Shown here piece after piece: positions 1-64,000 of a stretch of 64,000 nt of DNA (position 1 is its first letter; each line of letters opens with the position of its first letter). Where the stretch lies: assembly GCA_900107365.1 (NCBI GenBank), contig FNPS01000001.1, forward strand, positions 806,001 to 870,000, in the 5' to 3' direction. The stretch is from Flavobacterium aquidurense. Its GTDB lineage: Bacteria > Bacteroidota > Bacteroidia > Flavobacteriales > Flavobacteriaceae. A model generated the notes under the pieces. The model saw only the letters and a list, made by a program, of their open reading frames with translations, did not search any database and was not told where the DNA came from. A program made the translations under genes and the position numbers.

Positions 1-141
1 CAGGTTTTAACCTATCAGTCCACTGTAAGTATTGAATTCCCAGTAGCTTTTGAACTTATATCAAAAGCAGTACCCAATTATAATTCTGTTTTTGCTTCCA
101 ATTTCTACGGAAGTATTTGGCAACCTCCTCAAATAGCATAA
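1..141 (+). CDS. C-terminal end of a small DUF6660-like protein (partial)
   Basis: An open frame enters from the left edge and stops at 139-141, giving the last 46 residues of a protein that ends SIWQPPQIA. Small secreted proteins of the DUF6660 type, often found just before cus/czc permease genes in Flavobacteria, end in a similar Leu/Trp-Gln-Pro-Pro motif, so I assign it there by tail and position only. No catalytic or metal-binding residue is visible in this piece. The start lies outside the window. It is in the same direction as czcA, 105 bp upstream, so it may belong to the same metal-response unit. Confidence 0.55.
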   Translation, partial: QVLTYQSTVSIEFPVAFELISKAVPNYNSVFASNFYGSIWQPPQIA

Positions 142-181
142 TGATTCCGGTTTCGATGGCTATCGGAAATCGGTTAGAGCG

Positions 182-221
182 TTGTGGATTTTCCACAAAA
201 TGAATAGACAAACTTTGTCTA
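182..221. promoter_or_regulatory. Two small palindromes upstream of czcA
   Basis: In the 105-bp gap before czcA there is TTGTGGA-N3-TCCACAA (182-198) followed by TAGACAAA-C-TTTGTCTA (205-221). Both are perfect inverted repeats. They could be an operator for a metal-responsive regulator encoded elsewhere, or mRNA hairpins. An imperfect CGAT/ATCG palindrome also lies at about 148-170. No promoter match is obvious. Confidence 0.35.
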
Positions 222-246
222 ATTTCTCACGTCATTATATATTCAA

Positions 247-3200
247 ATGTTAGATAAAATTATACAGTTCAGTATAAAGAATAAGTTCTTTATATTGCTA
301 TTTACCCTTGTATTAATTGCCTGGGGAAGTTATTCGCTTAAAAATTTACCGTTAGATGCCTTACCTGATGTTACTAATAATCAGGTGCAAATTATTACGA
401 CAGCGCCTACTTTAGCCAGTCAGGAAGTCGAGCAACTAATTACGTATCCGTTGGAACAGGCAGTAAAAACGGTTCCGGATATTATAGAACTCCGTAGTAT
501 TTCACGCTTTGGATTGTCTGTCGTAACCGTCGTTTTTGAAGACGACGTCGATATTTATTGGGCCAGGGAACAAATATTTCAACGCTTAAAACAAGCCGAA
601 GAAAACATTCCTGCTTATGCCGGTTCGCCTGAATTGGCACCTATAACCACAGGTTTGGGAGAAATTTACCAATATGATGTTTATGCTAAAAAAGGTTATG
701 AAAACAAATATGATGCGATACAGTTAAGAACCATTCAGGATTGGATCATTATTCCGCAATTGCAGGGAATTAAAGGTGTCGCCGATATCAGTACCTGGGG
801 GGGAAAACTAAAACAATATGAAATTGCGGTCAACCCAAATACATTAAACAGTCTTGGCGTTACGATTACCGAAATTTTTGACGCTTTAGAAAAAAACAAT
901 CAAAATACCGGAGGAGCCTATATTGAAAAAGATCAATACGCCTATTTTATTCGTGGTGTCGGAATGGCGAAAGGTGTAAAAGACCTGGGAAATGTTGTGG
1001 TGAAAAATCGCAATGGTTCGCCCGTTTTAGTGCGTGATGTTGCCGAAGTTCGCGAAGGAATTGCACTGCGTTACGGGGCTTCAACCAAAGATGGAAAAGG
1101 AGAAATCGTTTCGGGTTTGGTTTTGATGTTGAAAGGAGAAAACTCCAGCGCAGTGGTGAATCGAATTCATGAAAGAATGGTTCAGATTAATAAAAGCCTG
1201 CCAGAAGGAGTTGTTGCGGAAGCCTTTATTGACAGAGGAAAATTGGTAGACAGTGCTATCGGGACAGTAACAAAAAACCTTTTGGAAGGAGCCTTAATCG
1301 TCATTTTTGTGCTGATTTTATTTCTGGGGAATTTACGTGCCGGATTGATCGTCGCTTCGGTTATTCCGTTAGCCATGCTTTTTGCTGTGATTTTGATGAA
1401 TGCTTTTGGTGTAAGCGGAAATTTAATGAGTCTCGGCGCGATCGATTTTGGAATTATTGTCGATGGTGCCGTTATTATAGTAGAAGCAACGATGCATCAT
1501 CTGCAAAAACTCAAAAGGAATAAGGATTTAACGCAAGACGAAATGGATGTTGAAGTTTACAATTCGGCTTCAAAAATCAGAAATAGTGCCGCTTTTGGAG
1601 AAATCATTATTCTAATCGTATATCTTCCTATTTTGGCTTTAATTGGTACCGAAGGCAAAATGTTCAAACCAATGGCAATGACCGTTGGGTTTGCCGTAAT
1701 TGGAGCCTTTTTACTTTCGTTGACATACGTGCCAATGATGAGCGCGTTATTCTTATCCAAAAATACAGAACACAAAGCCAATTTTAGTGACCGAATGATG
1801 GTTTGGCTGGAGAACTTATATACACCATTTTTAGAGAAAGCATTACAGTTTAAAAAGATAGTTTTGGGAATCTCAGTAGGTTTGTTTGCTGTCGCCTTAC
1901 TGGTTTTTAATAGTATGGGAGGCGAATTTATTCCGACTATTGAAGAAGGTGATTTGGCTATAAACGTATCTATTATGACCGGAAGTTCGCTTACGCAGAT
2001 GGTAGAAACGACAACAAAACTGGAAAAAATACTTAAAGATAAATTTCCGGAAATTAAAACGATAGTAGCCAAAATAGGTAGTGGAGAAATCCCAACCGAT
2101 CCGATGCCAATTGAAAGTGGCGATTTGATTATTGTTTTGAAAGACAAGAAAGAGTGGAAAGGCAAATACCATAACTGGGAAGATTTGGCCAATGCCATGA
2201 AAGAAGAAATGGAAGTGATTCCGGGCTCTAATATTGAGATTTCACAGCCTATCCAGATGCGCTTTAACGAATTGATGACAGGAAGCCGAAGTGATATTGC
2301 CATCAAAATTTTTGGAGATGATTTAGAGATTTTAGATGTTAAAGCAACGGAGTTAATTTCAAAGATTAAAAATATTGAAGGAATTGGAGATTTAAAAGCC
2401 GATAAAGTAACCGGTTTGCCGCAGATTACAATCAAATACGATTATAATAAAATCGCTTTATACGGATTGAATATTTCAGACATCAACCAAATCATTCGTT
2501 CGTCATTTGCAGGAGAAAGCGCCGGAAAAATCTATGAGGAAAGTAAAAGATTTGATGTAGTGGTGAGAATGAATCAGGACAATCGTGCTGATATTACCGA
2601 TGTGAGTAATTTGTTTATTCCGCTTCCAAACGGGCAACAGGTACCACTTTCACAAGTTGCTTCAGTTGATTATGAGCAAGGCCCGGTTCAGGTAACACGT
2701 GAAGACGGAAAACGAAGAATTACCGTTGGTCTAAACGTGCGCGGACGCGATATTAAAAGCGTTGTGGAAGAAATTCAGGAGCGATTAGTTCGGGATTTTA
2801 ATCTTCCTTCAGGGTATTACGTAACATACGGCGGACAATTTGAGAATTTAATCGAAGCCACAAACCGATTAATGGTCGCATTACCAATTGCTTTGGGATT
2901 GATCTTGATTTTGCTGTATCTGACTTTCAACAGTTTTAAACAAGCCGGGTTAATTTTTACTGCCATTCCGTTATCGGCAATTGGTGGGGTTTTTGCCCTT
3001 TGGATGCGAGGTATGCCGTTTAGTATTTCGGCCGGAATTGGTTTTATAGCCTTGTTCGGAATTGCTGTTTTAAACGGAATCGTTCTGATTTCGTATTTCA
3101 ATCAATTAAAAGCAGAAGGAATACTCGATCCGTTACAAAGAGTTTTAATCGGAACCAAAACCAGATTACGTCCCGTTTTAATGACAGCAGCCGTAGCTTC

Positions 3201-3390
3201 TTTGGGATTTTTGCCAATGGCATTGTCAACAAGCGGTGGGGCAGAGGTACAGAAGCCTTTGGCAACCGTTGTTATTGGAGGTTTGGTTTCAGCGACATTA
3301 TTGACATTAATTGTTCTGCCGATTCTGTATTTACTATTGGAGCGTGGACTTAACCGCAAAGAGCGCAAAGATTTACGCAATGAACGCTAA
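247..3390 (+). CDS. czcA: CzcA/CusA-type heavy-metal RND efflux permease
   Basis: Inner-membrane proton-driven permease of the HME-RND family, 1047 residues, the usual family length. It has the duplicated RND plan: a first membrane helix near residues 10-30, a large periplasmic loop, helices from about 340, then a second half. The helix-4 signature is DFGIIVDGAV with D400, D406 and E413; their 6- and 7-residue spacing matches the charged residues known to matter in CzcA. This separates it from the DD-type HAE pump at 30619. Substrate is probably Zn/Cd/Co rather than Cu because the island ends in a Zn/Cd-type P-ATPase and CzcB is His-rich; this is inference. The last dozen codons lie in an intergenic-type repeat (3350-3391), giving a basic tail NRKERKDLRNER. 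czcC starts 17 bp later. Confidence 0.93.
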   Translation: MLDKIIQFSIKNKFFILLFTLVLIAWGSYSLKNLPLDALPDVTNNQVQIITTAPTLASQEVEQLITYPLEQAVKTVPDIIELRSISRFGLSVVTVVFEDDVDIYWAREQIFQRLKQAEENIPAYAGSPELAPITTGLGEIYQYDVYAKKGYENKYDAIQLRTIQDWIIIPQLQGIKGVADISTWGGKLKQYEIAVNPNTLNSLGVTITEIFDALEKNNQNTGGAYIEKDQYAYFIRGVGMAKGVKDLGNVVVKNRNGSPVLVRDVAEVREGIALRYGASTKDGKGEIVSGLVLMLKGENSSAVVNRIHERMVQINKSLPEGVVAEAFIDRGKLVDSAIGTVTKNLLEGALIVIFVLILFLGNLRAGLIVASVIPLAMLFAVILMNAFGVSGNLMSLGAIDFGIIVDGAVIIVEATMHHLQKLKRNKDLTQDEMDVEVYNSASKIRNSAAFGEIIILIVYLPILALIGTEGKMFKPMAMTVGFAVIGAFLLSLTYVPMMSALFLSKNTEHKANFSDRMMVWLENLYTPFLEKALQFKKIVLGISVGLFAVALLVFNSMGGEFIPTIEEGDLAINVSIMTGSSLTQMVETTTKLEKILKDKFPEIKTIVAKIGSGEIPTDPMPIESGDLIIVLKDKKEWKGKYHNWEDLANAMKEEMEVIPGSNIEISQPIQMRFNELMTGSRSDIAIKIFGDDLEILDVKATELISKIKNIEGIGDLKADKVTGLPQITIKYDYNKIALYGLNISDINQIIRSSFAGESAGKIYEESKRFDVVVRMNQDNRADITDVSNLFIPLPNGQQVPLSQVASVDYEQGPVQVTREDGKRRITVGLNVRGRDIKSVVEEIQERLVRDFNLPSGYYVTYGGQFENLIEATNRLMVALPIALGLILILLYLTFNSFKQAGLIFTAIPLSAIGGVFALWMRGMPFSISAGIGFIALFGIAVLNGIVLISYFNQLKAEGILDPLQRVLIGTKTRLRPVLMTAAVASLGFLPMALSTSGGAEVQKPLATVVIGGLVSATLLTLIVLPILYLLLERGLNRKERKDLRNER

Positions 3391-3391
3391 G
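3350..3391 (+). repeat. Intergenic-type GCAAAG repeat forming the end of czcA
   Basis: The sequence starting TTAACCGCAAAGAGCG and continuing with AAAGATTTACGCAATGAACG belongs to the repeat family also seen at 3441-3484, 4680-4740, 5940-5980 and 54709-54832. Here it supplies the last codons and the stop of czcA. Confidence 0.7.
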
Positions 3392-3406
3392 TAAAAATTA
3401 AAGAAA

Positions 3407-4654
3407 ATGAAAAACTCAACATATATATTCAGCCCAAACCCCTTCGCGAACTTCGCGCAAAAAACCTTGCGCACTTTGCGGTTAGGAACGTTCCTATTAG
3501 TCGGTACGTTTGCACAAGCCCAACAATCCATCAGCTTAGAAAAAGCAATAGAACTAGCCAAAACAAACAACATCGACTTAAAAATTGCCGATAAAGAAAT
3601 TGAAAAACAAACCGTTCTTAAAAAGACCGCTTTTCAGGCAGAGCCGCTTCAGGTTCAGTATCAGGGTGGGCAGTTTAATAGTGCCGATTTTGATCATAAT
3701 GTGTCCATTCAGCAATACTTTCCAATCGGGAATATTACAAAAGCGAATCGTCAATTGCAGGAAGAATTAGTAAAACTGGCCGAAAAACGAAAAGCATTAT
3801 CGTCTTATGAAATTGAAAAAGCGGTAACATTGGCGTATTATCAATATCTGTATGGCGTTTCGATTCAGCAATTAAACTCGGAATTAAATGAAATTTACAC
3901 CAAATTTTTAAAGAATGCCGAATTGCGTTTTCAAACCGGAGAAAGCGGAAACATTGAAGTGATCAGTGCAAAAGCAAAAGTAAAAGAAATTGAAACACAG
4001 AAAGCACAATTGGAATATGACTTGGCCATTTACCAAAAACAATTGCAATTTTTTGTTCAGACAGATGAAAACATAATTCCCGATGAAAAAACGGCTTTAA
4101 AATACTCTGTAGTGACGCAAGAAAATTCGAAGGCAGAAGGTTTATTGACGGACTACTATCAACAACAGATTTCGGTTTATCAGAAGGAAACCAATACTTA
4201 CAAAGCAATGCGAACTCCAAAACTGGGAGTGGGTTATTTTGCTCAAAGTATCAACACTGATTGGTTGTTTCAGGGTTTTACGGCAGGCTTGCAAATTCCG
4301 TTGTTTGGCGGAGTAAATTCGGCGAAAGCCAAAGCATCTGAGATTAGTATTTCACAGTCGCAATTGGCTTTGGATAAAAGTAAATTAACGCTAAACCTTC
4401 AACAGCAAGAATTACAAAACAATTTTGCAAAACAGCAAAAAGCACTCGATTATTACCAGAATGAAGGTTTGCAATATGCCGATCAGATTATCAGCACAGC
4501 TCAAAAAAGTTATGCCAATGGTGATATGAGTTATTGGTCGTACATCAGTTTTTTAAATCAGGCGATTGATATTAAAAAACAATATGCCGAGGCGACTCAT
4601 AACTTTAACCAAAGCGCTATCGAACTTCAATTTCCAACTATCAAAAATTATTAA
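3407..4654 (+). CDS. czcC: TolC-family outer-membrane efflux protein, CzcC type
   Basis: Outer-membrane channel of the tripartite metal pump, 415 residues, within the CzcC/CusC range. After the N-terminal export signal (cleavage likely near AQAQQ, residues 37-41) comes the outer membrane efflux pattern, starting ISLEKAIELAKTNN and including repeated long amphipathic helices rich in Gln/Lys/Ala and an FxTGESG turn (about residues 175-181) typical of the family. It has no lipobox, unlike the OprM-type protein at 33806. It follows czcA by 16 bp and ends 4 bp before czcB, so the three genes are one operon. The n-region of the signal peptide (residues about 12-26) is encoded by a copy of the GCAAAG repeat. 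Confidence 0.9.
   Translation: MKNSTYIFSPNPFANFAQKTLRTLRLGTFLLVGTFAQAQQSISLEKAIELAKTNNIDLKIADKEIEKQTVLKKTAFQAEPLQVQYQGGQFNSADFDHNVSIQQYFPIGNITKANRQLQEELVKLAEKRKALSSYEIEKAVTLAYYQYLYGVSIQQLNSELNEIYTKFLKNAELRFQTGESGNIEVISAKAKVKEIETQKAQLEYDLAIYQKQLQFFVQTDENIIPDEKTALKYSVVTQENSKAEGLLTDYYQQQISVYQKETNTYKAMRTPKLGVGYFAQSINTDWLFQGFTAGLQIPLFGGVNSAKAKASEISISQSQLALDKSKLTLNLQQQELQNNFAKQQKALDYYQNEGLQYADQIISTAQKSYANGDMSYWSYISFLNQAIDIKKQYAEATHNFNQSAIELQFPTIKNY
3441..3484 (+). repeat. GCAAAG-family repeat inside the czcC signal peptide
   Basis: CGCGAACTTCGCGCAA followed by CTTGCGCACTTTGCGGTTA, the inverse orientation of the repeat at the end of czcA. It encodes residues of about PFANFAQKTLRTLRL in the leader of CzcC. 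Confidence 0.7.
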
Positions 4655-4658
4655 AAAA

Positions 4659-5906
4659 ATGAAAAATAGACTAAGTAATTTAACCGCAATCCCGATAGCT
4701 ATCGGGAGCAAAGGTTTTACGCAAAGTTCGCAAAGGATAGCAGCCTACAGCTTATTGCTTATAGCCTATAGCGTACTAATAAGCTGTAATGAAAAGAAAG
4801 AGGAAGAAACGCATGAAGAAGAAAAATCATCTACAGAAGTTGCTTTAACGGCTTCTCAATATAAAACTATTGGCATTGAAACGGGTTTTGTAGAAAACAG
4901 AAATCTCAATAAAGTAATTAAAGCAAACGGGTACACAACCGTTCCACCGCAAAATTCTGCTGAAGTTTCGACTTTAATTGGCGGAACTGTGAAAGATATT
5001 TTTGTTCTGGAAGGCACTTTTGTGAATAAAGGGAAAGTTTTGGCTACGATTCAAAATTTAGAAGTGATTGAAATGCAGGAAGAATACCATTCGGCTACAG
5101 CCAATATCGAATATTTGCAATTGGAATACAATCGCCAGAAAACATTGAGTGATGAAAATGTAAATCCGAGGAAAACTTTTCAGGAAGTAAAAGCAAAACT
5201 GGCAGCAGAAAGAGCAAAAGCACAGGCAGCGAAAAATAAACTGGAAGCGTTGCATGTAAGCACAAAAGGAAGTACTTCACTAGTACCCATTGTAGCTCCA
5301 ATAAGTGGTTACGTTGGTAAAATAAGCATTGCAAAAGGTGCTTATGCCCAAACCGGAGTTTCGTTGTTTGAAGTGGTTGATAACAGCCAAATGCATTTGG
5401 ATCTCAATGTTTATGAGAAAGATTTAGGATCTATTTCACTAGGTCAGGTAATTGATTTTGTATTGACGAATCAATCGAATAAATCAATTAAAGGAAAGAT
5501 ATTCGGAATCAATAAATCCTTTTCAAATGAAAGCAAAACGGTTGCTGTTCACGCTAAAATCGAATCGGCAGATGCGAAAGGATTAATTCCGGGAATGTAT
5601 GTTTCGGCGAATATTAATATCACAAACGCTACTGTTCCTGCTTTACCAAAAGACGCTGTGGTTCGAAATGCCGATAAGTATTTTGTTTTTGTTGAAGAAG
5701 ACGAACACAAAGAGAAATCGGAGAATAAAGAAAATCACGAGAAAGAAATTCATTTTAAAGCCATAGAAGTAATTCCCGGAACGACAGATTTAGGTTTTAC
5801 AGAAGTGAAGTTTGTTGATGAAATTGCACCAAATGCTAAAATTGTTACGGAAGGAGCTTTTTATTTATTATCTGCGATGAAAGGCGGAGGCGAACATGAG
5901 CATTAA
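4659..5906 (+). CDS. czcB: CzcB-type membrane fusion protein (lipoprotein)
   Basis: Periplasmic adaptor linking CzcA to CzcC, 415 residues. The first ATG after the czcC stop (4659) gives a long leader ending LIS-C43, a lipobox, so the mature protein is membrane anchored. A barrel/lipoyl part follows (LIGGTVKDIFVLEGTFVNKG, then PIVAPISGYVGKISIAKGAYAQTG), enclosing a helical hairpin at about residues 140-195. Near residues 345-365 lies a Glu/His/Lys-rich stretch (EEDEHKEKSE...HEKEIHF) and the protein ends GGGEHEH, plausible metal-contact segments. The leader (residues about 8-43) is encoded entirely by repeat families: a GCAAAG copy, the palindrome TCCCGATAGCTATCGGGA, and heptamers read as AYSLLLI/AYSVLIS. 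An upstream in-frame ATG at 4566 lies inside czcC and is unlikely. Confidence 0.9.
   Translation: MKNRLSNLTAIPIAIGSKGFTQSSQRIAAYSLLLIAYSVLISCNEKKEEETHEEEKSSTEVALTASQYKTIGIETGFVENRNLNKVIKANGYTTVPPQNSAEVSTLIGGTVKDIFVLEGTFVNKGKVLATIQNLEVIEMQEEYHSATANIEYLQLEYNRQKTLSDENVNPRKTFQEVKAKLAAERAKAQAAKNKLEALHVSTKGSTSLVPIVAPISGYVGKISIAKGAYAQTGVSLFEVVDNSQMHLDLNVYEKDLGSISLGQVIDFVLTNQSNKSIKGKIFGINKSFSNESKTVAVHAKIESADAKGLIPGMYVSANINITNATVPALPKDAVVRNADKYFVFVEEDEHKEKSENKENHEKEIHFKAIEVIPGTTDLGFTEVKFVDEIAPNAKIVTEGAFYLLSAMKGGGEHEH
4680..4777 (+). repeat. Composite repeat encoding the CzcB leader
   Basis: Three repeat families in a row. The GCAAAG repeat (4680-4740) is interrupted by the perfect 18-bp palindrome TCCCGATAGCTATCGGGA (4690-4707). 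Heptamers follow: GCCTACA, GCTTATT, GCTTATA, GCCTATA, GCGTACT (4743-4777). The heptamer type recurs in the intergenic array at 23984-24210. All lie inside the czcB reading frame. Confidence 0.85.
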
Positions 5907-6129
5907 AATAGTTTTCTTTGTTTAAGGTTTCAAGTTTCAAGTTGAGAAACTTTGCGACTTAGCGCCTTTGCGCGATTAAATAAAAAAATATTAGATAAAA
6001 ACAATTGTCGTAAAATATGTAACTTTAGAAAGTGTTTCATTTAGAACGTGGATGACGCGGATTTTAGATCCAATCCAGGCATCAACATAAAACCTGAAAC
6101 CTGAAACAAAATAAACTTGAAACTTCCCT
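5907..6129 (+). other. Gap with repeats and possible promoter before the P-type ATPase
   Basis: Contains a TTTCAAGTTTCAAGTT-like repeat, a GCAAAG-family copy (about 5940-5980), and near 6085-6120 a run of AACCTGAAACCTGAAAC type. A weak TAACTTTA near 6019-6026 resembles a Bacteroidota -7 box (TAnnTTTG), so the ATPase may have its own promoter. Confidence 0.4.
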
Positions 6130-8124
6130 ATGGAACATACAGAAGAAAAAATAATAAAAAAGAAAACAAATCAATCCGGTTGCTGTTCAGCACACGAAGA
6201 ACACCATCATACCGACGATGACGGGCACGATCACGATCACGATCACGAACATAATGCAGATGGAAATGTATTTCAAATGTTTCTTCCTGCAATAATTTCT
6301 TTTATTTTATTGCTCATCGGAATTGGGTTTGATAATTATTTTCCACAAAGCTGGTTTTCCGGTTATGTTAGAATTGGATGGTATATTATCGCTTATTTGC
6401 CAGTTGGAATTCCGGTTTTGAAAGAAGCTTATGAAAGCATTACAAAAGGTGATGTCTTTTCAGAATTTTTCCTGATGTGTATTGCCACGATCGGTGCTTT
6501 TGCTATTGGAGAATATCCTGAAGGCGTTGCGGTTATGCTGTTTTACACTATTGGTGAAAACTTTCAGGGATTGGCAGTTAGCAGGGCAAAATCAAACATT
6601 AAGAGTTTATTAGATCAACGTCCGGACGAAGTAAATATCATTGAAAATAATGTGGCGACAAAAGTCAAAGCGGCTGATGTTAAAATAGGAGCGATTATTC
6701 AGCTTAAAGCGGGAGAAAAATTAGGTTTAGACGGAGAATTATTATCTGATACCGCTTCGTTTAATACCGCTGCACTTACAGGTGAAAGTAAACCTGCAAC
6801 AAAAGTAAAAGGAGAAACCGTTTTAGCGGGAATGATTAACGGAAATACCATAGCACAGGTAAAGGTTACGACCGATTATAAAGACAGTAAATTGTCCAGA
6901 ATCCTTGAAATGGTTCAGAATGCCACCACTAAAAAAGCACCGGCTGAATTGTTTATCCGAAAATTTGCCAAAATTTATACGCCTATTGTCGTGTATTTGG
7001 CCATTGCAATTTGTTTGCTTCCAATGCTTTTTGTGGATCATTATATCTTTAGCGATTGGCTGTACAGGGCTTTGGTTTTTCTGGTAATTTCTTGTCCTTG
7101 TGCCTTAGTTATCAGTATTCCGCTTGGGTATTTTGGTGGAATTGGAGCTGCGAGTAAAAACGGAATTCTCTTTAAAGGAAGTAATTTCCTGGACAGTATT
7201 TCGACGATTCAAAATGTTGTAATGGATAAAACCGGCACCATGACCGAAGGTGTTTTTAAGGTACAGGAAGTTATTATTTCAGAGGATTTAGATAAAGAAG
7301 AAATTCTGAAATTAGTCAATGCTTTAGAAAGCCAGAGTACACATCCGGTGGCGACGGCTATTCATAATCATGTTGGAGCGATAGATTCTTCGATTGAATT
7401 GAAAAATGTAGAAGAAATTTCAGGACACGGATTAAAAGCGGAAATAAACGGAAAAGAACTTCATGTGGGGAATTTCAAATTAATGGATAAATTCAATATT
7501 AAATATGATTTGGATCCCAATTCGGTGATTTACACTACGATTGCTATCGCTTATGATAAGAAGTTTGCCGGCTATTTAACCATCGCAGATGAAATAAAAG
7601 AAGATGCTCAGGAAACGGTAAGTAAACTAAAAGCATTAGGAGTTAAAGTAACAATGCTGAGCGGCGATAAAACCAATGTGGTACAATTTGTGGCAGATAA
7701 ACTCGGAATTACAAATGCTTTTGGGGATTTGCTTCCGGAAGATAAAGTCAATAAACTAAACGATATTAAAGCCAAAAATCAAACCGTAGCTTTTGTTGGC
7801 GATGGTGTAAATGATGCACCTGTTATTGCCTTAAGCACAGTTGGAATTGCGATGGGAGGTTTAGGAAGCGATGCCACGATCGAAACCGCTGATATCGTTA
7901 TCCAGGATGATAAACCAAGCAAAATTCCGATGGCAATTAACATCGGAAAACAAACTAAAAAAATTGTCTGGCAAAATATTACCTTGGCTTTTGTAGTAAA
8001 AGCTTTTGTATTGATTCTAGGTGCAGGCGGACTTGCAACCATGTGGGAAGCTGTTTTTGCTGATGTTGGAGTGGCGCTGTTGGCGATATTAAATGCGGTT
8101 AGAATTCAGAAAATGAAGTTTTAA
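6130..8124 (+). CDS. Zn/Cd/Co/Pb-type P1B ATPase
   Basis: ATP-driven exporter moving a soft divalent metal from cytoplasm to periplasm, where the Czc pump could take it further. 664 residues. The N-terminus has no CXXC metal-binding domain; instead it has a Cys-Cys pair and a His/Asp-rich run (residues about 18-42). Visible motifs: TGES at 217-220 (actuator), CPC at 322-324 in the transport helix, DKTGT with phosphorylated D366, STHPVAT (nucleotide-binding HP), and GDGVNDAP around 557-564. All catalytic residues are present, so it should be active. The CPC motif and His-rich start fit ZntA/CadA-type proteins better than CopA, but metal choice is inferred. A hairpin terminator follows at 8149-8178. 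Confidence 0.92.
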   Translation: MEHTEEKIIKKKTNQSGCCSAHEEHHHTDDDGHDHDHDHEHNADGNVFQMFLPAIISFILLLIGIGFDNYFPQSWFSGYVRIGWYIIAYLPVGIPVLKEAYESITKGDVFSEFFLMCIATIGAFAIGEYPEGVAVMLFYTIGENFQGLAVSRAKSNIKSLLDQRPDEVNIIENNVATKVKAADVKIGAIIQLKAGEKLGLDGELLSDTASFNTAALTGESKPATKVKGETVLAGMINGNTIAQVKVTTDYKDSKLSRILEMVQNATTKKAPAELFIRKFAKIYTPIVVYLAIAICLLPMLFVDHYIFSDWLYRALVFLVISCPCALVISIPLGYFGGIGAASKNGILFKGSNFLDSISTIQNVVMDKTGTMTEGVFKVQEVIISEDLDKEEILKLVNALESQSTHPVATAIHNHVGAIDSSIELKNVEEISGHGLKAEINGKELHVGNFKLMDKFNIKYDLDPNSVIYTTIAIAYDKKFAGYLTIADEIKEDAQETVSKLKALGVKVTMLSGDKTNVVQFVADKLGITNAFGDLLPEDKVNKLNDIKAKNQTVAFVGDGVNDAPVIALSTVGIAMGGLGSDATIETADIVIQDDKPSKIPMAINIGKQTKKIVWQNITLAFVVKAFVLILGAGGLATMWEAVFADVGVALLAILNAVRIQKMKF

Positions 8125-8148
8125 TAATTTCAAAGTGACGAAAAATTG

Positions 8149-8178
8149 AAGCCCAACTCATTAATTTGAATTGGGCTT
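8149..8178. terminator. Bidirectional terminator
   Basis: AAGCCCAA (8149-8156) and TTGGGCTT (8171-8178) form an 8-bp stem between convergent genes. It has T-rich sequence on the + side and A-rich sequence on the other side (AAAAA at 8141-8145), so it can serve both. Confidence 0.75.
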
Positions 8179-8194
8179 TCTAATTTTGTTAAAA

Positions 8195-8593
8195 TTATTT
8201 CTTCAAATGTTTAGGTTCCTGAATTTCTCCGTTGCCGAAAGACCAATTCTCTAAACCATTATTTTCCAGTACAACAATAATAACATTATTGATCAAAATT
8301 GCTGTAGAAGATGAAATTCTGGTCGCAATCTGATGGTATAATTTCTTTTTCTGTTCCAAAGTTCTGCCTTGTCCGGCAATAATCTGAACGTAAATTATTT
8401 CTTCAGAATGGGAAATGCCGAGGTAACTCTCGGGATATTTTATTTGATGAGTTTCTAATTCTTCTATAACATGAAAATAATCAGCTGCAGGAATATGAAA
8501 TTCTTCGATCAAAGATTGATGAATTGCTTCTGAAATAGTATTTTTTGTTTCTAATGAAAGTTTCTTTGGAAGACTGATTCTGACAAACGGCAT
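8195..8593 (-). CDS. Tautomerase-superfamily protein
   Basis: 132 residues starting MPFVRISLP: Pro after the initiator Met is the catalytic base of the 4-oxalocrotonate tautomerase superfamily, exposed when Met is removed. The middle (IYVQIIAGQGRTLEQKKKLYHQI) fits the second beta-strand/helix unit of the longer, tautomerase_2-like proteins. The physiological substrate cannot be told from sequence. It is convergent with the P-type ATPase and 65 bp downstream of the VOC gene on the same strand, so the two might be co-transcribed. Confidence 0.75.
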   Translation of the reverse strand: MPFVRISLPKKLSLETKNTISEAIHQSLIEEFHIPAADYFHVIEELETHQIKYPESYLGISHSEEIIYVQIIAGQGRTLEQKKKLYHQIATRISSSTAILINNVIIVVLENNGLENWSFGNGEIQEPKHLKK

Positions 8594-8658
8594 TTTTGTG
8601 TGTGTTTTGTTTTCTGTAAAAATAAAGAATAGTAAACTTTTAAAAATAAGAAAACGTC

Positions 8659-9309
8659 TTAAAAATTTAATTTCGTTTGAACTCCCTTATTTTCAATTCT
8701 AATATCGGTTTTATTGCTTTTTGAGGGAATTTGAGTTGGATACCAATTTCGATATGGTTTTACTATAATAAGCAAACCATTATCATCACCAATCGCAGCA
8801 AAATTTTCGCTATTGTAATTTTTTGCAAAAAAATCCAATCCATGTTTTTCTATTAATTCGGTACCTAATTCCATTGGGTTTTCGTGCACAATACCAATTT
8901 CACTAATGTTTAATACAGATCTGGAACTGAATTGCTTTATTTGAAAATTATCCAAATCATGTCGGGCAATAAACTCCAGCAAATTGCCATTGTTGTCGTA
9001 AAAATAAACGGCATTGGCATTCCAGGTTTCAAAGTTGGCAATGATACGTTTGTCTTCAATAATTAGCAAATCGACCTTCTCTTCACACCATTGAATCGCT
9101 TCTTCCAATTTATTTTCAGGAATATTAAAAGCAAAATGATAAATAGAATCAAATTCAGGGTTTTCAATAAATTGTAAAACAGAACTTCCCACGTGAATAC
9201 TAACGGAATCGGATCTTTTTTCGAGGATTTTAAGTTCAAGGACATCTTTATAAAATGCCTCGGTTTTTTGAATATTGTTGGTTTGAATTGCTATATGTTG
9301 GAGTTTCAT
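8659..9309 (-). CDS. VOC-family (glyoxalase/dioxygenase fold) protein
   Basis: 216 residues. The start MKLQHIAIQTNNIQKTEAFYKDVLELK is the standard first beta-alpha-beta of vicinal-oxygen-chelate proteins, and VYFYDNNGNLLEFIAR (about residues 101-116) is the usual metal-side strand with a terminal Glu. Candidate metal ligands are His5, a His in the middle (YHFAFNIPE) and the Glu of LLEFIAR. The C-terminal 100 residues resemble a second, weaker half-domain. Substrate unknown; related proteins include glyoxalases, ring-cleaving dioxygenases and antibiotic-binding proteins. Confidence 0.8.
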   Translation of the reverse strand: MKLQHIAIQTNNIQKTEAFYKDVLELKILEKRSDSVSIHVGSSVLQFIENPEFDSIYHFAFNIPENKLEEAIQWCEEKVDLLIIEDKRIIANFETWNANAVYFYDNNGNLLEFIARHDLDNFQIKQFSSRSVLNISEIGIVHENPMELGTELIEKHGLDFFAKNYNSENFAAIGDDNGLLIIVKPYRNWYPTQIPSKSNKTDIRIENKGVQTKLNF

Positions 9310-9586
9310 AACGGGCTTATCTTTGAGAAGAGCAGGCTTCTTTTCGTTTCAAACAAATTTAAAAAATGATAATTTAAATTTTGTACGCTAGCTATTTTAA
9401 ACATCAATATAAGGATAGTAAATAATTATGAAAAGGTCGTGAAAAACCAATTAACTGCTGATTTTAGTTTTGTATAGTGGTAAATGAATTCTTTTGTATT
9501 TATAAAATTTAGCTATAAAATTATATAGAAAGAAAAACTGTAACAAAGAATAGAAAGTAGCGTCTCTTAATGTAAACCAATCTATT

Positions 9587-11026
9587 ATGCTAAAAATACT
9601 TATTTCTTTTACTGCTTTATTCTCCTTTACCGTTTCGATGGCACAAGTGCAACCAAAGGTAAGACAGCAATCAAGTGCTCAAATTGACCAATATTTAGCG
9701 GAGGTTGTAGGTAAATATAATATTCCGGGAATTTCAGTAGCAGTTATCAAAAATGACAAAGTCATTCATAGAAATAATTATGGACAGGCAAATATTGAAT
9801 ACAATATTCCAATATCCAATAAATCAATTTTCAGAATTTATTCTCTAACAAAAACAATCATTGTAACGGGAGCATTTCAATTAATCGAACAAAATAAATT
9901 ATCGTTAGAAGATCCTATTTCGAAATATCTCCATGATTTACCAGTTTCCTGGAATTCCGTTCAGGTAAAACATTTGGTTACGCATTCTTCAGGACTTCCT
10001 GATATCGTAAATTACGAGCAATTACCAGAAAATGAAGCAAGAGAAAAGGTCTTTGCAGATGCTATTCAATTTGAAAAAGGAGCTAAATTTGAATATAATC
10101 AGACTAATTTTTGGCTGCTTCAGAAAATTATCGAAATGATAAGCAAACAGGATATTGAAACGTTTGTCAAAGAAAATCAGTTCAATAAAGATGATAAGGA
10201 AGTATTTTTCTCTACAGATTCGAGAGATATTATTTCAAATAGAGTTACACAATATTCTAATTTTGCAACGGGTAAAATGCAAATAGAACTTCCAAATAAC
10301 GGTAATTACCTAAGTAGCTGTAATGGTCTTAATATTACGATGGAGGCTTTTATACAATGGGATAGTAAATTCAATACGAATAAACTGATTAATGAGAAAT
10401 CTAAGAAAACGATGTGGGAAATCTTTCCTTATACAAAATCAGATTATAAATTTAGTTTTGGATGGGACCAAAATATAGTAAATGGACATACGTCATATGG
10501 TTTTTCAGGAGGAAGAAGAGCTGCTTATCGAAATTTTCCAAAAGATAATTTAAGTATTATATTTTTAGCAAACGGAATTGGTAGTAATGTAGATATTGTA
10601 AATATAGTAAATCGTATAGCTTATTTTGTGGATAATGATATTGTTGATTATAATTTTTTAGCATTAGAAACGCTTCAAAAAACGGTCAAAGAAAATATTT
10701 CAAACCTAAGAGATACTTTTGTTTCTTTAAAGAAAGATCAAAAATATTCCAATGTCAAATGGGAAGAACATTTAAATACAATTGGATATACACTGCTCTA
10801 TCAAGATAAAAATGTAGCTGATGCACTCACAGTTTTCAATATAAATGCCAGGGAATATCCTAAATCCAGTAATGCTTTTGATAGTCTTGCGGAAGCCTAT
10901 GAAGTTAATAATGATACAAAAAACGCTTTATTGAATTATACAAAATCAATGGAATTAAATACAGATCCTACTTATCTTGCAAGGGTTAATAAAAAGATAA
11001 AGGAATTAAAGGAAATATCTAAATAA
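9587..11026 (+). CDS. Secreted serine hydrolase, class C beta-lactamase-like
   Basis: 479 residues with a signal peptide (cleavage near SMAQ-VQ, residue 20). The penicillin-binding/beta-lactamase fold is shown by S86-L-T-K89 (nucleophile motif SxxK) after a strand reading GISVAVIKNDKV, and by FEY170NQTNFWLL, where the usual Tyr-x-Asn reads Tyr-Asn-Gln. The KTG-like position is probably YGFSGG late in the domain. The last 110 residues look like tetratricopeptide helices (NAFDSLAEAYEVNNDTKNALLNYTKSMEL). Such proteins in Bacteroidota are usually peptidases or esterases rather than true beta-lactamases. It is single-gene, followed by the convergent DUF1810 gene. Confidence 0.82.
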   Translation: MLKILISFTALFSFTVSMAQVQPKVRQQSSAQIDQYLAEVVGKYNIPGISVAVIKNDKVIHRNNYGQANIEYNIPISNKSIFRIYSLTKTIIVTGAFQLIEQNKLSLEDPISKYLHDLPVSWNSVQVKHLVTHSSGLPDIVNYEQLPENEAREKVFADAIQFEKGAKFEYNQTNFWLLQKIIEMISKQDIETFVKENQFNKDDKEVFFSTDSRDIISNRVTQYSNFATGKMQIELPNNGNYLSSCNGLNITMEAFIQWDSKFNTNKLINEKSKKTMWEIFPYTKSDYKFSFGWDQNIVNGHTSYGFSGGRRAAYRNFPKDNLSIIFLANGIGSNVDIVNIVNRIAYFVDNDIVDYNFLALETLQKTVKENISNLRDTFVSLKKDQKYSNVKWEEHLNTIGYTLLYQDKNVADALTVFNINAREYPKSSNAFDSLAEAYEVNNDTKNALLNYTKSMELNTDPTYLARVNKKIKELKEISK

Positions 11027-11048
11027 GAAAAGTACACCAATTACATAA

Positions 11049-11483
11049 TCATAAATTACTATACAACAGCTGCAACGTATGAAAGTCAGATGATCCATCA
11101 AAATACTTGTGCAAGGCTTCCTGAAATATCGGTTCTGAGTTTTGAATACTGGCAAACAAAGTCAGACAGGATTGTAATTTTTCATCATCAGGGTTTCCGA
11201 ATATCTCTGTTGCCGTTTTTTCTTCGGTTTTGATTAATTCTTCCGTGATTTCAATTAGATGTTTTCCTAAAATGGGATGTTCCAGAAAAGCTATTGCTTC
11301 ATCTGCGCTTTTGATTTCGTAAAATTTTGAGGTGTCGCAAGAACCAAACCCTTTTATCTGCGGAAAAACAAACCACATCCAGGGAGATTCTTTTTTACCA
11401 TTTTTAATTTCAGAAAGCGCTGAAAGGTATAATTTATTCTGCGCGTCTAAAAACCGCATTAATTCGTTATTGTTGTAGGTCAT
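11049..11483 (-). CDS. DUF1810 family protein
   Basis: 144 residues from the ATG at 11483; an in-frame TTG at 11507 would add eight residues and is less likely. It shows the family pattern: RFLDAQNKLYLSALSEIKNGKK, then WMWFVFPQIKGFG, then a helical half with AIAFLEHPILGKHLIEI. Small cytosolic proteins of this family have no firmly established function. Both neighbours point towards it or lie on the other strand, so context gives no hint. Confidence 0.8.
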   Translation of the reverse strand: MTYNNNELMRFLDAQNKLYLSALSEIKNGKKESPWMWFVFPQIKGFGSCDTSKFYEIKSADEAIAFLEHPILGKHLIEITEELIKTEEKTATEIFGNPDDEKLQSCLTLFASIQNSEPIFQEALHKYFDGSSDFHTLQLLYSNL

Positions 11484-11507
11484 AGGTACTGAATTTGTTT
11501 GGGACAA

Positions 11508-11893
11508 TCAGACCATAAAACTACTTAAATTTTGTTTAGTTGTACCTTTTGCAATCTTTTTTTATTGTTGTTTTTCCCAAAAATAGGACAATGAAAAATT
11601 ATGCGCTTTTTCATGGAGATAAATTGCGAATAATTGATTTAAAGCAAGAAATTAGTAAAGGAGCAATTAATTCTGAAATCAGGAAACAATAATATTTAGC
11701 ACTATTATTCTGATTAAGGATGCTTTTAATGGTTACAAATACCATTTTTTCCTAGTATTCCCGTTATAATATTTCTATTTTAGCGAGAGAGGATAATTAT
11801 CAGCTTAGATAATAATTAAATTTTAGACTTGACAAAAACTTCAAAAATTGTCAATTTCTGTTAACGGATATTTCACCCCAAAAAAAATAAATT
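11508..11893. other. Gap of 386 bp without a convincing gene
   Basis: AT-rich. It holds a 33-codon open frame (11591-11692, + strand; starts MKNYALFHGDKLRIIDLKQ) that I cannot support as a gene. It also holds promoter-grade AT sequence in front of the DapB-like gene. No clear hairpin terminator was found. Confidence 0.4.
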
Positions 11894-12643
11894 ATGAAAA
11901 TAGGACTAATCGGATTCGGAAAGACTGGAAAATCAGTAGCATCAATACTACTGGAAAATAAAAAATTCTGCCTGGAGTGGGTTTTAAGACAAAGTACTGT
12001 TTTAGAACACAGATCAGTTCCGGAATTTTTCGGAATTCAGTCAGAGGAACCCGGATTAATCTATTCCAGTTCTAAAACCTCAATAGAAGAGCTTTTAGAT
12101 AAACATCCGGTTGATGTCATTATTGATTTTTCTTCGAATGAAGGTATTTACGAATACGGAGAATTGGCTGCAAAAAGGAATATCAAAATCATTTCGGCCA
12201 TTTCGCATTATAAAGAAAAAGAACTTCAGTTATTAAAGAAGCTGTCGCATCAAACCACTGTTTTTTGGTCACCAAATATTACACTTGGCGTTAATTATTT
12301 ACTTTTTGCAGCTAAGTTCCTGAAGAAAATTGCGCCTTGGGTTGATATTGAAGTGAACGAAGAGCATTTTAAAAAGAAAGAAGGAACTTCAGGAACTGCA
12401 ATTAAAATTGCAGAAGCCTTAGAGGTGGAGAAAGAAAATATTAATTCGGTTAGGGCAGGAGGGATTGTAGGTAAACATGAAGTTATCTTCGGATTTCCCT
12501 ATCAAACAGTTAGACTGATTCACGAATCCATTTCAAGAGAAGCCTTTGGAAGCGGCGTTGTTTTTGTTGCCGAAAATCTAAAAGACAAACAAAAAGGATT
12601 GTATAATTTTGAAGATATTTTATCGCCTTATTTTGCTGTTTGA
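11894..12643 (+). CDS. DapB-like dihydrodipicolinate reductase
   Basis: 249 residues. N-terminal Rossmann start MKIGLIGFGKTGKSVAS binds NAD(P). The C-terminal part has EEHFKKKEGTSGTAIKIAE, matching the DapB active-site loop: the first His and the Lys of the family HHxHK motif are kept, but the second His is Phe and the DAPSGTA loop reads EGTSGTA. RAGGIVGKHEVIFG and the tail SREAFGSGVVFVAE also fit DapB. Expected reaction: NAD(P)H reduction of the dihydrodipicolinate intermediate in lysine/diaminopimelate synthesis. The altered loop and solitary position leave open a paralogue with another substrate. Confidence 0.78.
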   Translation: MKIGLIGFGKTGKSVASILLENKKFCLEWVLRQSTVLEHRSVPEFFGIQSEEPGLIYSSSKTSIEELLDKHPVDVIIDFSSNEGIYEYGELAAKRNIKIISAISHYKEKELQLLKKLSHQTTVFWSPNITLGVNYLLFAAKFLKKIAPWVDIEVNEEHFKKKEGTSGTAIKIAEALEVEKENINSVRAGGIVGKHEVIFGFPYQTVRLIHESISREAFGSGVVFVAENLKDKQKGLYNFEDILSPYFAV

Positions 12644-12937
12644 TTTGCCACGAAGGCACTAAGACACTACGTTTTTTTTTAAGTTTTTGAACTTTGTAAA
12701 ATGTTTTTAATCTCGACATTCCCGGAGTCGCAAAGTTTTTAAGTTTTATACTTGGCTCCTTTGGGACTTTGTGTGCAAGTATCTGGAATGAGAGAAAGAA
12801 AACGTAAAAAACAATTATACAAAGTAGTAAATACACAAGCTTTATTTCGTTAATGTTAAAACCCGACACGGTTATAAGACCGGTCGGGTTTTTTATATGC
12901 ACTAATTCGATGAAAATAAGTATTGAATAAAAATTTG
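12644..12937 (+). other. Repeat-containing gap, small ORF and terminator
   Basis: After the DapB-like gene there is a CCACGAAGGCACTAAGACAC repeat (about 12650-12668) and CGCAAAG/GTGTGCAAG-type repeat pieces to about 12780. A 21-codon frame follows (12788-12853; MRERKRKKQLYKVVNTQALFR), of unclear status, directly before the terminator at 12859-12897. Confidence 0.45.
12859..12897 (+). terminator. Intrinsic terminator
   Basis: AACCCGAC ... GTCGGGTT hairpin with an inner ACGGT/ACCGG pairing, followed by TTTTTATA. It ends transcription coming from the DapB-like gene or the small ORF before the MarR promoter. Confidence 0.75.
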
Positions 12938-12977
12938 TTTGATATATCAAATAAATAATTATATTTGATATATCAAA
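12938..12977 (+). promoter_or_regulatory. marR promoter covered by two identical operators
   Basis: Two exact copies of the palindrome TTTGATATATCAAA lie at 12938-12951 and 12964-12977, 26 bp apart. The first contains the -33 element TTTG (12938-12941). The second overlaps TATATTTG (12960-12967), a perfect Bacteroidota -7 box at an 18-bp spacer. A regulator bound to both would block polymerase. The MarR protein encoded 24 bp downstream is the obvious candidate. Confidence 0.75.
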
Positions 12978-13001
12978 CAATTTATAAATAAGCGATTTAT
13001 T

Positions 13002-13439
13002 ATGCAAATGAAAACGCCAACCGGAACCGTACTTTATACGATAGAGCAGACCATAAAAGAATACAGGAAAATTTGCCAAAAAAACATACAAAAGATTGTA
13101 AGTGACATTACAGTTGATCAGTGTCTAGTATTAATTATTCTAAATGAAAAACCAAAAATTGCTCAAATAGAGATGGCCAAATTAATGTTTAAGGACAATG
13201 CTTCAATTACAAGAATAATTGAATTGATGGTTAAAAAAAACTATTTAATTAGAGAGCCAGATGAATTTGATAAAAGAAAATCGAAACTTATCGTGACTGA
13301 AAAAGGTGAAAAAACGATTGTCTTATTGTCTCCTATTTTTAAACTCAATCGGAAAACTGCTCTGGATGGGTTATCTATGGATGAAATCGAATTGCTTGAC
13401 AAATTGCTGAATAAAATAATTTCAAACTGTAAAATATAA
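13002..13439 (+). CDS. MarR-family transcriptional regulator
   Basis: 145 residues, typical MarR size. The winged helix is visible: IAQIEMAKLMFKDNASITRIIELMVKKNYLIREPDEFDKRKSKLIVTEKG, with the DxRxxx wing as DKRK and helical ends for dimerisation. Ligand unknown. It begins 24 bp after the double palindrome, so self-repression is likely, and the S41 peptidase gene follows after 5 bp, almost certainly in the same transcript. A second in-frame ATG two codons in (13008) is equally possible. Confidence 0.9.
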   Translation: MQMKTPTGTVLYTIEQTIKEYRKICQKNIQKIVSDITVDQCLVLIILNEKPKIAQIEMAKLMFKDNASITRIIELMVKKNYLIREPDEFDKRKSKLIVTEKGEKTIVLLSPIFKLNRKTALDGLSMDEIELLDKLLNKIISNCKI

Positions 13440-13444
13440 TAAAA

Positions 13445-14773
13445 ATGAAACACCTTCTCACTTTAATTTTAGTAGTATTCTCAATTGGCGCTTATTCGCA
13501 AAAAGAGGCTGTAAAAGAAGAATTTAAGCTTACTGAATTAAGTAAAAAAACAGTTATTGATTCGCTAACCCAGAAACTTGAAGAATTCTATATAAGACCA
13601 AACGCTGTTGCCGATATAAAGGAAAAGTTGAATGAGAATTATAAGAAAGGAACTTATAAGGATATCTCAAATTCAAATGATTTTGCAAGCAAACTTTCAA
13701 CCGACCTAATAGATTTTAGTAAAGACCTTCATTTTAGAGTGGTTTATGATCCGGAATGGACAGAAAATCAGAAAAATAAAAGCGATAAAGCTGTACAGCA
13801 AAAAATTAAGGCGCTGGAATTAGCGGAAGCAAAAAAGAAAAATTTCGGTTTTCAGAAAGTACAGATTTTGGAAGGGAATATTGGCTATTTACAGTTTGAT
13901 TATTTTGAAGATCCTGCTATCGGAAGTGAAACTGCTGCCGCTACAATGCAATTTTTAAACAATACTGATGCTTTGATTATAGATCTGCGCAAAAATAATG
14001 GAGGTGCTATGGAAATGGGGCAATTTATTAGCAGCTATTTTTATTCTGGTGCAGAATTGCCTCTTTATAAATATTACACTTATGAGAAAAACAGAAAGAA
14101 AATAGAACGGGAAATGTGGCTTTTACCCTCTGTTCCGGGTAAACGTCTTGCTGATATCGATATCTATATTTTAACGAGTGCCATTACTTTTTCTGCTGCT
14201 GAATGGATGAGTTATTCGCTCCAAAATTTAAAACGCGTAACTATCGTTGGTGAAAAAACAGCTGGCGGTGCACATCCAATTGATCGAAAAGTATTGTCAA
14301 ACGGATTTTCGGTAAATATACCTTTTGGAGAAGTCAAAGATCCAATTACAAATCAGGATTTTGAAGGAAAAGGCGTTATGCCGGATGTTTTGTGCAAAAG
14401 TGAAGAAGCTGTAAACACGTCTCATTTATTGGCTTTAGAAAAGCTATCCTCAAAAAATAAAGATTCATTAAATAATTTGAGTTGGTATATTCCCATTGTT
14501 AAAAACAGACAAAAACCGTTCGTTGTCGATGGTACAACTTTAAAGTCATACCAAGGCAAATTTGGAAAATCGGAGTTGATTTATGAAGGTGATAATTTAT
14601 ACTATAAGTGGAATAATATGGCAACTTTTCTATTGGCTCCTTTGGAACAGGAATTATTTAGCATTGAGGTTATAGACAGTTTTCGTATCAAAATTATTTC
14701 CGAAAAAAATGGAATAACCGGAATTAAAAGAATTTATGAGAATGGACAAGAAAAGACATATAAAAAAGATTAA
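13445..14773 (+). CDS. Secreted S41-family peptidase
   Basis: 442 residues with a signal peptide (MKHLLTLILVVFSIGAYSQ). An N-terminal helical region (about 30-90) is followed by the C-terminal-processing-peptidase core: GNIGYLQFDYFEDP, LIIDLRKNNGGAMEMG, then TSAITFSAAEWM with the likely nucleophile S250, and GEKTAGGAHPI with K271 nearby. No PDZ domain is evident. The last 90 residues (QGKFGKSELIYEGDNLYYKW) form a separate beta-rich tail. It shares an operon with the MarR gene, so its expression probably responds to that regulator's ligand. Cleaved substrate unknown; periplasmic or surface location. Confidence 0.85.
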   Translation: MKHLLTLILVVFSIGAYSQKEAVKEEFKLTELSKKTVIDSLTQKLEEFYIRPNAVADIKEKLNENYKKGTYKDISNSNDFASKLSTDLIDFSKDLHFRVVYDPEWTENQKNKSDKAVQQKIKALELAEAKKKNFGFQKVQILEGNIGYLQFDYFEDPAIGSETAAATMQFLNNTDALIIDLRKNNGGAMEMGQFISSYFYSGAELPLYKYYTYEKNRKKIEREMWLLPSVPGKRLADIDIYILTSAITFSAAEWMSYSLQNLKRVTIVGEKTAGGAHPIDRKVLSNGFSVNIPFGEVKDPITNQDFEGKGVMPDVLCKSEEAVNTSHLLALEKLSSKNKDSLNNLSWYIPIVKNRQKPFVVDGTTLKSYQGKFGKSELIYEGDNLYYKWNNMATFLLAPLEQELFSIEVIDSFRIKIISEKNGITGIKRIYENGQEKTYKKD

Positions 14774-14800
14774 AATTTAATTGTAAAATCTTAAAGTTCA

Positions 14801-14841
14801 AGCTATTCTTTTAAGTCTTTTATTTCCTTAAAAGAATAGCT
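14801..14841. terminator. Inverted repeat across the sdhB stop codon
   Basis: AGCTATTCTTTTAA (14801-14814) and its exact complement TTAAAAGAATAGCT (14828-14841) make a 14-bp stem with a 13-base loop between the convergent S41 and sdhB genes. The right arm encodes the last residues of SdhB. There is no strong T-run, so termination by it is plausible but not certain. Confidence 0.5.
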
Positions 14842-15566
14842 TTACTATATTCGTAATTCATTTTTGCAATGGAAAGTATAGAAATACTCTGCGGACATTC
14901 GATTTCACAGGCCCTGGTATCGGAACAATTACCAAAACCCTCGGCATCCATTTGCTGAACCATGGTTAAAACCCTTTTTGAAGCTTCAATTTTTCCCTGT
15001 GGAAGCAAAGCTAAATGAGTGATTTTGGCACCTGTAAACAAAGCTGCACTGGCATTTTTACACGTCGCTACACAAGCGCCACAGCCAATGCAGGCGGCGG
15101 CATCAAAAGAGGCTTCAGCGGTTTCATAGGATATTGGGATACTGTTGGCTTCCGGCGCCTGACCGGTTGCAGCGCCTATAAATCCGCCAGCAGTGATAAT
15201 TTTATCAAAAGCACTTCTATCAATTTTCAAATCTCTTAAAACAGGAAAAGCTTTCGCACGAAAGGGTTCAATATAGATGGTGTCTCCGTCTTTAAAACTT
15301 CTCATATGAAGCTGGCAGGTTGTTGTATTTTTTAAAGGTCCGTGTGCTCGTCCATCAATCATAACACCGCATTGGCCGCAAATTCCTTCCCTGCAGTCAT
15401 GATCAAATTCGATGACACGCTCTTTTTTATGAATCAATGATTCGTTCAAAAGATCCAGCATTTCGAGGAAAGACATATGCTCTGAAACGTTGTCTATTTC
15501 ATAATCTGTCATTTCTCCTTTGGAAGAAGTATCAAATTGACGCCATATTTTAAGGTATAATTTCAT
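14820..15566 (-). CDS. sdhB: Succinate dehydrogenase/fumarate reductase iron-sulfur subunit
   Basis: 248 residues, standard size. It carries electrons between the flavin of SdhA and the quinone site through three clusters. The plant-type [2Fe-2S] set is CREGICGQCG with a later Cys (TTTC). The ferredoxin part has CIGCGACVATC for [4Fe-4S] and CSDTRACEIECP for the [3Fe-4S] region. It lies 96 bp downstream of sdhA on the same strand. The usual membrane cytochrome b gene (sdhC) is not adjacent, so the anchor must come from elsewhere if this is complex II. Confidence 0.93.
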   Translation of the reverse strand: MKLYLKIWRQFDTSSKGEMTDYEIDNVSEHMSFLEMLDLLNESLIHKKERVIEFDHDCREGICGQCGVMIDGRAHGPLKNTTTCQLHMRSFKDGDTIYIEPFRAKAFPVLRDLKIDRSAFDKIITAGGFIGAATGQAPEANSIPISYETAEASFDAAACIGCGACVATCKNASAALFTGAKITHLALLPQGKIEASKRVLTMVQQMDAEGFGNCSDTRACEIECPQSISILSIAKMNYEYSKAILLRK

Positions 15567-15662
15567 AGCTAATTATTAATTGTTAATTATGAATTTGCTT
15601 TTAACTTGTAAAATTGAGTTTTATGGATTGTTAATTAATAATTTACAATTAACAATTCACAA
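15567..15662. repeat. AATTGTTAATTA-type repeat between sdhA and sdhB
   Basis: AT-rich inverted repeat: TTATTAATTGTTAATTATG at the left and AATTTACAATTAACAATTCA at the right. It looks like an intergenic repeat inserted in the operon and would form a long AT hairpin in the sdhAB mRNA. Confidence 0.5.
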
Positions 15663-17573
15663 TTATTTATAGCTTCGTACTGCAAGTTCAACGGATTCAA
15701 ATACAAGAGGTTCTTTATGAAGTTCTGGTAGCTGTTCTTTTCCTTTCCATTCCCAAGCCGAAACATAACAGAAATCGGTATCATTTCGAACGGCTTCACC
15801 ATCAGCCGTTTGATATTCTTCCCTAAAATGTGCCCCGCAGGATTCCTCGCGCTGTAAAGCGTCATGACACATTAATTCGGCTAACTCTATATAATCGGCG
15901 ATTCTTCCGGCTTTTTCTAATTCGCTGTTGAGTTTGTCATCGCCAGTAATTAATAAGTCTTTTTCAAAAGAAGCTTTTAGGGTTTTAATTTCTTCAAGTG
16001 CTTTTTCCAGTTTTTGTTTACTTCTTGAGAGTCCGCATTTTTCATATAATAAACGTCCAATTTTTTTATGAAAATAATCGGTTGAAAGTGTTCCTTTACT
16101 GCTCAAAAACCGATTTAATTGCGATTGTACTGTTTTTTCAGCTTCATCAAAAGCGGGATGGGACGTATCAATTTTCGGAGTATTTAGTTCTCCTGATAAA
16201 TAATTTGGAATGGTGTACGGTGCGATAAAATAGCCGTCAACACAAGCCTGAAGAAGTGAATTTGCCCCGAGGCGATTAGCACCGTGATCCGCAAAATTAG
16301 CTTCTCCCAAGGCAAATAATCCGGGAATAGTAGTCATCAATTCATAATCAACCCAAAGTCCGCCCATCGTAAAATGTGCCGATGGTGAAATTAGCATGGG
16401 CTCTTTGTATGCGTTAATTCCGGTAATCTTTTCATACATCGCAAAAAGATTACTGTATTTGGCTTCAATTTTATCTTTTCCCTGCGCTCTGATTGCATCC
16501 GAAAAATCAAGATAAATGGCATTTTTCATTGGTCCGACACCATGTCCGGCATCGATTTGCTCTTTTGCAGCTCTGGATGAAATATCTCTTGGAGCCAAAT
16601 TTCCAAAAGAAGGATATTTGCGTTCGAGATAATAATCGCGTTCTTCTTCCGGAATTGTATTCGGATTGCGATCGTCACCTGCTGTTTTGGGAACCCAGAT
16701 TCGGCCGTCATTTCGCAAAGATTCTGACATTAAGGTCAGTTTCGACTGGTTTTCTCCGTGTTGAGGAAGTGAAGTAGGATGGAACTGAATCCAGCTGACA
16801 CCCGCCATAAAAGCGCCTTTTTTATGTGCTCTCCAAATAGCCGAACTGTTGCAGCCCATTGCCAATGTTGAAAGATAATATACTTTTCCGTAACCTCCGG
16901 AAGCCAAGACAACGGCATCTGCCGCATGACGTTCAATCGCTCCGGTTTCCATATTTCTGGCAATTATTCCTTTGGCTTTTCCATCAATAACCACTAATTC
17001 AAGCATTTCGTGCCGGGTATTCAAATCTACTTTTCCCAATGAAACCTGACGCAATAAAGCCTGATAAGCACCGAGTAAAAGTTGTTGCCCCGTTTGTCCG
17101 CGGGCATAAAAAGTTCTGGATACCTGAACACCTCCAAAAGATCTGTTATTCAAATATCCGGCATATTCTCTGGCAAAAGGAACGCCTTGTGCTACGGCAT
17201 GATCGATAAGTTGTGCGGAGCATTCTGCCAAACGGTAAACATTAGCTTCTCTCGATCTGAAATCGCCGCCTTTAATGGTGTCATAAAACATTCGGAAGGT
17301 ACTGTCACCGTCATTTTTATAGTTTTTAGCCGCATTAACGCCGCCTTGCGCTGCTACAGAATGGGCTCTTCTGGCAGAATCCTGAAAACAAAATGATTTG
17401 ATATTGTAACCTTGTTCAGCCAAAGATGCCGCACAGGAAGCTCCGGCAAGTCCGGTTCCGACCACTATAATATTTAGTTTTTTTCTGTTGGCCGGATTTA
17501 CAAGTTTTGCTTTTGCCTTATAATGGCTCCATTTCTCAGCTAGTGGACCTTCGGGTATTTTTGAGTCAATCAT
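15663..17573 (-). CDS. sdhA: Succinate dehydrogenase/fumarate reductase flavoprotein subunit
   Basis: 636 residues from the ATG at 17573; an in-frame TTG at 17603 would add ten. It oxidises succinate or reduces fumarate at FAD. FAD-binding start: [23 protein letters not shown]71-SVAAQGG is the His expected to carry FAD covalently. The substrate site is seen in HPTSLPQHG and in [24 protein letters not shown]. The C-terminal helical domain ends in the usual Trp/Lys-rich region. Transcribed towards sdhB; a hairpin at 17675-17702 separates it from the upstream hxlR gene, so it has its own promoter in 17574-17674. No sdhC next to it. Confidence 0.93.
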
Positions 17574-17674
17574 TTTTATTGGATTTAAAATGAATTCATA
17601 CAAAAGTTCTAAAAAACTATGTCAGTTTTAGGGTACACTAATTTAGTATAAAATATTGATTTACATGTAAATAA

Positions 17675-17702
17675 AAACCGATTCTTTATGAATCGGTTTT
17701 TG
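17675..17702 (-). terminator. Terminator after the HxlR gene
   Basis: AAAACCGATTC-TTTAT-GAATCGGTTTT, an 11-bp stem with T/A runs on both sides. It stops leftward transcription from hxlR before sdhA. Confidence 0.8.
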
Positions 17703-17748
17703 AATTTTTTATTAAAGAAGCGTGTTAACTAATTTTATTTTAAAAGAA

Positions 17749-18132
17749 TTATTTTCCAATAATTTCTTTACGATGTAAAATGCCCCATTCATTCAATGCT
17801 CCAATTACATTGTATAAAGTATGGCTATGTGCTGTTCGTGCATATTCGACAGTAGGCGGAAAAGTATCGTAAACTGTTCTGGTAACGAGTTTGTTTATTT
17901 CCAGATCTTTGAGTTCTTTCGAAAGCATTTTGTCTGTAATTCCGTTTACATCTTTAGAAATCTCTTTAAATCGTTTAGGCCTGTTTGATAATGCGATTAA
18001 AATGGGTAGCTTCCATCTGCCGCTTAAAACTTCCAATGCATCTCTTACAGGTAGCAATGCTGCCAGACACTCTTCTGGTTCTCCGACGCATTTTTCTTTT
18101 GTCATTTCGCTCTTTGTTTTCATATTTATCAT
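17749..18132 (-). CDS. HxlR-family transcriptional regulator
   Basis: 127 residues from ATG 18132 (124 if the second ATG at 18123 is used). HxlR winged-helix pattern: ALEVLSGRWKLPILIALSNRPKRFKEISKDVNGITDKMLSKELKDLE, then VEYARTAHSHTLYNVIGAL. Relatives such as B. subtilis YodB sense quinones or thiol stress through an N-terminal Cys and repress an azoreductase. Here Cys15 and Cys22 precede the helix, although the position usually Cys (before Pro-Val) is Leu27. It is divergent from an azoreductase gene with a 36-bp palindrome between, so it most likely represses both genes. Confidence 0.9.
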   Translation of the reverse strand: MINMKTKSEMTKEKCVGEPEECLAALLPVRDALEVLSGRWKLPILIALSNRPKRFKEISKDVNGITDKMLSKELKDLEINKLVTRTVYDTFPPTVEYARTAHSHTLYNVIGALNEWGILHRKEIIGK

Positions 18133-18135
18133 GTT

Positions 18136-18171
18136 ACTATCCTCAAAGATAGCGCTATCCTTGAGGATAGT
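18136..18171. promoter_or_regulatory. 36-bp palindromic operator, HxlR/azoreductase
   Basis: ACTATCCTCAA at 18136-18146 is mirrored by TTGAGGATAGT at 18161-18171, and the centre holds GATAGCGCTATC (18148-18159), itself a palindrome. It starts 4 bases upstream of the HxlR ATG and 61 bp before the azoreductase ATG. The azoreductase has a matching -7 box TAAGTTTG at 18198-18205 but no good -33 box, as expected for a controlled promoter. Confidence 0.7.
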
Positions 18172-18231
18172 ACTATAAAAGAGATAGCAAATGTAGATAA
18201 GTTTGTATTGTTAAACAAAACAAATGTAATC

Positions 18232-18843
18232 ATGAGCAAAAGAATTCTGAATATAGTTACGAGCATCAAAGGAGATGCATCGTTTAGTAACAAATTATCC
18301 AATGCCATTCTGGAAAAGCTGGAGGCGGAACACAATGAAATTCAGGTACAAACACTTGATCTTTCTAAAACGCCTTTGCCTTATTTGAGTGAATTGGATA
18401 TTAGCGCTTTTTATACTCCTGTTGAACTTCAGACGGAAGCACAAAAGGAAACGCTTAAATACTCTGATAATGCTGTAGAAGAGCTTTTTGATGCTGATAT
18501 TATTGTAATTGGTGTACCACTTTATAATTTTGGAATTCCGGCAGTATTAAAAGGCTGGATTGATCAGGTGGCAAGGGCAGGAAAGACTTTTAGTTATGAT
18601 GAGAACGGACCAAAAGGACTATTAACAGATAAAAAAGTGTTTTTATCTATTGCTTCCGGAGCGATATTTTCTGAAGGGCCTTATAAAAGCTATGACTTTT
18701 CAGAATCGTATTTGCGTACGGTATTAGGCTTTTTAGGAATAACGGATGTTACGACTTTCCGTGTAGAAGGAACCGCAATTCCTGATTTTGCTGAGAACGC
18801 TTTGCCGAAGGCTTTGGCAAGTGTTGAAGAATTTGCTTTTTAA
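18232..18843 (+). CDS. azoR: FMN-dependent NADH-azoreductase
   Basis: 203 residues from the ATG at 18232; an upstream TTG at 18208 is less likely. Flavodoxin-like fold: ILNIVTSIKGDASFSNKLSNAI binds the FMN phosphate, ADIIVIGVPLYNFGIPAVLKGWIDQVARAGKTFSY is the hallmark FMN/dimer segment of AzoR, and FLSIASGAIFSEG follows. Catalyses two-electron reduction of quinones and azo compounds with NADH, limiting redox cycling. Its divergent partner is an HxlR regulator, the same pairing as yodB/azoR1 in Bacillus. Confidence 0.9.
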   Translation: MSKRILNIVTSIKGDASFSNKLSNAILEKLEAEHNEIQVQTLDLSKTPLPYLSELDISAFYTPVELQTEAQKETLKYSDNAVEELFDADIIVIGVPLYNFGIPAVLKGWIDQVARAGKTFSYDENGPKGLLTDKKVFLSIASGAIFSEGPYKSYDFSESYLRTVLGFLGITDVTTFRVEGTAIPDFAENALPKALASVEEFAF

Positions 18844-18853
18844 ATTTAGAATG

Positions 18854-18886
18854 AATCCTAACAGGTTTTTAAAACCTGTTAGGATT
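18854..18886. terminator. 33-bp perfect hairpin between convergent genes
   Basis: AATCCTAACAGGTTTT-T-AAAACCTGTTAGGATT, 16-bp arms around one base, between azoR and the thiolase gene. The same arms resemble a repeat common in this group, so it is both repeat and likely bidirectional terminator. Confidence 0.75.
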
Positions 18887-18898
18887 GACTATCAGTTA

Positions 18899-20179
18899 TT
18901 ATTTCTCAATAATCATTGTAATTCCTTGTCCTCCAGCGGCGCAAATAGAGATAAATCCTCTTCCGGAACCTTTTTCATTTAATAATTTAGCCATAACACC
19001 AATTATTCTTCCGCCAGTTGCAGCGAATGGATGTGCGGCTGCCAGACTGCTTCCTTTCACATTCAGTTTTTCTCTGTCGATAGCGCCAAGTGGTTTCTTT
19101 AAACCTATTTGCGCACTCAATTCCGGACTTTCCCAAATTTTTAATGTTGCTAAGACCTGTGCAGCAAATGCTTCGTGAATTTCGTAATAATCGAAATCCT
19201 GTAAAGTCAATCCCGCTTTTTCCAACATTCTGCTTGCAGCAAATAAAGGCGCTAATAATAGGTTTTGTTGGTTTTTCACATATTCAATCGCGGCAACTTC
19301 AGCAAAAGTAATGTAAGCCAATATTGGGAGTCCTCTTTCTTTTGCCCATTCTTCGCTGGCTAAAAGTATGCACGAAGCACCATCTGTAAGCGGAGTTGAA
19401 TTTCCGGCTGTTAATGTTCCGTTTGCTTTATCAAAAGCAGGTTTTAAAGACGCTAATTTTTCAATTGAGCTGTCTTTCCTCAAATTATTGTCTTTATCCA
19501 ATCCGTTGAAAGGTGTAATCATATCATCAAAAAAGCCTTCTTCATAAGCTTTTGCCATATTCAAATGACTTTTAAGTGCCAAATTATCCTGATCTTCCCG
19601 GGCTATTTTATAAAATTTGGCAGTAATCTCAGTGTGCCCACCCATCGAAAGTCCGGTTTGTGATTCCTCATTTCTGGGAACCAATGGCGTTAAATCTGCC
19701 GGTCGAAGTTTCAAAAACGTTTTTATTTTTTCTCCCAATGATTTTGCTTGTCGGACGTTCAATAAAATTTTCCGAAGTTTTTCACTTACCGCAATTGGCA
19801 TATCACTGATGGAATCAACACCGCCGGCAATTCCAGATTCAATTTGGCCCAAAGCAATTTTATTGGCGATGTAAATAGCGCTTTCGATTCCGGTATCACA
19901 AGCCTGTTGTAAATCGCAGGCAGGAGTTGCAGGATCAAGAGCCGTTTTCATCACACATTCGCGAATCAGATTACTGTCGTAAACATGTTTGATTACCGCA
20001 CCTCCGACAACTTCGCCTAACAGTTGTCCTTTTAAATTGTATTTATCGATAAGCCCGTTTAAGGCTGCGGTCATCATTTCCTGATTACCAACATTGGCAT
20101 AAGCAGTATTGGCTCGCGCAAACGGAATTCGGTTATAACCCACAATGGCGACTTTTCTGATTGTATTGCTGTTATTCAT
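18899..20179 (-). CDS. Thiolase (acetyl-CoA C-acyltransferase, FadI-like)
   Basis: 426 residues. Catalytic features of thiolases are all present: the acylated Cys94 in CDLQQACDTGIESA, the His of EIHEAFAAQ, HPFAATGGR, and the second Cys in CAAGGQG at the end. Length and N-terminus (RKVAIVGYNRIPFARANTAYA) resemble the FadI/trifunctional-beta type rather than short AtoB. Role: last step of fatty acid beta-oxidation or the reverse condensation. No hydratase/dehydrogenase partner is adjacent, which is unusual for FadI. Confidence 0.88.
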   Translation of the reverse strand: MNNSNTIRKVAIVGYNRIPFARANTAYANVGNQEMMTAALNGLIDKYNLKGQLLGEVVGGAVIKHVYDSNLIRECVMKTALDPATPACDLQQACDTGIESAIYIANKIALGQIESGIAGGVDSISDMPIAVSEKLRKILLNVRQAKSLGEKIKTFLKLRPADLTPLVPRNEESQTGLSMGGHTEITAKFYKIAREDQDNLALKSHLNMAKAYEEGFFDDMITPFNGLDKDNNLRKDSSIEKLASLKPAFDKANGTLTAGNSTPLTDGASCILLASEEWAKERGLPILAYITFAEVAAIEYVKNQQNLLLAPLFAASRMLEKAGLTLQDFDYYEIHEAFAAQVLATLKIWESPELSAQIGLKKPLGAIDREKLNVKGSSLAAAHPFAATGGRIIGVMAKLLNEKGSGRGFISICAAGGQGITMIIEK

Positions 20180-20300
20180 CTTTAGAACTAGATTTGTTTT
20201 TGAAGATTAAAGATAAGCAGAATATCGGTTTTAAGTTTTGTTTGGTAAATAAATTCTGAAAATATAAATCACTGTTTTTATTTAGAATGATTAAAAATAA

Positions 20301-20332
20301 TTTGGAAAACAAGTTTTTAGAACTTACTTTTG
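20301..20332 (+). promoter_or_regulatory. Promoter of the TonB siderophore receptor
   Basis: TTTG (20301-20304), 20 bases, then TACTTTTG (20325-20332) match the Bacteroidota promoter consensus. The ATG follows 27 bases after the -7 box. Confidence 0.7.
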
Positions 20333-20359
20333 CGGCATAAAATTTTAACCCTACCCAAA

Positions 20360-22807
20360 ATGAATATTCAAACCATAAAAAAAGTTTTCTTTTATGTATT
20401 GTTTTTGACCTCACTAAATATGGTGAGTCAGGAATTAGGAAAAGTAACTGGAAAGATTTCTTTGAGCGGAAATATACCAGCAGAAAACATTGCAGTTTCA
20501 CTTAAAGGAACAAAGTATAGTACTCTTACCAATTCAACCGGACAATATGAAATTAAAAATGTAAAACCGGGCAATTATGTAATTAGCATTCATGCTATCG
20601 GAATTCAACCAGTTGAAGATAATATTGTTGTAAAATCAAAACAAACTACAACCAAAAGCTTCGCTCTTTCTGAAAGTCAGGAAGATCTTGACGAAGTTGT
20701 GATTACAAAAAACAAATATAAACAAGACAAACCTTCTTTGTCACTGCGTCTTCAAACACCGGTTTTAGAGATTCCACAAAACATACAAATTGTGAGTGGT
20801 CAGACTTTAAAAGACCAGCAAATTACAAGTATGAGTGATGGTGTAATTCGTAATGTGAGTGGTGCAGTACGCTTGGAGCACTGGGGAGATTTGTACACAA
20901 ATATTACTATGCGTGGTTCTCAAATTCAGGCTTTTCGTAACGGATTTAATGTAGTTTCTTCTTTTTGGGGACCCTTAACGGAAGATATGAGTTTTGTAGA
21001 TCATATCGAATTCGTAAAAGGACCAGCAGGATTCATGCTTTCAAGCGGAGATCCAAGCGGACTTTATAATGTGGTAACTAAAAAACCAACAGGAGTTACA
21101 AAAGGAGAAGTTTCTGTACTTGGTGGCAGCTATGATTTTTACAGAGTTAGTATTGATCTTGACGGTAAACTGGATAAAAAAGGAAAGTTATTATACCGAT
21201 TTAACGGAGCAGCGCAAAACAAAGGTTCGCACCGTGATTATGAACATAATAACCGTTATGTAATTGCTCCGGTAATTTCATACCAGTTTGACGATAAAAC
21301 AAAAATTACAGCTGAATATAATTTTCAGTATGCGAACATGACAGAGGTAGGTTCTTATTATGTATTCGGACCTGAATCAGGCGGTTACGGAACATTGCCA
21401 GTAGGATTTACAATGACGCAACCAGGTTTGCCAGATACTAACATACAAGATCATAGCGGTTATTTAATGTTCGAACATAAATTTGATGATAACTGGAAAT
21501 TGACCGCACAAACTTCTTATTTTAAATACATTCAACAAGGATATAGTTCATGGCCAGGTGTTGTAGGACCGGGTCCTGTTGACAGAAATTTTGATGGTGT
21601 ACCAGAAGGTAGTCTTGCAGCTGGAGAAATTATTCGTAACGTAGGTATTTGGGATGCGGAAAGTAATATGTATTTAGGGCAAATATTTGTAAACGGAAAA
21701 TTTAATACAGGATCTGTTAGCCACAAAATATTAGGTGGAGTAGATTTAGGTAGTAAAGATTATGCGGCAGATTGGGGACAATCTCATGATCTGGATACAG
21801 TAGATCAGCCATTCAATGTAAACAGCCCAAATTATGGGCCACCATCTAACGGTTTTCCTGCCTTTGATCACACAACACCACTTTCTATAAGAGCTAAAAA
21901 TGCAGGTGGTTTAATGAGTTCAGAATATGCTGCCGGATATGTTCAGGATGAACTTGGTTTTTTCCAAAATAAATTGAGATTAACGCTTGCTGCAAGATAT
22001 ACATGGATTAGCCAGGCAAGCTGGGGTGGCGCACCGATTGCAGATAATCATATTACCCCACGTGTTGGAATTAGTTATTCGGTAACAGAAAGTCTTGCTC
22101 TATACGGATTATATGATCAGGCTTTTACACCACAGTCAGGAATTATTAAAAGCGGCGAAAGCGTAAAACCATTAACAGGTAATAATGTTGAATTTGGTGT
22201 AAAAAAAGACTGGTTTGACGGTTCCTGGAGTACTACTTTAGCAGCTTATAGCATTTTAAAGAAAAATGAACTTACATCTGATCCTGCTAATACACCGGGT
22301 GAACAATATAGCGTGGTATTAGGAGAGAAAAGAGCGCAGGGAATTGAGTTTGATTTAAGAGGAAAAATATTCGACGGACTTAATTTAATCGCTAACTATG
22401 CTTTTACAGAGTCTATTGTAAATAAGGTTGATCCAGCAGTTTCTGCAGCGACAGGAATTATGGTTGGAGATATTGTGCCAGGTTATTCTAAACATGTAGC
22501 AAATGCATGGTTAAATTATACCGTTCAAAGCGGAAAAATTAAAGGGTTTGGAGTTTCTTTAGGAGGAACTTTCCTTGATGGCCGTCAAACAGATACCTGG
22601 AGCGTAGGTCTTCAAAAATTGCCTTCTTACTTTAAATTAGACGGAGGTTTATCTTATGAAACCGGAAAAGTAAAAGTTACTGCGAATGTATTTAATATCT
22701 TAGATAAATATCTTTACAGCGGTTCTTATTATTCTTATCTTAGTGCTTATTACTGGCAAACAGAAGCACCAAGAAACTTTAGAGTTGGTGTAACTTATAA
22801 ATTCTAA
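20360..22807 (+). CDS. TonB-dependent siderophore receptor
   Basis: 815 residues from the ATG at 20360 (an in-frame TTG at 20330 lies within the promoter and is rejected). A signal peptide (to about residue 23), a carboxypeptidase-regulatory-like beta-sandwich (VTGKISLSGNIPAENIAVSLKGTKYSTLTNSTGQYEIKNVKPG), then TonB box and plug (LDEVVITKNKY; QNIQIVSGQTLKDQQITSMSDGVIRNVSG; FVKGPAGFMLSSGDPSGLYNVVTKKP) and a 22-strand-type barrel ending FRVGVTYKF. The plug resembles FhuA/FhuE-type ferric hydroxamate receptors. It imports an iron-siderophore using TonB energy. Single gene; terminator at 22826-22857. No Fur box was confidently found. Confidence 0.9.
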   Translation: MNIQTIKKVFFYVLFLTSLNMVSQELGKVTGKISLSGNIPAENIAVSLKGTKYSTLTNSTGQYEIKNVKPGNYVISIHAIGIQPVEDNIVVKSKQTTTKSFALSESQEDLDEVVITKNKYKQDKPSLSLRLQTPVLEIPQNIQIVSGQTLKDQQITSMSDGVIRNVSGAVRLEHWGDLYTNITMRGSQIQAFRNGFNVVSSFWGPLTEDMSFVDHIEFVKGPAGFMLSSGDPSGLYNVVTKKPTGVTKGEVSVLGGSYDFYRVSIDLDGKLDKKGKLLYRFNGAAQNKGSHRDYEHNNRYVIAPVISYQFDDKTKITAEYNFQYANMTEVGSYYVFGPESGGYGTLPVGFTMTQPGLPDTNIQDHSGYLMFEHKFDDNWKLTAQTSYFKYIQQGYSSWPGVVGPGPVDRNFDGVPEGSLAAGEIIRNVGIWDAESNMYLGQIFVNGKFNTGSVSHKILGGVDLGSKDYAADWGQSHDLDTVDQPFNVNSPNYGPPSNGFPAFDHTTPLSIRAKNAGGLMSSEYAAGYVQDELGFFQNKLRLTLAARYTWISQASWGGAPIADNHITPRVGISYSVTESLALYGLYDQAFTPQSGIIKSGESVKPLTGNNVEFGVKKDWFDGSWSTTLAAYSILKKNELTSDPANTPGEQYSVVLGEKRAQGIEFDLRGKIFDGLNLIANYAFTESIVNKVDPAVSAATGIMVGDIVPGYSKHVANAWLNYTVQSGKIKGFGVSLGGTFLDGRQTDTWSVGLQKLPSYFKLDGGLSYETGKVKVTANVFNILDKYLYSGSYYSYLSAYYWQTEAPRNFRVGVTYKF

Positions 22808-22825
22808 TTTTTAGAAGAATTAAAT

Positions 22826-22857
22826 AAAAAAAGATCTGCCATGCAGATCTTTTTTTA
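22826..22857 (+). terminator. Intrinsic terminator of the siderophore receptor
   Basis: AGATCTGC-CAT-GCAGATCT flanked by A-run and T-run. Confidence 0.85.
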
Positions 22858-22954
22858 TTTAATTAGTTCAAAGCGGCAGAGTGGCAAAGGTTCAAAGTTT
22901 AGTTTCTTAGTTGAAAAAAAATCTTTTCAATCTGTGCAATCTATAGCAAAAAAA

Positions 22955-23977
22955 TTATCCTTTTTTAATTAAAGGAATCACTTTTGTCCCAATCAATTCT
23001 ATAGCATTCATCAATTGTTTGTGTGTTAGTCCCGCATTGTCCATCTGGAAAGTAAATCGGTCAAAGCCTCCAAGGGATTCGCTGTGTCTTAATAATTTTT
23101 CTACTACACGTTCCGGACTTCCCACAATTAAAACACCTTCATCATCAATAAGTCCGTCAAATTTGGCTTTTGTAACGGGCGGCCAACCACGTTCTAAACC
23201 TAGTTTTGTCCATAGTTCAGCATAACCCGGATAATATTCATCTATGGCTTTCTCCGTTGTGCTTCCAACAAAACCTGGCGAATGTATTCCAACTTTCAAT
23301 TCTTCGGGTTTAAAACCTGCAGCTTTTCCAGCCTCGCGGTATAAATCGATTAAAGGACGAAAACGATGTGTCTGACCTCCAATTATGGCCACCATTAAAG
23401 GTAAACCTAAAGTTCCAGCCCTGACAAAAGATTCAGGAGTTCCTCCAACACCCAACCAAACAGGTAATTTTTCCTGTAATGTCCTCGGATATATTGGAAG
23501 GTTATTTATAGCAGGACGAAATTTTCCTGACCAGGTTACAAATTCATTGTCCCGAATTTGTAGAAATAATTCTAATTTTTCTTTGAAAAGCGCATCATAA
23601 TCATTCAGATTAAATCCGAAAAGGGGATAGGCTTCAATTGAAGATCCTCGACCCACAACGATTTCTGCCCGACCTTTAGAAATCAAATCCAAAGTAGCAA
23701 AACTTTGATACACCCTAACAGGATCGGCTGCACTTAAAACAGAAACAGCACTTGCCAGTCGTATATTTTTAGTTCTCGCAGCAGCAGCACTTAATATGAC
23801 AACAGTAGCCGAATCTAAAAACTCTTTTTTATGGTGTTCCCCAATTCCAAAAACATCCAGACCAACCTGATCGGCCAATTCAATTCTTTGGAGTAATTGT
23901 TCCATTGCATCAACACTGCTTAAAGTGTTGTTGTCGCCGTACATTGCCGAAGCAAAACTGTCAATTCCTATTTCCAT
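22955..23977 (-). CDS. LLM-class flavin-dependent oxidoreductase
   Basis: 340 residues of the luciferase-like monooxygenase family. The start MEIGIDSFASAMYGD, DQVGLDVFGIGEHHKKEFLDSATVVILSAAAARTKNIRLASAVSVLSAADPVRVYQSFATLDLISKGRAEIVVGRGSSIEAYPLFG and the C-terminal GSPERVVEKL are typical. Uses reduced flavin to oxidise a small organic substrate; which one is not evident, and it lacks the bacterial luciferase beta partner. An array of heptamer repeats lies just upstream. Confidence 0.88.
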   Translation of the reverse strand: MEIGIDSFASAMYGDNNTLSSVDAMEQLLQRIELADQVGLDVFGIGEHHKKEFLDSATVVILSAAAARTKNIRLASAVSVLSAADPVRVYQSFATLDLISKGRAEIVVGRGSSIEAYPLFGFNLNDYDALFKEKLELFLQIRDNEFVTWSGKFRPAINNLPIYPRTLQEKLPVWLGVGGTPESFVRAGTLGLPLMVAIIGGQTHRFRPLIDLYREAGKAAGFKPEELKVGIHSPGFVGSTTEKAIDEYYPGYAELWTKLGLERGWPPVTKAKFDGLIDDEGVLIVGSPERVVEKLLRHSESLGGFDRFTFQMDNAGLTHKQLMNAIELIGTKVIPLIKKG

Positions 23978-23983
23978 TTTTTT

Positions 23984-24210
23984 AGGCTTTAGGCTTTAAG
24001 CTGTAGGCTATAGGCTTTTTTAGAGAACCTACAGCTTAACGCTTATAGCAATTATTATTTTTTGCTTTATGCTTTAGGCAATATGCTTAAGCATTTTTAG
24101 TGTTAATTTTTTAGCTTCAGACAATATGTATTAAGCTTTTTTGGAAAGCCTAAAGCCTACAGCCTATAGCTGAAAAAAGCCTATAGCCTAAAGCTTATAG
24201 CCTACAGCCT
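23984..24210. repeat. Heptanucleotide repeat array in two opposite blocks
   Basis: Left block: five units of AGGCTTT/AAGCTGT/AGGCTAT at 23984-24018. Right blocks, in the opposite orientation: AAAGCCT, AAAGCCT, ACAGCCT, ATAGCTG (24145-24172) and AAAGCCT, ATAGCCT, AAAGCTT, ATAGCCT, ACAGCCT (24176-24210). Degenerate copies lie between. The blocks can pair into a long stem. The same heptamers form the czcB signal peptide at 4743-4777. Confidence 0.85.
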
Positions 24211-24213
24211 ATA

Positions 24214-24621
24214 TTAATGAGAGAAGCCCAATGAAACACTGACTAAAATAATCAGGATCACAATTAGCGTAATCACAACATAAAGATAATCTTTCTCCAG
24301 AAGGAAAGAAAATAAAGAAAGTAAAACGCGAAAAACAGGCGTCAGAAAAAGTAAAATGATCCCGAAGAAGATCAGCGATTCACCTTTCCCCTGAATAACG
24401 CCCTGATAAATAGTAGAAATTACTTCAAATATGTTTCGGTCATTTTCATGAAATACCGAGTAATTTTCGATATCGCTGCTATGTCCCATCAAATAAACAA
24501 TTCCACCAATAAAGGCTACTGATAATGATGTCCAGACGCCATAGCGCAATAAATTCCCGATAATGGTTTGAAAATCTTTTTCTCCAAATTTTTCGTGCTG
24601 CATATTGTTAGATTTTTCCAT
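24214..24621 (-). CDS. DUF1634 membrane protein
   Basis: 135 residues with three membrane segments (LLRYGVWTSLSVAFIGGIVYLMG, IFFGIILLFLTPVFRVLLSLFSFLL, LYVVITLIVILIILVSVSLG). DUF1634 proteins are typically encoded next to TauE/SafE-type transporters, as here: its start overlaps the transporter stop by 14 bp. It probably acts as a small partner of that transporter. ATG at 24621 chosen; a second at 24603 would avoid the overlap. Confidence 0.85.
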   Translation of the reverse strand: MEKSNNMQHEKFGEKDFQTIIGNLLRYGVWTSLSVAFIGGIVYLMGHSSDIENYSVFHENDRNIFEVISTIYQGVIQGKGESLIFFGIILLFLTPVFRVLLSLFSFLLEKDYLYVVITLIVILIILVSVSLGFSH

Positions 24622-25444
24622 TTAGTCCGTTATAAATCATATTTACTGCCAAAACAAAAATCAGACAGGCAAAAAATATTCTGAGTTTTTTAGGGTTTGT
24701 TTTTACTAATACTTTGGCTCCGGCCATAGCGCCAAACAAAACGCCAATCACAACAGGCATACAAATTCCGGGTTCGATATAACCTTTTTGAATATAAATT
24801 ACTGAACTGGCCATTGCTGTAACACCCATCATGAAATTACTGGTGGTAGTTGAAACCTTAAATGGAATACGCATAATATTGTCCATCGCAATTACTTTAA
24901 AGGCTCCGGAGCCAATTCCGAGTAATCCTGACATCATTCCCGCAATACCCATCATGCTGAAACCGCCAATTACATTTTTGGTTCCGTAGCTAATTACTTC
25001 TCCGTCATGAGAAGGATAAGTTCCTTGCAGACGTAGTTTTTTAGCCAGAGGACTGGACTCTAGTACAATATGTTCTTCTTTTTTTCGAAGGGAATTAACA
25101 GCGGAGAAAATCAAAGTCATTCCGAATAAAACAGCAATAAAAGAAGTAGGAGCGATTGTAGAAAGCAAGGCACCACAAACAGCACCAATTGTAGTGGCAA
25201 TTTCGAGAAAAATTCCCAGACGCATATTGGTAATTCCTTCCTTTACATAAGCAGCAGCAGAACCAGATGAAGTGGCGATGACAGAAACCAAAGCGGCACC
25301 AATCGCATAATGAATATCAACTCCTAAAACGACAGTTAAAAGCGGAATGATAATAATACCACCTCCTAATCCTGATAATGAACCAATAAAACCTGCTAAA
25401 AAAGCGCCAAGAATCATAATCAGGGTAAACGTAAGTACTGTCAT
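24608..25444 (-). CDS. TSUP-family transporter (TauE/SafE)
   Basis: 278 residues from ATG 25444 (TTG at 25453 rejected). About eight hydrophobic segments in two halves, each starting with the family Gly-rich motif: GFIGSLSGLGGGIIIIPLL and GMMSGLLGIGSGAFKVIAM. A Lys/His-containing cytoplasmic loop lies near residues 120-150. Members move sulfite, sulfoacetate or other sulfur anions, usually outward; the substrate here is unknown. Forms an operon with the DUF1634 gene. Confidence 0.88.
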   Translation of the reverse strand: MTVLTFTLIMILGAFLAGFIGSLSGLGGGIIIIPLLTVVLGVDIHYAIGAALVSVIATSSGSAAAYVKEGITNMRLGIFLEIATTIGAVCGALLSTIAPTSFIAVLFGMTLIFSAVNSLRKKEEHIVLESSPLAKKLRLQGTYPSHDGEVISYGTKNVIGGFSMMGIAGMMSGLLGIGSGAFKVIAMDNIMRIPFKVSTTTSNFMMGVTAMASSVIYIQKGYIEPGICMPVVIGVLFGAMAGAKVLVKTNPKKLRIFFACLIFVLAVNMIYNGLNGKI

Positions 25445-25614
25445 TCGAATCAATTTTTGTTTTCGCTAATTTACGAATTGAAATTTGGTGAGAGAATTTT
25501 TATGTACTTAAAAAGTCCTTAAAAAAGCGAAAACGATTTATTTTCTCTAAATTTCAAATAAATTAAAATTTCTTCATTAAACTTTTATTAACAACTGCGA
25601 AAAAACTTATCGTT

Positions 25615-25622
25615 TATATTTG
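25615..25622 (+). promoter_or_regulatory. -7 box of the thioredoxin-like pair
   Basis: TATATTTG, a perfect TAnnTTTG, 35 bases before the ATG at 25658. The -33 element is not clear. Confidence 0.5.
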
Positions 25623-25657
25623 TAAGGCTCAATTCGCAAACAAATTTTTTTAATGGT

Positions 25658-26140
25658 ATGATGAAAATTCAAAAAAATGCAGTCTTCGCCTTTTTATTCC
25701 TGGCTTTTTCATTTTCGGCTTATAGCCAAAATGTAAAGCTGCTAAATATTGACCAGCTTAATGAAAGAATAAAAAATGGAAGAGACAGCACTTATGTAGT
25801 CAACTTTTGGGCAACCTGGTGTGCACCATGTATTAAGGAATTACCTCATTTTGAAAAACTTCAGGCTGAATATAAATCAGAGAAAGTAAAAGTTTTACTT
25901 GTAAGTGTTGACTTTAAATCAAAATTAACTTCGGCTGTTGTACCCTTTGTCAAAAGAAAAAATCTGAAGAATGAAGTGTTTTTGCTGAATGAAAGTAGTC
26001 CACAGGAATATATTGATCGCATTGACCCTTCGTGGTCGGGCAGTATTCCGGCAACATTATTTATCAAAGGAGATAAACGAAAATTTGTCGAAAGCGAATT
26101 TACCTATGAACAATTATTAACTGAATATAAAAAACTGTAA
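25658..26140 (+). CDS. TlpA-like thiol-disulfide oxidoreductase
   Basis: 160 residues, signal peptide (MKIQKNAVFAFLFLAFSFSAYSQ) and one thioredoxin fold with the active site WATWC55APC58 and a cis-Pro region (SGSIPATLFI). Acts in the periplasm on disulfides or in redox signalling. The second redoxin gene follows after 11 bp in the same operon. Two ATGs in tandem at 25658 and 25661. Confidence 0.9.
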   Translation: MMKIQKNAVFAFLFLAFSFSAYSQNVKLLNIDQLNERIKNGRDSTYVVNFWATWCAPCIKELPHFEKLQAEYKSEKVKVLLVSVDFKSKLTSAVVPFVKRKNLKNEVFLLNESSPQEYIDRIDPSWSGSIPATLFIKGDKRKFVESEFTYEQLLTEYKKL

Positions 26141-26151
26141 ACTATTTAACC

Positions 26152-26763
26152 ATGAAAAAAATAATTCTTTTAGTTATGCTGGCATTTTCTGCCTTTCTAG
26201 CACAGGCGCAAAATGCAACCCTTAAAGCTGGCGATACTGCACCGGATTTTAAATTAAAAAATGTTGATGGCAAAGACATTTCATTTGCCAGTTTTCCAAA
26301 AGCGAAAGGTTATATTGTAATTTTTACCTGCAATACCTGTCCATACGCAGTGGGTTATGAGCAAAGAATAATTGATCTGGATAATAAATTCAGACCACAA
26401 GGTTATCCGGTAATCGCTATCAATCCAAATGATCCGGAAGCTTCTAAAGCAGATACTTATGAGAAAATGCAGGAATTGGCAAAAAGCAAAAAATATCCTT
26501 TCCCCTATTTATTTGATGCAGGACAAAAAATAACCGATCAATACGGAGCGAAACACACACCGCATCTTTTTATAGTTTCAAAAACGGCTAAAGGAAATGT
26601 AGTAGAATATGTAGGTGCAATTGATAATGATCCGGAAGGAAACAATGCGCAAAAAACTAAATATGCTGAAGATGTAATTGCATCGTTAAAAAGCAATCAA
26701 AAACCAGCTATTACTCAGACAAAAGAAATTGGCTGTACGGTTAAGAGAAAAGCGAAGGCTTAA
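26152..26763 (+). CDS. Secreted redoxin/AhpC-TSA-like thioredoxin-fold protein
   Basis: 203 residues with signal peptide (cleavage after AQAQ, residue 20). Fold start LKAGDTAPDFKLKNVDGKDISFASF as in AhpC/TSA-redoxin proteins; active site FTC60NTC63PYAVGYE, and THTPHLFIV-like cis-Pro region (AKHTPHLFI). A final Cys (EIGCTVKRK) near the C-terminus is usual in this subgroup. Probably a peroxidase or thiol oxidoreductase working with its TlpA-like neighbour. Terminator follows. Confidence 0.88.
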   Translation: MKKIILLVMLAFSAFLAQAQNATLKAGDTAPDFKLKNVDGKDISFASFPKAKGYIVIFTCNTCPYAVGYEQRIIDLDNKFRPQGYPVIAINPNDPEASKADTYEKMQELAKSKKYPFPYLFDAGQKITDQYGAKHTPHLFIVSKTAKGNVVEYVGAIDNDPEGNNAQKTKYAEDVIASLKSNQKPAITQTKEIGCTVKRKAKA

Positions 26764-26785
26764 TTTTCTCTTTCAATTAGATACA

Positions 26786-26816
26786 AAAACGCTCCAGATA
26801 TCTGGAGCGTTTTTTT
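26786..26816 (+). terminator. Intrinsic terminator
   Basis: ACGCTCCAGAT-ATCTGGAGCGT perfect palindrome with flanking A and T runs, directly after the redoxin gene. Confidence 0.9.
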
Positions 26817-26854
26817 GTTTTGTCTCAATTTTGTCAGAAATGATAAAATTGTGT

Positions 26855-27148
26855 TTACAAACTCTTCAACTTCTTCATAAAAACAGGAAACACCTCATTC
26901 AATTCATCAAATAAAGGATTTTTGCGATGCTTCAATTTCATCTCTCCAAATAATTTCAGTCCCAATGCAAATTGTATAGCTTCAGATTCATTGTCAAATA
27001 AGTTTTTGGCTTTTATTCTTTCGATGATATCAAATATTTCATCGTGATTACCAAATTCTATTCCGAGTTCTTTTGCAGGTTTTGTTTCTCCGTTTGCGTA
27101 TTCTTTTAGGCTTAATGTTAAGTAATATTTGTTTGATCTTTTTTCCAT
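26855..27148 (-). CDS. DUF3861 family protein
   Basis: 97 residues. The pattern YYLTLSLKEY, LGIEFGNHDEIFDIIERIKAKNLF, EAIQFALGLKLFGEMKLKHRKNPLFDEL fits DUF3861, small cytosolic proteins of unknown function. Encoded alone, convergent with the redoxin operon. Confidence 0.8.
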   Translation of the reverse strand: MEKRSNKYYLTLSLKEYANGETKPAKELGIEFGNHDEIFDIIERIKAKNLFDNESEAIQFALGLKLFGEMKLKHRKNPLFDELNEVFPVFMKKLKSL

Positions 27149-27227
27149 GAGATTTTAAATTTATTATGTAATTAAAATAGGTGGGGCATGTATATTTTTA
27201 TAGATATTTTATTTAATATTTGAAGCA

Positions 27228-27376
27228 GCTCCATCGGAGCATAATGTTTATAGCTAATAAATGTATTCCGATTCCAAAGCTCCAGCGGAGCAATATGTAT
27301 TGCGTTATATTTCGCCTCGCTGAGGCTCTACACTCAAACCGTATAAAATTCTATAAATATGGCGTCCCGCTGGGAC
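27228..27376. repeat. Four small REP-like hairpins
   Basis: GCTCCATCGGAGC (27228-27240), GCTCCAGCGGAGC (27279-27291), GCCTCGCTGAGGC (27314-27326) and GTCCCGCTGGGAC (27364-27376), spaced roughly 35-50 bp. All are 5-bp stems around a 3-base loop with related flanks, a repeat layout found between genes in Bacteroidota. Lies between DUF3861 and the 3' end of the LytTR regulator. Confidence 0.75.
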
Positions 27377-27403
27377 TATGGATGCGTAAATGTTTAGATA
27401 TTC

Positions 27404-28135
27404 CTATTTAATCCATTTATCTACAATGACCTTGAATGTCTCTTTATATTGTTCGCCGACGGTAATTTCTGTTTTATTGATGAAGATTGAATTCTTACTG
27501 ATCGCGCTTATTTTTTCAAGCGAAACAATAAACGAACGGTTCATTCGCATGAATTTTGAAGAGGGTAATTTTTCTTCCAAAGCTTTCAATGAAATCAAGG
27601 ACATCAAGGCTTTATCTGAATTTTCAAGATGCACTTTTACATAATCTTTTAAACTTTCGATATATAAAATCTCTTTCAAATTCACTTTGACCCATTGATA
27701 TTCTACTTTCAAAAAGATAAAATCATCTTCGGCACTGGCTTGCGGATTTTCATTTGAAGTTTCTTCGGCCAATTGTAGTACTTTATTGGCTGCACGTAAA
27801 AATTCTTCGTAGCTGAAAGGTTTTAAAAGATAATCAACCGCATTCACTCTGTAGCCTTCAATAGCATAATGATTGTAAGCTGTTGTAAAAACAATTTTAG
27901 GCAATGATCCCGGCTGTTCCTGTAAAAGTCGGGCCAACTCCATTCCGGTTAAATTGGGCATATTGATATCCAGGAAAACCAAATCAGGTTGTTTTTCCTT
28001 AATTATTCCCATGGCTTCAACGGCATTATCACAGCTGGAAATTAATTCCAAAAAAGGAGTTTGCTCGATAAAGGTTTCTACGAGTTTTAATGCGAGAGGT
28101 TCATCATCAACTGCTATGCATTTTAATGTTGTCAT
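27404..28135 (-). CDS. LytTR-family response regulator
   Basis: 243 residues. Receiver domain: IAVDDEPLALKL, phosphorylation site D56 in DLVFLDINMP, and the conserved Lys in YLLKPFSYEEF. The LytTR DNA-binding domain follows (FIFLKVEYQWVKVNLKEILYIESLKDYVKVHLE ... FMRMNRSFIVSLEKI). Its start shares one base with the kinase stop (TAATG), so the two are translationally coupled. LytTR proteins bind direct repeats about 21 bp apart; such a pair lies at 29323-29353 in front of the divergent efflux operon. Confidence 0.93.
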   Translation of the reverse strand: MTTLKCIAVDDEPLALKLVETFIEQTPFLELISSCDNAVEAMGIIKEKQPDLVFLDINMPNLTGMELARLLQEQPGSLPKIVFTTAYNHYAIEGYRVNAVDYLLKPFSYEEFLRAANKVLQLAEETSNENPQASAEDDFIFLKVEYQWVKVNLKEILYIESLKDYVKVHLENSDKALMSLISLKALEEKLPSSKFMRMNRSFIVSLEKISAISKNSIFINKTEITVGEQYKETFKVIVDKWIK

Positions 28136-29178
28136 TATTGTAAAGTTATTTGCAGTTTTACGTTATACTTGCCATTTTCACCAATTCCGGCTTTTAGGGA
28201 ATGTTTGTTTGGATAAATTAAATGAAGTCTGCGCTTAGTGTTTGTGAGTCCAATTCCGCCTTCAGCTGTTGTAGAGGATTTTTCGAAATAGGTATTTTCT
28301 ACTTCAAAAGTAAGATCACTTCCATTCTGCGAAAGCGAAATATGTATTTCACTTTTATCAGTAGCATGAACACCGTGTTTAAAAGCATTTTCTACCAACG
28401 GCAGTAATAACATTGGAACAATTGGATAATCGAGTATTTTTTCAGGAATATCTGTTGTAATGGTCAATTTACTGTTAGCACGAAGTTTCATCAGGGCAAT
28501 AAAATCCTTCATAAAATCAGCTTCTTTTAATAATGTGGTTCTTTCTTCTGTGCTGTACAGCAGATAACGCATCATTCGGCTTAAAGTGTGAAGTGCATTT
28601 CTAGAATCTTCAATGTCTGTATAGGTAAGCGAATAAATACTATTAAGCGAATTGAAAAAAAAGTGCGGATTGATCTGCGCTTTCAACATTGCTAATTCGG
28701 CCATGGTTTTATCCTGTTCCAATTTTTGTTTGTGTTGTGCGGCTTTTTGCCAGTGCTGCAACATGGCAAAACTGGTACTGATTCCTAAAACCAATAACGT
28801 TAAACTGAAAACATAATTGTCAAAATAGTCATTTCTGTATTTTTTAAAGCCGAGAAGAGCTGCCAGTTTATTATGAAGATCCGTATTGTAATTGTATAAA
28901 TAAGAGACAAGCTGCATGGCAAAAACGATCCAGAGTGCCCAAAGTAAAAACGGTGTTACTTTGTCTTTTATAATTGTTTTTGGAACGATGATCAAGGCAT
29001 TGTAATAGAAAACTACGATTAACAGAAATAAGACAAGAGATTGCCAAAACCAAAAAATGCCCGGAAGATTAATATTCCAGGTAAGCGGTATGTAAAACAG
29101 CTGAATGTATCCTAATAATATCCAGGTCAAGATATGTATTACCGGGAACATATAAGGTTTGAAAAAATTAAATGTCAT
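28135..29178 (-). CDS. LytS/YehU-type sensor histidine kinase
   Basis: 347 residues from ATG 29178 (TTG at 29202 rejected). Four membrane segments near the N-terminus (VIHILTWILLGYIQLF; FWFWQSLVLFLLIVVFYYNALIIV; LLWALWIVFAMQLVSYLYN; YVFSLTLLVLGISTSFAMLQ), a short coiled coil, then the His_kinase motif QINPHFFFNSLNSIYSL containing the phosphorylated His, and an ATP-binding domain with PLVENAFKHGVHA (N box) and GGIGLTNTKRRL. No separate sensor domain, so the membrane part probably senses the signal. Pairs with the LytTR regulator and sits divergent from an RND pump. Confidence 0.92.
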   Translation of the reverse strand: MTFNFFKPYMFPVIHILTWILLGYIQLFYIPLTWNINLPGIFWFWQSLVLFLLIVVFYYNALIIVPKTIIKDKVTPFLLWALWIVFAMQLVSYLYNYNTDLHNKLAALLGFKKYRNDYFDNYVFSLTLLVLGISTSFAMLQHWQKAAQHKQKLEQDKTMAELAMLKAQINPHFFFNSLNSIYSLTYTDIEDSRNALHTLSRMMRYLLYSTEERTTLLKEADFMKDFIALMKLRANSKLTITTDIPEKILDYPIVPMLLLPLVENAFKHGVHATDKSEIHISLSQNGSDLTFEVENTYFEKSSTTAEGGIGLTNTKRRLHLIYPNKHSLKAGIGENGKYNVKLQITLQ

Positions 29179-29322
29179 TTTACTTTCTGATTTTAAGGAC
29201 AATATTAGTTTTTATTGCAATATAACAGAAAACGAATCGCTCAAAATGGAATCACAATCCATAAAAACCATATTACAGCCGACGAGCCTTTATCAAAAAT
29301 ACGGTTTTTTGACGAAACAACT

Positions 29323-29353
29323 TTTATCGATTCTCAATGCATGTTTATCGATT
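29323..29353 (+). promoter_or_regulatory. Candidate LytTR direct-repeat site
   Basis: TTTATCGATT at 29323-29332 and again at 29344-29353, exactly 21 bp apart, matching the two-turn spacing of LytTR operators. It lies between the kinase and efflux operons, about 92 bp before the adaptor ATG. Confidence 0.5.
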
Positions 29354-29445
29354 ATATCTTGCTATACGTCTAGTGGAAAGATTTTGCATGAATTGTTTTA
29401 GTTCTTTTGTACCTTAGTAAATAGATAATCTCATATTTCATCAAA

Positions 29446-30612
29446 ATGAATAAGCAATCTTTTTTAAGCATTCTTGCTGCTTCAGTTATCATCGTTTCTT
29501 GCGGGAAAAAAAATGATCAATCAGCTCAGGCTGGCGGTGCGCCACAAATTAAGGAATATAAAACGTTGACTTTAGAGCCTAAAACAGCGACTTTATATAC
29601 TGATTTTCCAGCAACGATTCAAGGACAACAAAATATAGAAATACGCCCCAGAGTTGAAGGTTATATCGACAAAATTTTTGTAGATGAAGGTGCAGTCGTA
29701 AAAACAGGACAACCTTTGTTTAAAATTAGTGCTCCGGAATATGAGCAGGAAGTTAGAACGGCATCGGCAAGTATTAAAAGCGCTCAGGCTTCTGTAAGTG
29801 CGGCTAGATTGGCTGTGAATAAAGTAAAACCTTTGGTCGAAAAAGGAATCATTAGCAAATATGATCTGGAATCGGCACAATATACTTATGAATCGGCTAT
29901 GGCTACTTTGGCACAGGCAAATGCCGCTTTGGTAAATGCTAAAACTAATTTAGGATATACTACTGTAACAAGTCCGGTTAATGGCGTTGTTGGTTCAATT
30001 CCGTTCCGTTTAGGAAGTTTGGTGAGTTCAAATACAGCCGATCCACTTACGACAGTTTCAAGCATTGGTAATGTTTACGCCTATTTTGCTTTAAATGAAA
30101 AAAAACTTTTGGACTTCACTCAAAGTACAGCATCTCCAGGAACTACACTGGCGCAAAAAATAAAAAACATGCCTGAGGTTTCCTTGCTTCTTTCAGATGG
30201 TACAACCTATCCGGAAAAAGGAAGAGTTGAAACGGTAAACGGGTTGATCAACACAGAAACGGGTTCGGTTACATTTAGAGCACGTTTCAGTAATCCAAAA
30301 AGCATCATCAGAAGCGGAAGCAGTACTACGGTTAGAATTCCTAATGAAGTGGTAGAAAAAATACTTATTCCACAAAGTGCCACATTCGAACTTCAGGATA
30401 AGATTTTTGCGGTTACAGTTGGAAAAGATGGAAAAACTAAAAACGTAAATATCACAGTTTTAGAAAATACAGCAGGTAATTATTATGTGGTTACAAGTGG
30501 TTTAAAAACAGGAGATCAAATTGTATTAGAAGGAGTTGCTTCTTTGAAAGACGGAAGCGAAATTAAGCCTCAAAATCAGAATCCAGAAACGGTATACGCC
30601 GACTTAAAATAG
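29446..30612 (+). CDS. RND efflux membrane fusion lipoprotein (AcrA/MexA type)
   Basis: 388 residues; lipoprotein signal SVIIVSCGKK with the lipidated Cys near residue 20. Barrel/lipoyl/hairpin order of periplasmic adaptors: GQQNIEIRPRVEGYIDKIFVDEGAVVKTGQPLF, a helical hairpin (about residues 100-160), then TTVTSPVNGVVGSIPFRLGSLVS. C-terminal part ends ILPQ-type strand (KILIPQSATFELQDKIFAV) and KTGDQIVLEG. Connects the permease at 30619 with the OprM-like channel at 33806. First gene of the operon. Confidence 0.93.
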   Translation: MNKQSFLSILAASVIIVSCGKKNDQSAQAGGAPQIKEYKTLTLEPKTATLYTDFPATIQGQQNIEIRPRVEGYIDKIFVDEGAVVKTGQPLFKISAPEYEQEVRTASASIKSAQASVSAARLAVNKVKPLVEKGIISKYDLESAQYTYESAMATLAQANAALVNAKTNLGYTTVTSPVNGVVGSIPFRLGSLVSSNTADPLTTVSSIGNVYAYFALNEKKLLDFTQSTASPGTTLAQKIKNMPEVSLLLSDGTTYPEKGRVETVNGLINTETGSVTFRARFSNPKSIIRSGSSTTVRIPNEVVEKILIPQSATFELQDKIFAVTVGKDGKTKNVNITVLENTAGNYYVVTSGLKTGDQIVLEGVASLKDGSEIKPQNQNPETVYADLK

Positions 30613-30618
30613 AAAAAA

Positions 30619-33600
30619 ATGTTTAAAATATTCATACAAAGACCAGTACTTTCTACAGTAATATCGGTCATCATCGTAATTCTGGGTGTTTTAGGTCTTG
30701 TTGAGCTGCCTATTTCTCAATATCCTGATATTGCTCCGCCAACTGTAAACGTTTCAGCAAGTTATACTGGTGCCAATGCCGATGTAGTACTAAAAAGTAT
30801 CGTAATTCCGTTAGAAGAGCAAATTAATGGTGTAGAGAACATGACCTACATGACCTCTTCTGCCACAAACGACGGAAATGCGTCCATCAAAATTTTCTTC
30901 AAAGTAGGAACAAATCCTGATTTAGCAGCGGTAAACGTTCAAAACAGGGTTTCGAGAGCTACAAGTTTATTACCGGTGGAGGTAACGCAGGCAGGTGTAA
31001 CGGTAACGAAGAGTCAGAGTAGTAACTTGTTGATTTTCTCTTTATATAGTGATGATAAAGCATACGACCAGACTTTTCTTCAAAATTACGCGAAGATCAA
31101 TCTTGTACCTCAAATTCAACGTGTTGTTGGAGTAGGAGATGTAACGGTTTTTGGTGCCAAAGATTATTCTATGAGAATCTGGTTAAGACCGGATATTATG
31201 CAACAATACAAACTGATTCCGAGTGATATTTCGGCTGCTTTGGCAGAACAAAATATCGAAGCGGCACCAGGTAAATTTGGTGAGAACGGCGATCAGGCTT
31301 TTCAGTATGTAATTAAATACAAAGGACGTTTAACGAGTCAGAAGGAATTTGGAGAAATCATCGTAAAATCTGTCGGGAACGGCCAAATGCTTCGATTAAA
31401 AGATGTCGCCAAAGTAGAATTAGGATCGTTAAGTTATTCTTCAACGATTAAAACAAACGGTGTAGAATCTGCGGCAATGGCAATTAGCCAGACTCCGGGA
31501 TCAAATGCGCGTGACGTAATCAACAATTCTAAAAAACTGATTGAAGAAGCGGCAAAAAACTTCCCAAAAGGAGTAAAGTTTACGATCCTTGTAGATGTCA
31601 ATGAAAATTTGGATGCTTCTATCGAAAAGGTAATTCACACTTTGATTGAAGCTTTTATATTGGTTTTTATTGTTGTATTTATCTTTCTTCAGGATTTCAG
31701 ATCAACATTAATTCCGGCGATTGCGGTTCCGGTTGCGATTGTAGGAACGTTTTTCTTCCTGAGTTTATTCGGATTTACGATTAACCTACTAACATTATTC
31801 GCGATGGTTTTGGCGATTGGTATTGTCGTCGATGATGCGATCGTTGTCGTCGAGGCCGTCCACGCCAAACTGGATCATGGATATAAATCGTCTAAAAAAG
31901 CAACGATTGATGCAATGGATGAAATTTCCGGAGCGATCATTTCGATTACGCTTGTAATGGCCGCGGTATTTATTCCGGTAACCTTTATTAACGGATCTAC
32001 AGGGGTTTTCTACAAACAATTTGGTATCACGTTAGCGGTTGCGATTATTCTTTCGGCAATTAACGCCTTGACTTTGAGTCCGGCTTTGTGTGCTTTGCTT
32101 TTAAAACCACATGCTGACGATCATAAACATAAAAGTTTTATTCAAAGATTTTACACGTCGTTTAACGTTGCATTTGATAATGTAACGAACAGATACAAAC
32201 GTTCGGTTAGCTTCCTTTCGGTTAAAAAATGGATTGTATTGGCTGCCATTTTGATTGCCAGTGCAGGTTTATTTTATATGATGAAAACTACGCCATCTGC
32301 TTTCGTTCCTTCGGAAGATCAGGGGACGGTTTTTGCTAACATTAGTTTACCGCCATCAGCTTCTATGGAACGTTCTGATGTAATAGCTAAACGAGTTGAC
32401 AGCATTGCCAAAACAATTCCGGGTGTTAAAAACACGCTTCGTATTGTGGGGCAAAACTTTACAGCCGGAGCGGGAAGTGCCTACAGTATGGTAATCGTAA
32501 AATTGGTACCATGGGATCAACGTGACCTAAGTGTTGACGATGTAATTGGCCAGCTTTTTGCCAAAACAAGTGGTATTCGTGAAGCTAATATCTTCTTCAT
32601 TTCGCCTCCAACCATTCAGGGATTTGGACAAAGTGGTGGATTCGAATTTCAATTGCAGGACAAAGGAGGTCACTCGACAGCAGAGTTCTATAAAGTGAAT
32701 ACAGACTTCTTAGAAAAGTTATCGAAACGTCCGGAAATACAATATGCAACAACGCCATTTAATCCTGGTTTTCCACAATATATGATGGAAATTAATTTGG
32801 CTAAAGCCAAAGATGCCGGAGTTCCCGTAAACTCGATTTTGTCGACGATGCAGGGGTATTATGGTGGTTTGTACGCTTCGAATTTCAATAAATTTGGGAA
32901 ACAATACCGTGTTATGATACAGGCTTCTCCGGAATTCCGTACTAATACACAAGGGCTGAATAAAATATTTGTCCGTAATAGTGCAGGAACAATGGCACCT
33001 ATTACAGAGTTTATAAAAATGACCAGGGTTTTTGGTCCTGAATCAATTTCAAGATTTAACTTGTTTACCTCTATTTCGATTACGGGAGCCCCAAATCCAG
33101 GCTTTAGTTCGGGAGATGCGATTAAGGCAATTCAGGAAGTGGCTGCTGAAAATTTACCGGCAGGTTATGGTTACGAATTCTCAGGATTAACACGTGAGGA
33201 ATTAGCTTCAGGAAGTGAAACTATTTTCATTTTTATATTGTGTTTGGTATTTGTTTACTTCTTATTAAGTGCACAATACGAGAGTTATATTTTGCCATTT
33301 GCAGTGTTATTTTCGATTCCGTTTGGATTGGCAGGAGCTTATTTGTTCTCGATTATTTTCAAATTGAACAGTAATATTTATTTACAGATTTCTCTAATCA
33401 TGTTGATTGGATTGCTGGCGAAGAATGGTATTTTGATTGTTGAGTTTGCATTAGACAGAAGGCGAAAAGGAATGCCAATTGTGCAATCGGCAATTGAAGG
33501 AGCTGTAGCGCGTTTACGACCAATTTTGATGACTTCTTTTGCTTTTATTCTTGGACTTGTTCCGTTGATGTTTGCATCTGGGGCCGGAGCTGTCGGAAAT

Positions 33601-33786
33601 AAATCGATCGGAACCGGAGCAGTTGGTGGTATGTTGATCGGAACTATTTTGGGAGTATTTGTGATTCCGATATTATTTATCGTTTTCCAGACTTTACAGG
33701 AAAAAGTGAGCGGTCCTGCCAAAGATGGTTACGATGACGAAGATGACGATGAAGAAGTACAATTGATCGAAGCTCATAAAGAGTAA
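30619..33786 (+). CDS. RND multidrug permease, HAE1 family (AcrB/MexB type)
   Basis: 1055 residues. Proton-coupled drug exporter of the inner membrane. Starts MFKIFIQRPVLSTVISVIIV as usual. The helix-4 relay is LAIGIVVDDAIVVVEAVH with D405/D406 (AcrB D407/D408), and LLAKNGILIVEFA holds the Lys matching AcrB K940. Two periplasmic porter halves. The C-terminus has an acidic tail (YDDEDDDEEVQ). Starts 6 bp after the adaptor. Substrates unknown; solvents, dyes, bile salts or antibiotics are common. Confidence 0.95.
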   Translation: MFKIFIQRPVLSTVISVIIVILGVLGLVELPISQYPDIAPPTVNVSASYTGANADVVLKSIVIPLEEQINGVENMTYMTSSATNDGNASIKIFFKVGTNPDLAAVNVQNRVSRATSLLPVEVTQAGVTVTKSQSSNLLIFSLYSDDKAYDQTFLQNYAKINLVPQIQRVVGVGDVTVFGAKDYSMRIWLRPDIMQQYKLIPSDISAALAEQNIEAAPGKFGENGDQAFQYVIKYKGRLTSQKEFGEIIVKSVGNGQMLRLKDVAKVELGSLSYSSTIKTNGVESAAMAISQTPGSNARDVINNSKKLIEEAAKNFPKGVKFTILVDVNENLDASIEKVIHTLIEAFILVFIVVFIFLQDFRSTLIPAIAVPVAIVGTFFFLSLFGFTINLLTLFAMVLAIGIVVDDAIVVVEAVHAKLDHGYKSSKKATIDAMDEISGAIISITLVMAAVFIPVTFINGSTGVFYKQFGITLAVAIILSAINALTLSPALCALLLKPHADDHKHKSFIQRFYTSFNVAFDNVTNRYKRSVSFLSVKKWIVLAAILIASAGLFYMMKTTPSAFVPSEDQGTVFANISLPPSASMERSDVIAKRVDSIAKTIPGVKNTLRIVGQNFTAGAGSAYSMVIVKLVPWDQRDLSVDDVIGQLFAKTSGIREANIFFISPPTIQGFGQSGGFEFQLQDKGGHSTAEFYKVNTDFLEKLSKRPEIQYATTPFNPGFPQYMMEINLAKAKDAGVPVNSILSTMQGYYGGLYASNFNKFGKQYRVMIQASPEFRTNTQGLNKIFVRNSAGTMAPITEFIKMTRVFGPESISRFNLFTSISITGAPNPGFSSGDAIKAIQEVAAENLPAGYGYEFSGLTREELASGSETIFIFILCLVFVYFLLSAQYESYILPFAVLFSIPFGLAGAYLFSIIFKLNSNIYLQISLIMLIGLLAKNGILIVEFALDRRRKGMPIVQSAIEGAVARLRPILMTSFAFILGLVPLMFASGAGAVGNKSIGTGAVGGMLIGTILGVFVIPILFIVFQTLQEKVSGPAKDGYDDEDDDEEVQLIEAHKE

Positions 33787-33805
33787 ATAATTTAATTCAG
33801 AAGAA

Positions 33806-35212
33806 ATGACTCATAGTTCAAATAAATATATTGTACTGGTATTGACAGCCGCACTTTTGAGTGCGTGCTCGATTACCAAAAAGTACGAACGCCCGGAAAC
33901 TATTTCGACAGACAAGCTGTATCGCGATCAGGCTTCCGCCGATTCAACTACGATTGCGAACATGCCTTGGCAAAGCGTTTTTAAAGATGAAAAACTGAAA
34001 GCGCTAATTCAAAAAGGATTGGATCAGAATCTAAATCTGAAAAATGCGATTGAAAATATTGTACAGGCTAATGCTTCTTTAGTTCAAAGTAAATTAGCCT
34101 ATTATCCAAGTTTGAATCTGGATGCTAATGTAACCCGAACCAAACAATCAAAAGCAGGATTAAATTTTCCGGCAGGAATCAATATCAACACGCTAACAAC
34201 AACTTATAAATTAGGTTTAAGTACGTCGTGGGAAGCGGATATCTGGGGAAAATTAAGCAGTTCTAAAAGAGCAGCTTTGGCGACTTATTTAGGTACAGAT
34301 GCTGCCAAACAAGCGATTCAAACCCAACTGATAGCTGATATTGCTAATAATTATTTTTTATTATTAGCCTATGACAAACAATTGGTTATCACAGAGGAAA
34401 CCTTAGAAAGCCGAATCAAAAATGTACAAACTATAAAAGATTTAAAAGAAGGCGCTATTGTTACGGGCGCGGCAGTTGTACAAAGTGAAGCCAACCAACA
34501 TGCAGCTGAAGTCTTGATTCCGGATTTAAAACGTAATATTCGAGAGATAGAAAATGCAATTCATATTTTGTTAGGAGAAGCTCCCGGACCAATTGACAGA
34601 GGTGTTTTAGGTACTCAGGTTATACCTGCAGATCTTGCAATAGGGTTACCGTCTCAATTATTACAAAATCGTCCCGATGTTCGTCAGGCGGAGTTTAATT
34701 TAAGAACGGCTTTCGAAATGACGAATATGGCCAAAACTTATTTTTACCCAAGTTTAACATTAACAGCAAGTGGTGGATTCTCGAATCTGCAATTGACGGA
34801 CTTTTTTACCAATTCGGTTTTTTATTCTCTAATTGGTGGATTGACGCAGCCGTTATTCAATCATGGACTTAATAAAATGAGATTGACAACAGCGCAATCA
34901 CAACAAGTGCAGGCGTACAACAATTTTCAACAAAGTCTTCTGGTTGCAGGACAAGAAGTTTCGAATGCCTTATATGCTTATCAAATGGCAGCTGACAAAG
35001 AAGATTCAAGAGAAAAACAAATTGCAGCTTTAGAAAAAGCGGTTGATTATACACAACAGCTTTTGGAATACAGTTCGGCTACAAACTATACAGATGTATT
35101 GACATCGCAACAAAATCTTTTAGCAGCACAATTGAGTGGTGTGAACGATAATCTGCAAAAATTACAAGCGGTGGTTGATTTGTACCGCGCTTTAGGCGGA
35201 GGCTGGAAATAA
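33806..35212 (+). CDS. OprM/NodT-type outer-membrane efflux lipoprotein
   Basis: 468 residues; lipobox LLSACSITKKYERPE with lipid at about Cys21, then the NodT-type start. Two outer-membrane-efflux repeats with the family markers SWEADIWGKLSSSKRAA and GLPSQLLQNRPDVRQAEFNLRTAF. Channel of the tripartite pump, 19 bp after the permease. The operon ends at the terminator 35380-35412. Confidence 0.93.
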   Translation: MTHSSNKYIVLVLTAALLSACSITKKYERPETISTDKLYRDQASADSTTIANMPWQSVFKDEKLKALIQKGLDQNLNLKNAIENIVQANASLVQSKLAYYPSLNLDANVTRTKQSKAGLNFPAGININTLTTTYKLGLSTSWEADIWGKLSSSKRAALATYLGTDAAKQAIQTQLIADIANNYFLLLAYDKQLVITEETLESRIKNVQTIKDLKEGAIVTGAAVVQSEANQHAAEVLIPDLKRNIREIENAIHILLGEAPGPIDRGVLGTQVIPADLAIGLPSQLLQNRPDVRQAEFNLRTAFEMTNMAKTYFYPSLTLTASGGFSNLQLTDFFTNSVFYSLIGGLTQPLFNHGLNKMRLTTAQSQQVQAYNNFQQSLLVAGQEVSNALYAYQMAADKEDSREKQIAALEKAVDYTQQLLEYSSATNYTDVLTSQQNLLAAQLSGVNDNLQKLQAVVDLYRALGGGWK

Positions 35213-35543
35213 GTTCTTTATGCCGAAAAGCATTATTGGTCGATAAAATTAGCAATTCGGTATAAAGAATAATTGAAAGTTGAAGTTTGTTATTATTTTT
35301 GAAAAATAATAAATACAAGTCAAAGAAAAAGATCTGAAGTTCCACACAATGATCGCTATTATTAAAAACATGACTAATGAAAAACGCCTCCATTTATGAG
35401 GCGTTTTTTTTACCTCTATGTCGGTTAAAAAGTGCTCTCTGTCGATTGGTTTGGTGGTTCTGTATATTGGATGCGATAAAGAGCAATTAGTGGCACTGCT
35501 TTCGATTAGTATTAAATGAAATTAATATTTAAAAATAAAGACA
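35213..35543 (+). other. Gap of 331 bp with a terminator, otherwise no gene seen
   Basis: Only the hairpin at 35380-35412 is recognisable. The remainder is AT-rich and presumably holds the promoter of the secreted protein gene at 35544; no exact TAnnTTTG box was found. Confidence 0.4.
35380..35412 (+). terminator. Intrinsic terminator of the efflux operon
   Basis: AAAAACGCCTC-CATTTAT-GAGGCGTTTTT followed by T residues, 168 bp after the last gene. Confidence 0.85.
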
Positions 35544-36017
35544 ATGAAAAAATTAGTATTCGCCTTAGTGCTTTTTATGAGTGTATTTTTTGCTCATGCA
35601 CAAGTTTCAATTAATGTAAATATTGGAACTCCTCCAAGCTGGGGACCGGAAGGAAATGATGACAGCAGATATTATTATTTACCGGATATTGATACTTATT
35701 ATGATATTACTCAAAGACAGTATATTTATGATAACAACGGTAAATGGATTCGTGATAAAAGACTTCCTTCACAGTACAGAAATTATGATTTGTATGGAGG
35801 TTATAAAGTAGTTTTGAATGATTATAATGGAAATACTCCCTATACATATCACAAGAAACACAGAGAAAATTATCCAAAAGGATATCATGGAAAACCTCAA
35901 AAAAACAGAGGCAACAAACCAGAGAAAAACAAATCTGATCACAAACACGGAAATGAAAATCAGAAAAATTCAAAAGGAAATTCTGGTAAAGATCATAAGC
36001 ATGATGATCATCATTAA
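35544..36017 (+). CDS. Secreted Tyr-rich protein with basic His-rich tail, function unknown
   Basis: 157 residues, signal peptide to about AHAQ (residue 20). The middle is aromatic and repetitive in feel: PPSWGPEG, RYYYLPDIDTYYDI, QRQYIYDNNGKWIRDKRLPSQYRNYDLYGGYKVVLNDY. The last 55 residues are Lys/His/Asn/Gly-rich with little hydrophobicity and end HKHDDHH. I recall proteins of this appearance in Flavobacteria but no function. The tail could bind metal, nucleic acid or anionic polymer. Single gene with its own terminator. Confidence 0.8.
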   Translation: MKKLVFALVLFMSVFFAHAQVSINVNIGTPPSWGPEGNDDSRYYYLPDIDTYYDITQRQYIYDNNGKWIRDKRLPSQYRNYDLYGGYKVVLNDYNGNTPYTYHKKHRENYPKGYHGKPQKNRGNKPEKNKSDHKHGNENQKNSKGNSGKDHKHDDHH

Positions 36018-36035
36018 TTAAAAATAGAATAAATC

Positions 36036-36067
36036 AAAAACGCCTCAAGTATCTGAGGCGTTTTTTT
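36036..36067 (+). terminator. Intrinsic terminator
   Basis: CGCCTCA-AGTATC-TGAGGCG with A-run before and T-run after; nearly the same stem as the terminator at 35380. Confidence 0.88.
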
Positions 36068-36106
36068 GTAAAACAATCACCTTAAATGCTATATCTTTAA
36101 AAGACT

Positions 36107-36114
36107 TACATTTG
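36107..36114 (+). promoter_or_regulatory. -7 box before the Crp/Fnr gene
   Basis: TACATTTG matches TAnnTTTG, 41 bases before the ATG at 36156. A -33 box is not evident. Confidence 0.45.
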
Positions 36115-36155
36115 TTATTCAAATAAGCTGCATTACCATTTCAAAATCAAAAACA

Positions 36156-36737
36156 ATGTTTGATGTCTTTTTTTCTCATGTTCTCAAAAAAGTTTCCCTT
36201 ACAGAGGAAGAAAAAAGCGTTCTAAAAAGCTTTTTTGTGGCTAAAAATCTTCAAAAGAAAGAATTTTTACTTCAGGAAGGCGAAGTTTGCAAGTACCTCT
36301 CCTTTGTTTCAAAAGGCTTGCTGCGTTCGTATCACATCGATGAAAAAGGCGATGAGCACATGAATTTGTTTGCTTGGGAGGGCTGGTGGACCTCTGATAT
36401 CTATAGTTTTAGTTTTAATGAAACTGCCCAGTTTAATATTGACGCTTTGGAAGATTCTGAACTGTTGCTGATTACCAGAGAAAATTTAGATGAAATGACT
36501 TTGCAAATCCCTAAGATGGATCGTTATTTTCGTATCCTTTTCCAAAATAGCCTTGCAACAAAGGAACGAAGACTGGTAAGTTCGAATTCGTATACTGCCA
36601 AAGAAAAATACATTCAATTGGCTGAAAGCAATCCGCAGATGATACAGCGCGTTCCTCAAAATTTAATTGCCTCTTATCTGGGTTTGGCACCGGAAACACT
36701 GAGTCGTATTAAAAAGAATATTGCTTTAGGGAAATAA
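36156..36737 (+). CDS. Crp/Fnr-family transcriptional regulator
   Basis: 193 residues. Cyclic-nucleotide-binding-like beta-roll (residues about 25-125: LLQEGEVCKYLSFVSKGLLRSYHIDEKGDEHMNLFAWEGWW) and a C-terminal helix-turn-helix (VPQNLIASYLGLAPETLSRIKK). The recognition helix carries E180-T-L-S183-R184, the E..SR set that in FNR reads TTGAT. There is a single Cys in the sensor, so it is not an iron-sulfur FNR, and cAMP-binding residues are not obvious. A TTGAT-N4-ATCAA site lies 28 bp downstream of the stop, in front of the next gene. Confidence 0.88.
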   Translation: MFDVFFSHVLKKVSLTEEEKSVLKSFFVAKNLQKKEFLLQEGEVCKYLSFVSKGLLRSYHIDEKGDEHMNLFAWEGWWTSDIYSFSFNETAQFNIDALEDSELLLITRENLDEMTLQIPKMDRYFRILFQNSLATKERRLVSSNSYTAKEKYIQLAESNPQMIQRVPQNLIASYLGLAPETLSRIKKNIALGK

Positions 36738-36765
36738 TCAATTCCTCTAAATTTAAATGTATTAC

Positions 36766-36794
36766 TTGATCCAGATCAACGGGCAGTAATTTTG
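36766..36794 (+). promoter_or_regulatory. FNR-type box on the promoter of the NmrA-like gene
   Basis: TTGATCCAGATCAA (36766-36779) is a perfect TTGAT-N4-ATCAA. Its TTG can serve as the -33 element for TAATTTTG (36787-36794) at an 18-base spacer. A second TAATTTTG lies at 36802-36809. Confidence 0.65.
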
Positions 36795-36837
36795 GGCAGC
36801 TTAATTTTGTGTTTTTAAATTTTAAATACAAAAAGCA

Positions 36838-37725
36838 ATGTCACAAGTACTTCCAAAAATATTAATTACCGGCGCGACTGGTCAGGTCGGCAGTAAAACA
36901 ATTGATTTTCTTTTATCTAATGCTGAAATTGAAATTATTGCAGCAGTACGAACGCCAGAAAAAGCAAAACCTTTTACTGCATTAGGCATTAAAACAGTTT
37001 TACTTGATTTTGATGATGAAAACACACATCTGGCAGCACTAGAAGGTATTGACCGACTTTTGATAGTGACCGGTTATACGGTTGATATGCTGCGCCAAAG
37101 CAAGGTCTTATTGGATAATGCCAGAAAAGCAGGAGTAAAGCATGTTGTACATTTGGGGGCATGCGGTCCTGATGATACCACTATTGGACACTGGGCCTGG
37201 CATCAGTTAGTAGAACGTTATATTGAATGGTCTGGTTTTACGTTTACACATTTGCGTCCTGAGACTTTTATGCAAAATTTGCTCAGTTATGGTGGTAAAA
37301 AAGCAATTACAAACGGCGTAATAAACGCATATGTTGAAGGAGCCCGTTTGAGTTGGGTTGATGTTGCCGATGTAGCTCAGGTGGCGGCGATCGCGCTGCA
37401 ATATCCGGAAGCACATGCAGGTAAAACATACAGGTTAGGATATGATGCTTGTTCGTTTGATGAATTGGCCTTAAAAATGAGTTCCATTATTGGAAAGCCT
37501 TTTCGTTATGAAGCACTTTCGCCAGATGTTTTTCTTCAAAATATGATCGAAGCTGGGGCAGAAATGGCGTATATGGGTTGTGTGTATGACCACTGGAAAA
37601 GGTATGCTGCAGGAACAATTCCGGGAGCCGATGAAACGTTTGATAATTTTAAAAGCATTACGGGAAAAGAACCAACAAAATGGAATGCCTTTATAGAAAA
37701 ACATAAAGCAGAGTTGAATTATTAG
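36838..37725 (+). CDS. NmrA-like NAD(P)-binding reductase
   Basis: 295 residues. Atypical short-chain dehydrogenase: ILITGATGQVGSKTIDFLL binds NAD(P), AAVRTPEKAKPF supplies the phosphate-contact Arg, and HVVHLGACGPD corresponds to the active-site strand. The classical YxxxK is not in place (HWAWHQLVERYIEWSGF), as in NmrA/QOR2-type proteins that act as quinone reductases or redox sensors. Located 100 bp after a Crp/Fnr gene and behind an FNR-type box, so likely its regulated target. Confidence 0.85.
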   Translation: MSQVLPKILITGATGQVGSKTIDFLLSNAEIEIIAAVRTPEKAKPFTALGIKTVLLDFDDENTHLAALEGIDRLLIVTGYTVDMLRQSKVLLDNARKAGVKHVVHLGACGPDDTTIGHWAWHQLVERYIEWSGFTFTHLRPETFMQNLLSYGGKKAITNGVINAYVEGARLSWVDVADVAQVAAIALQYPEAHAGKTYRLGYDACSFDELALKMSSIIGKPFRYEALSPDVFLQNMIEAGAEMAYMGCVYDHWKRYAAGTIPGADETFDNFKSITGKEPTKWNAFIEKHKAELNY

Positions 37726-37740
37726 ATTCATTCACCAATA

Positions 37741-37778
37741 AAAAAGCCTTCAAATATTATTTTTGAAGGCTTTTTTTA
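37741..37778. terminator. Bidirectional terminator
   Basis: AAAAGCCTTCAAA and TTTGAAGGCTTTT arms around an AT loop between convergent genes, with A and T runs at both edges. Confidence 0.85.
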
Positions 37779-37797
37779 TGATTTGTAGTGTCAGTTT

Positions 37798-40146
37798 CTA
37801 ACTCGAAAAATTCAATCCCTTAGCTTTAAAACTGCTAAATAAAACCTGACGTGCACTACTAATACTTTCTTCAGTACGGTAAATACTGCACCAGAATTTC
37901 ACCAGAACTTTATATTTTCCTTCTGAAATAGCATTGTAGAAAATTTGTGGTGTTTTGGTTGTGTTTACCAAAGACAAACTTTCCAATGCCTCCATGATCG
38001 TTGCATTGATGTCGTCTGGGGTTGTATCACCAGTAATGTCTATAGAAACTTCAACTAATTTAAAATTGTCGGTATACGTCCAGTTGGTGATGTTTTGGGA
38101 TAATAAATTTCCATTCGGAATAATGATTTCGGCACCGTTTGGCGCATTGATTTTGGTAGTACGCAATCCCATTGATTTTACACGCCCAGATTCAGAACTA
38201 ATTTCGATCACATCCCCAATCTGAATCGGCTTGTCAAAAATTAAAATAATACCGGAAACGAAATTATTAACCACATTCTGAAGTCCAAGTCCAACACCGA
38301 CACCTAAAGCTCCTAAAAGAATACTCAATTTATCTAAAGGCATTCCGGATGCGGCAACAGCCAAAAGATAACCGCCAATTAAAACAATTAACCTTGTGAT
38401 AAGTAATTTAGAATGTTGTCTTTTGTTGACATTTTCTTCGTTTTCATCGTCAATTTCACCAAAGAAATAAGCAACATATTTTTGCAATAAATGAGCAATC
38501 CAGATAATGATAAAGAACAAGACAATATTTCCTAAAGTAAAAGTAATGCTTCCAATATTGTTAGGACGACTTAACAGCGCTCCTAAAGAAGTTCGAAGGG
38601 ATTGCCAAACATTTAAATTCGAAGCAATTACAACTACCCACATATAACCAATTACTAAAACGAAAGGCTTTTTGAGTGTATTGGAGAGGCTTTCGTGATC
38701 AAAAATTTTTTCTATACCACGTTTGATTCTGGTGGTATATATCTGCAGAATAATTATTTCTAAGATTATTTTCAACAGTACACTTAGCGCAACTATCTGC
38801 GTAAGCGAAATAAAAGCAGTCAGGCTTAACATATTCGAAAGCGAAACTCTTCCGAAGAGGTTATAAAGTATAGATAAACTATTAAAAGCGATGAAAATTA
38901 TACTGGCCCATTTAAAAAATCCCTGAATGTACAGTTGCTCTTTAAGGGTTTTAATTTGTACCAAGCCATAGCGTATTCCTAAAACATTTATTGCAATGAA
39001 AGCGCAACGTTGAAAGAATCCAACTTCAATAAAAAGATCCAGAAAACAAAGCGTAAAGAATAATCCCAGGAGAAACAACCAGTTTTTCATGGCTACTTTT
39101 GACCATTTATTCTTAAAAAGAATAGTCAAAATTCCGAGTAAAAGCAGTTGAAGCAATTCCAGGAACAAGGCTGGAGCAAACAAATTACTTACGACAGCAA
39201 TATTAAGTCCGATTACAGCAACGGGAATAAGAAAACCTCGGTTTAAATATTTAAAATTAAAAAGAGAGAGGTTTTCTGAATGTCCATTCGTTTTGAGATA
39301 TTTTAAATTGCGTGAAACATACCAGGCCAGAAGTCCCATAAAAAGTAGCAAAGTAATTAGTCCGCCCGTACGATAACTGAAATAATATGCTGCAACTTTT
39401 TCCTCAATCACTATTTTGGCGCTAATGTTTTGCGCCACGGTTTTTTTAGGAACAGAGTCGTTAATGCTCCATAAAAATGGATATTCTTTATGCAGCATGC
39501 TAATTCCCGACTTTTCAAGCTTGCCTTCAACAACCAATAAGGCATTCGAAACGGCTATTTTTCGTTGTACAGTAATTCTTTTTTTCTTGTTTAGAATTCC
39601 CTGATTTTTTGTCATCAGGCTATCTGTGCTTAGGTATTTTTTTCTAAGGTTGGCAAATTCTTTTTTAAACTGTTGACGACGGATCGTATCTTTTAAAAGC
39701 GTCATCAGATTTTTGTCTTTACGCAGTTCGATAAATCGACCTTTAATCTTTTCCAGCTTTTCATTTCGCAAATTGATAGCTGCATTCTGTTCGTCCAATT
39801 GTTGCTGAATTTCTTCCAGAACGGTTTGATACATTTGCTGGTTACGCACATTTGGATTGGCACCTTTTAAACTTGCTAAAATCAGGTCCAGTTTGCTTTG
39901 CGTTCTTTTAATTTCTCCAAACAAATGATGAGATGCGCTGTCAAAATCAGCATCATTATAAGCTGATTCCATCATTTCATTAGCCTTTTCAATAGCCATT
40001 AGGTATTCGCTATCGGTGGTGGCCTCTTCAAATAATTTGGAACGATTTTCCTTCTTTGGAGTAGCCGTTTGAGAATAGGAAAGTGGTGCGAAAAATAGCG
40101 CAAAAAGTAAGGCTAGTAAACAAAGAGAATTTCTTTTTTGAAACAT
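37798..40146 (-). CDS. MscS-family mechanosensitive channel with long periplasmic N-domain
   Basis: 782 residues. Signal peptide (SYSQ, about residue 26), a periplasmic coiled-coil-rich region to about residue 235, about ten membrane helices, and then the MscS core: LLGALGVGVGLGLQNVVNNFVSGIILIFDKPIQIGDVIEI (the Gly/Ala-rich pore helix), RVKSMGLRTTKINAPNGAEIIIPNGNLLSQNITNW, and the cytoplasmic cage. Longer than plain MscS and similar in plan to MscK/YbdG-type channels. Opens on membrane tension during osmotic downshock. Confidence 0.92.
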   Translation of the reverse strand: MFQKRNSLCLLALLFALFFAPLSYSQTATPKKENRSKLFEEATTDSEYLMAIEKANEMMESAYNDADFDSASHHLFGEIKRTQSKLDLILASLKGANPNVRNQQMYQTVLEEIQQQLDEQNAAINLRNEKLEKIKGRFIELRKDKNLMTLLKDTIRRQQFKKEFANLRKKYLSTDSLMTKNQGILNKKKRITVQRKIAVSNALLVVEGKLEKSGISMLHKEYPFLWSINDSVPKKTVAQNISAKIVIEEKVAAYYFSYRTGGLITLLLFMGLLAWYVSRNLKYLKTNGHSENLSLFNFKYLNRGFLIPVAVIGLNIAVVSNLFAPALFLELLQLLLLGILTILFKNKWSKVAMKNWLFLLGLFFTLCFLDLFIEVGFFQRCAFIAINVLGIRYGLVQIKTLKEQLYIQGFFKWASIIFIAFNSLSILYNLFGRVSLSNMLSLTAFISLTQIVALSVLLKIILEIIILQIYTTRIKRGIEKIFDHESLSNTLKKPFVLVIGYMWVVVIASNLNVWQSLRTSLGALLSRPNNIGSITFTLGNIVLFFIIIWIAHLLQKYVAYFFGEIDDENEENVNKRQHSKLLITRLIVLIGGYLLAVAASGMPLDKLSILLGALGVGVGLGLQNVVNNFVSGIILIFDKPIQIGDVIEISSESGRVKSMGLRTTKINAPNGAEIIIPNGNLLSQNITNWTYTDNFKLVEVSIDITGDTTPDDINATIMEALESLSLVNTTKTPQIFYNAISEGKYKVLVKFWCSIYRTEESISSARQVLFSSFKAKGLNFSS

Positions 40147-40339
40147 AGTTGCAATGAATTTAGGGTTTCCAAATTTAATTTTTTTTAAGACACTTTAGCA
40201 GAAAATATTGAAATATTCTGACGTAAAAGAATTCAAAGGATTTTCAATTCTGAGCCTTATTATATCCTGTTTTTTTATAATAAAATATTATATTAGTTTC
40301 TAATTTTAGTAGAACCCAAAAATCTATAAACAGCAGTAA

Positions 40340-41941
40340 ATGGAAAATATCACCGTAATTATCATGTTACTATTTGGAGTTGCTTTTCTTAGTCTGGTAA
40401 GTAAAAGATATAATTTCCCAATTCCAATTGTATTAGTACTTTGTGGTGTAGTTATCAGCATAATTCCCGGACTTCCGGTTATTGCCCTGAATCCTGAAGT
40501 CGTTTTTATTATTTTTTTGCCTCCGCTTTTATATCACGCCGCCTGGTATACGAGTTGGTTTGAATTTAAAAAAACAATTAGGCCAATTACACTTGCTGCA
40601 GTTGGTTTAGTTTTGTTTACAACTATAGCTGTGGCCTTTGCAGCACATTGGCTGATAGATGATATGTCCTGGCCGTTAGCTTTTTTATTGGGTGCTATTA
40701 TTTCGCCTCCAGATGCAGTTTCGGCCACTTCAATAACAAAAGGTCTTGGTCTTCATCCGCGTCTTATTGCACTCCTTGAGGGGGAAAGTCTGCTCAATGA
40801 TGCCAGTGGATTAGTAGCGTATAAATATGCATTAGCTGCTATTTTAGCTGGAAATTTTGTTCTTTGGGAGGCTGGTTTGAATTTCTTTATTATGTCAACG
40901 CTTGGTATCGCGATAGGTTTAGTAGTAGGTTTTGTTATGAGTTTTGTGCATAAAAAGTTTGTTTGTGACGATATTATTGAAGCAACATTAACACTTTTAA
41001 CACCTTTTGCTTCCTATTTAATTGCAGAGCATTTCGAATGTTCCGGTGTGCTTGCTGTAGTAACGACCGGACTATATCTTTCGGCACGATCAGGCACTAT
41101 TTTTACGCATGAAAGCCGCATTATGGCGGTAACCATTTGGAGTATTCTTACCAATATTTTAAACGGTCTTATCTTTATATTAATTGGTTTACAGCTTCGT
41201 CATATTATCATCGGAATCAGTAATTATTCTGGCAGCTCTTTGTTTATATGGGGAGCGAGTATTAGTGCAGTTGTTCTTTTAGTCCGTTTTCTATGGGTAA
41301 TTCCGTCCACATTATTGCAGAAGTACTTAAGCAGTAAGAATAAACAAAAAGAAGAGTTTGATTATCGCAACATGATCATTTTTGGCTGGTCCGGAATGCG
41401 TGGTGTTGTTTCTATGGCGGCAGCTTTAGCTTTGCCTTTAATGATGAATGAAAAAGAGGCATTTCCTTTGCGTAATCTTATTATTTATCTGGTTTTTTGC
41501 GTTATCCTTTCCACGTTGGTTGTTCAGGGATTAACACTGCCATGGCTCATCAAAAAATTAAAAATTCAGCCTTATTCTATTATAGCCGAAGAATATGAAA
41601 TAAGAAATGTTATTGTTTCTGAAACAATTGCCCATATTGAAGATAACTTTTCGCTTCTCAATGACGATTTACTTCACAACATTAAAAGTAAATATGAAGT
41701 GAAGTTTAATCGTTTGCAGAAAACAGAACTTCCGGCTAATTTTTTTGGAAAAGGTAATATAATGGGAGGGCAAATATTTAATGAGTTCACCAAACTTCAA
41801 ATAGATTTGCTGAATGTAGAACGGGCAAAATTAGAAGTGATGCACAAACAAGGATCCGTCAATGAAGAAATTTTTCGAAAAATAGAAAAAGAACTGGATC
41901 TTGAAGAAACCCGTTTGTGGATGGAGATGTATGAAGATTGA
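40340..41941 (+). CDS. Na+/H+ antiporter, CPA1 (NhaP-like) family
   Basis: 533 residues with 12 or so hydrophobic segments. Ion-site helix IISPPDAVSATSITKGLGLHPRLIALLEGESLLNDASGLVAYKYA contains the ND pair typical of electroneutral CPA1 exchangers; FGWSGMRGVVSMAAALALPL is the second conserved stretch with the essential Arg. The C-terminal 120 residues form a cytoplasmic helical tail. Exports Na+ (or K+) in exchange for H+. Single gene; promoter in the 193-bp gap upstream not identified with confidence. Confidence 0.92.
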   Translation: MENITVIIMLLFGVAFLSLVSKRYNFPIPIVLVLCGVVISIIPGLPVIALNPEVVFIIFLPPLLYHAAWYTSWFEFKKTIRPITLAAVGLVLFTTIAVAFAAHWLIDDMSWPLAFLLGAIISPPDAVSATSITKGLGLHPRLIALLEGESLLNDASGLVAYKYALAAILAGNFVLWEAGLNFFIMSTLGIAIGLVVGFVMSFVHKKFVCDDIIEATLTLLTPFASYLIAEHFECSGVLAVVTTGLYLSARSGTIFTHESRIMAVTIWSILTNILNGLIFILIGLQLRHIIIGISNYSGSSLFIWGASISAVVLLVRFLWVIPSTLLQKYLSSKNKQKEEFDYRNMIIFGWSGMRGVVSMAAALALPLMMNEKEAFPLRNLIIYLVFCVILSTLVVQGLTLPWLIKKLKIQPYSIIAEEYEIRNVIVSETIAHIEDNFSLLNDDLLHNIKSKYEVKFNRLQKTELPANFFGKGNIMGGQIFNEFTKLQIDLLNVERAKLEVMHKQGSVNEEIFRKIEKELDLEETRLWMEMYED

Positions 41942-41945
41942 GATT

Positions 41946-41985
41946 AATTAGACAATTAGATAATTAGATAATTAGATAATTAGAA
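41946..41985. repeat. AATTAGAT tandem repeat
   Basis: Five consecutive 8-base units: AATTAGAC, three AATTAGAT, AATTAGAA. It is followed to about 42050 by degenerate GAATTTTG-type repeats. Non-coding gap between the antiporter and the LacI gene. Confidence 0.85.
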
Positions 41986-42131
41986 TGTTGGAATTTATAA
42001 TTTTGAATTTTGAATTTGGAATTTTTATTTTTGGAATTTTGATATTAAATAAACGCTAAAAAGGAAGCTTCTTTAGAAGAAAATATACTTGTTGTAAAAT
42101 AACTTATATTTACATTTTATATATTTAATTA

Positions 42132-43169
42132 ATGGAAGAGAATAAACACGTAACGATCTATGATATTGCAGAAAAGCTAAACCTGGCCACCTCTACAATT
42201 TCAAGAGCTTTAAAGGATCATCATTCTATAAGTGATAAAACGATCAAAAAAGTTAAAAAGGCTGCAAAAGAAATGGGATTTGTACCCAATACTCTTGCTG
42301 CAGGTTTGCGTGGCAACAAGACAAAAACTATTGGTGTGCTGATACCAACAGTTACACAACCCTTTTTATCCTCTTTAATTAGTGGTATCGAAATTACAGC
42401 TCAAAAATCGGACTATTCTGTTATCATTATGCAATCGCATGACTCGTATCATGAAGAAGTGAATATGGCAAAATCCTTATATAGCAACCGTGTGAGCGGT
42501 GTTATTTGCTCGCTTGCTATGGAAACCAGAGATACTTCGCATTTTCATCAATTTTCAAACAATAATATTCCGTTGGTTTTTGTCGACAGGGTTCCAAAAG
42601 ATTATAATACTTTCAGGGTTGTAATTGATAATTATTCTGCAGGTTACAAAGCCACAAAACATCTTATAGAGCAGGGTTGTCTTAGAATTGCACATTTAAC
42701 GGCGGGTTCGGAATTTGGAAACCTTTACAACGAAAGAAAAAGAGGGTATGTCGAAGCCTTAAGAGATCATAATTTACCTGTCGATGACGAATTGATTATT
42801 GATCTGAAAGCTGTTACTTATGAAGAAGGGGTAAAGGCAAGTAATAAATTGTTTGATATAAAACCACTTCCTGATGGCGTTTTTGCGTCAGGAGATATTA
42901 TTGCGGTCAGCGCGGTACAAACCGCCAAAAGAAGAGGTTTAAAAGTACCAGAAGACATTGCTATTATTGGCTTTAATAATGATCCAATCTCTCAAATTAT
43001 AGATCCTAATTTATCGACCATAACGCACCCTGCTGAAAAAATGGGAAAAGCGGCTGCAGATATTATTATAAAAAATCTGAAATCGGCTAAAAATGAAGAT
43101 GTACAGGAAATAGCTTTCTTAAACACGGAAGTACTTGTGCGTGAATCTTCTAAAAGAAAAGAATCCTAA
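42132..43169 (+). CDS. LacI-family transcriptional regulator of the xylan locus
   Basis: 345 residues. N-terminal helix-turn-helix and hinge: VTIYDIAEKLNLATSTISRALKDHHSISDKTIKKVKKAAKEMGFVPNTLAAGLRGNKT, followed by a periplasmic-binding-protein-like sensor (TIGVLIPTVTQPFLSSLISGIE; GVFASGDIIAVSAVQTAKRRGLKVPEDIAIIGFNNDPI). Encoded 623 bp upstream of susC in the same direction and ended by its own terminator. Its likely operator ACAACCGGTTGT lies on the susC promoter. The effector is probably a xylo-oligosaccharide or its product (inference). Confidence 0.9.
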   Translation: MEENKHVTIYDIAEKLNLATSTISRALKDHHSISDKTIKKVKKAAKEMGFVPNTLAAGLRGNKTKTIGVLIPTVTQPFLSSLISGIEITAQKSDYSVIIMQSHDSYHEEVNMAKSLYSNRVSGVICSLAMETRDTSHFHQFSNNNIPLVFVDRVPKDYNTFRVVIDNYSAGYKATKHLIEQGCLRIAHLTAGSEFGNLYNERKRGYVEALRDHNLPVDDELIIDLKAVTYEEGVKASNKLFDIKPLPDGVFASGDIIAVSAVQTAKRRGLKVPEDIAIIGFNNDPISQIIDPNLSTITHPAEKMGKAAADIIIKNLKSAKNEDVQEIAFLNTEVLVRESSKRKES

Positions 43170-43258
43170 TCAATTGGTTTTTAGATTTAACTTGTTTTAA
43201 ATTAAATACTTACCCTTTATTTTAAAAGATAAAAAATATCAGCAATGATTTTTTAATA

Positions 43259-43297
43259 ATAAAAACTCCTTTCAATTCGATTGAAGGGAGTTTTTTT
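43259..43297 (+). terminator. Terminator of the LacI-type gene
   Basis: ACTCCTTTCAAT-TCG-ATTGAAGGGAGT (one G-T pair) with A-run and a run of nine T. Confidence 0.85.
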
Positions 43298-43647
43298 TTG
43301 TTTTACAGGCAACCGATTGTTTTTACATGATGTTTATTTAAAGCTTGTGATTCAAACATCTCCATTTTTCTTCAAATCAACAGGATCGTAACTGGCATTG
43401 CACTCTTAACTCTTATTTGTATGAATTATTTGAATTTACTTTTTTGAAGGGAAACTAAAGCAGAAAAATTATTTTACAAGATGATTTTTGTGTTTTTTTT
43501 AAATAAACAGACAATCTTTCTTTTTATCTACAACGTTTTCGTTGTTTATAATTACTATTTTATGAATTATTTAATATTTTGTGATTAAAAATACAGATAT
43601 GATTTTTTTAAACATGATTTTTAATTAAATTAAAATAAAAAAATTAA

Positions 43648-43685
43648 ACAACCGGTTGTGTGTTGTTGTAATTTATATATATTTG
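43648..43685 (+). promoter_or_regulatory. susC promoter with LacI-type operator
   Basis: Perfect palindrome ACAACCGGTTGT (43648-43659) has the central CG and AACCGGTT core common for LacI-family sites. The TTG at 43656-43658 inside it, 19 bases, and TATATTTG (43678-43685) form a Bacteroidota promoter, so binding would block transcription of the whole locus. Confidence 0.65.
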
Positions 43686-43792
43686 TTTTATAAAGGTGAA
43701 ATACGGATTCGTTTTCAGTGCGAAATGAAAAATTTTAAGCCTTTATAAAAAACTAACTTAAACCTTACATTAACTAATTAAACCAACCATTT

Positions 43793-46700
43793 ATGACTAA
43801 CTTTTTAATTACTAAAAGCAAATCAAAATACTTTAAGAATTTGGGTTTCATGATCCTGTTGTTTGTATTTTCTGCTTCGGTAAATGCTCAGACAACTGTA
43901 TCAGGAACAGTTTCAGATAGTAGTGGACCGTTACCAGGAGTCAATATTATTGTAAAAGGAACAAAAACAACTGCAGCTACAAATTTTGATGGTACTTATT
44001 CTATTCAGGCAACACCAAATGCCGTTTTGGTTTTTAGCTTCATAGGCTATAAATCAAAAGAAGTTTCCTTAAATAATCAAAGTCAGATTAACGTAACACT
44101 TGAAGAAGATTTAAATAGTTTAAAAGAGGTTGTTGTCGTAGGATACGGCACAATGAAAAGATCAGATTTAACCGGAGCTGTATCTACTGTAACCAGTGCC
44201 GCAGTACAACAATCAGTTGCAACGACAATTGATCAGGTTTTACAAGGTCGCGCAGCGGGTGTTCAGATTCAGTCGAATAGTGGCGCCCCGGGTTCCAGTT
44301 CTTCAATTCGTATTCGTGGTATCAGTTCCTTAAACGGATCAAACGAACCCATTTTTGTAATCGACGGTGTTATTATTGACGGATCTACAAGTTCTGTAAA
44401 TACAAATCCGCTTGCGAATATCAATCCGGCTGATATTGTTTCGATGGACATTTTAAAAGATGCATCAGCAACTGCCATTTATGGATCAAGAGCGGCAAAC
44501 GGAGTAATCATGATTACTACAAAACGTGGTAAAAAAGGCGATATGGTCCTGAATTTTGACAGTTATGTAGGTTGGCAGGAAATTCCGAAACATTTAGATT
44601 TATTAAATCTTAAAGAATATGGAACACTAAAAAATACACGTTCTGATTTAGGAATCGTGCAACGTGATAATTATTTCATCAGAACAGACTTGTTGGGTGA
44701 AGGAACAGACTGGCAAAAAGAATTATTTGATACTGCTTTGATGCAAAGCTACAATTTATCAGCTTCTGGCGGTTCAGACAATACAACCTATGCTTTAGGA
44801 ATTGGTTATTTAGATCAGGAAGGTATTGCTATCGGATCTGGATTTGACCGTTTCAATCTTAGAGGAGTTGTAGATTCTCAGGTAAAAAGTTTTTTAAAAG
44901 TGGGAGTAAATTTTGCTTTAAGCAAAACCAATCAGACTACAACAGTTCAGGATGATGCTTTAATTTTAACAGCGCTAAAACAAACGCCAAACGTCGCAGT
45001 TCGTAACGCTGATGGTACATTTGATGGTCCGGATACCAAAGAATTTGTTCAAAACAATCCTATCGGTCTGGCTTCTATCAAAGACAATCATAATATCAAT
45101 TACGGAATGAGAGCGAATGCGTATGCCGAAATTGGTTTTACAAAAGACCTTAAATTCAAAACAACTTACTCGTTAGATTACGGTTTTGCCAACAATTATA
45201 CCTTTAATCCATCCTATACTTTTGGCGCATTGGTAAATGATGTAAGAGAAGGTTCAAGAACAAAATCGAATAGTGAATTCTGGAGCTGGAATAATGTTTT
45301 AACTTATGATAAAACGTTTGGTAATCATAAAGTTGTTGCCTTATTAGGGCAGGAGATGCAGGAATCAAACTGGGAAAATCTTTATGGATACCGATCAGGG
45401 TATTTGACGAATGGCGCAACAGATTTAAATGCCGGAGACGCTACAACAGCTAAAAATTCAAACGGAAGTAATACAAGTTCAATAAGTTCTTATTTCAGCA
45501 GAGTGCAATATTCGTTCAATGATAAATATTTCGTGACCGGGACAATAAGAAGAGATGGTTCATCAAAATTTTATAAAGACAATCAATGGGGATGGTTTCC
45601 ATCAGCGGCTTTGGCCTGGAAAGTATCCAATGAAAATTTCCTGAAAGACAGCAAAGTAATCAGTAATATGAAATTGCGTTTGGGATGGGGAGAAGTTGGT
45701 AGCCAAAATGTACCCAACTATGCTTATACCTCAACTTATAATGCTTCTGCAACCAATTGGGGAACAGGGTTATTGGCAGCAAATACAGCTAATAAAGATT
45801 TGCAATGGGAAACAACAAGTTCAAGCAATTTAGGTCTCGACATTAGTTTCTTAGATAACAGAATTGAGTTGGTTGCCGATGTTTATTACAAAAAAACAGA
45901 TAATTTGTTATTGCAATTACCACTTCCGGCTTACGTAGGGACAACTGGGCAAGGATCAACTTCTGCTCCGTGGGTAAATATTGGTTCTCTTGAAAATAAA
46001 GGGCTTGAGTTCACATTGAATACTTTAAATATGGACAGAAAAGATTTCACCTGGAGAACGAATGTTACTTTCTCTATGAACAGAAGTAAAGTATTGGCAC
46101 TAAATACAGAAACCGGAATCTTAAATAAATCACTTCAACAAGGTTCTGATGTAACCATCGTTACGCGTACAGCAGTAGATCAGGCTATTGGTCAGTTTTA
46201 TGGCTATAAAGTAATTGGTCGTTTTGAAAAAGCAACTGATTTTTATTATAAAGATGCAGCCGGAACAGTAAAACCAACCGCTTTACCAGAAGGAATGGCA
46301 ATAGGCGAAAATGGGGTCTGGATTGGAGATTATATTTTTAAAGATGTTAATAATGATGGTGTAATCAACGAGAAAGACCGTGATTATATTGGTAATCCTA
46401 ATCCTGATTTTACTTTCGGAATCAACAATTCATTTTCTTTTAAAGGATTTGACGTAAGTATTTTATTAACGGGTTCTTATGGAAATGATGTGGCAAATTA
46501 CCAAAGACGCTGGTTAGAAAATCCTCGTGAAAACACGAATTTATTGTCATCAGCTTTAGGATATGCGCAATTGGGCTTAATTGATCCGTCAGGACCAAAT
46601 GATTATCGCAACGTACAAATTGTTGGCGGAGATCCTTATATGCCAAGAATTGCAGCTTCATCAGCAGCATCGGCTTCTAACTATCGTTTCAGCGACAGAT

Positions 46701-46957
46701 TTATAGAAGATGCTTCGTATGTAAGAGTTAAGAATATTTCAATTGGTTACAACTTGCCAAAATCATTGTATTCTAAATATGGTATTTCTAACATCAAAGT
46801 ATATTCAAACGCTCAAAACGTATTAACATTCACAAAATACAAAGGTTACGATCCTGAGGTTGGATCTCTTAATCAGGATGCGCTGCTAACTGGTATTGAC
46901 AACGGACGCTATCCATCGCCAATGATCACTACTCTTGGATTAAATGTTAATTTCTAA
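43793..46957 (+). CDS. SusC-type TonB-linked outer-membrane transporter (xylan locus)
   Basis: 1054 residues. Signal peptide ending VNAQ (about residue 33), carboxypeptidase-like domain (TVSGTVSDSSGPLPGVNIIVKGTKTTAATNFDGTYSI), TonB-box region LKEVVVVGYGTMKRSDLTGAVS, plug with IRIRGISSLNGSNEPIFVIDGVIIDG and ATAIYGSRAANGVIMITTKRGKKG, then the barrel. Imports oligosaccharides across the outer membrane with the SusD lid encoded next. First gene of the operon behind the LacI-controlled promoter. Xylan as substrate is inferred from the GH10 enzyme in the same run. Confidence 0.93.
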   Translation: MTNFLITKSKSKYFKNLGFMILLFVFSASVNAQTTVSGTVSDSSGPLPGVNIIVKGTKTTAATNFDGTYSIQATPNAVLVFSFIGYKSKEVSLNNQSQINVTLEEDLNSLKEVVVVGYGTMKRSDLTGAVSTVTSAAVQQSVATTIDQVLQGRAAGVQIQSNSGAPGSSSSIRIRGISSLNGSNEPIFVIDGVIIDGSTSSVNTNPLANINPADIVSMDILKDASATAIYGSRAANGVIMITTKRGKKGDMVLNFDSYVGWQEIPKHLDLLNLKEYGTLKNTRSDLGIVQRDNYFIRTDLLGEGTDWQKELFDTALMQSYNLSASGGSDNTTYALGIGYLDQEGIAIGSGFDRFNLRGVVDSQVKSFLKVGVNFALSKTNQTTTVQDDALILTALKQTPNVAVRNADGTFDGPDTKEFVQNNPIGLASIKDNHNINYGMRANAYAEIGFTKDLKFKTTYSLDYGFANNYTFNPSYTFGALVNDVREGSRTKSNSEFWSWNNVLTYDKTFGNHKVVALLGQEMQESNWENLYGYRSGYLTNGATDLNAGDATTAKNSNGSNTSSISSYFSRVQYSFNDKYFVTGTIRRDGSSKFYKDNQWGWFPSAALAWKVSNENFLKDSKVISNMKLRLGWGEVGSQNVPNYAYTSTYNASATNWGTGLLAANTANKDLQWETTSSSNLGLDISFLDNRIELVADVYYKKTDNLLLQLPLPAYVGTTGQGSTSAPWVNIGSLENKGLEFTLNTLNMDRKDFTWRTNVTFSMNRSKVLALNTETGILNKSLQQGSDVTIVTRTAVDQAIGQFYGYKVIGRFEKATDFYYKDAAGTVKPTALPEGMAIGENGVWIGDYIFKDVNNDGVINEKDRDYIGNPNPDFTFGINNSFSFKGFDVSILLTGSYGNDVANYQRRWLENPRENTNLLSSALGYAQLGLIDPSGPNDYRNVQIVGGDPYMPRIAASSAASASNYRFSDRFIEDASYVRVKNISIGYNLPKSLYSKYGISNIKVYSNAQNVLTFTKYKGYDPEVGSLNQDALLTGIDNGRYPSPMITTLGLNVNF

Positions 46958-46970
46958 ATTTTTGCAAACT

Positions 46971-48602
46971 ATGAAAACAAAAAAAATATTTTACTCTGTT
47001 CTTATGATCGCATTGCCATTTGTTTGGACTAGTTGTAGTGATCATTTAGATGTTGAACCAAATGATCAGATTACAAAAGAAAACTTTTATAAAACGGAAG
47101 CTGATTTTCAGGCCGCAACAGGACCATTGTACAATAAAGTTTGGTTTGATTTTAATGACAAATTCTATTATGGTTTAGGAGACGGACGTGCCAATAACTT
47201 ATATGCGCCTTATTCAGATTATATTTATCCGTTTACTGATTTGTCTGAAACCGGGTTAACAGGACCTTTGGTTTCTGCCTGGGGATCTTTGTACAATGTG
47301 GTACAGCAATCGAATAACGTGATTATTGGTATTTCGGATAGTGGAGTTAGCGCAACTGTGAAAAATAAATATATCGCAGAAGCCCGTTTTATGAGAGGTA
47401 CAGCGTATTGGTATTTAGCCTCACTTTGGGGAGATGTAATTATTACGACGGATCCGAGAGAATTGGTTAAAAACCCAATTGTGAATAAAAATCCGGTAAA
47501 AGATGTTTATGAATTTGCTATTCGTGATTTAGAATATGCTGCAAAATATCTTCCGGAAACAGCAGGTCAGGCAGGAAGATTGACAAAATATAGTGCTTAC
47601 GGAATGTTATCTCGTTTGTACTTGTCATTTTCTGGTTTAAGTGATAATCCAAACAGCGGTACAAGAAAACAGGAATATCTTGACTTAGCTAAAAAAGCAG
47701 CTGAAAAAGTAATTGTCTCAGGGCCATATAAATTAGCTGCTAATTATGAAGATTTATTTAAGGTAGACAACAACAACAATCTCGAATCGATGTTTGCGTT
47801 ACAATGGGTTCCTAACGGAGATTACGGTGTAACCAACACACAACAGGCCTATTTTGCATTAGGTTCTGATATTACTGGAGATGATACAGGTTGGGGTTAC
47901 TGGACAAGAGCTTCTTATAATGTTTTACAGGAATATGAGCCTGCAGATAAACGTCGTAAAGCGACCTGGATGGCCGATAATGATGTTTATCCTGAAATCA
48001 ATAAAGCAAATGGAGGTTATACGGTTGATCATACCAATGATTTCCTTACCGTTAAAAAAGGAGTTGTTGGTTCGACAAAAGACAATGCTAAAACGTCTCG
48101 TATGAACTCAGGTTTAAATACTTATATGCTGCGTTTGGGTGAAGTCTGTTTAAATTATGCGGAAGCAGCGTTAGGAAATAATGCTTCTACTGCCGATGGT
48201 CTGGCTATATCAGCAGTAAATACACTTCGTATGCGTGCAGGACTTGGTGCTAAAACAACATTAACGTATGCCGATATCATTCATGAAAGAAGAGTGGAGT
48301 TGTGTATGGAAGGACAATATTGGTATGATTTGGTACGCAGATCGTATTACAAACAACAAGAAGTTATCAATTACATAACAAGTCAGAATAGAGGAACTAT
48401 AGTGCCGATTTTGTATGACAATACAATCAACAAAGTAACAATTGACGCTTCAAAAAGTAACAGTACTCGTTCTATAGGTGTAATTGATGCTACTATTTTT
48501 CTTATGCCTTATCCGGAGTCTGAATTGGTTCAAAATCCTTTGTTGAGAGAAAACCCGGTTCCTTATGAGTTTAAAGAGGAAAAAATAAAAGACTTGTTCT
48601 AG
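46971..48602 (+). CDS. SusD-type glycan-binding lipoprotein
   Basis: 543 residues from ATG 46971, 13 bp after the SusC stop; an earlier ATG at 46944 lies inside susC and would spoil the signal. Lipobox [15 protein letters not shown]. SusD helical core: [45 protein letters not shown] (TPR part), and the ending VRSYYKQQ...[14 protein letters not shown] typical of the RagB/SusD family. Forms the lid of the SusC channel on the cell surface. Confidence 0.93.
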
Positions 48603-48606
48603 TAGT

Positions 48607-50010
48607 ATGAAAAATAATAATTTAAAAAGATTGATCAATATGAAGCAATATATATTAAATAAAAAATATTGGGCACCCCTTGCATTTCTTGGCATGATGT
48701 GCTGTGCGTTGCTGTTTACCTCTTGCGATAATAGCGATTCGGCAAGTAAATCAATAGCAGTCAGCAAGGTATTTCTGGAAGATGTTAATTCGTCTGTACC
48801 GGACAGAGAAGTAAGTTTTGTAAGACTGGGACAAACCATCAGAATTGAAGGTTCCGGATTTACCGGACTTAAAAAAGTTTACATCAACGGTTATTCAACC
48901 TATTTTAATGTTGTTTTTGTTTCTGATAATTCAATAATTCTTTCTGTATCTGCTGACACGCCAACTATAGAAGCAGATCCGGGTGAAAGAAATACAATCC
49001 GTTTTGTAAATGACAATACTGAAACCGTATTTCCATTCCAGATTCGTGCATCAAGACCAACTATCAGCAGTATTTCGAATACAATGCCAAATCCGGGCGA
49101 AAAAATCACGGTTGCCGGTTCTGGATTAACTGAAATAAATAAAGTAGTTTTTCCTGGAAATGTTACAGTAACAACGGGAATTACATCAGATCCTGAGGGA
49201 GAGTTTTTTACGGTTATAATGCCAAACGGTGTTTCAGATATTGGAGGTTCACTATTCGTTGAAGGTTCAAACGGAGGTGCTTATTCTCCTGCTTACTTTA
49301 ACTTCAAAAAAGGTCTTTTATTGAATTTTGACGGAAGCGGATCTCACGGTTATTGGGGAACTTCAACGAGTATGATTCAGCCAGAAGATTTACAATCAAC
49401 AGCAATTGGAACAGGTACTATCTCGCAAGGAAAATATGTTCCGCATCGTCCGGCCCGTATTGCTTCTTTTGATGCGGCAAAAAACCGTTGCACTGAAGTT
49501 TGGACAGCAGGAAATGGCGTTGATAACTGGAGAGCGCAATTAACACCTTACATTCCGGCAAATACAGCATTAGATAAAGTAGCATTTCAGTTTGATATGT
49601 ATGTTCCGGAAGTTTGGCAAGACTCTGGTTTTTTAAAATTGTGTATGATTAATAATTTTAATGGTGGAGAATGGACAGGAGCTTGTTACAACTTTGTACC
49701 ATGGATTTTAGACGGAAAATCAACTGCAGTAAGAACAGATGGCTGGGTTACGGTTACCATTCCTTTAAATAAATTCTATGCCTGGTCTAAAGAAGCTTAT
49801 ACATTCGAAACTGTTTTGGCGTTTCGCGAAGCTGCAACCTATCAGAATTTTGGTATTTACTTCGAAAATTCAGACATTAAATTGAAAGATGTTACCGGAA
49901 CTGATAGTACTGTAGAGTTTCCTTCAAAAGCAACTTCTGTAAAAGTGTATACAGACAACTGGAGAATCGTTTCATTAAACACACCAACTTATAATGATTT
50001 CCCTAATTAA
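48607..50010 (+). CDS. Surface glycan-binding lipoprotein (SGBP, IPT-domain type)
   Basis: 467 residues. Leader with lipobox [11 protein letters not shown]; the start at 48607 (4 bp after susD) or the ATG at 48640 are both possible. Two IPT/TIG-like beta-sandwiches: [25 protein letters not shown] and [26 protein letters not shown]. The C-terminal 230 residues (from [35 protein letters not shown]; Trp-rich [13 protein letters not shown]) match the glycan-binding domain of SGBP-B proteins. Captures xylan at the surface for SusCD. In this position it takes the SusE/F role. Confidence 0.85.
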
Positions 50011-50072
50011 TATGAATCTCTAAAAGAGGAATTTAAAAGTGAAAAATCATATAATTTAAAAAATAGAACAAA

Positions 50073-52280
50073 ATGAAATACAAATATATAATTCCAATAA
50101 TTGCTTCCTCATTAATGATTTTATCATCCTGCGATGATAATTTAATGGAGTGGGAAAAAGATCCGGAGCACGGCGCTGTAACCGGAGCAGAATTGCCTTT
50201 AGAATTGGTTGAAAAAATCAGCCGTTATGAACCCTTAAAAACCTACACAAATTTTGTTTTAGGAAACGGAATTGGAGCTGATTTATACATCAGCGATGCT
50301 GCCTACCGCAAATTAGTAAATGAAAACTTTGATGAAGTAACACCAGGTTATGCGATGAAACATGGCGCGATGGTAAACTCAAAAGGAGAAATTAATTTTA
50401 AAACAATTGATGATTTTATTACCGCTACCAAAGCAGGAGGTTTAAAAGTTTTCGGTCATACTTTGGTTTGGCATTCCAACCAAAATGCGAGTTACTTAAA
50501 CAGTATTATTGCGCCAACTGTAATTCCGGGTTCAAGCGGAACCAATACACTTGACGTTGCGGGTTTAAAAGCCGGAACATTTGCAAATTGGGCCAGAAAT
50601 AATCCTGGAAAAGGAATTACAATTGTTGCAAATGCAGGTTTAACCAGTACTTCACAAGCTATTCAATTGGCCTCAAGTGCTACATCGGTACAGCCTTATA
50701 GTTTACAATTGACTTCTCCAAATACTGCAATTGTTGCAGGGCATAATTATGAAATTTCATTTTATATCAAATCGGATGTAGCAGGTAAAGGACGTCTTTC
50801 TTTTGGATCAACATTAACGAACCAATATCCGTACAAAGACTGGTATAATACCGGTGGATCATGGGTGGAGGCTTTTGCAACAACATCGCAATGGCAACAG
50901 GTTAAAATTAAACTGGCTCCCGGGGATTTTAAAGCCGGAAGTACCAATTTTCAATTTAATCTGGATTTAGGTTATTTACCAAATGTTACTTATTTAATTG
51001 ATGTTAATACTATTGCAGTTGTCGATTTGGATGCTCCTTCGGGAGTTGTAAATTTAGTTGCTAACGGAACATTTAATTCAGGGATTACAGGCTGGAGTAA
51101 AGCAAATGGAGCGGATAACGCATTGAGTCTTGCACCTGCAACAAATGCTTATGAAGGAAGTGGAGCTATGAAAGTTATTAATGCAACAGATAATCCGGGC
51201 CTTCAATATAAAACTCAAATACAAACAGTATTTACTACTCCTTTAACGGCGGGTAAAAATTATACGACATCATTTATGATTCGTTCAGAAGCACCGGGTT
51301 CTATGCGATGCTCAACAACACCCGGAAGTTTAGCAAATTATCAGGGTGACCAAACCACTTCTGCTACCTGGAAATTAATTGAATGGAAAATTACAGCCAA
51401 AGGAGGAGAAACGGGGCTAAGCTTAGATTTAGGATTATTAGCCGGAACATATTATATAGATAATGTTACAGTAACAGATGGTTCAGCGTCAGGAGGAGGC
51501 GCTACGGCACCGGTAACTATTGATAAAACAGCTGCTGAAAAAACAATTATTATTGGTAATGCCATGCAGGATTGGATTTCTAAAATGATGACACATTACA
51601 AAACCAGCGTGTTTTCATGGGATGTGGTTAATGAACCAATGAGAGAAGATGGGACGATGAGAAACGGAACAGAGGGAGATACTGCAACGGATTATTTTTC
51701 ATGGGTACAATATCTTGGAAAAGATTATGCTGTAACCGCGTTTAAACTGGCTCGTCAGTACGGAAATTCAACAGATAAACTTTTTATCAATGATTATAAT
51801 CTGGAGTCTAGTTTAAGCAAATGTGATGGTTTAATTGAGTATGTGAAATACATAGAAAGCAAAGGCGCAACTGTCGATGGTATCGGAACCCAAATGCACA
51901 TTTCGTTAACAACGGACAAAGACAAAATCGTTCAGATGTTCCAAAAATTAGCTGCCAGCGGAAAATTGATTAAAATTTCTGAATTGGATATCAGGTTAGG
52001 AACAAATGCACCAACTGTTGCCCAACAAGCCTCTCAGGCCGAAATGTACCAGTATGTAATCGATATGTACAAAAAATACATTCCTGCGGCACAACAATAC
52101 GGTGTAACGATCTGGGGACTTTCTGATAGTGTGAAAGAACATGAAAACTGGCTTCCAAATGAATCTCCAAACCTTTGGGATGCGAATTATGTTCGTAAAC
52201 ATGCTTACAAAGGAACCGCTGATGGTCTTGCCGGAAAAGATGTTAGTAAAGATTTTTCAGGTGAATTAGTAAAAAAATAA
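50073..52280 (+). CDS. GH10 endo-1,4-beta-xylanase with two inserted carbohydrate-binding modules
   Basis: 735-residue surface lipoprotein (lipid Cys20 in LSSC-DDN). The GH10 barrel is split: its first part runs to about residue 160 and includes LKVFGHTLVWHSNQ; the second part from about 490 carries SWDVVNEPM with acid/base E521 and KISELDIRLG with nucleophile E637. Between them lie two beta-sandwich modules of CBM4/9-like type (about 167-335 and 336-470; the second starts NLVANGTFNSGITGW). Such inserted-CBM GH10 enzymes are known from Bacteroides xylan loci. Cuts xylan backbone at the cell surface for import by SusCD. A strong terminator follows. Confidence 0.93.
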   Translation: MKYKYIIPIIASSLMILSSCDDNLMEWEKDPEHGAVTGAELPLELVEKISRYEPLKTYTNFVLGNGIGADLYISDAAYRKLVNENFDEVTPGYAMKHGAMVNSKGEINFKTIDDFITATKAGGLKVFGHTLVWHSNQNASYLNSIIAPTVIPGSSGTNTLDVAGLKAGTFANWARNNPGKGITIVANAGLTSTSQAIQLASSATSVQPYSLQLTSPNTAIVAGHNYEISFYIKSDVAGKGRLSFGSTLTNQYPYKDWYNTGGSWVEAFATTSQWQQVKIKLAPGDFKAGSTNFQFNLDLGYLPNVTYLIDVNTIAVVDLDAPSGVVNLVANGTFNSGITGWSKANGADNALSLAPATNAYEGSGAMKVINATDNPGLQYKTQIQTVFTTPLTAGKNYTTSFMIRSEAPGSMRCSTTPGSLANYQGDQTTSATWKLIEWKITAKGGETGLSLDLGLLAGTYYIDNVTVTDGSASGGGATAPVTIDKTAAEKTIIIGNAMQDWISKMMTHYKTSVFSWDVVNEPMREDGTMRNGTEGDTATDYFSWVQYLGKDYAVTAFKLARQYGNSTDKLFINDYNLESSLSKCDGLIEYVKYIESKGATVDGIGTQMHISLTTDKDKIVQMFQKLAASGKLIKISELDIRLGTNAPTVAQQASQAEMYQYVIDMYKKYIPAAQQYGVTIWGLSDSVKEHENWLPNESPNLWDANYVRKHAYKGTADGLAGKDVSKDFSGELVKK

Positions 52281-52298
52281 TTTTCCATATTACCTTAA

Positions 52299-52348
52299 TC
52301 CATATTATGAAACTCCCCCCAGTTTCATAGTATGGATTTTTTTTTTTT
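52299..52348 (+). terminator. Terminator of the xylan operon
   Basis: ATCCATATTATGAAACT and AGTTTCATAGTATGGAT (17-bp arms, one G-T pair) around CCCCC, then a run of T. The GH35-like gene therefore needs its own promoter or read-through. Confidence 0.9.
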
Positions 52349-52465
52349 GAGCTACAATCTGAGCGGTTCCTAAAGCTGAACAAGTACAAGAACTACTAAA
52401 AGTAATTTGTGAAAATGTGTGCAATTTGTGGTTAAAAAATATAGAGTTTACGTTTTAATATTAAA

Positions 52466-54103
52466 ATGAGTTATATGTTCGATTTCTTAAATATTAGATT
52501 TTTTTTGCTGACTTTATTAATAGTTCAATTCGGCTTTAGCCAGAATAAAATACCTCATCTTCAAAAAAAGGGAAATAAAACACAATTGATGGTTAACGAA
52601 AAACCGTTTCTGGTTTTAGGTGGAGAATTAGGCAATTCTTCGGCTACTAGCATGGAAAGTATGGAGAATATTTGGCCCAAACTAAAAGACATGAAACTCA
52701 ACACGGTCTTAACACCCGTTTATTGGGAATTGATTGAAAAGGAAGAAGGTAAATTTGATTTTTCATTAGTAGATGATTTAATACTAAGAGCCCGAAAAGA
52801 AGATTTAAAATTGGTTTTCCTTTGGTTTGGATCCTGGAAAAATAGTATGTCAAGTCATGCGCCGGCCTGGGTGAAATTAAATCAGAAGAAATATCCGAGA
52901 ATAAAAAACGATAAGAATAAAAGTCATGAAATACTGACGCCTTTTAGTGAAAACAATTTGAAAGCTGATATAAATGCTTTTCAGAAATTAATGGCACACC
53001 TTCGTGATTTTGATCAGAAAGAACAAACCGTAATCATGATTCAGGTTGAAAATGAAATTGGAATGCTGCCAACCGCAAGAGATTATTGTCCACAGGCAAA
53101 TGAAGCTTTCAATAATGAAGTGCCAGCAGAATTAGTACATTATCTTCAAAAGAATAAAGAAAGATTAGCTCCCGAATTTTTAGAAATCTGGAAAGTAAAT
53201 GGTTTTAAAACAAAAGGAAATTGGGAACAGGTTTTTGGAAAAAGTCTTCAAACCGATGAGATTTTTATGGCCTGGTATTTTTCTAAATTTACCAATGCTG
53301 TTGCCAAAGCCGGAAAAGATAGTTATGCGATTCCGATGTTTGTAAATGCAGCTTTGAACGCAGCCGGGAAAAAACCTGGAGAATATCCAAGCGCTGGCCC
53401 TTTGCCACATCTTATGGACACTTGGAAAGCCGCAGGAAACTCGGTTGACTTTCTATCGCCTGATTTCTACAATCCGTTGTTTAAATATTGGAACGACTTA
53501 TTTACGCGTCAGGGCGATCCGTTATTTATTCCGGAACATAAATTCGATAAAACTGCACCATTCAAAGGACTTTATGCGATTGGTCATTACGAAGCTATTG
53601 GTTTTTCGCCTTTTTCTATTGAATCGGTTGAGGATGCCAAAAAAGAGCCTCTCGGAAAAATATATGATTTAGCACAACAATTAACACCAGTTATCGAAGC
53701 GAATAAAGGATTACACAAAATAGATGGTGTTTTATTAGATAAAGAAAACCAGTCACAAATTGTTCAGTTAGGTGATTATGAATTTACTTTTAAACACGAC
53801 TACACCTTAAATTGGTCTGATGATGCCAAAGAAGCAACCTGGCCTATGACAAGTGCAATTATAATTGAACTTACACCAAATGAATTCTATATTGCCGGTT
53901 CGGGAATTGTGGTCACTTTTAAACCAGTAAAAGATACAACACGTAACGCCGGAATTTTAAAAGTCGATCAGGGAACTTTCGAGAATAAGGTATGGAAAAC
54001 ATTCCGTCATTTCAATGGCGACCAGACCCATCAGGGAAGACATGTGAGAATTGCCGTTGGAGACTATGAAATTCAAAAAGTTCAATTGTATACTTATGAA
54101 TGA
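52466..54103 (+). CDS. GH35-like glycoside hydrolase with DUF5597 C-terminus
   Basis: 545 residues with a signal peptide (LIVQFGFSQ; second ATG at 52475 also possible). Clan GH-A barrel: FLVLGGELGNSSATS, NTVLTPVYWELIEKEEGKFDF, MIQVENE197IG with the likely acid/base Glu, and PLFIPE357HKF with the likely nucleophile. The last 130 residues (LGDYEFTFKHDYTLNW ... IQKVQLYTYE) correspond to the DUF5597 beta domain that accompanies such proteins. Expected beta-galactosidase or related exo-activity on xylan side chains; exact specificity unproven. Follows the xylan operon after a terminator. Confidence 0.85.
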   Translation: MSYMFDFLNIRFFLLTLLIVQFGFSQNKIPHLQKKGNKTQLMVNEKPFLVLGGELGNSSATSMESMENIWPKLKDMKLNTVLTPVYWELIEKEEGKFDFSLVDDLILRARKEDLKLVFLWFGSWKNSMSSHAPAWVKLNQKKYPRIKNDKNKSHEILTPFSENNLKADINAFQKLMAHLRDFDQKEQTVIMIQVENEIGMLPTARDYCPQANEAFNNEVPAELVHYLQKNKERLAPEFLEIWKVNGFKTKGNWEQVFGKSLQTDEIFMAWYFSKFTNAVAKAGKDSYAIPMFVNAALNAAGKKPGEYPSAGPLPHLMDTWKAAGNSVDFLSPDFYNPLFKYWNDLFTRQGDPLFIPEHKFDKTAPFKGLYAIGHYEAIGFSPFSIESVEDAKKEPLGKIYDLAQQLTPVIEANKGLHKIDGVLLDKENQSQIVQLGDYEFTFKHDYTLNWSDDAKEATWPMTSAIIIELTPNEFYIAGSGIVVTFKPVKDTTRNAGILKVDQGTFENKVWKTFRHFNGDQTHQGRHVRIAVGDYEIQKVQLYTYE

Positions 54104-54173
54104 AACTATATTGTAATAATAGTTAAAAGTGCTTAAAGTTTTAAATACTTTTTTAGATTAAGTAATTTTATGC

Positions 54174-54428
54174 TCAAATTGAATTTGAGAAATTACTTAC
54201 TATGATATATTTTACATGAATAATAAAAACGTCTGTGTCTTTAATCTGTTGTTTGATTAAGGAATCATAGTCCATTAGTTTAAACTGCTGGATCATGTCT
54301 TTTTTTAGATATTTTATAATAGATTCAATACTGCGTGTATCATTATCCTGTTGTTTTTTTAATTCGCGCTGTTTGCTTTCCAAATATTGTACACTTTTTT
54401 TTAATCTCTGAAGTTCCAATTTTTCCAA
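54174..54428 (-). CDS. Possible small coiled-coil protein, weakly supported
   Basis: 84 codons from a TTG at 54428 with no in-frame ATG near the start. The translation is Lys/Glu/Gln-rich and helical (LQRLKKSVQYLESKQRELKKQQ), then KYLKKDMIQQFKLMDYDSLIKQQIKD, and ends hydrophobic. Composition looks like protein rather than noise, but the start codon is poor and no family is recognised. Lies alone between the GH35-like gene and a repeat region. Confidence 0.35.
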   Translation of the reverse strand: MEKLELQRLKKSVQYLESKQRELKKQQDNDTRSIESIIKYLKKDMIQQFKLMDYDSLIKQQIKDTDVFIIHVKYIIVSNFSNSI

Positions 54429-54892
54429 TCTTAATACTCTTTATAAAATTTAACGAAACAAACGATAACCCGGAAGGCCATTAAACTCAATATGCTCCAA
54501 AAACTTTTTCATTTGAATTTAAGCCATTCCAGAGTACCGCTATATTGACACTTACGTACAATTTGAAATTTTGGTTTTGTTAAAATTTACAGAATTTTTA
54601 AAAAATGTTATAAAATTTCCATATTTATATTTTAAGTAATTGATTATGCGTTTTTTATAAAAAGAAGTTTTTTTTATAATTTTTTTTATTTGATGCAACA
54701 ACTTTGAGGTTTAACCGCAAAGTACGCCAGGCATTACGCAAAGTTCGCAAAGCTATAATCAGAAAGCTTTGCGAACTTTCTTTTTTATAGCGTACGTCAC
54801 TTAAAAAAACTTTGCGGACTTTGCGGTTAAATTTTTCAGTTTTATAATTAAAATTGATATTTTCTTATCTTTATAAAATAAAATTATAATCA
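54429..54892. other. 464-bp gap with repeats before oxyR
   Basis: Very AT-rich, with the GCAAAG-family inverted repeat at 54709-54832 and otherwise no gene or clear promoter seen. The -7-like TATCTTTA at 54866-54873 may serve oxyR. Confidence 0.45.
54709..54832. repeat. GCAAAG-family inverted repeat element
   Basis: Outer arms TTTAACCGCAAAGT and GACTTTGCGGTTAAA; inner arms AAAGTTCGCAAAGCT and AGCTTTGCGAACTTT. About 124 bp in all, the full-length form of the repeat whose pieces occur in czcA, czcC and czcB. Confidence 0.8.
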
Positions 54893-55864
54893 ATGACGAT
54901 CCAGCAATTAAAATATATTGTAGCCTTAGACGAAGAACGCCATTTTGCAAGAGCGGCCGAAGTTTGTATGGTCACACAACCCGGACTAACGATTCAGTTA
55001 AAGAATCTGGAAGAAGAAATCGGAATAAAGATTTTTGATCGAAATAAAGTGCCACTAACGCCCACTATATTAGGAACAGAGATTATCAATCGTGCAAAAA
55101 AAATTCTTCGTGAAGCAGATGAGATTCGGGATTTTGTAGTCAATGAAAAAAATCTTTTGGAAGGAGAGATCAAGCTCGGAATTATTTCGACTTTATCACC
55201 GTATCTTATTCCGTTGTTTATTAAGGCGATGAAAGAGGCGACTCCAAAAGTACATTTCATTATCCGGGAAGCCAATACCGGTCAATTAATGAAGGATTTA
55301 GAAACAGGAGCGCTTGATGTGGTAATTATGGCTACTCCAACAGGAAATCCCAATTTAATTGAACATCCCGTTTTTAAGGAACCTTTTGTGGCCTATTTGA
55401 ATGAGTCCCATCCCATGGCGAACAAAGACTTTTATGAACTGCAGCCCGGAGATAAAACCGAATTATTATTGCTGCATCATGAGTTTTGTTACAATGCACA
55501 ACTATTGGATATCTGCGGTTTAAAATCTTCAGATAAAATAAAAGAGCAGTTTACTTACGATATCAGTTCTATAGAAACTTTAAAAAACCTGGTCCGCGCA
55601 CATTTGGGATTTGCTATTATTCCGCAGCTTTCTATTTTAAATGATGCGCCATCCGGACTTTTTAAACCTTTCACAGAACCTATTCCCGTAAGAGAAATCA
55701 GTCTGGTGGTTTCCGATTCTTTTTCGAAGAAATTAATCCTGGAAAAAATGAACGAAGCGATCTGGAATTCCCTTCCAGAATCCCTCAAAAAAGATTTCGC
55801 TTATCGAAAAATCCGCTGGAACGATTCGCCTTATTTTGTGAAAGCCATTAGTAAGTTTATGTAA
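54893..55864 (+). CDS. oxyR: OxyR-type LysR hydrogen peroxide sensor
   Basis: 323 residues. LysR helix-turn-helix at the N-terminus (MTIQQLKYIVALDEERHFARAAEVCMVTQPGLTIQLKNLEEEIGIKIFDR) and a two-lobed sensor. The redox pair is EFC199YNAQLLDIC208, the same spacing and even the same numbers as Cys199/Cys208 of E. coli OxyR, so peroxide sensing by disulfide formation is well supported. Regulates peroxide-defence genes; an OsmC peroxidase gene is encoded 1 kb downstream on the other strand. Confidence 0.94.
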   Translation: MTIQQLKYIVALDEERHFARAAEVCMVTQPGLTIQLKNLEEEIGIKIFDRNKVPLTPTILGTEIINRAKKILREADEIRDFVVNEKNLLEGEIKLGIISTLSPYLIPLFIKAMKEATPKVHFIIREANTGQLMKDLETGALDVVIMATPTGNPNLIEHPVFKEPFVAYLNESHPMANKDFYELQPGDKTELLLLHHEFCYNAQLLDICGLKSSDKIKEQFTYDISSIETLKNLVRAHLGFAIIPQLSILNDAPSGLFKPFTEPIPVREISLVVSDSFSKKLILEKMNEAIWNSLPESLKKDFAYRKIRWNDSPYFVKAISKFM

Positions 55865-56000
55865 TTTAAACACATAGAAACATAGTTTTTTCTTTGTCGA
55901 GAAAGGCGTTTCACTTGCTTGAAAACACATAGCTATGTGTCTTGAAACAAGTGAAACGCCTTTTTGCAGTATAAAAATCTATGTTTCTATGTGTTTAAAT
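55864..56000. repeat. 137-bp nested palindrome after oxyR
   Basis: Outer arms of 22 bp (55864-55885 and 55979-56000; TTTAAACACATAGAAACATAG on the left) enclose 16-bp arms AAAGGCGTTTCACTTG / CAAGTGAAACGCCTTT (55902-55917, 55948-55963) and a central ACACATAGCTATGTGT (55925-55940). It starts at the oxyR stop codon and lies between convergent genes; possibly a mobile repeat that doubles as terminator. Confidence 0.85.
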
Positions 56001-56025
56001 ACTTAGCTCAAAGCTGAAACAATTA

Positions 56026-56802
56026 TTATTTTTTCGATGCCTCAATAATCACATTAGCTACTTTTGCTGGTTGTGAAATAAAAACCACATGGCTTCCTTT
56101 TATTTCTGTGATTTTCGTGTTAGAACGTTTGTACATGGCACGCTCAATATCAGGGTTGATGCTTTTATCTTCAGTTGCTACAATTCCGTAAGAAGGTTTA
56201 TCTCTCCAGGCCGCTTTTGTAATAGGCGTTCCGAAACCTTGTGCGTGGAAAGCACCTTGAGAAGCAAACATAAAATCAGCTTGTTCTTTGCTTAAGTCGC
56301 CTGCAAAACCAGCGTGAAATTTAGCTTTGTCATAATAAGCGATTCCTTTGTCATCTGGAGGCAGAACACCATTTTCAGGAGCAGGAGGTGCAGTTTGCAA
56401 CCATTGAATAGAGTTTTCTCCGTTATCAGGCTGTAAAGCCGCTACGTAAACTAATGCTGCTACTTTTGGGTGATTTCCAGCCTCAGTAATTACAGTTCCG
56501 CCCCAAGAATGTCCTACCAAAATGGTTGGTCCGTCTTGTTTGTCTAAAGCTAAATTAGTTGCTGCAACATCGTCTGCCAAAGAGCTTAAAGGGTTTTGAA
56601 CGATCGTTACATTATATCCTTTTTTAGTCAAAATTTGGTATAATCCCTGCCATCCTGAACCGTCTGCAAAGGCACCGTGTACCAATACAACGTTTTTAAT
56701 TTGTGGAGCAGCAGTTTTAGTTTGTGCGTTAACATTTACAGTTGTAAATACTAAACTTAAGATTAAAGTTGCGAATGCGAAATAGCGATTAATTGTTTTC
56801 AT
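56026..56802 (-). CDS. Secreted alpha/beta hydrolase
   Basis: 258 residues, signal peptide ending VNAQ (about residue 27). VVLVHGAFADGSGWQGLYQIL is the oxyanion region, GHS99WGG the nucleophile elbow, and EIKGSHVVFISQP carries the catalytic His. Resembles the EstC/methyl-salicylate-esterase-like group often seen in stress or catabolic contexts. Substrate unknown. Same strand as, and 83 bp downstream of, the OsmC gene, possibly co-transcribed. Confidence 0.88.
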   Translation of the reverse strand: MKTINRYFAFATLILSLVFTTVNVNAQTKTAAPQIKNVVLVHGAFADGSGWQGLYQILTKKGYNVTIVQNPLSSLADDVAATNLALDKQDGPTILVGHSWGGTVITEAGNHPKVAALVYVAALQPDNGENSIQWLQTAPPAPENGVLPPDDKGIAYYDKAKFHAGFAGDLSKEQADFMFASQGAFHAQGFGTPITKAAWRDKPSYGIVATEDKSINPDIERAMYKRSNTKITEIKGSHVVFISQPAKVANVIIEASKK

Positions 56803-56884
56803 AATATAAATTTTAGATTGTTGATTTTAGATTTTGACATTGAAATTGCCATTGATTTTTGATATTGATTTTTGATATTGATAT

Positions 56885-57301
56885 TTAGTTTAATTTTACA
56901 GATAATGTGATTTCTGTATTAAGAAGTTTTGAGATTGGACAGATTTCTTTTGCTTTTTGAGCTGCCAGTTGAAAATCTTCTGCAGAGATTCCAGGTACTT
57001 TTCCAGTCAATTCTAATTGAATTAAAGTAATGGTTCCATCTTCGAAAGTAACTTTTGCTACTGTATCTAAATCTTCTGGTACAAATCCAGCTTCAGATAA
57101 TAAAAAGCTTAATTGCATGGTAAAACAGCCTGAATGTGCTGCTGCGATTAATTCTTCAGGGTTGGTTCCAACTCCTTGTTCAAAACGGGTTTTGAAAGAT
57201 AATTGTGCTTCGTTCAAAGTTGTGCTTTGTGTACTGATGGTTCCTTTTCCTTCCATTCCAGTACCTTTCCAGTTTGCGTTTGCTCTTCTTGTAAATTTCA
57301 T
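56885..57301 (-). CDS. OsmC-family peroxiredoxin
   Basis: 138 residues. OsmC signature: ANWKGTGMEGKGTISTQS, GTNPEELIAAAHSGC59FTMQLSFLL with the peroxidatic Cys and KAKEIC121PISKLLN with the resolving Cys. Reduces organic hydroperoxides in the cytoplasm using thiols. Position near oxyR suggests a shared peroxide-defence role. Confidence 0.93.
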   Translation of the reverse strand: MKFTRRANANWKGTGMEGKGTISTQSTTLNEAQLSFKTRFEQGVGTNPEELIAAAHSGCFTMQLSFLLSEAGFVPEDLDTVAKVTFEDGTITLIQLELTGKVPGISAEDFQLAAQKAKEICPISKLLNTEITLSVKLN

Positions 57302-57494
57302 GATTTCTATTTTTTTAAGTTGTTTTAATTATTTAAAATCAATTGTTTGATTTTGATGAGACAAATGTATGGCGGGTATGATTATTAATCAAATTAATAA
57401 TTTTTGAGTGTTATTAAAATAATTTATAATGATTGAATTTAGAGTTCTTAGAGAAGGAAAGAAGCTTTATAAAATTTTTAGGACTGAAAGGGTT

Positions 57495-57765
57495 AGAATA
57501 TAGAATATAGAATATAGAATATAGAGTATAGAGTATAGAGTATAGAGTATAGAGTATAGAGTATAGAGTATAGAGTATAGAGTATAGAATATAGAATGTA
57601 GAATATAGAATGTAAAATGTAGAATGTAAAATGTAGAATGTAAAATGTAAAATGTCGAGTATAGAGTATAGAATAAAGAAAAAAGAAGTTATAGTAACGT
57701 ATAACGAATAACCAATAACAAGTAACGAATAAAGAATAACGAATAATGAATAAGGAATCAACGAT
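57495..57765. repeat. Two back-to-back heptanucleotide tandem arrays
   Basis: Array 1 (57495-57676): 26 consecutive 7-base units, AGAATAT x4, AGAGTAT x9, then alternating AGAATAT/AGAATGT/AAAATGT and AGAGTAT. Array 2 (57703-57765): AACGAAT, AACCAAT, AACAAGT, AACGAAT, AAAGAAT, AACGAAT, AATGAAT, AAGGAAT and a final CAACGAT. Copy number is probably variable between strains. Confidence 0.92.
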
Positions 57766-57859
57766 TAAACAAATAAACAAATAAACTTAATTAATCTACT
57801 ATGTTGATAGGTTAATAAAAGTTTTGATGATTTATGGGGTTAAATCGAAAAATACTCTT

Positions 57860-57867
57860 TAAATTTG
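57860..57867 (+). promoter_or_regulatory. -7 box of the met leader
   Basis: TAAATTTG matches TAnnTTTG and ends 8 bases before the leader ATG, so the leader mRNA would be almost leaderless. No clear -33 box. Confidence 0.45.
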
Positions 57868-57875
57868 CAACCGCA

Positions 57876-57968
57876 ATGAGAAATAACAGTCACAATATGA
57901 AGAATTATTATAACAGCAACAAAATGATGTGCTGGGATACTGTAATGATTGTATGGGCTTCTATATAA
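57876..57968 (+). CDS. Met-rich leader peptide of metNIQ (candidate attenuator)
   Basis: A 30-codon frame starting MRNNSHNMKNYYNSNKMMCW, with Met at 1, 8, 17, 18 and 24. The adjacent Met codons 17-18 (57924-57929) sit in the loop of CAGCA (57914-57918)/TGCTG (57930-57934), just before its 3' arm. A strong terminator follows 18 bp after the stop, and metN starts 24 bp later. This is the layout of ribosome-mediated attenuation: stalling at Met codons when methionine is scarce would change folding and allow read-through. A weak antiterminator pairing (GGCTT at 57956-57960 with AAGCC at 57989-57993) is possible. No S-box SAM riboswitch was recognised. Confidence 0.6.
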   Translation: MRNNSHNMKNYYNSNKMMCWDTVMIVWASI

Positions 57969-57986
57969 AATAATACTATTTTTTCG

Positions 57987-58024
57987 AAAAGCCTTTCATG
58001 AGTAATTTGAAAGGCTTTTTTGTT
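57987..58024 (+). terminator. Terminator between met leader and metN
   Basis: AAAAGCCTTTCA (57987-57998), loop of 9, TGAAAGGCTTTT (58008-58019), then T residues. It lies upstream of metN, so it can only make sense as an attenuator or as the end of an unrelated upstream RNA. Confidence 0.9.
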
Positions 58025-58043
58025 TTTAAACTAAAATTAAAGA

Positions 58044-59075
58044 ATGATTGAATTAAAAAACGTTAGTAAAACTTTTCATCAGAAGGACCGAATTGTTTCG
58101 GCGCTATCGGATGTCTCGTTAAAGGTTCCGCCAGGGAAAATTTTTGGTGTAATCGGAACTTCGGGAGCGGGGAAAAGTACTTTAATCAGATGTGTTAATT
58201 TACTGGAAAGACCTACTTCGGGAGAAATTATTGTGGATGGAAAATCCCTGATACAATTATCAAACGCTCAGCTTGCTATTGAAAGAAGGCAAATCGGAAT
58301 GATTTTTCAGCATTTTAATTTACTTTCTTCGAGAACAGTCTTTGAAAATGTTGCTTTTCCACTGGAATTAGCCGGAACTCCAAAAGCAACAATTAACGAA
58401 AGAGTTTTAGAATTGCTTCAATTGGTTGGTTTATCCGAAAAAGCAAATGATTATCCGGCAAGTCTTTCGGGTGGACAAAAACAAAGAGTTGCGATTGCCA
58501 GAACATTGGCCAATAATCCAAAAGTTTTATTGTGTGACGAAGCAACAAGTGCATTGGATCCCGCAACTACAAGATCTATTCTGAACTTACTGAAAGATAT
58601 TAATCGCCGACTTAACATCACGATTTTACTGATTACACACCAGATGGAAGTGGTAAAATCAATTTGTGATGAAGTAGCCGTAATTAGTCACGGAAAACTG
58701 ATAGAGCAGGGAAGTGTGGGTGAAATTTTTGCAGACCCAAAACACGAACTGACAAGGGAATTTATAGCTTCTTCTTTGCATTTGGATATTCCTCCCGTTT
58801 ATCTGGAAAGATTACAGAAGGAAGATGGCGAAAATTTAAATCCGCTACTAAGACTTGAAATGACAGGAAAGTCAGTAAATGAGCCTGTAATTTCAGAAGT
58901 TTCACGATTATTTGATACTAATTTTAAAATTATTAGCGCCCAAATGGATCAGGCTGGTGAAGTTAATTTTGGAATTATGCTGATCGAGTTATCCGGTAAA
59001 CGCGAAAACTACAAAGCTGCAATCGAATATTTTATATCAAAACATATTAAAACAGAAATCATAGGTTATGTCTGA
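58044..59075 (+). CDS. metN: Methionine ABC transporter ATP-binding protein
   Basis: 343 residues. Walker [10 protein letters not shown] at residues 38-46, signature LSGGQKQR, Walker [13 protein letters not shown], and a C-terminal NIL domain of about 85 residues that in MetN binds methionine and inhibits transport. Powers import of D/L-methionine with MetI and MetQ. Overlaps metI by 8 bp. Confidence 0.94.
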
Positions 59076-59721
59076 ATCCATTATTGAATTATTATTAAAA
59101 GGAACCTGGGAAACAATCATCATGACATTTTTGTCTGGCTTTTTTGGCTTCCTGCTAGGCCTTCCAACAGGTATCTTGCTTTTCCTTACCCGAAAAAATC
59201 AAATATTAGAACAACCCGCTTTAAATAGAGTTTTATCTGTTTTAGTGAATATTTTCCGTTCGATTCCCTTTATTATCTTAATTGTCTGGATGATTCCGTT
59301 TACTCGTGCCATTGTCGGAACCTCTATTGGTGTTAGTGCGGCATTGGTTCCGTTAAGTATTGGTGCAGCACCCTTTATTGCACGATTGGTAGAAAATAGT
59401 CTTTTAGGTTTGCCATCTGGATTAATTGAAGCCGCAAGAGCTTTAGGTGCAACCCCTTTTCAAATAGTATATAAAGTATTATTGCCGGAAGCGTTGCCTT
59501 CTTTGATCAATGCAGCATCCATTACTTTAATCACGCTTGTGGGATATTCTGCAATGGGTGGAGCAGTAGGAGCAGGTGGTTTAGGACAGGTGGGCTATCA
59601 GTATGGCTATATTGGTTATGATGCGGTAACGATGAATTCGGTATTGGCTTTATTGGTGATTCTGGTGTTCCTTATCCAGTTTGCCGGTGATACTTTATCA
59701 AAACGATTTGACCACAGATAA
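59068..59721 (+). CDS. metI: Methionine ABC transporter permease
   Basis: 217 residues, five membrane segments. The ABC-permease contact loop reads [29 protein letters not shown]. Starts inside the end of metN, so translation is coupled. Confidence 0.94.
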
Positions 59722-59764
59722 TGGTCAATTAAAAATTTAGAATTAAAAATTAAAAAATATAAAG

Positions 59765-60583
59765 ATGAATACTAAATTAAATTTCTTTAAAACAGCCGGA
59801 ATTATAGCCTTATCACTTGTTTTATCCAATTGTGGCGAAAACAAAAAGAACGATCCGCACCATATTAAAGTGGGCGTTGCTTCCGGACCAGAATTAAAAG
59901 TGGCAGAGGCGGCTAAAAAAGTAGCCAAAGAAAAATACGGACTTGAGGTGGAACTGGTTTCGTTTAATGATTATGTAATTCCAAACGAAGCGTTGAGTCA
60001 GGGCGATATTGATGCCAATGCTTTTCAGCACAAACCTTATTTGGATGAGCAGTCTAAACAACGTGGTTATAAATTAGCCATTATCGGAAAAACATTTGTG
60101 TATCCGATTGCGGCTTATTCTAAAAAGATAAAAAGCCTTTCCGAATTGAAAAACGAAAGCACTATCATTATTCCAAATGATCCAACAAACGGAGGTCGTT
60201 CGTTATTGCTTTTAGAAAAAAACGGTTTATTGAAATTGCGTGCCGGAGTGGGTTTACTACCAAAAGTAACCGACATTGTAAGTAATCCTAAAAATCTTAA
60301 AATATTAGAATTAGAAGCGCCTCAATTGCCTCGTGCCTTAGACGATCAAAATGTTTCGATTGCTATTATCAATAACACTTTTGCTTCTCAGGCAGGTTTG
60401 GTTCCGGCGCGTGATGCCTTGTTTGTAGAAGATAAAGATTCTCCATACGTAAATCTGGTGGTTAGCCGCGAAGACAATAAAAATGAAGAAAAAGTAAAAC
60501 AGTTTCTTCAGGCATTCCAATCTGCAGAAGTAGAGCAGGCAGCTATTCGTGAATTTAAAGGAGGGGCTGTGAAGGGCTGGTAA
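59765..60583 (+). CDS. metQ: Methionine-binding lipoprotein
   Basis: 272 residues, lipobox LVLSNC-GEN. NlpA/MetQ pattern: KVGVASGPELKVAEAAKKVAKEKYGLEVELVSFNDYVIPNEALSQGDIDANAFQHKPYLDEQ. Captures methionine at the outer face of the inner membrane for MetNI. Ends the operon; strong terminator at 60607-60650. Confidence 0.94.
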   Translation: MNTKLNFFKTAGIIALSLVLSNCGENKKNDPHHIKVGVASGPELKVAEAAKKVAKEKYGLEVELVSFNDYVIPNEALSQGDIDANAFQHKPYLDEQSKQRGYKLAIIGKTFVYPIAAYSKKIKSLSELKNESTIIIPNDPTNGGRSLLLLEKNGLLKLRAGVGLLPKVTDIVSNPKNLKILELEAPQLPRALDDQNVSIAIINNTFASQAGLVPARDALFVEDKDSPYVNLVVSREDNKNEEKVKQFLQAFQSAEVEQAAIREFKGGAVKGW

Positions 60584-60918
60584 TTGATGGTAAAATATGA
60601 GAATCAGAAAAACCGGCATAAAATCTAAAGGGATTTTATGCCGGTTTTTTTGATATTAGTATTGCTAAGAAAATCTAATGTTTAGTCTTTCTAATACCTT
60701 GTTTTATAATTTACAATTATTGGTTAGCGCTTTATTTTTTATCTTATTTCTTTTCTAAATGCATGAATAAAAATATAAATATTTTCCTTCAAATTTTTCG
60801 ATTGCGTTAAGATTATATACTATATTAGTTTAAAGAATTTAATAGTATTGAATCGATTCACATTCCGGATACGTGATAAATTGGCATCTATATAATTTAG
60901 ATTGATTGGCGTTACGTG
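60584..60918. other. Gap before the RAYT element
   Basis: Contains the metQ terminator, AT-rich sequence, and near 60868-60890 a degenerate REP copy (ACGTGATAAATTGGCATCT). No gene seen. Confidence 0.5.
60607..60650 (+). terminator. Terminator of metNIQ
   Basis: AACCGGCATAAAATC and GATTTTATGCCGGTT arms with A and T runs; a stem of about 16 bp. Confidence 0.92.
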
Positions 60919-60938
60919 AGACGCGATAAATCGCGTCT
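60919..60938. repeat. REP palindrome upstream of the RAYT gene
   Basis: AGACGCGA-TAAA-TCGCGTCT. The same palindrome occurs twice inside the transposase gene (61293-61314, 61393-61412). Confidence 0.85.
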
Positions 60939-60995
60939 GTACTTTGCAGATTATCATGATTATATAGAGATGATCGATTGCTTCTGTTTTAGAAA

Positions 60996-61685
60996 ATGAA
61001 AATAAAAAAAATGATAAAATTTCAGAATAAATATCGCATTCCATCTGCCAGATTAGAAAATTGGGATTATGGTGCAAATGGCGCCTATTTTATCACAATA
61101 TGTACGGATAAAATGCAGCATTATTTTGGGGAGGTTTATAAACGCGAAATGCAATTAAATGAATTGGGAAAATTAGCTCACGATTTATGGCGGGAGATTA
61201 CCAACCAATTTCCATACGTCGAATTAGGAAATTTTGTAATCATGCCCAATCACATGCATGGAATATTAATAATAAATAAATCCGTATCCGTAGAGACGCG
61301 ATTCATCGCGTCTCCTCCTGAAAATGCAGATCCAAATCAGCCATTAAATGATAGTGATGTAGATCCGCAAATAATTGATAATGAAACCGCAGAGACGCGA
61401 TTAATCGCGTCTGTACTAGATCCGCGATTAATTGATTATGAAATACGCATATGCAGTGGCGGGATTGCAGGGGATAAAAATCCGATGCTAAATGAAAATA
61501 TATCACGTATTATTCGATGGTATAAAGGAAGGTGTAGTTTTGAAATGCGTAAAATTCATGCTGATTTTAAGTGGCATTCCAGATTTCATGATCATATTAT
61601 CAGAAATTCTAAATCATTTGATACTATTCAGACTTATATAGAAAATAATCCTTCCAAATGGGGAGAAGATAAATTTTATAAATAA
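60996..61685 (+). CDS. REP-associated tyrosine transposase (RAYT)
   Basis: 229 residues. Y1-transposase-like HUH fold: YFITICTDKMQHYFGE, metal-binding H86-M-H88 in VIMPNHMHGIL, and catalytic Tyr214 in IQTYIENNP. RAYTs are single-domain nicking enzymes thought to spread REP palindromes. Between the HUH strand and ISRIIRWYKG there is an extra linker of about 70 residues (95-165) containing two in-frame REP palindromes that encode ETRFIAS (100-106) and ETRLIAS (133-139), plus degenerate DPQIID/DPRLID copies. The catalytic core looks intact. A second ATG at 61011 is possible. Confidence 0.9.
   Translation: MKIKKMIKFQNKYRIPSARLENWDYGANGAYFITICTDKMQHYFGEVYKREMQLNELGKLAHDLWREITNQFPYVELGNFVIMPNHMHGILIINKSVSVETRFIASPPENADPNQPLNDSDVDPQIIDNETAETRLIASVLDPRLIDYEIRICSGGIAGDKNPMLNENISRIIRWYKGRCSFEMRKIHADFKWHSRFHDHIIRNSKSFDTIQTYIENNPSKWGEDKFYK
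61293..61314. repeat. REP palindrome 1 inside the RAYT frame
   Basis: GAGACGCGAT-TC-ATCGCGTCTC, perfect 10-bp arms, read in frame as ETRFIAS. Confidence 0.9.
61393..61412. repeat. REP palindrome 2 inside the RAYT frame
   Basis: AGACGCGATTAATCGCGTCT, a perfect 20-bp palindrome, read in the same frame as ETRLIAS. Confidence 0.9.
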
Positions 61686-61768
61686 AAAAAAAAGCCATCA
61701 ATGCGAACCTGCCTTATAAAAAAAATAATGAGGCAATTATTTTATTTAAAGAAATTGTTTGTGAAATC

Positions 61769-62592
61769 TTATTGCTCTTCTTGAGCTACATGTATTTTTA
61801 GATACACATATTCTTTTTGAGTTTCTATATCAATCCCTGATTGAAACCAACCGATTTTGCAAAACGATCCTGACTTCCGCTGGTGCTTTTTTCGGAGGCG
61901 TTTTTGATGTTTACTGCGTTGTTGGGATCGTATCCGCCGAAAGAAGTTTTATGCGAAACCAAATGCGCCTGAATCTTAAATTGATGAAGTGAAGAACCGT
62001 TAATGAGTTTTATTTTGCTGGTTTTGGTTTGCCCAAATTGCATGCGCATGCCGTCGAAATAAAACCATTGTCCGTAACGTGTTGCTAATCGTTTCAGGAA
62101 TTCAAAACTGGTTTCGTTGTACTGCGGTTTGTATTTGAAGGGTTTTGTGAAAGTGGGCAAAATGGCTTCGCGCTGATAAAATTCTCCGGAACTTTCTTCT
62201 GAAAAGATTTCCAGTGCAATATTCTGCAGGTTCTTTTCGAGAAAGATTCTGGATTTTTTCATGTCGTCAATGACAATGGTGTGGCTGATGCCGGAAACCA
62301 ATATTCCGGCCGGACTTCCGTGGCGGTCAACCGATTCAACGCCGTTTATGATACCTTTAGACATTAATTGAATGCCGTTGACTTTAAACGTGAAAATAAC
62401 TTCTGCGCCTATGTGCTTGCTTAATGCAGCCGCCTGATCAGCGGGCTCGATTACGGCTTTGGCGGTATACTGCCACATAAAAGAAAAATAATGATGCTCA
62501 GCCATTTTTTGTGAAAGCTGCAAATCGTAATAAATAACGTTTTGCGAAAAACTACTAATAGCAATGTGTACCTGCTCGGAAAATTTACTCAT
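61769..62592 (-). pseudogene. Truncated T6SS VgrG (spike) gene
   Basis: The frame from 62592 to 61825 gives 255 residues that match the N-terminal gp27-like part of Bacteroidota VgrG: VHIAISSFSQNVIYYDLQLSQKMAEHHYFSFMWQY, GISHTIVIDDMKKSRIFLEKNL, YKPQYNETSFEFLKRLATRYGQWFYFDGMRMQFGQ. Full proteins are roughly 600 residues and continue with the gp5-like needle; here the frame stops after SVGFNQGLI. In a shifted frame just before that stop the DNA reads a plausible protein end, FQSGIDIETQKEYVYLKIH and a few residues more, stopping at 61769. So the gene appears to be a deletion remnant. Non-functional as a spike unless this short form has another role. Confidence 0.75.
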
Positions 62593-62705
62593 GATTGTAG
62601 GGTTTTGATTAGATCGATTCGTAAATATCTTTACATAAAATTGAGTTTGTAGTCTGAGAGATTAATACGATACAAGAAAAACTTGAAAGATTGTGTACTT
62701 ATTCT

Positions 62706-63116
62706 TTATTTTAAAAATTTATTAAATTTCAGATAGAATAAACTATAAACCAGAATACATAAAAATACTATTGCAATAGAAATTTTATTATATTTATTAA
62801 GGCTTAACACAGCTATTGATCCAATGACACTTGTTCCATAAAAAGATAAAAAACGAAAAATCAAGTTATTTCGAATGACAAGAAATAGATTTAAATAAGC
62901 TGAAGATGAAAGTAATAGCATTAAAGTAAAAAACATCAATGTATATATGAAAAATAGCATAATTGACACATCGCAACCTCCAATTAAGTCTTTTTCATCT
63001 TTTAAACTGATCTGCCAAACAAACGCACTAATTAAACTTAATGAAATCAATAAAAAATTAAGTTTTCGCATTAAATAACTAAAAATTTCTTTATTAGTTT
63101 TAATTGTATTTTTCAT
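62706..63116 (-). CDS. Small membrane protein, unknown (gene C)
   Basis: 136 residues from ATG 63116, four hydrophobic segments (FLLISLSLISAFVWQIS; IMLFFIYTLMFFTLMLLLSSSAYLNLFLVI; FLSFYGTSVIGSIAVLSL; ISIAIVFLCILVYSLFYL). No family recognised. It follows the 94-residue membrane gene by 14 bp in a run of small AT-rich genes next to a vgrG remnant. By position it could be an immunity-type protein of a T6SS effector island; that is inference only. Confidence 0.6.
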   Translation of the reverse strand: MKNTIKTNKEIFSYLMRKLNFLLISLSLISAFVWQISLKDEKDLIGGCDVSIMLFFIYTLMFFTLMLLLSSSAYLNLFLVIRNNLIFRFLSFYGTSVIGSIAVLSLNKYNKISIAIVFLCILVYSLFYLKFNKFLK

Positions 63117-63130
63117 CGTTAGAATTAATT

Positions 63131-63415
63131 TTACATCTTTTTCAAAAGAAATAGAATTATTATAATTGTGGGTATTACTGTGACAATAAAACAAAATAGA
63201 TATTTGATTTTTTGCGAGTTATTTTTTATGATTAATAAAATTATATTAAAAATAATCCAAGTAAGAAGCCCCGCAATTATTGGAAAAACATTTAAGGCTA
63301 ACCATTCTCCGGAAGGAAGACCTCCAAATTGAATAGAAAATATCCAAAAAGAAAATATCAGAATTATTGAAAACTCCAATATTTTTTTCGAACTAAAAAA
63401 ATATGATTTATTCAT
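63131..63415 (-). CDS. Small membrane protein, unknown (gene B', intact copy)
   Basis: 94 residues, three membrane segments: ILEFSIILIFSFWIFSIQFGGLP, LNVFPIIAGLLTWIIFNIILLII, YLFCFIVTVIPTIIIILFLL. Homologous along its length to the frameshifted copy at 63531-63823 (shared IQF..LP.G and the three-helix plan). Starts 6 bp after the fragment of gene A', as the other copy starts 5 bp after gene A, so A-B is a repeated module. Confidence 0.65.
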   Translation of the reverse strand: MNKSYFFSSKKILEFSIILIFSFWIFSIQFGGLPSGEWLALNVFPIIAGLLTWIIFNIILLIIKNNSQKIKYLFCFIVTVIPTIIIILFLLKKM

Positions 63416-63421
63416 AGTTTA

Positions 63422-63553
63422 TTAAAATTTTGATGTAAAAGAAATTCTAGTAATAAATGGTTTGTAATTTTTAAAGTGTTGTAAAACAGATTGAACATAA
63501 AAAATCCTGATGATATTTTTATTCTGGAATTCATAAAAAGAATGAGACACCAA
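63422..63553 (-). pseudogene. Gene A' fragment (C-terminal remnant)
   Basis: About 42 codons open on the minus strand, ending VLQHFKNYKPFITRISFTSKF at the TAA 63422-63424. It matches the tail ILQHFREYKPFITKTFFTTNF of the gene that leaves the window at 64000. Its upstream part is missing and replaced by the end of the B copy, so it is a truncated duplicate. Confidence 0.7.
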
Positions 63554-63823
63554 AAATCACAAAAGAAAAAGCGATAATTGATAGTAAAAAAAGAACAGGT
63601 ACAATGAGGTATTTTTTTTTATTTACAAAAACAGAGAGATGGTTTAAAATATAATATAATATAAAAACCAACTAATAAAGGATGGTAATAGGCAGAATAT
63701 AAATACTTCAAAGTAATCGCCGAATGGAAGGTTGGCAAATTGGATATAATTAATTACTAGTAATAATAATAAAATTGAAAATATTACACTGATATTTTCT
63801 TGATGTGATAATTTGAGATTCAT
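63531..63823 (-). pseudogene. Gene B copy, frameshifted
   Basis: From ATG 63823 the frame reads MNLKLSHQENISVIFSILLL and on to NYIQFANLPFGDYF and FYYIIF-like residues, stopping at 63644. A -1 shift near TTTTAAA there continues NHLSVFVNKKKYLIVPVLFL to a stop at 63531, giving about 97 residues in total and aligning with the intact 94-residue protein at 63131. Either a real mutation or a sequencing error in the A/T run. Confidence 0.65.
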
Positions 63824-63828
63824 TTATT

Positions 63829-64000
63829 TTATTTCTTAAAGTTGGTTGTAAAAAAGGTTTTTGTTATAAATGGTTTGTATTCTCTGAAATGTTGTAAAAT
63901 AAACCAGACTATAAAAATATCATTATCATACTTTTCTATATTTGGATAATCTTGACCAAAAATGTCGAAAAAATCAAAATATGGTTTTGAATAAGGCTTA
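63829..64000 (-). CDS. Gene A, C-terminal part (runs off the right edge)
   Basis: 56 codons plus stop (63829-63831) are visible, reading KPYSKPYFDFFDIFGQDYPN, then a hydrophobic/aromatic helix FIVWFILQHFREYKPFITKTFF. No family recognised. Its tail is duplicated at 63422. It is immediately followed by the B copy. Confidence 0.6.
   Translation of the reverse strand, partial: KPYSKPYFDFFDIFGQDYPNIEKYDNDIFIVWFILQHFREYKPFITKTFFTTNFKK

What the first reader, a model, noticed from the sequence alone, without database searches (positions are those of the whole stretch)
4659..4790. Lipoprotein signal peptide of czcB is built from three intergenic repeat families
Residues about 8-43 of CzcB are encoded by a GCAAAG repeat, an 18-bp palindrome TCCCGATAGCTATCGGGA and heptamers (GCCTACA, GCTTATT, GCTTATA, GCCTATA). 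Three heptamers equal seven codons, so the DNA repeat becomes a peptide repeat AYSLLLI/AYSVLIS that forms the hydrophobic core ending in lipidated Cys43. The same heptamers are non-coding at 23984-24210. This looks like de novo origin or replacement of an export signal from repeat DNA.
Basis: partly seen in the sequence, partly recalled or inferred. Interest (0 to 1): 0.78.

Follow-up and report, generated by a model that had tools for sequence, protein, structure and literature searches.

The report
Export signal built from DNA repeats
The start of a predicted metal-efflux lipoprotein gene in this Flavobacterium is written in repeats that elsewhere mostly lie between genes; the repeats likely took over the protein's export signal once, in an ancestor, and were probably swapped many times since, which would make this a natural experiment in how repeat DNA becomes protein.

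Summary
Codons 8-43 of czcB (4680-4787) are a GCAAAG arm, a perfect 18-bp palindrome (26 copies in this genome) and heptamer units; the other copies examined lie almost all outside genes. The phenomenon is larger than reported. In 80 related operons plus the window, 67 leaders carry or seem to descend from an inverted-repeat element (TTAACCGCAAAG...CTTTGCGGTTA); 14 do not. The 67 lie on one side of the tree, yet the core of 63 of them switches between right arm, heptamers and a frameshifted arm version 25 times in parsimony (weak tree), while flanking DNA does not follow. Coding constraint shows in an arm codon that is hydrophobic in 33 of 33 czcB right arms but in 15 of 56 copies elsewhere in this genome. 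A second copy spans the czcA-tolC junction (3350-3484): it contains the czcA stop and encodes part of TolC's predicted signal peptide. In relatives without arm leaders, czcA and tolC are one open frame, so the element probably split a fused gene. Signal function and the exchange route are inferred, not tested. Closest precedents: Rickettsia palindromic elements and the Yersinia RU-2 element.

The parts
247..3390 (+). czcA, RND transporter; its last 12 codons (NRKERKDLRNER) and stop lie in an inverted-repeat element
   Evidence: TIGR00914 1194.5 bits, cut-off 701.45; sequence
3350..3484 (+). inverted-repeat element across the czcA-tolC junction; ends TTAACCGCAAAG and CTTTGCGGTTA; holds the czcA stop codon (in CGCTAAG) and the tolC start codon
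   Evidence: sequence; both ends exact here, both within 2 mismatches in 47 of 66 rows
3407..4654 (+). tolC, outer-membrane efflux protein (OEP)
   Evidence: PF02321 91.2 bits
3407..3514 (+). predicted signal peptide of TolC (MKNSTYIFSPNPFANFAQKTLRTLRLGTFLLVGTFA); codons 13-26 lie in the right arm of the element
   Evidence: cleavage site inferred by eye
4659..5906 (+). czcB, RND periplasmic adaptor, predicted lipoprotein
   Evidence: TIGR01730 136.3 bits, cut-off 94.9; HlyD_D23
4659..4787 (+). 43-codon leader ending in Cys43 (LISC)
4680..4689 (+). left end of the inverted-repeat element, TTAACCGCAA
4690..4707 (+). 18-bp palindrome, read as IPIAIG
4708..4735 (+). rest of left arm: GCAAAGGTTTTACGCAAAGTTCGCAAAG, read as SKGFTQSSQ
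4743..4777 (+). five heptamer units (the last decayed), read as AYSLLLIAYSV, hydrophobic core
23981..24213 (.). non-coding heptamer arrays, both orientations
54711..54830 (.). intergenic copy of the inverted-repeat element, 120 bp
5950..5973 (.). further CTTTGCG arm in the intergenic space after czcB
   Evidence: by eye

Best explanation
The leader of this czcB is encoded by pieces of three repeat families that elsewhere in the genome lie mostly between genes, and it likely works as an ordinary lipoprotein export signal that an inverted-repeat element probably took over once in an ancestor. Step 1 (inferred from comparison): the element TTAACCGCAAAG...CTTTGCGGTTA entered the leader of czcB; its left arm (GCAAAG) gives basic, hydrophilic residues and its right arm, being the reverse complement, gives more hydrophobic ones, so one element supplies n-region and h-region. 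Step 2 (shown as a pattern, mechanism inferred): in descendants the core was exchanged again and again between right arm, heptamer array and a frameshifted arm version, and palindromes landed in the arms, with edges inside the repeat tract; exchange between repeats by recombination is the likely route. Step 3 (pattern shown, selection inferred): charge, hydrophobic core and Cys were kept, and codons inside the repeats changed in a frame-dependent way. Step 4 (inferred): a second copy at the czcA-tolC junction split an ancestral fused czcA-tolC gene and gave the new tolC part of its signal peptide.
For: Comparative: 80 orthologous loci (best 80 of 153) plus window; 38 leaders have left and right arm, 10 a frameshifted version of it, 15 left arm plus heptamers, 3 decayed, 1 short remnant, 14 no arms (L010, L011, L025, L041 moved by hand). 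The 14 without arms need 1 change on the tree of mature CzcB (SH-aLRT 98), all six states 28, the three main states 25 in 63 rows; six states 27 on CzcB plus TolC. Sister pairs: L029/L047 flanks 92.0 and 90.5% but leader 72.2%; L026/L035 99.0 and 92.0% but 75.6%. Same-type rows are not more alike in six flanking windows, only in the first 24 leader bases (63 rows). Repeat nature: a sister species' leader DNA gives 53 matches in this genome. Constraint: the codon between the last two right-arm units is hydrophobic in 33 of 33 czcB leaders that hold the motif; the same motif in their left arms is AAC (Asn) in 14 of 27, in tolC (another frame) in 29 of 37, and hydrophobic in only 15 of 56 other copies held from this genome. 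Palindrome TAG reads TGG in 11 and TTA in 1 of 12 tolC copies in that frame, while TGG is 1 of 27 copies in this genome. Hydropathy of element halves -0.54 and +0.49; shuffled difference -0.07, sd 0.16. Junction: both ends in 47 of 66 rows; fusion in 14 of 14 rows without arms and 21 of 29 other-genus loci.
Against: No experiment. Intergenic copies are not unusually open: 10.4% of 144 frames versus 8.2% in shuffles, and signal-like frames 6.3% versus 4.3% (sd 1.6), so the element is not a generally ready-made signal. Within two of three leader types, leader and gene distances correlate (Mantel r 0.37 and 0.44, p 0.001; third type r 0.21, p 0.098), and 10 of 15 heptamer leaders share a non-heptamer GGAAT tail: the types look like old alleles that moved, not fresh insertions each time. 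Leaders were cut out as open frames, so absence of stops in them is partly by construction. The counts are not independent across related species and the trees have many weak branches. At the czcA-tolC junction 13 of 66 rows keep only the right end, 3 only the left, 3 neither, though all are split. The order of split and insertion is unresolved.
Confidence: 0.8

Rival explanations
1. The leader types are a few ancient alleles moved between species by ordinary homologous recombination of czcB; repeats matter only as the raw material of the first leader.
For: Leader and gene distances correlate within two of three types; 10 of 15 heptamer leaders share a tail; the types sit scattered on the tree.
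Against: Flanking windows on both sides show no excess likeness of same-type rows (just after the Cys they are, if anything, less alike, 487 of 500 permutations), so the tracts would have to end within or very near the leader. Palindromes occur at different points of the leader and in two frames (8 changes).
Confidence: 0.35
2. The inverted repeat is kept as an RNA hairpin at the start of czcB that regulates translation; the peptide is a by-product.
For: Right-arm leaders fold strongly: z below -2 in 30 of 37 (L024 left out as too long) and in 10 of 10 of the frameshifted version.
Against: 0 of 15 heptamer leaders, 0 of 3 decayed, 0 of 1 short and 0 of 14 arm-less leaders do so, while net positive charge and a hydrophobic stretch are found in all types; no Rfam match in 3000-6200 at E 0.1.
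Confidence: 0.07
3. Neutral clutter: the real start is downstream and the repeat stretch is only untranslated DNA that happens to be open.
For: About one frame in ten of intergenic copies is open anyway; 12 of 67 leaders contain a later Met.
Against: 67 of 67 have ATG 1-4 bases after the tolC stop; the arm codon bias depends on the reading frame; the Cys follows directly after the repeat-encoded core.
Confidence: 0.05
4. czcA and tolC were separated by another event and the element only later settled in the new short junction.
For: 19 of 66 rows lack one or both ends, 3 of them both, yet are split; such elements normally sit between genes.
Against: Rows without arm leaders are fused, rows with them split, with no exception in 81; the czcA stop here is the CGCTAAG variant of a repeat unit, which also occurs in intergenic copies.
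Confidence: 0.3

Closest known systems
Rickettsia palindromic elements (Ogata 2000, as told in PMC2229807 and PMC10969869)
   Same: Inverted repeats of roughly 100-150 bp, translated in frame inside genes with other functions
   Different: There many genes; here, among strict matches in one genome, one operon. Here the element lies in predicted export signals and spans a gene junction
Enterobacterial RU-2 / Yersinia palindromic sequence in YPO1552 (Delihas 2007, PMC2759123)
   Different: One putative exported protein; no replacement history, module switching or gene split in the passages and Discussion that I read
PARCEL palindromic amphipathic repeats (PMC2996958, abstract and outline read)
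   Same: Coding repeats with dyad symmetry, thought to be shuffled within genomes, also in lipoproteins
   Different: Tandem 25-residue domains, not leaders
CzcA-TolC fusion genes of Flavobacteriaceae (seen here in 14 rows and 21 other-genus loci)
   Same: Same operon and domains
   Different: Split into two genes in the 67 rows

Membership tests
Miniature inverted-repeat element (MITE-like) | short, multi-copy, terminal inverted repeats | tested here: met
   31 matches bounded by both ends (1 mismatch each) in held stretches, 54-206 bp, one of them another family (L119) and some in tandem (L098); 89 arm sites in the genome
Miniature inverted-repeat element (MITE-like) | target-site duplication | tested here: inconclusive
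   6 of 24 elements have a flank match of 5 or 6 bases, random pairs reach 5 or more in about 6%; flanks are AT-rich
Miniature inverted-repeat element (MITE-like) | parent transposase | not tested
   no search made
Rickettsia palindromic element | insertion in frame into many unrelated genes | tested here: not met
   67 places with strict arm or palindrome matches: by eye, credible coding overlap only in czcA and czcB (tolC holds a decayed arm); leader searches returned 3 of 11 and 18 of 22 candidates, all with adaptor domains, and 64 of 78, all with the TolC domain
Lipoprotein signal peptide (type II) | basic n-region, hydrophobic core, lipobox with Cys | tested here: met
   81 leaders: net charge at least +1 before the core, best 12-residue hydropathy 1.59 or more, Cys preceded by S, A or G; window LISC. 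Some relatives have N, T or A at -3 (e.g. NLSC in 5), off the recalled consensus
Lipoprotein signal peptide (type II) | lipidation of Cys | not testable with these tools
   needs an experiment
RND periplasmic adaptor (TIGR01730) | score above curated cut-off | tested here: met
   136.3 versus 94.9 bits
CzcB/NccB (TIGR00999) | score above curated cut-off | tested here: not met
   120.8 versus 319.3 bits

The most novel reading that the evidence does not exclude
A short inverted repeat can act as a gene splitter and export-signal donor in one stroke: by base-pair complementarity one arm encodes a basic stretch and the other a hydrophobic one, so a single insertion can end one protein, start the next and equip it for export; the leader then becomes a cassette slot in which repeat modules keep being exchanged under selection on hydropathy alone.
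Probability: 0.45. Interest if true: 0.9.

Novelty: new variant of a known kind. Interest (0 to 1): 0.74.

Why it matters
It is a rare case where the path from repeat DNA to a working-looking protein part can be read in many steps: source repeats still present in the genome, relatives without the arms, decayed forms (L010, L011, L025), a short remnant (L041), a tandem triplication (L024), and a frame-dependent codon bias inside the repeats. It would also give a concrete case of a fused gene split by a small inverted repeat, and a test bed for how little sequence a signal peptide needs.

Tried and rejected
Viral contigs: no relative of CzcB. Rfam on 3000-6200: no match at E 0.1. Idea that heptamer arrays are open in all three frames because 7 is not a multiple of 3: wrong for the consensus, which meets TAG in the other frames. 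Idea that intergenic elements are generally open and signal-like: not supported. RNA hairpin as conserved function: rejected. Leader spread to other genes: none found, but these searches see only proteins of 0.55-1.75 times the query length sharing 5-residue words. First count of the arm codon was faulty: it counted most sites twice and its 'elsewhere' set was mostly the left arms of the same leaders; one search replaces it. Papers: ten searches; no listed title or abstract start describes these Flavobacterium elements or repeat-built leaders in this operon; the library holds open-licence papers only. PMC2759123: passages and Discussion read; PMC2229807, PMC10969869 and PMC6749651: passages; PMC5896051 and PMC2996958: abstract and outline; other papers: listing only. 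Ogata 2000 itself was not read.

Full report
The observation. In the 5.44-Mb genome the palindrome has 26 exact copies, the strict arm pattern 89 sites and the strict three-heptamer pattern six places including czcB. I fetched 71 stretches around these sites, about 0.35 Mb. Among open frames of 100 codons or more that overlap strict sites, only czcA and czcB are credible genes read through the repeat; in L089, L092, L102 and L104 the site lies before the likely start codon (judged by eye). tolC carries a slightly decayed arm. The four heptamer places fetched lie in no open frame of 80 codons or more; two stand shortly before an ATG.

Orthologues. One scan gave 153 relatives, of which the best 80 were kept. 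The leaders are strikingly different while the mature proteins are alike. By DNA I sorted 81 leaders: 38 with both arms of the element, 10 with a version read in another frame (KRKVRKGIKL), 15 with left arm and heptamers (the window among them), 14 without arms; three decayed ones (L010, L011, L025) and a 25-residue remnant (L041) were moved by hand. The exact palindrome is in 8 of 81 leaders, at different places, read as PIAIG in seven and as NPDSYREQ in L053.

What the element is. The leader DNA of the closest species L002 gives 53 matches in this genome at E 0.001 or better; some are the two strands of one place, the czc operon itself is among them, and 40 of 84 candidates were scored. Copies bounded by TTAACCGCAA and TTGCGGTTAA number 31 in held stretches, one of which (L119) is another family and some of which are tandem or nested; one is at 54711-54830 of the window. 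Genomes with arm leaders (or descendants) carry a median of 60 arm sites (66 genomes, 10-115), the 13 others a median of 4 (1-27); F. plurextorum, which holds one operon of each kind, is counted with the first.

History. On a tree of mature CzcB the 14 arm-less leaders need one change (support 98), but the six leader states need 28 changes and the 15 heptamer leaders 15, as scattered as shuffled labels; well-supported branches alone force 6. Among the 63 rows of the three main types 25 changes are needed. CzcB plus TolC gives 27 for the six states. The trees are quick searches with many weak inner branches. Sister pairs keep their flanks and differ in the leader. In the 63 rows, same-type pairs are not more alike than others in DNA up to 300 bases upstream or 360 bases downstream, given overall distance; in the 60 bases after the Cys they are if anything less alike (487 of 500 permutations), and only the first 24 leader bases go with type. 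Against fresh insertion each time: within two of the three types leader distance follows gene distance, and 10 of 15 heptamer leaders share a GGAAT tail.

Marks of coding. The clean test uses the repeats' own sequence as control (which replaces a faulty count). Between the last two right-arm units the czcB frame has one codon: Cys 15, Leu 13, Phe 4, Ile 1 in the 33 leaders that hold the exact motif. The same motif in the left arms of such leaders is AAC, which would be Asn, in 14 of 27 (10 of 27 hydrophobic); in tolC, where the arm is read in another frame, AAC stays in 29 of 37; in other held copies of this genome 16 of 56 are AAC and 15 of 56 hydrophobic. Two weaker signs are conditional on the frame being open. 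In tolC the palindrome can be read in a frame with TAG; 12 copies with at most 4 mismatches lie in that frame and read TGG (11) or TTA (1). Because tolC was cut out as an open frame, TAG could not have been seen; the point is that the TGG form is 1 of 27 copies in this genome. Likewise the heptamer that would read TAG reads TTG 6, CTG 8 or ATG 1 in 15 leaders, and TAA-bearing units, harmless in two phases of three, are 1 of 43 in czcB against 16 of 30 in non-coding arrays. Rows are related, so none of these are independent trials.

Why an inverted repeat suits a signal peptide. Left-arm peptides are hydrophilic or basic in all three frames (RKVRK, AKFAK, QSSQS) and right-arm peptides more hydrophobic (LCELC, FANFA, LRTLR), without stops. 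In 24 intergenic copies, all six frames, the first half averages -0.54 and the second +0.49 on the Kyte-Doolittle scale, a difference of 1.03 against -0.07 (sd 0.16, largest 0.55) in shuffles. But whole copies are not unusually open, nor significantly more often signal-like. So the asymmetry is built in; the open frame is not.

The junction. In the window a full element (3350-3484) runs from the last codons of czcA, through its stop, to codon 26 of tolC. Both ends are found in 47 of 66 rows, the right alone in 13, the left alone in 3, neither in 3; L062 lacks czcA in the locus. All 14 arm-less rows have czcA and tolC in one frame and the other 67 do not; L064 scores as ACR_tran plus OEP. Of 29 loci from other genera, 21 show the same fusion, 6 had no tolC match upstream, 2 were unclear. 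Fusion is therefore probably ancestral. Caution: the arm-less group may in part be a second operon type, since F. plurextorum has both.

Heptamers elsewhere. Five of 11 distinct arm-less leaders (L064, L071, L072, L075-L078, L079) also have a 7-base period that 0 of 1000 codon shuffles reach, from other heptamers (CTTAATA, TTGCTTC and the like); L073, L068 and L080 are weaker (47, 103 and 102 of 1000), L060, L067 and L070 show none. Loose heptamer arrays of this kind occur in 11 of 14 of those genomes, although the reversed control pattern is also met in several. In 27 leaders from other genera the period is weak (0.29 against 0.27; 35 of 500 shuffles as high). The hydrophobic core of this gene may thus have been rebuilt from heptamers more than once.

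Verdict. Export function, lipidation, the recombination route and the order of split and insertion are inferences.

Noticed in passing
L024, czcB leader: Leader tandemly triplicated: 119 residues with three lipobox-like cysteines.
   Followed up: no
L041, czcB leader: 25-residue leader that looks like a deletion remnant of the right arm.
   Followed up: partly
L047 and L071: F. plurextorum holds both a split operon with arm leader and a fused operon without; the arm-less group may be partly a paralogue.
   Followed up: partly
own genome, ends of contigs C12, C13, C20, C28, C29: GCAAAG arm sites, mostly in clusters, lie at or near contig ends, so the family is probably undercounted through assembly breaks.
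   Followed up: no
L083-L085, L091, L093, L119, L143, L147: The same palindrome sits inside another repeat context (GCCAC...AAAAAGATTT and its reverse), by eye, so it looks mobile on its own.
   Followed up: no
L098:2500-4000: Eight arm sites spaced about 164 bp or twice that: a tandem array.
   Followed up: no
L064, L071, L072, L075-L079 czcB leaders: Hydrophobic cores with a strong 7-base period from different heptamers.
   Followed up: partly
window 6130-8124: A long gene with a His-rich start follows the operon; it looks like a P-type metal ATPase (by eye, no family search made).
   Followed up: no
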